Assembly (NCBI GenBank): GCA_030618495.1 | Contig: JAUXDE010000078.1 | Location: forward strand, 1 to 8,441 | DNA length: 8,441 nt | Source of the DNA: Clostridia bacterium | GTDB lineage: Bacteria; UBA6262; WVXT01; JAUXBS01 | Direction: 5' to 3' | In this document: positions 1 through 8,441 of the stretch, piece after piece | Layout of the letters: each line of letters starts with the position of its first letter | How positions within the stretch are numbered: the stretch's first letter is position 1 | Position numbers and translations under genes: made by a program | The notes under the pieces: model-generated | Databases searched by the model: none | What the model saw: only the letters and a program-made list of their open reading frames with translations | Told to the model about the DNA's origin: nothing

Positions 1-559
<559 letters not shown>

Positions 560-850
560 TTACTTTTCAATAATGCCAATAACGTCATCCTGGTTCATTA
601 TCTTGTATTCCTCGCCGTCTATCTTCACTTCGTCCCCGGAATATTTCCCGAACATAACGATATCGCCCACCTTAACGTTCATCGGAAGCACCTTGCCGTC
701 TTCAGACACCTTGCCTTTTCCCACGGCAACCACCTTGCCTTCCTGCGGTTTTTCCTTTGCCGTATCGGGAATGATTATCCCGCTTTTTTTCTCCTCCTTC
801 GGTTCTGATGGTTTCACCAGCACACGATCGCCTAAAGGTCTTAATTTCAT
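560..850 (-). CDS. groES: Co-chaperonin GroES (Hsp10)
   Basis: This 10-kDa co-chaperonin forms the heptameric lid of GroEL. The product is 96 aa, the usual family length. It begins MKLRPLGDRVLVKP, typical for the family. The GroEL-binding mobile loop spans about residues 17-32 and includes the hydrophobic tripeptide Ile25-Ile26-Ile27 in SGIIIPD. The end, NQDDVIGIIEK, is also characteristic. The reading frame extends 13 codons further upstream, but that extension (MLIFYFNKEVKKT) starts inside the CIRCE operator and contains the ribosome binding site, so the start at 848-850 is preferred. It is the first gene of the groES-groEL operon. Confidence 0.98.
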   Translation of the reverse strand: MKLRPLGDRVLVKPSEPKEEKKSGIIIPDTAKEKPQEGKVVAVGKGKVSEDGKVLPMNVKVGDIVMFGKYSGDEVKIDGEEYKIMNQDDVIGIIEK

Positions 851-860
851 CGTCTTTTTC

Positions 861-868
861 ACCTCCTT
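861..868 (-). promoter_or_regulatory. Ribosome binding site fixing the groES start
   Basis: On the minus strand this reads AAGGAGGT, a near-perfect Shine-Dalgarno sequence 10 nt before the ATG at 848-850. It lies inside the longer open frame, which argues against the upstream start. Confidence 0.85.
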
Positions 869-882
869 GTTAAAATAAAAAA

Positions 883-908
883 TTAGCACTCTAATTAAAG
901 AGTGCTAA
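883..908 (-). promoter_or_regulatory. CIRCE operator (HrcA binding site) with 8-nt spacer
   Basis: TTAGCACTC (883-891) and GAGTGCTAA (900-908) are exact copies of the two CIRCE half-sites, the operator bound by the heat-shock repressor HrcA. The perfect inverted repeat extends to 12 nt per arm (881-892 and 899-910). The space between the consensus half-sites is 8 nt, whereas the published consensus has 9. It sits between the groES -10 box and the ribosome binding site, so bound HrcA would block transcription start. In the mRNA it would also form a hairpin in the leader. Confidence 0.96.
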
Positions 909-935
909 TTATATCATTTTTCATATGTTTGTCAA
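908..935 (-). promoter_or_regulatory. Sigma-70-type promoter of groES-groEL
   Basis: On the minus strand there is a perfect -35 box TTGACA (930-935), a 16-nt spacer and a perfect -10 box TATAAT (908-913). The -10 box overlaps the end of the CIRCE arm, and transcription would start at about 900-902, inside the operator. This is the classic layout for HrcA repression of a housekeeping promoter. The rest of the 911-1042 spacer is very A+T-rich and shows no gene. Confidence 0.92.
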
Positions 936-1023
936 ATAAAAAAGTAAAAAAAATCAATTAAAATAAATATTATATGCGATTACAATTTACTATTCTAATA
1001 TATCTCGTTTTTACTGACTTATT

Positions 1024-1046
1024 CTAGTGTAGTATTACTACACTAG
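1024..1046. repeat. 23-bp perfect palindrome at the 3' end of coaX
   Basis: CTAGTGTAGTA (1024-1034) is mirrored exactly by TACTACACTAG (1036-1046) around one central base. The palindrome overlaps the coaX stop codon (1043-1045). Read on the minus strand it is followed by AATAAGTCAG, not a T tract, so it is a poor intrinsic terminator for coaX. Read on the plus strand a TTATTTT follows, but no plus-strand gene needs termination. It could be a weak hairpin that protects the mRNA end, or a protein-binding dyad. The function is unknown. Confidence 0.7.
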
Positions 1047-1813
1047 TTATTTTGATTTCTTTCCCATATAAGCCTGAGCCCCTCAAGAATCAGGTTCGGA
1101 TGCTCCCTGTCAATCAAGGGCAGCTCCCCGGCAATCATTCCCGCATAACCGCCCGTTGCTATTACTTTCGGGCTTCCTTTTATTTCATTTTTAATACGTG
1201 TTACAATTTCCCTTGCCTGCCCCAGGAACCCGTACACTATACCCGACTGCATACTGTTAACGGTGTTCTTTCCCACGACAAAGTCAGGTTTCACCACGTC
1301 CACCCGCGGCAGTAATGCCGTTTTCTCCGACAGCGCCTTTGAAGAAAGCTCAATACCGGGCGCTATAACGCCACCGGCGTAATCCCCGTTTTCATCCACC
1401 ACGTCAAAAGTCACCGCGGTTCCAAAATCAACCACTATGACGGGTTTCCCGTATAACTCGCGGGCAGCCACGGATACGGCAATTCGGTCAGCCCCCACTT
1501 CTTCCGGATTTTCACAGTTTATCCCCATCCCCGTCTTGACTTTCGAATTTACAAACAGGGGCTTTTTATTCAGCCACCGGTTGCACAGTTTTTCAAAAAC
1601 AGTGTTGAGTGACGGTACGACCGAAGATATAACGACGCCTTTTATCCAGGAAGTGTCAATTTTTGCCGAATCCAGCGCTTCTTTGATATCTTTTTTAAAT
1701 CCCTCTGCTGTTTTGTTTGTATCAGTGACTATCCTGAGGTCACTAACCGGTTTCTCCCCGTCATATATCCCCAGCAGTATATTCGTATTTCCTATATCAA
1801 TGACAAAAAGCAT
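1043..1813 (-). CDS. coaX: Type III pantothenate kinase CoaX
   Basis: This cytosolic enzyme phosphorylates pantothenate to 4'-phosphopantothenate, the first step of coenzyme A synthesis. The type III family belongs to the ASKHA fold and is characteristically insensitive to CoA feedback. The product is 256 aa, the usual length. Visible motifs are the N-terminal phosphate-binding DIGNTN (6-11), GADR (107-110) with the probable catalytic Asp109, DFGTAVTFD (129-137), GGVIAPG (147-153) and a late ATGG (219-222). The ATG at 1811-1813 has only a weak upstream GAG as ribosome binding site. The gene stands apart from the upstream ferredoxin, separated by a long hairpin, and its stop codon lies within a 23-bp palindrome. 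birA, a frequent neighbour elsewhere, is not here. Confidence 0.96.
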   Translation of the reverse strand: MLFVIDIGNTNILLGIYDGEKPVSDLRIVTDTNKTAEGFKKDIKEALDSAKIDTSWIKGVVISSVVPSLNTVFEKLCNRWLNKKPLFVNSKVKTGMGINCENPEEVGADRIAVSVAARELYGKPVIVVDFGTAVTFDVVDENGDYAGGVIAPGIELSSKALSEKTALLPRVDVVKPDFVVGKNTVNSMQSGIVYGFLGQAREIVTRIKNEIKGSPKVIATGGYAGMIAGELPLIDREHPNLILEGLRLIWERNQNN

Positions 1814-1834
1814 GAATTCTCGATTCTGTATAAT

Positions 1835-1912
1835 AAAAGGGAACGCTTTTATTTATTTGTTCTCCCTTTTTTTAACTTCCCCCTGTCAAAATAAATAGAA
1901 GCGTCCCCTTTT
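1835..1912. repeat. Long imperfect hairpin (REP/MITE-like) between ferredoxin and coaX
   Basis: The left arm at 1835-1859 (AAAAGGGAACGCTTTTATTT onward) pairs with the right arm at 1887-1912. The stem is about 24 bp, with one mismatch (1842/1905), one G-T pair and one bulge. The 27-nt loop (1860-1886) is almost all pyrimidine on the plus strand. T runs follow the stem on both strands (TTTTATTAT on the minus strand, eight T on the plus strand), so it could terminate the ferredoxin transcript. The unusual length and the GGGGACGCTTCTATTTATTT core look more like a dispersed REP-type palindrome (the kind mobilised by RAYT transposases) than a simple terminator. That assignment is inference; a single copy is visible here. 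Confidence 0.7.
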
Positions 1913-1914
1913 TT

Positions 1915-2103
1915 TTATCCTTCTATCTTTATTGCTTCCGAAGGACAATCCTCAACCGCCTGTTTGCAGGAATCAACTGAACCCTCAGGCACAGGATCAA
2001 CCTTTACAACGGCAATATCCTCCTGCATTTCAAAAACATCCGGACACGTGTCCTCACAAAGCGCGCATCCCGTGCAGGCATCCTTGTCAATTGTAACTTT
2101 CAT
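1915..2103 (-). CDS. Small [4Fe-4S] ferredoxin
   Basis: This 62-aa soluble electron carrier has cysteines at 10, 13, 16, 20, 46 and 53. The CxxCxxC triplet (10-16) plus Cys53 in DCPSEAI would bind one [4Fe-4S] cluster. Cys20 and Cys46 occupy the places that form a disulfide, or remain from a lost second cluster, in Thermotoga/Pyrococcus-type single-cluster ferredoxins. The protein is acidic, as expected of a ferredoxin. The ATG at 2101-2103 has a good AGGAG ribosome binding site, and the gene starts 17 nt after the hypothetical gene, so the two are probably co-transcribed. The stop codon lies at the edge of the hairpin at 1835-1912. Redox partners cannot be inferred from the neighbours. Confidence 0.96.
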   Translation of the reverse strand: MKVTIDKDACTGCALCEDTCPDVFEMQEDIAVVKVDPVPEGSVDSCKQAVEDCPSEAIKIEG

Positions 2104-2120
2104 ATTCTACTCCTTTCTTT

Positions 2121-2693
2121 TTAAAAAGTTAATTCCAGTAAATTTACTCTTGCCATTAAACCGCCGCTGCCTCCGTTTACTCCCGATAAATACACCATGG
2201 GGACAGCTATGGTAACACCCTTCCCGTCAGAACTTATTAACGCGTTTTTCATCCTTAAAAAATTAAATCCTACCACCCCGCCCGCGCTCTGCAGAATGGG
2301 AAGGAGAAGCGCGCACAGCGCGAAACTCTCGCTCTTCTTTCCAGCTCCAAGGGTGTACCCCAGCAAGGCACCGCCCAAACTGCCCGCAAGCGCCCATAGA
2401 TAACTACCCTCATCGCCGCCATACCTTCCGATATAATACACGCCTAAGGCGCTTGAGGCTATTGAACCCAGGATAAAACTATTCCAGTAGTCATTAGCGC
2501 TGTTTCCCCCGCCCTCGACGGCCATGAAGATTCCCATTGCAACCATTCCGCCCACAAAACCCGTTCCCGCGCCAACAGCTTCCTCCACCAGCATTCTATT
2601 TAAATTTAATTTCTCCCCGGCAAGAATATCCGGGACGAATAAAAAACAAATTATGTTACATGCCAACATGAGAACAGTGAGTTTTCTTAACAT
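2121..2693 (-). CDS. Exported glycine-rich hypothetical protein
   Basis: I do not recognise the family. The 190-aa product begins MLRKLTVLMLAC, with a basic start, a hydrophobic core to about residue 20 and a possible signal peptidase site after ILAG (24-26). The mature part is rich in small residues, with glycine-spaced hydrophobic stretches at about 40-60, 72-90, 97-117 and 123-147 (GAGTGFVGGM, GSLGGALLGYTLGAG). These suggest glycine-zipper membrane helices. The protein ends VNLLELTF; a C-terminal Phe is also typical of outer-membrane beta-barrels, so the topology is uncertain. The frame could begin nine codons earlier, but the GGGAGGT ribosome binding site lies within that extension and favours the start at 2691-2693. 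It precedes the ferredoxin by 17 nt. Its upstream DNA is replaced by the inverted-repeat element at 2707-2932. Confidence 0.8.
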   Translation of the reverse strand: MLRKLTVLMLACNIICFLFVPDILAGEKLNLNRMLVEEAVGAGTGFVGGMVAMGIFMAVEGGGNSANDYWNSFILGSIASSALGVYYIGRYGGDEGSYLWALAGSLGGALLGYTLGAGKKSESFALCALLLPILQSAGGVVGFNFLRMKNALISSDGKGVTIAVPMVYLSGVNGGSGGLMARVNLLELTF

Positions 2694-2699
2694 ATTATT

Positions 2700-2706
2700 A
2701 CCTCCC
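2700..2706 (-). promoter_or_regulatory. Ribosome binding site fixing the start of the exported hypothetical protein
   Basis: The minus strand reads GGGAGGT, then six bases (AATAAT), then ATG at 2691-2693. The site directly abuts the left end of the inverted-repeat element (base 2707), so the leader RNA would come almost entirely from that element. Confidence 0.8.
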
Positions 2707-2932
2707 GTGCTCCGCAACATAAATTACAGCCATTTTTGAGGCTATAGTTCGAGGCAAATTCAAGGCGTGAAGAGCGAGCAATGCTCTGCCATTGTGATCG
2801 ATGAAACAACGAAGAAGTCGCCCGGAATTTAGCCTCCCGAAGGGCTTCTGGCTTTTGGTCTTCGCTTTTACAGCGTTCAGCTCGGCTCAAAATCCTCCAG
2901 CAAAAATAGCGGGAATTTATGTTACGGAGCAC
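2707..2932. mobile_element. 226-bp MITE-like element with terminal inverted repeats
   Basis: The left end GTGCTCCGCAACATAAATT (2707-2725) is repeated in inverse orientation at 2914-2932 with one mismatch. With about five further mismatches the inverted repeat extends to 32 bp per end (2707-2738 and 2901-2932, both reaching a shared ATTTTTG). There is no transposase and no clear target-site duplication. The right end overlaps the last 11 bp of the kinase gene and supplies its TAA stop codon. The left end touches the next gene's ribosome binding site. On the minus strand one 81-codon frame (GTG start at 2930-2932) stays open across the whole element. It has no ribosome binding site and overlaps both neighbours, so I do not call it a gene. 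The element is probably a non-autonomous mobile or dispersed repeat. Confidence 0.7.
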
Positions 2933-3836
2933 TAGTAAACTCCGTTAGTTTCTTTAATTCAAGAAACCTCTTCCTGATTTCTTTCCTTTTCAGGTTCTTC
3001 ATCCCGTTCAGGCTGAACCCCCCAACGGCAAAGGAAGCCATGACCGTACCGTAAATAATCGCCCTGCGTATATTTGCCTCGCTTGTATCATCCGTTTTTG
3101 CAAGGTACCCCATCATGCCTCCCGCAAAGGTATCCCCCGCCCCGGTAGGGTCAACAACCGACTCAAGCGGATATGACGGCGCGGAGAAAACCGACCCGGC
3201 AGTGAACAACATTGAACCATATTCACCCCTTTTGACGACCAGCGTCCGGGGCCCCAGCTTCAATAACTTACGCGCAGCCTTTAGGAGATTGGATTCCCCG
3301 CTAAGCTGTTTTGTCTCCGCATCGTTAATTACAAGCATATCAACGTGTTTAAGCGTCTTCTTCAATGCCTGTGGTTTTGAACTTATCCAGAGGTTCATGG
3401 TGTCGCAGGCGACAAGATAGGGTTTTTTTACCTGTTTCAAAACTTCCAGTTGAAGCGGAGGATCAATGTTACCGAGAAAAACGTACCTTGTCTTCCTGTA
3501 GTAATCAGGAATCTTCGGGTGAAAGTTCTCAAAAACATTAAGACAGACTTTCAGTGTCTCAGCGGTATTCATGTCTCCCTCGTAACTCCCCTTCCACCTG
3601 AAAGTCTTTCCTTCGGCCCTTTCAAGCCCTCTTAAATCAATTTTTCTTTTCTTGAGAAAATCCACATGCCGCCGCGGAAAATCATTGCCCACCACGGCAA
3701 CCAGCCTTACCTTTGTAAAAAAGCTCGCCGACACCGAGAAATAGGTCGCAGAACCTCCCAGCGCCTCATTGACCTTCCCGTGAGGTGTCTTGACGGAATC
3801 AAGCGCCGCAGAACCAACAACAAGAATCTCTTTCAT
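2922..3836 (-). CDS. PfkB-family carbohydrate/nucleoside kinase
   Basis: This 304-aa ribokinase-fold enzyme transfers the ATP gamma-phosphate to a sugar or nucleoside hydroxyl. It shows the family start ILVVGSAALD (4-13), the substrate-side GGSATYFS (27-34), NDAE (171-174, the Mg/phosphate NxxE motif) and the signature DPTGAGDTFAGG (229-240). Asp235 is the catalytic base and the GAG forms the anion hole. The substrate is not readable from sequence. The gene follows mtnP by 16 nt, which suggests purine or methylthioribose/ribose salvage, but that is inference. A weak AAAGGAAA precedes the ATG at 3834-3836. The last residues (about SAP) and the TAA come from the adjoining inverted-repeat element, so the native C-terminus may have been altered. 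Confidence 0.9.
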   Translation of the reverse strand: MKEILVVGSAALDSVKTPHGKVNEALGGSATYFSVSASFFTKVRLVAVVGNDFPRRHVDFLKKRKIDLRGLERAEGKTFRWKGSYEGDMNTAETLKVCLNVFENFHPKIPDYYRKTRYVFLGNIDPPLQLEVLKQVKKPYLVACDTMNLWISSKPQALKKTLKHVDMLVINDAETKQLSGESNLLKAARKLLKLGPRTLVVKRGEYGSMLFTAGSVFSAPSYPLESVVDPTGAGDTFAGGMMGYLAKTDDTSEANIRRAIIYGTVMASFAVGGFSLNGMKNLKRKEIRKRFLELKKLTEFTSAP

Positions 3837-3852
3837 AAGCGTGTTATTTCCT

Positions 3853-4710
3853 TTACAGGTATTTTCCGATAATCAGGTCAAGGTCTTTCTTTCTTTTTGC
3901 GGGAATCTTATCCGCTGACGTGATGATGGTGTTTTTCAGGGCGGTTGAGCAACCACACGTCCGCTTCACAGGCATATTCTTAACCGCGCCCCTTATCACT
4001 GCTTTAACGGAATCTGACATTGAGTTAATCCGCCTGACAACCATCTCCACGGTAACCGCCTCGTCGGTTTCATGCCAGCAGTCATAATCCGTTATCATGG
4101 CAACGGTGGCATAACATATTTCCGCTTCCCTCGCAAGTTTCGCCTCGGGCATATTGGTCATTCCTATCATGTCAACATCCCATTTTCTGTGAATTGCAGA
4201 CTCGCCACCGGTAGAAAATTGCGGGCCTTCCATACACAGGTACGTTCCGGCCTTTCTTATATCAACGCCGGAGCTCCTGCCTGACGCCATTATAGTATCG
4301 CCAAGAACACCGCACACGGGTTCAGCCATCCCCACGTGAACCACCAGTCCGTCGCCAAAGAAAGAACTTATCCTTTTTCTAGTATTATCATAAAACTGAC
4401 TGGCCAGTACTATCTCTCCCGGCTTGATGTCTTCTTTCATGCTGCCAACGGCGCTTACCGATATGATTCTTTCAACCCCGAGTTTTTTAAACCCGTATAT
4501 GTTTGCCCGATAATTTATTTCCGAAGGCATCAATACATGCCCCCGCCCGTGACGGGGAAGAAAAGCAACCCTCTTCCCTTCCAGCATGCCCGTAAGATAT
4601 TCATCCGAAGGGTTTCCGAAAGGAGTATTTACCCTCACTTTTTTAATATCCTTAAACCCATCCATTTCCTGCAGCCCGCTGCCCCCCATGATACCGATTT
4701 TAATATCCAT
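3853..4710 (-). CDS. mtnP: 5'-Methylthioadenosine phosphorylase
   Basis: This enzyme cleaves 5'-methylthioadenosine with phosphate to adenine and 5-methylthioribose 1-phosphate, recycling the by-product of polyamine and other SAM-dependent synthesis. The 285-aa product has the nucleoside phosphorylase-2 landmarks: GGSG (9-12) and PRHGRGH (52-58) for phosphate, NYRANI (66-71), MEGPQFST (160-167), GMTNMPEAKLAREAE (183-197) and TDYDCWHE (207-214). The last favours methylthioadenosine over a plain purine nucleoside phosphorylase. FSTGGES (165-171) differs from the more usual FST-[RK]-AES. An AAGGAAGGG ribosome binding site precedes the ATG. The gene lies 16 nt from recJ and 16 nt from the kinase. 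Specificity for other nucleosides (inosine, adenosine) cannot be excluded. Confidence 0.95.
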   Translation of the reverse strand: MDIKIGIMGGSGLQEMDGFKDIKKVRVNTPFGNPSDEYLTGMLEGKRVAFLPRHGRGHVLMPSEINYRANIYGFKKLGVERIISVSAVGSMKEDIKPGEIVLASQFYDNTRKRISSFFGDGLVVHVGMAEPVCGVLGDTIMASGRSSGVDIRKAGTYLCMEGPQFSTGGESAIHRKWDVDMIGMTNMPEAKLAREAEICYATVAMITDYDCWHETDEAVTVEMVVRRINSMSDSVKAVIRGAVKNMPVKRTCGCSTALKNTIITSADKIPAKRKKDLDLIIGKYL

Positions 4711-4726
4711 TTATACCCTTCCTTTA

Positions 4727-6448
4727 TTACGCGCAGGGACGTATGTCTTTTAACAGAAGCCGTAGATACTTTCTGCCATCCCAGAAATTTACCTCTAGGT
4801 TGAAGGTAAGGTCAACGCTGCTGACCTTATTTAACTCCTTATTCAGAATCCCAAGGCCCCATCCAAAACCTTCTAAATTATTATCCTTGAGTTTTATCCT
4901 CAGATGGCTGTGGTTTCCCCCGATAGCCGTGTTCCTTTCAAGTTTTGCCCCATATAAGGCAAAAACCGGCGAAGAATTCCGGTAACCGAAAGGTTCCATG
5001 TTACGGATTTCATCCATCAGCGGAGCCGAAACCTGATCCGCTTTCACCACGTGATCAATCACAATCCTTGGCGTCAGGTCTTCCTCGGTAAGCTTGCCGT
5101 CAGCGTATTTGTTTATCCTCTTTCTGAACTCCGCTATATTGTCCCTGGTCATGGATAATCCTGCCGCGAATTTATGACCGCCGTACCTGGTTAATAAATC
5201 ATCACATGACCGTATAGCCTCTCCGATATCAAAGGACTCAATACTCCTTGCCGAACCTACGACCTCGTCACCCTCGATTCGAAGCACAATTACAGGTTTA
5301 TAGTGCTCCTGCATCACATGGCTGGCGATGACCCCCGCTATCCTTTTATCAATTTCATTGGAAGCTATAACCAGCACCTTATCTTCTATTACATTGCACT
5401 GTCCGTGTATAACCGAATTAATAACTTTTAAGCTCTTGTCCTGGCTTGATTTGCGCTTGTTATTAAGCGTCACTATATCTTCAAGCAATTCTTCCGCTTC
5501 CACCCTGTTATCGGTAAGTACTAATTCACACGACAGCGCGGCATTACCCATCCTGCCGCTGGCATTCAAAGGCGGAACCATTTTCCATGAAACATCCTTT
5601 GCCGTTAATTCCGTTAAATCCGGCTGTCTCATGCAGTGTTCAAGCAAAAGGCGCAGGCCGATTCTTTTTGTATTCATCAAGGGCTCAAGTCCGTGTTTTA
5701 CAATAATCCTGTTCTCGTCAATCAGCGGGACGATGTCCGCAATAGACCCCAGCGCCATTAAATCCAGGTACCGGTAAACAAACTCTTTTTTCTTCTCCCC
5801 TGCCCCGTCAGGCAAGAAACTCTCGTAAAGAGCCTGGCAGGTTTTAAAAGCCACTGTACAACCGGCGATTTCACGAAAAGGATATTCTGACGATTTGGAC
5901 TTGGGATTAATAACCGCAATTGCATCAGGAAGCTCTTCCATAACTTCATGATGGTCGGTAATTATTACGTCTATACCCAGTTTGCCGGCGTACGTTACTT
6001 CTTCCACATTCTTTATACCGCAATCAACCGTTATAATAAGGGAAACTCCTTTTCCCTTATACCTGTCTATAATATCTTTCTGTACACCGTATGCCTCTTC
6101 CATGGGAACAAAGTACTCGCAGTCAGCTCCCAGCCCTTTCAGTGTCTTCACCATTATCACGACAGCGGAAATCCCATCCACATCGCGATCCCCGTAAATA
6201 AGTATTTTTTCTTTTCTTTCTATTGCCCTTCTTATTCTTTCAATCCCCTTTTGCATATCAGGCAGAAGGCAAGGGTCGTAAAGTAAGCTAATATCCGGAT
6301 TAAGGAAAGATACCGCTTTTTCAACATCGGAAATCCCTTTGCTAACAAGAATATCCGCCGTAATTTCCAATATATTCAACTCGCTGGAAATCTTTTCCAC
6401 AAGAGACTTATCATTTTCCTTGATGTTCCATTTTTTCGGGAGATACAA
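4727..6448 (-). CDS. recJ: Single-stranded-DNA exonuclease RecJ
   Basis: RecJ is a 5'-to-3' single-strand exonuclease used in recombinational repair, mismatch repair and processing of stalled forks. The 573 aa match the family length. The DHH core shows GDRDVDG (86-92), DCG (142-144), DHH (165-167) and LGSIADIVPL (233-242). NASGRMG (295-301), SARS (399-402) and the DHHA1 motif GGHKFAAG (423-430) follow, and the rest is an OB-type domain. Motif I has Arg88 where most RecJ proteins have Tyr; the metal-binding Asp residues are intact. The start is TTG at 6446-6448, directly after the response-regulator stop codon. An in-frame TAA immediately upstream excludes an earlier start, and no ATG follows until residue 65, so translational coupling is likely. 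Confidence 0.96.
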   Translation of the reverse strand: MYLPKKWNIKENDKSLVEKISSELNILEITADILVSKGISDVEKAVSFLNPDISLLYDPCLLPDMQKGIERIRRAIERKEKILIYGDRDVDGISAVVIMVKTLKGLGADCEYFVPMEEAYGVQKDIIDRYKGKGVSLIITVDCGIKNVEEVTYAGKLGIDVIITDHHEVMEELPDAIAVINPKSKSSEYPFREIAGCTVAFKTCQALYESFLPDGAGEKKKEFVYRYLDLMALGSIADIVPLIDENRIIVKHGLEPLMNTKRIGLRLLLEHCMRQPDLTELTAKDVSWKMVPPLNASGRMGNAALSCELVLTDNRVEAEELLEDIVTLNNKRKSSQDKSLKVINSVIHGQCNVIEDKVLVIASNEIDKRIAGVIASHVMQEHYKPVIVLRIEGDEVVGSARSIESFDIGEAIRSCDDLLTRYGGHKFAAGLSMTRDNIAEFRKRINKYADGKLTEEDLTPRIVIDHVVKADQVSAPLMDEIRNMEPFGYRNSSPVFALYGAKLERNTAIGGNHSHLRIKLKDNNLEGFGWGLGILNKELNKVSSVDLTFNLEVNFWDGRKYLRLLLKDIRPCA

Positions 6449-6838
6449 TTATAGACTCTCTTTCTTTTTCAATTCCAGCAAATACTTAATGCGTTTTATC
6501 AGATGCTGTGATTCAAACGGCTTGGTTATATACCAGCTGGCGCCGCTCACCAGCCCTTTTTCGAAATCCTTGCCCATCCCAAGCGCAGTAAGCATTAAAA
6601 CCGGCACGTCCTTATTTTTCTCGTCGGTCCTTAAAGTTTTACACACCTGGTATCCATCCATCCCCGGCATCATCAAATCCAGAATTACCAAATCAGGGAA
6701 TTCCTCCCGCGCAGTGTTAATCCCATCTTCACCACTGTGAGCAACAACCGTTGAATACCCTTCTTTCTTCAGTATAAATTCAATCAACGTTGTAATTTGA
6801 TTATCATCATCCACGATAAGAATTTTTTCGCCAGGCAT
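6449..6838 (-). CDS. Single-domain response regulator (CheY-like receiver)
   Basis: This 129-aa phospho-receiver has no output domain. It shows the acidic pocket Asp10-Asp11 in ILIVDDD, the phospho-acceptor Asp54 in ILDLMMPGMDG, Thr84 in LMLTAL and Lys106 in ITKPF. The residues before ITKPF are GASWY instead of the common GADDY. It probably passes a signal by protein contact, as CheY- and Spo0F-type proteins do. The upstream frame (MQSKGDI) would overlap the preceding gene; the AGGAGA ribosome binding site supports the ATG at 6836-6838. It starts 10 nt after the DnaA-type gene and abuts recJ. No histidine kinase is in the window, so its signal is unknown. Partnership with the DnaA-type ATPase is inferred from adjacency only. 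Confidence 0.95.
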   Translation of the reverse strand: MPGEKILIVDDDNQITTLIEFILKKEGYSTVVAHSGEDGINTAREEFPDLVILDLMMPGMDGYQVCKTLRTDEKNKDVPVLMLTALGMGKDFEKGLVSGASWYITKPFESQHLIKRIKYLLELKKKESL

Positions 6839-6842
6839 TATA

Positions 6843-6848
6843 TCTCCT
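6843..6848 (-). promoter_or_regulatory. Ribosome binding site fixing the response-regulator start
   Basis: The minus strand reads AGGAGA followed by TATA and ATG. The site immediately follows the stop codon of the DnaA-type gene (6849-6851). This supports the start at 6836-6838 and suggests coupled translation. Confidence 0.8.
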
Positions 6849-8441
6849 TTACTTTGCAAATATATTCTTATGCCCTATCAGCACCATATCAAGAAGCAGA
6901 TTTAAATACTTGTATTCCTTACGTAAATCATTAAATGGGATAATCTGCACTGCAATGAATTTGCCTTCTAATGCTTTTGTAATCTCTTCTGAAAAAACAT
7001 CATGGGATAGGGCTCCATCCTGGGGAGGGCCCAGTATCATGGCGCTTTGCACGTTATTGGTCCTGCAAAGCTCAGCGAACATTGCATAGTTTATTTTTTC
7101 TTCAACTTCATATTCCCTGTCGAAAACTCCAACCAGATTAAATTTCAGTTTATGCTTATCTGAAGTTGTATCAAAATACTCCTTCATCACCCGGCACTCC
7201 TCATCGTGACCTTTTGGATAAAAACAGGCAACCTCCACAGACCTTACTGACTCGTCTTCTGCTTTATCCTTTTCCTCTTTAGAAACTCCGGGTTTTGCCG
7301 CCGGGGCAGGTTTTGGTTCCTCTTTCTTTTCCGGACGGGCTGCGGATTTTGACAATTCTTTAAGTTTTGCGATTGCTGTAGCCTTATCAATTTTTTTCTC
7401 TGGTTTCCCGGCTTTCTCTCCTGCCGTCTCGGCTGCCACGGTTCTTTCCTTTACTTCTTCCTGCTCCTCTTCAGGCAACAAATCATTCATTAACTCCTTA
7501 ACAAGTCCCATGTTGACCGCCTGCTTGGTCATCTGGGCATAAGCATATACCCTCTTCATGAATCCTTCCAGTTCCCTTATGTTGGACTTCAATCTCCCCG
7601 CGATGTATAATAAAACGTTATCATCCATCTTTAGTTTTTTGTACTCATCTTTGTTTTTAAGAATAGCGGTGCGTGTTTCCAAGTCAGGGGATTTAATATC
7701 GGCGATCAGGCCCCATTCAAACCTTGATTTTAACCTGTCCTCCAGTGTGGTTAACTGTTTTGGCGGCTTGTCGCATGTAATTACTATTTGCTTATGATTG
7801 TTATGCAAGACATTGAAGGTATGAAAAAAATCCTCCTGTGTCGATTCCGCCTCTACAAGAAACTGGATATCATCTATCATCAACAGGTCAAGCTCCCTGA
7901 ATCTGTCCCTGAGTTCCTGTATAGTCCCGTTGCTAATAGCTTCAATAACCTCACTTATGAATTCTTCAGTGGTGATGTAAGACATTTTTTTCTCAGGATT
8001 GTTTTCCTTTATATAATGACCTATAGCATGCATCAGATGCGTTTTCCCCAATCCCACGCCGCCATAGAGAAACAACGGATTATAGATTTGACCGGGATTT
8101 TTTGCCACCGCCTGCGCTGCTGCGTATGCAAACCTGTTGCTTGCGCCCACAACAAAGTTCTTAAAAACATACGATGAAATTAGACCTGTTTCTTTTTCTT
8201 CTCCTGCCGGAACAGGTACTCCCTCTTTTTTTCCTTCGGCAGGCTCAGTGCCCGCTGATGCTGCGCCGAACGAGCCTTCTTCCTTTTTCTCCTCGGCAGG
8301 TTTAGGGCCCGCTGATGCTGCGCCGAACGAGCCTTCTTCCTTTTTCTCCTCGGCAGGCTCAGGGCCCGCTGATGCTGCGCCGAACGAGCCTTCTTCCTTT
8401 TTCTCCTCGGCAGGTTTAGGGCCCGCTGATGCTGCGCCGAA
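6849..8441 (-). CDS. DnaA-type AAA+ ATPase with domain IV replaced by an unknown C-terminal domain; 5' end missing
   Basis: The frame is open to the window edge and gives 530 residues (numbered from base 8441). Residues 1-76 are repetitive, then ISSYVFKNFVVGASNRFAYA starts a full DnaA domain III. It contains Walker A GGVGLGKTH (127-135), a DnaA initiator-specific region (156-185), Walker B LLMIDDIQ (186-193), sensor 1 ITCD (221-224), box VII with Arg240 in SRFEWG, and sensor 2 Arg289 in NIRELEG. ATP binding and filament formation therefore look intact. The helix-turn-helix domain IV that reads DnaA boxes is absent. Instead there is a Lys/Glu/Ala/Pro linker (about 323-399) and an alpha/beta domain (about 400-530, coding 6852-7244) that I do not recognise. 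Hda also lacks domain IV but has no such extension. It heads the cluster with a response regulator and recJ. It could be a DnaA paralogue or a divergent main initiator. Confidence 0.9.
   Translation of the reverse strand, partial: FGAASAGPKPAEEKKEEGSFGAASAGPEPAEEKKEEGSFGAASAGPKPAEEKKEEGSFGAASAGTEPAEGKKEGVPVPAGEEKETGLISSYVFKNFVVGASNRFAYAAAQAVAKNPGQIYNPLFLYGGVGLGKTHLMHAIGHYIKENNPEKKMSYITTEEFISEVIEAISNGTIQELRDRFRELDLLMIDDIQFLVEAESTQEDFFHTFNVLHNNHKQIVITCDKPPKQLTTLEDRLKSRFEWGLIADIKSPDLETRTAILKNKDEYKKLKMDDNVLLYIAGRLKSNIRELEGFMKRVYAYAQMTKQAVNMGLVKELMNDLLPEEEQEEVKERTVAAETAGEKAGKPEKKIDKATAIAKLKELSKSAARPEKKEEPKPAPAAKPGVSKEEKDKAEDESVRSVEVACFYPKGHDEECRVMKEYFDTTSDKHKLKFNLVGVFDREYEVEEKINYAMFAELCRTNNVQSAMILGPPQDGALSHDVFSEEITKALEGKFIAVQIIPFNDLRKEYKYLNLLLDMVLIGHKNIFAK
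8214..8441 (-). repeat. 57-bp coding tandem repeat (19-residue units), at least four copies
   Basis: Four units of 57 bp occur at 8385-8441, 8328-8384, 8271-8327 and 8214-8270, and the array continues past the window edge. The unit encodes FGAASAGPKPAEEKKEEGS. Copies 1 and 3 are identical in all 57 bases. Copy 2 differs at two bases, which change the Lys after GP to Glu. Copy 4 is degenerate and also has Glu there. The result is an alternating K/E pattern with a 114-bp higher-order period. The encoded segment is a disordered-looking, charged linker before the ATPase domain of the DnaA-type protein. Confidence 0.95.

Follow-up and report, generated by a model that had tools for sequence, protein, structure and literature searches.

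The window, an 8441-bp stretch of DNA that is the whole of contig C172 in a 1.69-Mb, 98% complete genome of 179 contigs, ends in a gene for a DnaA paralogue that retains a full DnaA-type ATPase domain III and carries, in the position of the DNA-binding domain IV, a different domain that we identify from structure models as an Argonaute-MID-like fold. We are highly confident of the identity and architecture of this paralogue, and we favour, tentatively and short of even confidence, the reading that it is an ancient, vertically inherited DnaA copy that left replication initiation and would act as an ATP-switched oligomer using its MID-like domain. The relevant features of the window are as follows:

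8225..8441, minus strand: 57-bp in-frame tandem repeat in the linker between the N-terminal domain and the AAA+ domain, at which the contig breaks
6849..8441, minus strand: 3′ part of the DnaA-paralogue gene, 530 codons plus stop, with the 5′ end off the contig
7701..8177, minus strand: DnaA domain III AAA+ core (Pfam Bac_DnaA)
7437..7700, minus strand: AAA+ lid (domain IIIb), including the sensor II segment SNIRELEG at 7563-7586
7251..7436, minus strand: charged Pro/Ala/Lys/Glu linker
6852..7250, minus strand: C-terminal domain of 133 aa, predicted Argonaute-MID-like alpha/beta fold
6449..6838, minus strand: receiver-only response regulator of 129 aa that begins 10 bp past the DnaA-like gene's stop codon, which its ribosome-binding site (AAAGGAGAT) overlaps
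4727..6448, minus strand: recJ (5′-3′ ssDNA exonuclease), downstream of the response regulator
3853..4710, minus strand: nucleoside phosphorylase (PNP/MTAP family)
2922..3836, minus strand: PfkB-family (ribokinase-like) sugar kinase

The window spans the whole contig, so the reading frame at 6849-8441 runs off it at the 5′ end; the N-terminal half of the protein is absent because the contig ends in the tandem repeat, each unit of which encodes 19 residues rich in Ala, Gly, Pro and Glu (FGAASAGP.PAEEKKEEGS). An identical 57-bp repeat ends another contig of the same genome, C78, where a matching N-terminal domain at 3841-4320 runs in frame off the contig within the repeat, and a diverged version is found in locus L003; we infer that the ends of C172 and C78 belong to one gene. 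Contig C78 also bears tpiA and rpiB. Within the encoded protein, Pfam Bac_DnaA matched residues 89-247 (E 3e-70), and the last 208 residues (6852-7475) matched no recognised Pfam family. The initial annotation had placed a separate C-terminal domain distinct from domain IV at 6852-7244; the domain itself stands and does end in LIGHKNIFAK as described there, while its border shifts to 7250.

That a complete ATPase domain III is followed here by something other than domain IV, as the initial annotation had proposed, is borne out at the level of both protein and genome. The domain IV helix-turn-helix (PF08299) found no match in the DnaA-like protein, and the genome as a whole contains two DnaA ATPases and a single domain IV, which lies on the second, canonical DnaA that had been suggested as a check. 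This canonical DnaA (459 aa, contig C95) neighbours dnaN, recF, gyrB, gyrA and rnpA, named from their sequences, and the paralogue gene lies near neither dnaA nor dnaN. A domain IV hidden in the C-terminal domain, which had been named as a possible refutation, was ruled out by profile comparison (hhalign probability 0.2%). The paralogue nevertheless scored 365 bits against the NCBIfam DnaA equivalog model TIGR00362, above its cut-off of 344 and from domain III alone, so that automated pipelines would name it DnaA and it may be widely mislabelled.

In the ATPase domain, Walker A (8037-8063), Walker B (7860-7886), the box VII arginine finger (7710-7745) and sensor II (7563-7586) were all located, and 27/27 relatives retain the GKT of Walker A, the DD of Walker B, the R-x3-R of box VII and the arginine of sensor II. 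No subunit-interface residue among those checked has been lost in the paralogues, the box VII arginine and sensor II being identical to those of the canonical DnaAs of the same genomes, the hydrophobic positions of the ISM helices are largely kept, and the best solved-structure match was DnaA (8btg, E 4e-86). The groups differ at two places: the sensor-I segment reads SD-R-PP in canonical DnaAs (R in 28/44) and D-K-PP in paralogues (K in 21/27), and ELEG is followed mostly by A in the former and by F, I or V in the latter. From the kept motifs, the protein would be expected to bind and hydrolyse ATP and to assemble head to tail, and ATP-dependent oligomerisation is plausible because all checked interface residues are kept.

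The initial annotation had considered the C-terminal alpha/beta domain unrecognised, a view that gives way to an Argonaute/PIWI MID fold by AlphaFold2, VIA and hhalign. An AlphaFold2 model built from 43 sequences (pLDDT 87.7, pTM 0.83) showed a beta-alpha unit repeated four times; an earlier model from 5 sequences had been too weak (pLDDT 60). VIA-align superposed the domain on the 127-residue MID domain of MIWI over 120 residues (Z 13.4, r.m.s.d. 2.2 Å), and among the 50 matches listed all were Argonaute/PIWI proteins, with prokaryotic Argonautes at Z about 12. Foldseek ranked the MID domain of human AGO2 (E 2e-5) level with lumazine synthase, which is not among the 50 VIA matches listed. In profile comparisons, hhalign matched the domain to 12 prokaryotic Argonaute MID sequences at 90.6% (E 1.3e-6) and, against full-length prokaryotic Argonautes, aligned it to the MID region. 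A second alignment of the same 12 MIDs gave a score of 30.3 (57.6%), where eleven neighbour families, the N-terminal domain and the AAA+ domain all scored no higher than 18.4, unrelated profiles stayed at or below 1.4%, and 200 column shuffles never exceeded 15.3. The C-terminal domain had no credible Pfam match, the N- and C-terminal domains drawing only weak and inconsistent few-member hits to NNH6, Tap-RNA_bind and Tricorn_C1; a HMMER search of PDB sequences with both domain profiles returned nothing credible, and in a viral structure library nothing matched the C-terminal domain at an E-value up to 0.001. The MID match could reflect no more than a deep Rossmann-like kinship.

In Argonautes, the guide 5′-phosphate is bound by a Y/R, K, Q, K motif (PMC6299218). 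At the corresponding positions, mapped by sequence alignment, the paralogues have F (26/28), L/I/F (28/28), E/Q/H/A and Asp (43/43), so that the pocket lysines are missing, one being replaced by the invariant Asp, and the last is not basic. With this motif lost, the domain is MID-like rather than a functional Argonaute guide pocket. PIWI (PF02171) had no match anywhere in the window's genome.

The survey of lineages that the initial annotation had recommended found the architecture in four related uncultured bacterial phyla. Full-length relatives measure 610-795 aa and comprise an N-terminal domain of ~85 aa, a linker, the DnaA AAA+ domain, a second linker and the C-terminal domain of ~130 aa; the second linker often contains a C-x2-C...C-x2-C zinc ribbon (family f2, the phylum of genome G076), which is absent in the window gene. 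In its own phylum, canonical DnaA and the paralogue occur together in each of 6 genomes, and the paralogue is present in 3/3, 5/5 and 16/16 genomes of the other three phyla. Overall, the C-terminal domain was found in 29/30 genomes over the four phyla, the single exception being truncated by a contig end. When its profile was run on 386 sampled genomes, it met only three other families beyond its own phylum, mostly long DnaA AAA+ proteins, and no further phylum. Because the paralogue stands beside a normal DnaA in nearly all genomes, its role probably differs from replication initiation, and the combination of a canonical DnaA elsewhere with a different C-terminal domain makes a non-initiator role likely.

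An AAA+ tree of 71 sequences, with bootstraps that were incompletely converged and a midpoint root only, placed the 27 paralogues in one clade and the 44 canonical DnaAs in another (100/98). The canonical DnaAs of the four phyla cluster together (83/84) with a branching congruent with that of the paralogues, and both subtrees place the window's phylum with f117. The simplest reading of these sequences is one duplication before the four phyla split, probably followed by vertical descent. Two f117 genomes (G384 and G120, loci L104 and L105) also encode, as their third DnaA-type ATPase, a protein of 499 aa, which forms a long branch on the canonical side. Separately, a DnaA AAA+ match within a 2145-codon open frame of an unrelated genome (G017:C1:2399972-2400673) is possibly another unusual DnaA fusion.

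The conserved N-terminal domain showed no detected sequence kinship to canonical domains I-II (hhalign 0.9%) and no hhalign profile similarity to the C-terminal domain or to Argonaute. In f73 and f262, the gene immediately upstream of the DnaA-like gene encodes a shorter protein that joins this domain to the MID-like domain and lacks the ATPase; in f198 such a protein is encoded upstream of gcvT. Six of these proteins were seen (L072:169-1116, L073:2822-3955, L075:4382-5656, L148:6137-7192, L154:2881-3990 and L156:7202-7978); usually adjoining the DnaA-like gene, they are apparently dedicated adaptors. Two further MID-like proteins of 244 and 288 aa, in which the N-terminal domain was not detected (L076:6261-6995 and L142:5615-6481), lie outside the main cluster, among exopolysaccharide or cell-surface genes of G242 and G387.

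The common theme of the gene neighbourhoods is pentose/nucleoside catabolism together with two-component signalling. In the window, the receiver-only regulator is likely a co-translated partner of the DnaA-like gene. Of 30 related loci or gene pieces, 25 have a receiver gene, 22 the transketolase N part (tktN), 14 a histidine kinase and 12 rpiB within eight genes; these counts are lower bounds because many contigs end nearby. Other neighbours include tpiA, DeoC, deoB, deoA, PNP, adenine deaminase, glycine cleavage genes and a PilT-type ATPase; recJ recurs near the DnaA-like gene in L069, and the PilT-type ATPase and DeoC occur in the f198 clusters. The shared neighbourhood may reflect inherited gene order rather than function, since the canonical DnaA tree suggests that the four phyla are related. 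In the phylum of G076, the gene is clustered with BMC shell genes, RpiB and DeoC, a combination that marks SPU microcompartments, which are proposed to metabolise DNA-degradation products (PMC8217296). The shell family PF00936 had no match in the window's genome or in the other 5 genomes of its phylum and is absent from two other phyla, so that a microcompartment function was rejected as the common theme.

Elsewhere in the window, a CIRCE-like operator (TTAGCACTC-N8-GAGTGCTAA, 883-908) with a spacer of 8 rather than the usual 9 lies upstream of groES/groEL. A 199-aa predicted membrane or exported protein with no Pfam match is encoded at 2121-2720, and between it and pfkB, 19-bp inverted repeats (18/19) at 2707-2932 bound about 226 bp, possibly a small mobile element.

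Taking these observations together, we propose that ATP binding would drive the paralogue into head-to-tail oligomers of the DnaA type, and that the MID-like domains displayed on such an oligomer would bind a ligand or partner rather than a 5′-phosphorylated guide in the Argonaute manner. The co-encoded receiver protein would switch the assembly, and its output may control or spatially organise the uptake and breakdown of pentose derived from nucleic acids. Oligomerisation, the response-regulator link and the metabolic output are suggested by sequence and gene context, and we hold this mechanism at best as tentatively as the overall reading to which it belongs.

The suggestion in the initial annotation that the protein may regulate replication finds no support in gene context, where response regulators and pentose/nucleoside catabolism prevail. 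In an Hda-type regulator, the AAA+ domain would meet canonical DnaA at the shared arginine-finger interface and set its ATP state, and sensing would fall to the MID-like and N-terminal domains. Each genome checked keeps a canonical DnaA in addition to the paralogue, and the interface residues of the two are the same, making mixed oligomers chemically possible; however, the paralogue reached only 110 bits against the Hda model TIGR03420 (cut-off 194.8), and its gene is surrounded by catabolic and two-component genes away from dnaA and dnaN, so that we regard such a regulator as unlikely. That the break at the contig end or an assembly error has turned an ordinary DnaA into an apparent paralogue, a suspicion that the NCBIfam DnaA call might also encourage, deserves next to no credence and is already refuted: four relatives of 617-620 aa, with C-terminal domains 47-48% identical, have an unbroken identical architecture, which recurs in many genomes of four phyla, and genomes of the window's phylum have one domain IV each, on the other DnaA. 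The same intact relatives and the single domain IV elsewhere rule out the frameshift near the end of domain III that the initial annotation had raised against itself.

The gene neighbours also fit an ATPase that handles nucleic acid for DNA or RNA scavenging, with filaments holding ssDNA through the ISM helices and MID-like domains engaging strand ends to feed RecJ and nucleoside phosphorylases. DnaA filaments bind ssDNA via domain III (PMC5295021), and this, together with the kept ISM positions, makes nucleic-acid handling possible; recJ and the PNP/MTAP gene downstream in the window, recJ in L069, the PilT-type ATPase and DeoC of f198, and the SPU loci, which share DeoC and RpiB and are read as degrading DNA-breakdown products (PMC8217296), point the same way. 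The protein itself, however, contains no nuclease, its link to the pathway is by neighbourhood, and the MID 5′-end pocket residues (motif in PMC6299218) are lost, leaving this reading quite improbable. A bolder version, a new kind of nucleic-acid machine in which filaments display MID-like domains that recognise nucleic-acid ends or nucleotides by an altered chemistry built on the invariant Asp and, with adaptors and the response regulator, feed DNA or RNA into pentose catabolism, is more doubtful still.

Four phyla have thus preserved an early duplicate of DnaA whose ATPase is intact and whose DNA-binding domain has given way to a MID-like one. This duplicate shows that the ATPase module of DnaA is open to redeployment and that a MID-like domain can occur outside Argonautes, and its parts (ATPase, MID-like adaptors, response regulator and catabolic operon) are compact and testable. 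No earlier description of a DnaA-AAA+/MID-like architecture was found in the literature searched, and the term dnaA is absent from the SPU papers found. The cluster in the phylum of G076 shares the BMC shell, RpiB and DeoC with SPU loci, whereas no shell protein accompanies the gene in the window's genome or in two other phyla.

DnaA is seen as serving one purpose, the initiation of bacterial replication, and Hda, of about 230-250 aa and with no extra domains, is its known relative without domain IV. The paralogue shares with Hda/HdaA a DnaA-type ATPase without domain IV but differs in its length of 610-795 aa, its extra domains, its clade separate from canonical DnaA and its scores below the Hda model cut-offs. 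With the DnaA initiator it shares the AAA+ core of domain III with all catalytic and interface motifs, but it lacks domain IV and a recognisable domain I, has a new domain at its N terminus and a MID-like one at its C terminus, and is encoded away from dnaN in addition to canonical DnaA. Its C-terminal domain resembles the MID domains of Argonaute/PIWI proteins in predicted fold (Z 12-14 over 116-131 residues) and in sequence profile, but the protein has neither PIWI nor PAZ, its pocket reads F, L/I/F, E/Q/H/A and an invariant Asp where Argonautes have Y/K/Q/K, and the MID-like domain is fused to an AAA+ ATPase.
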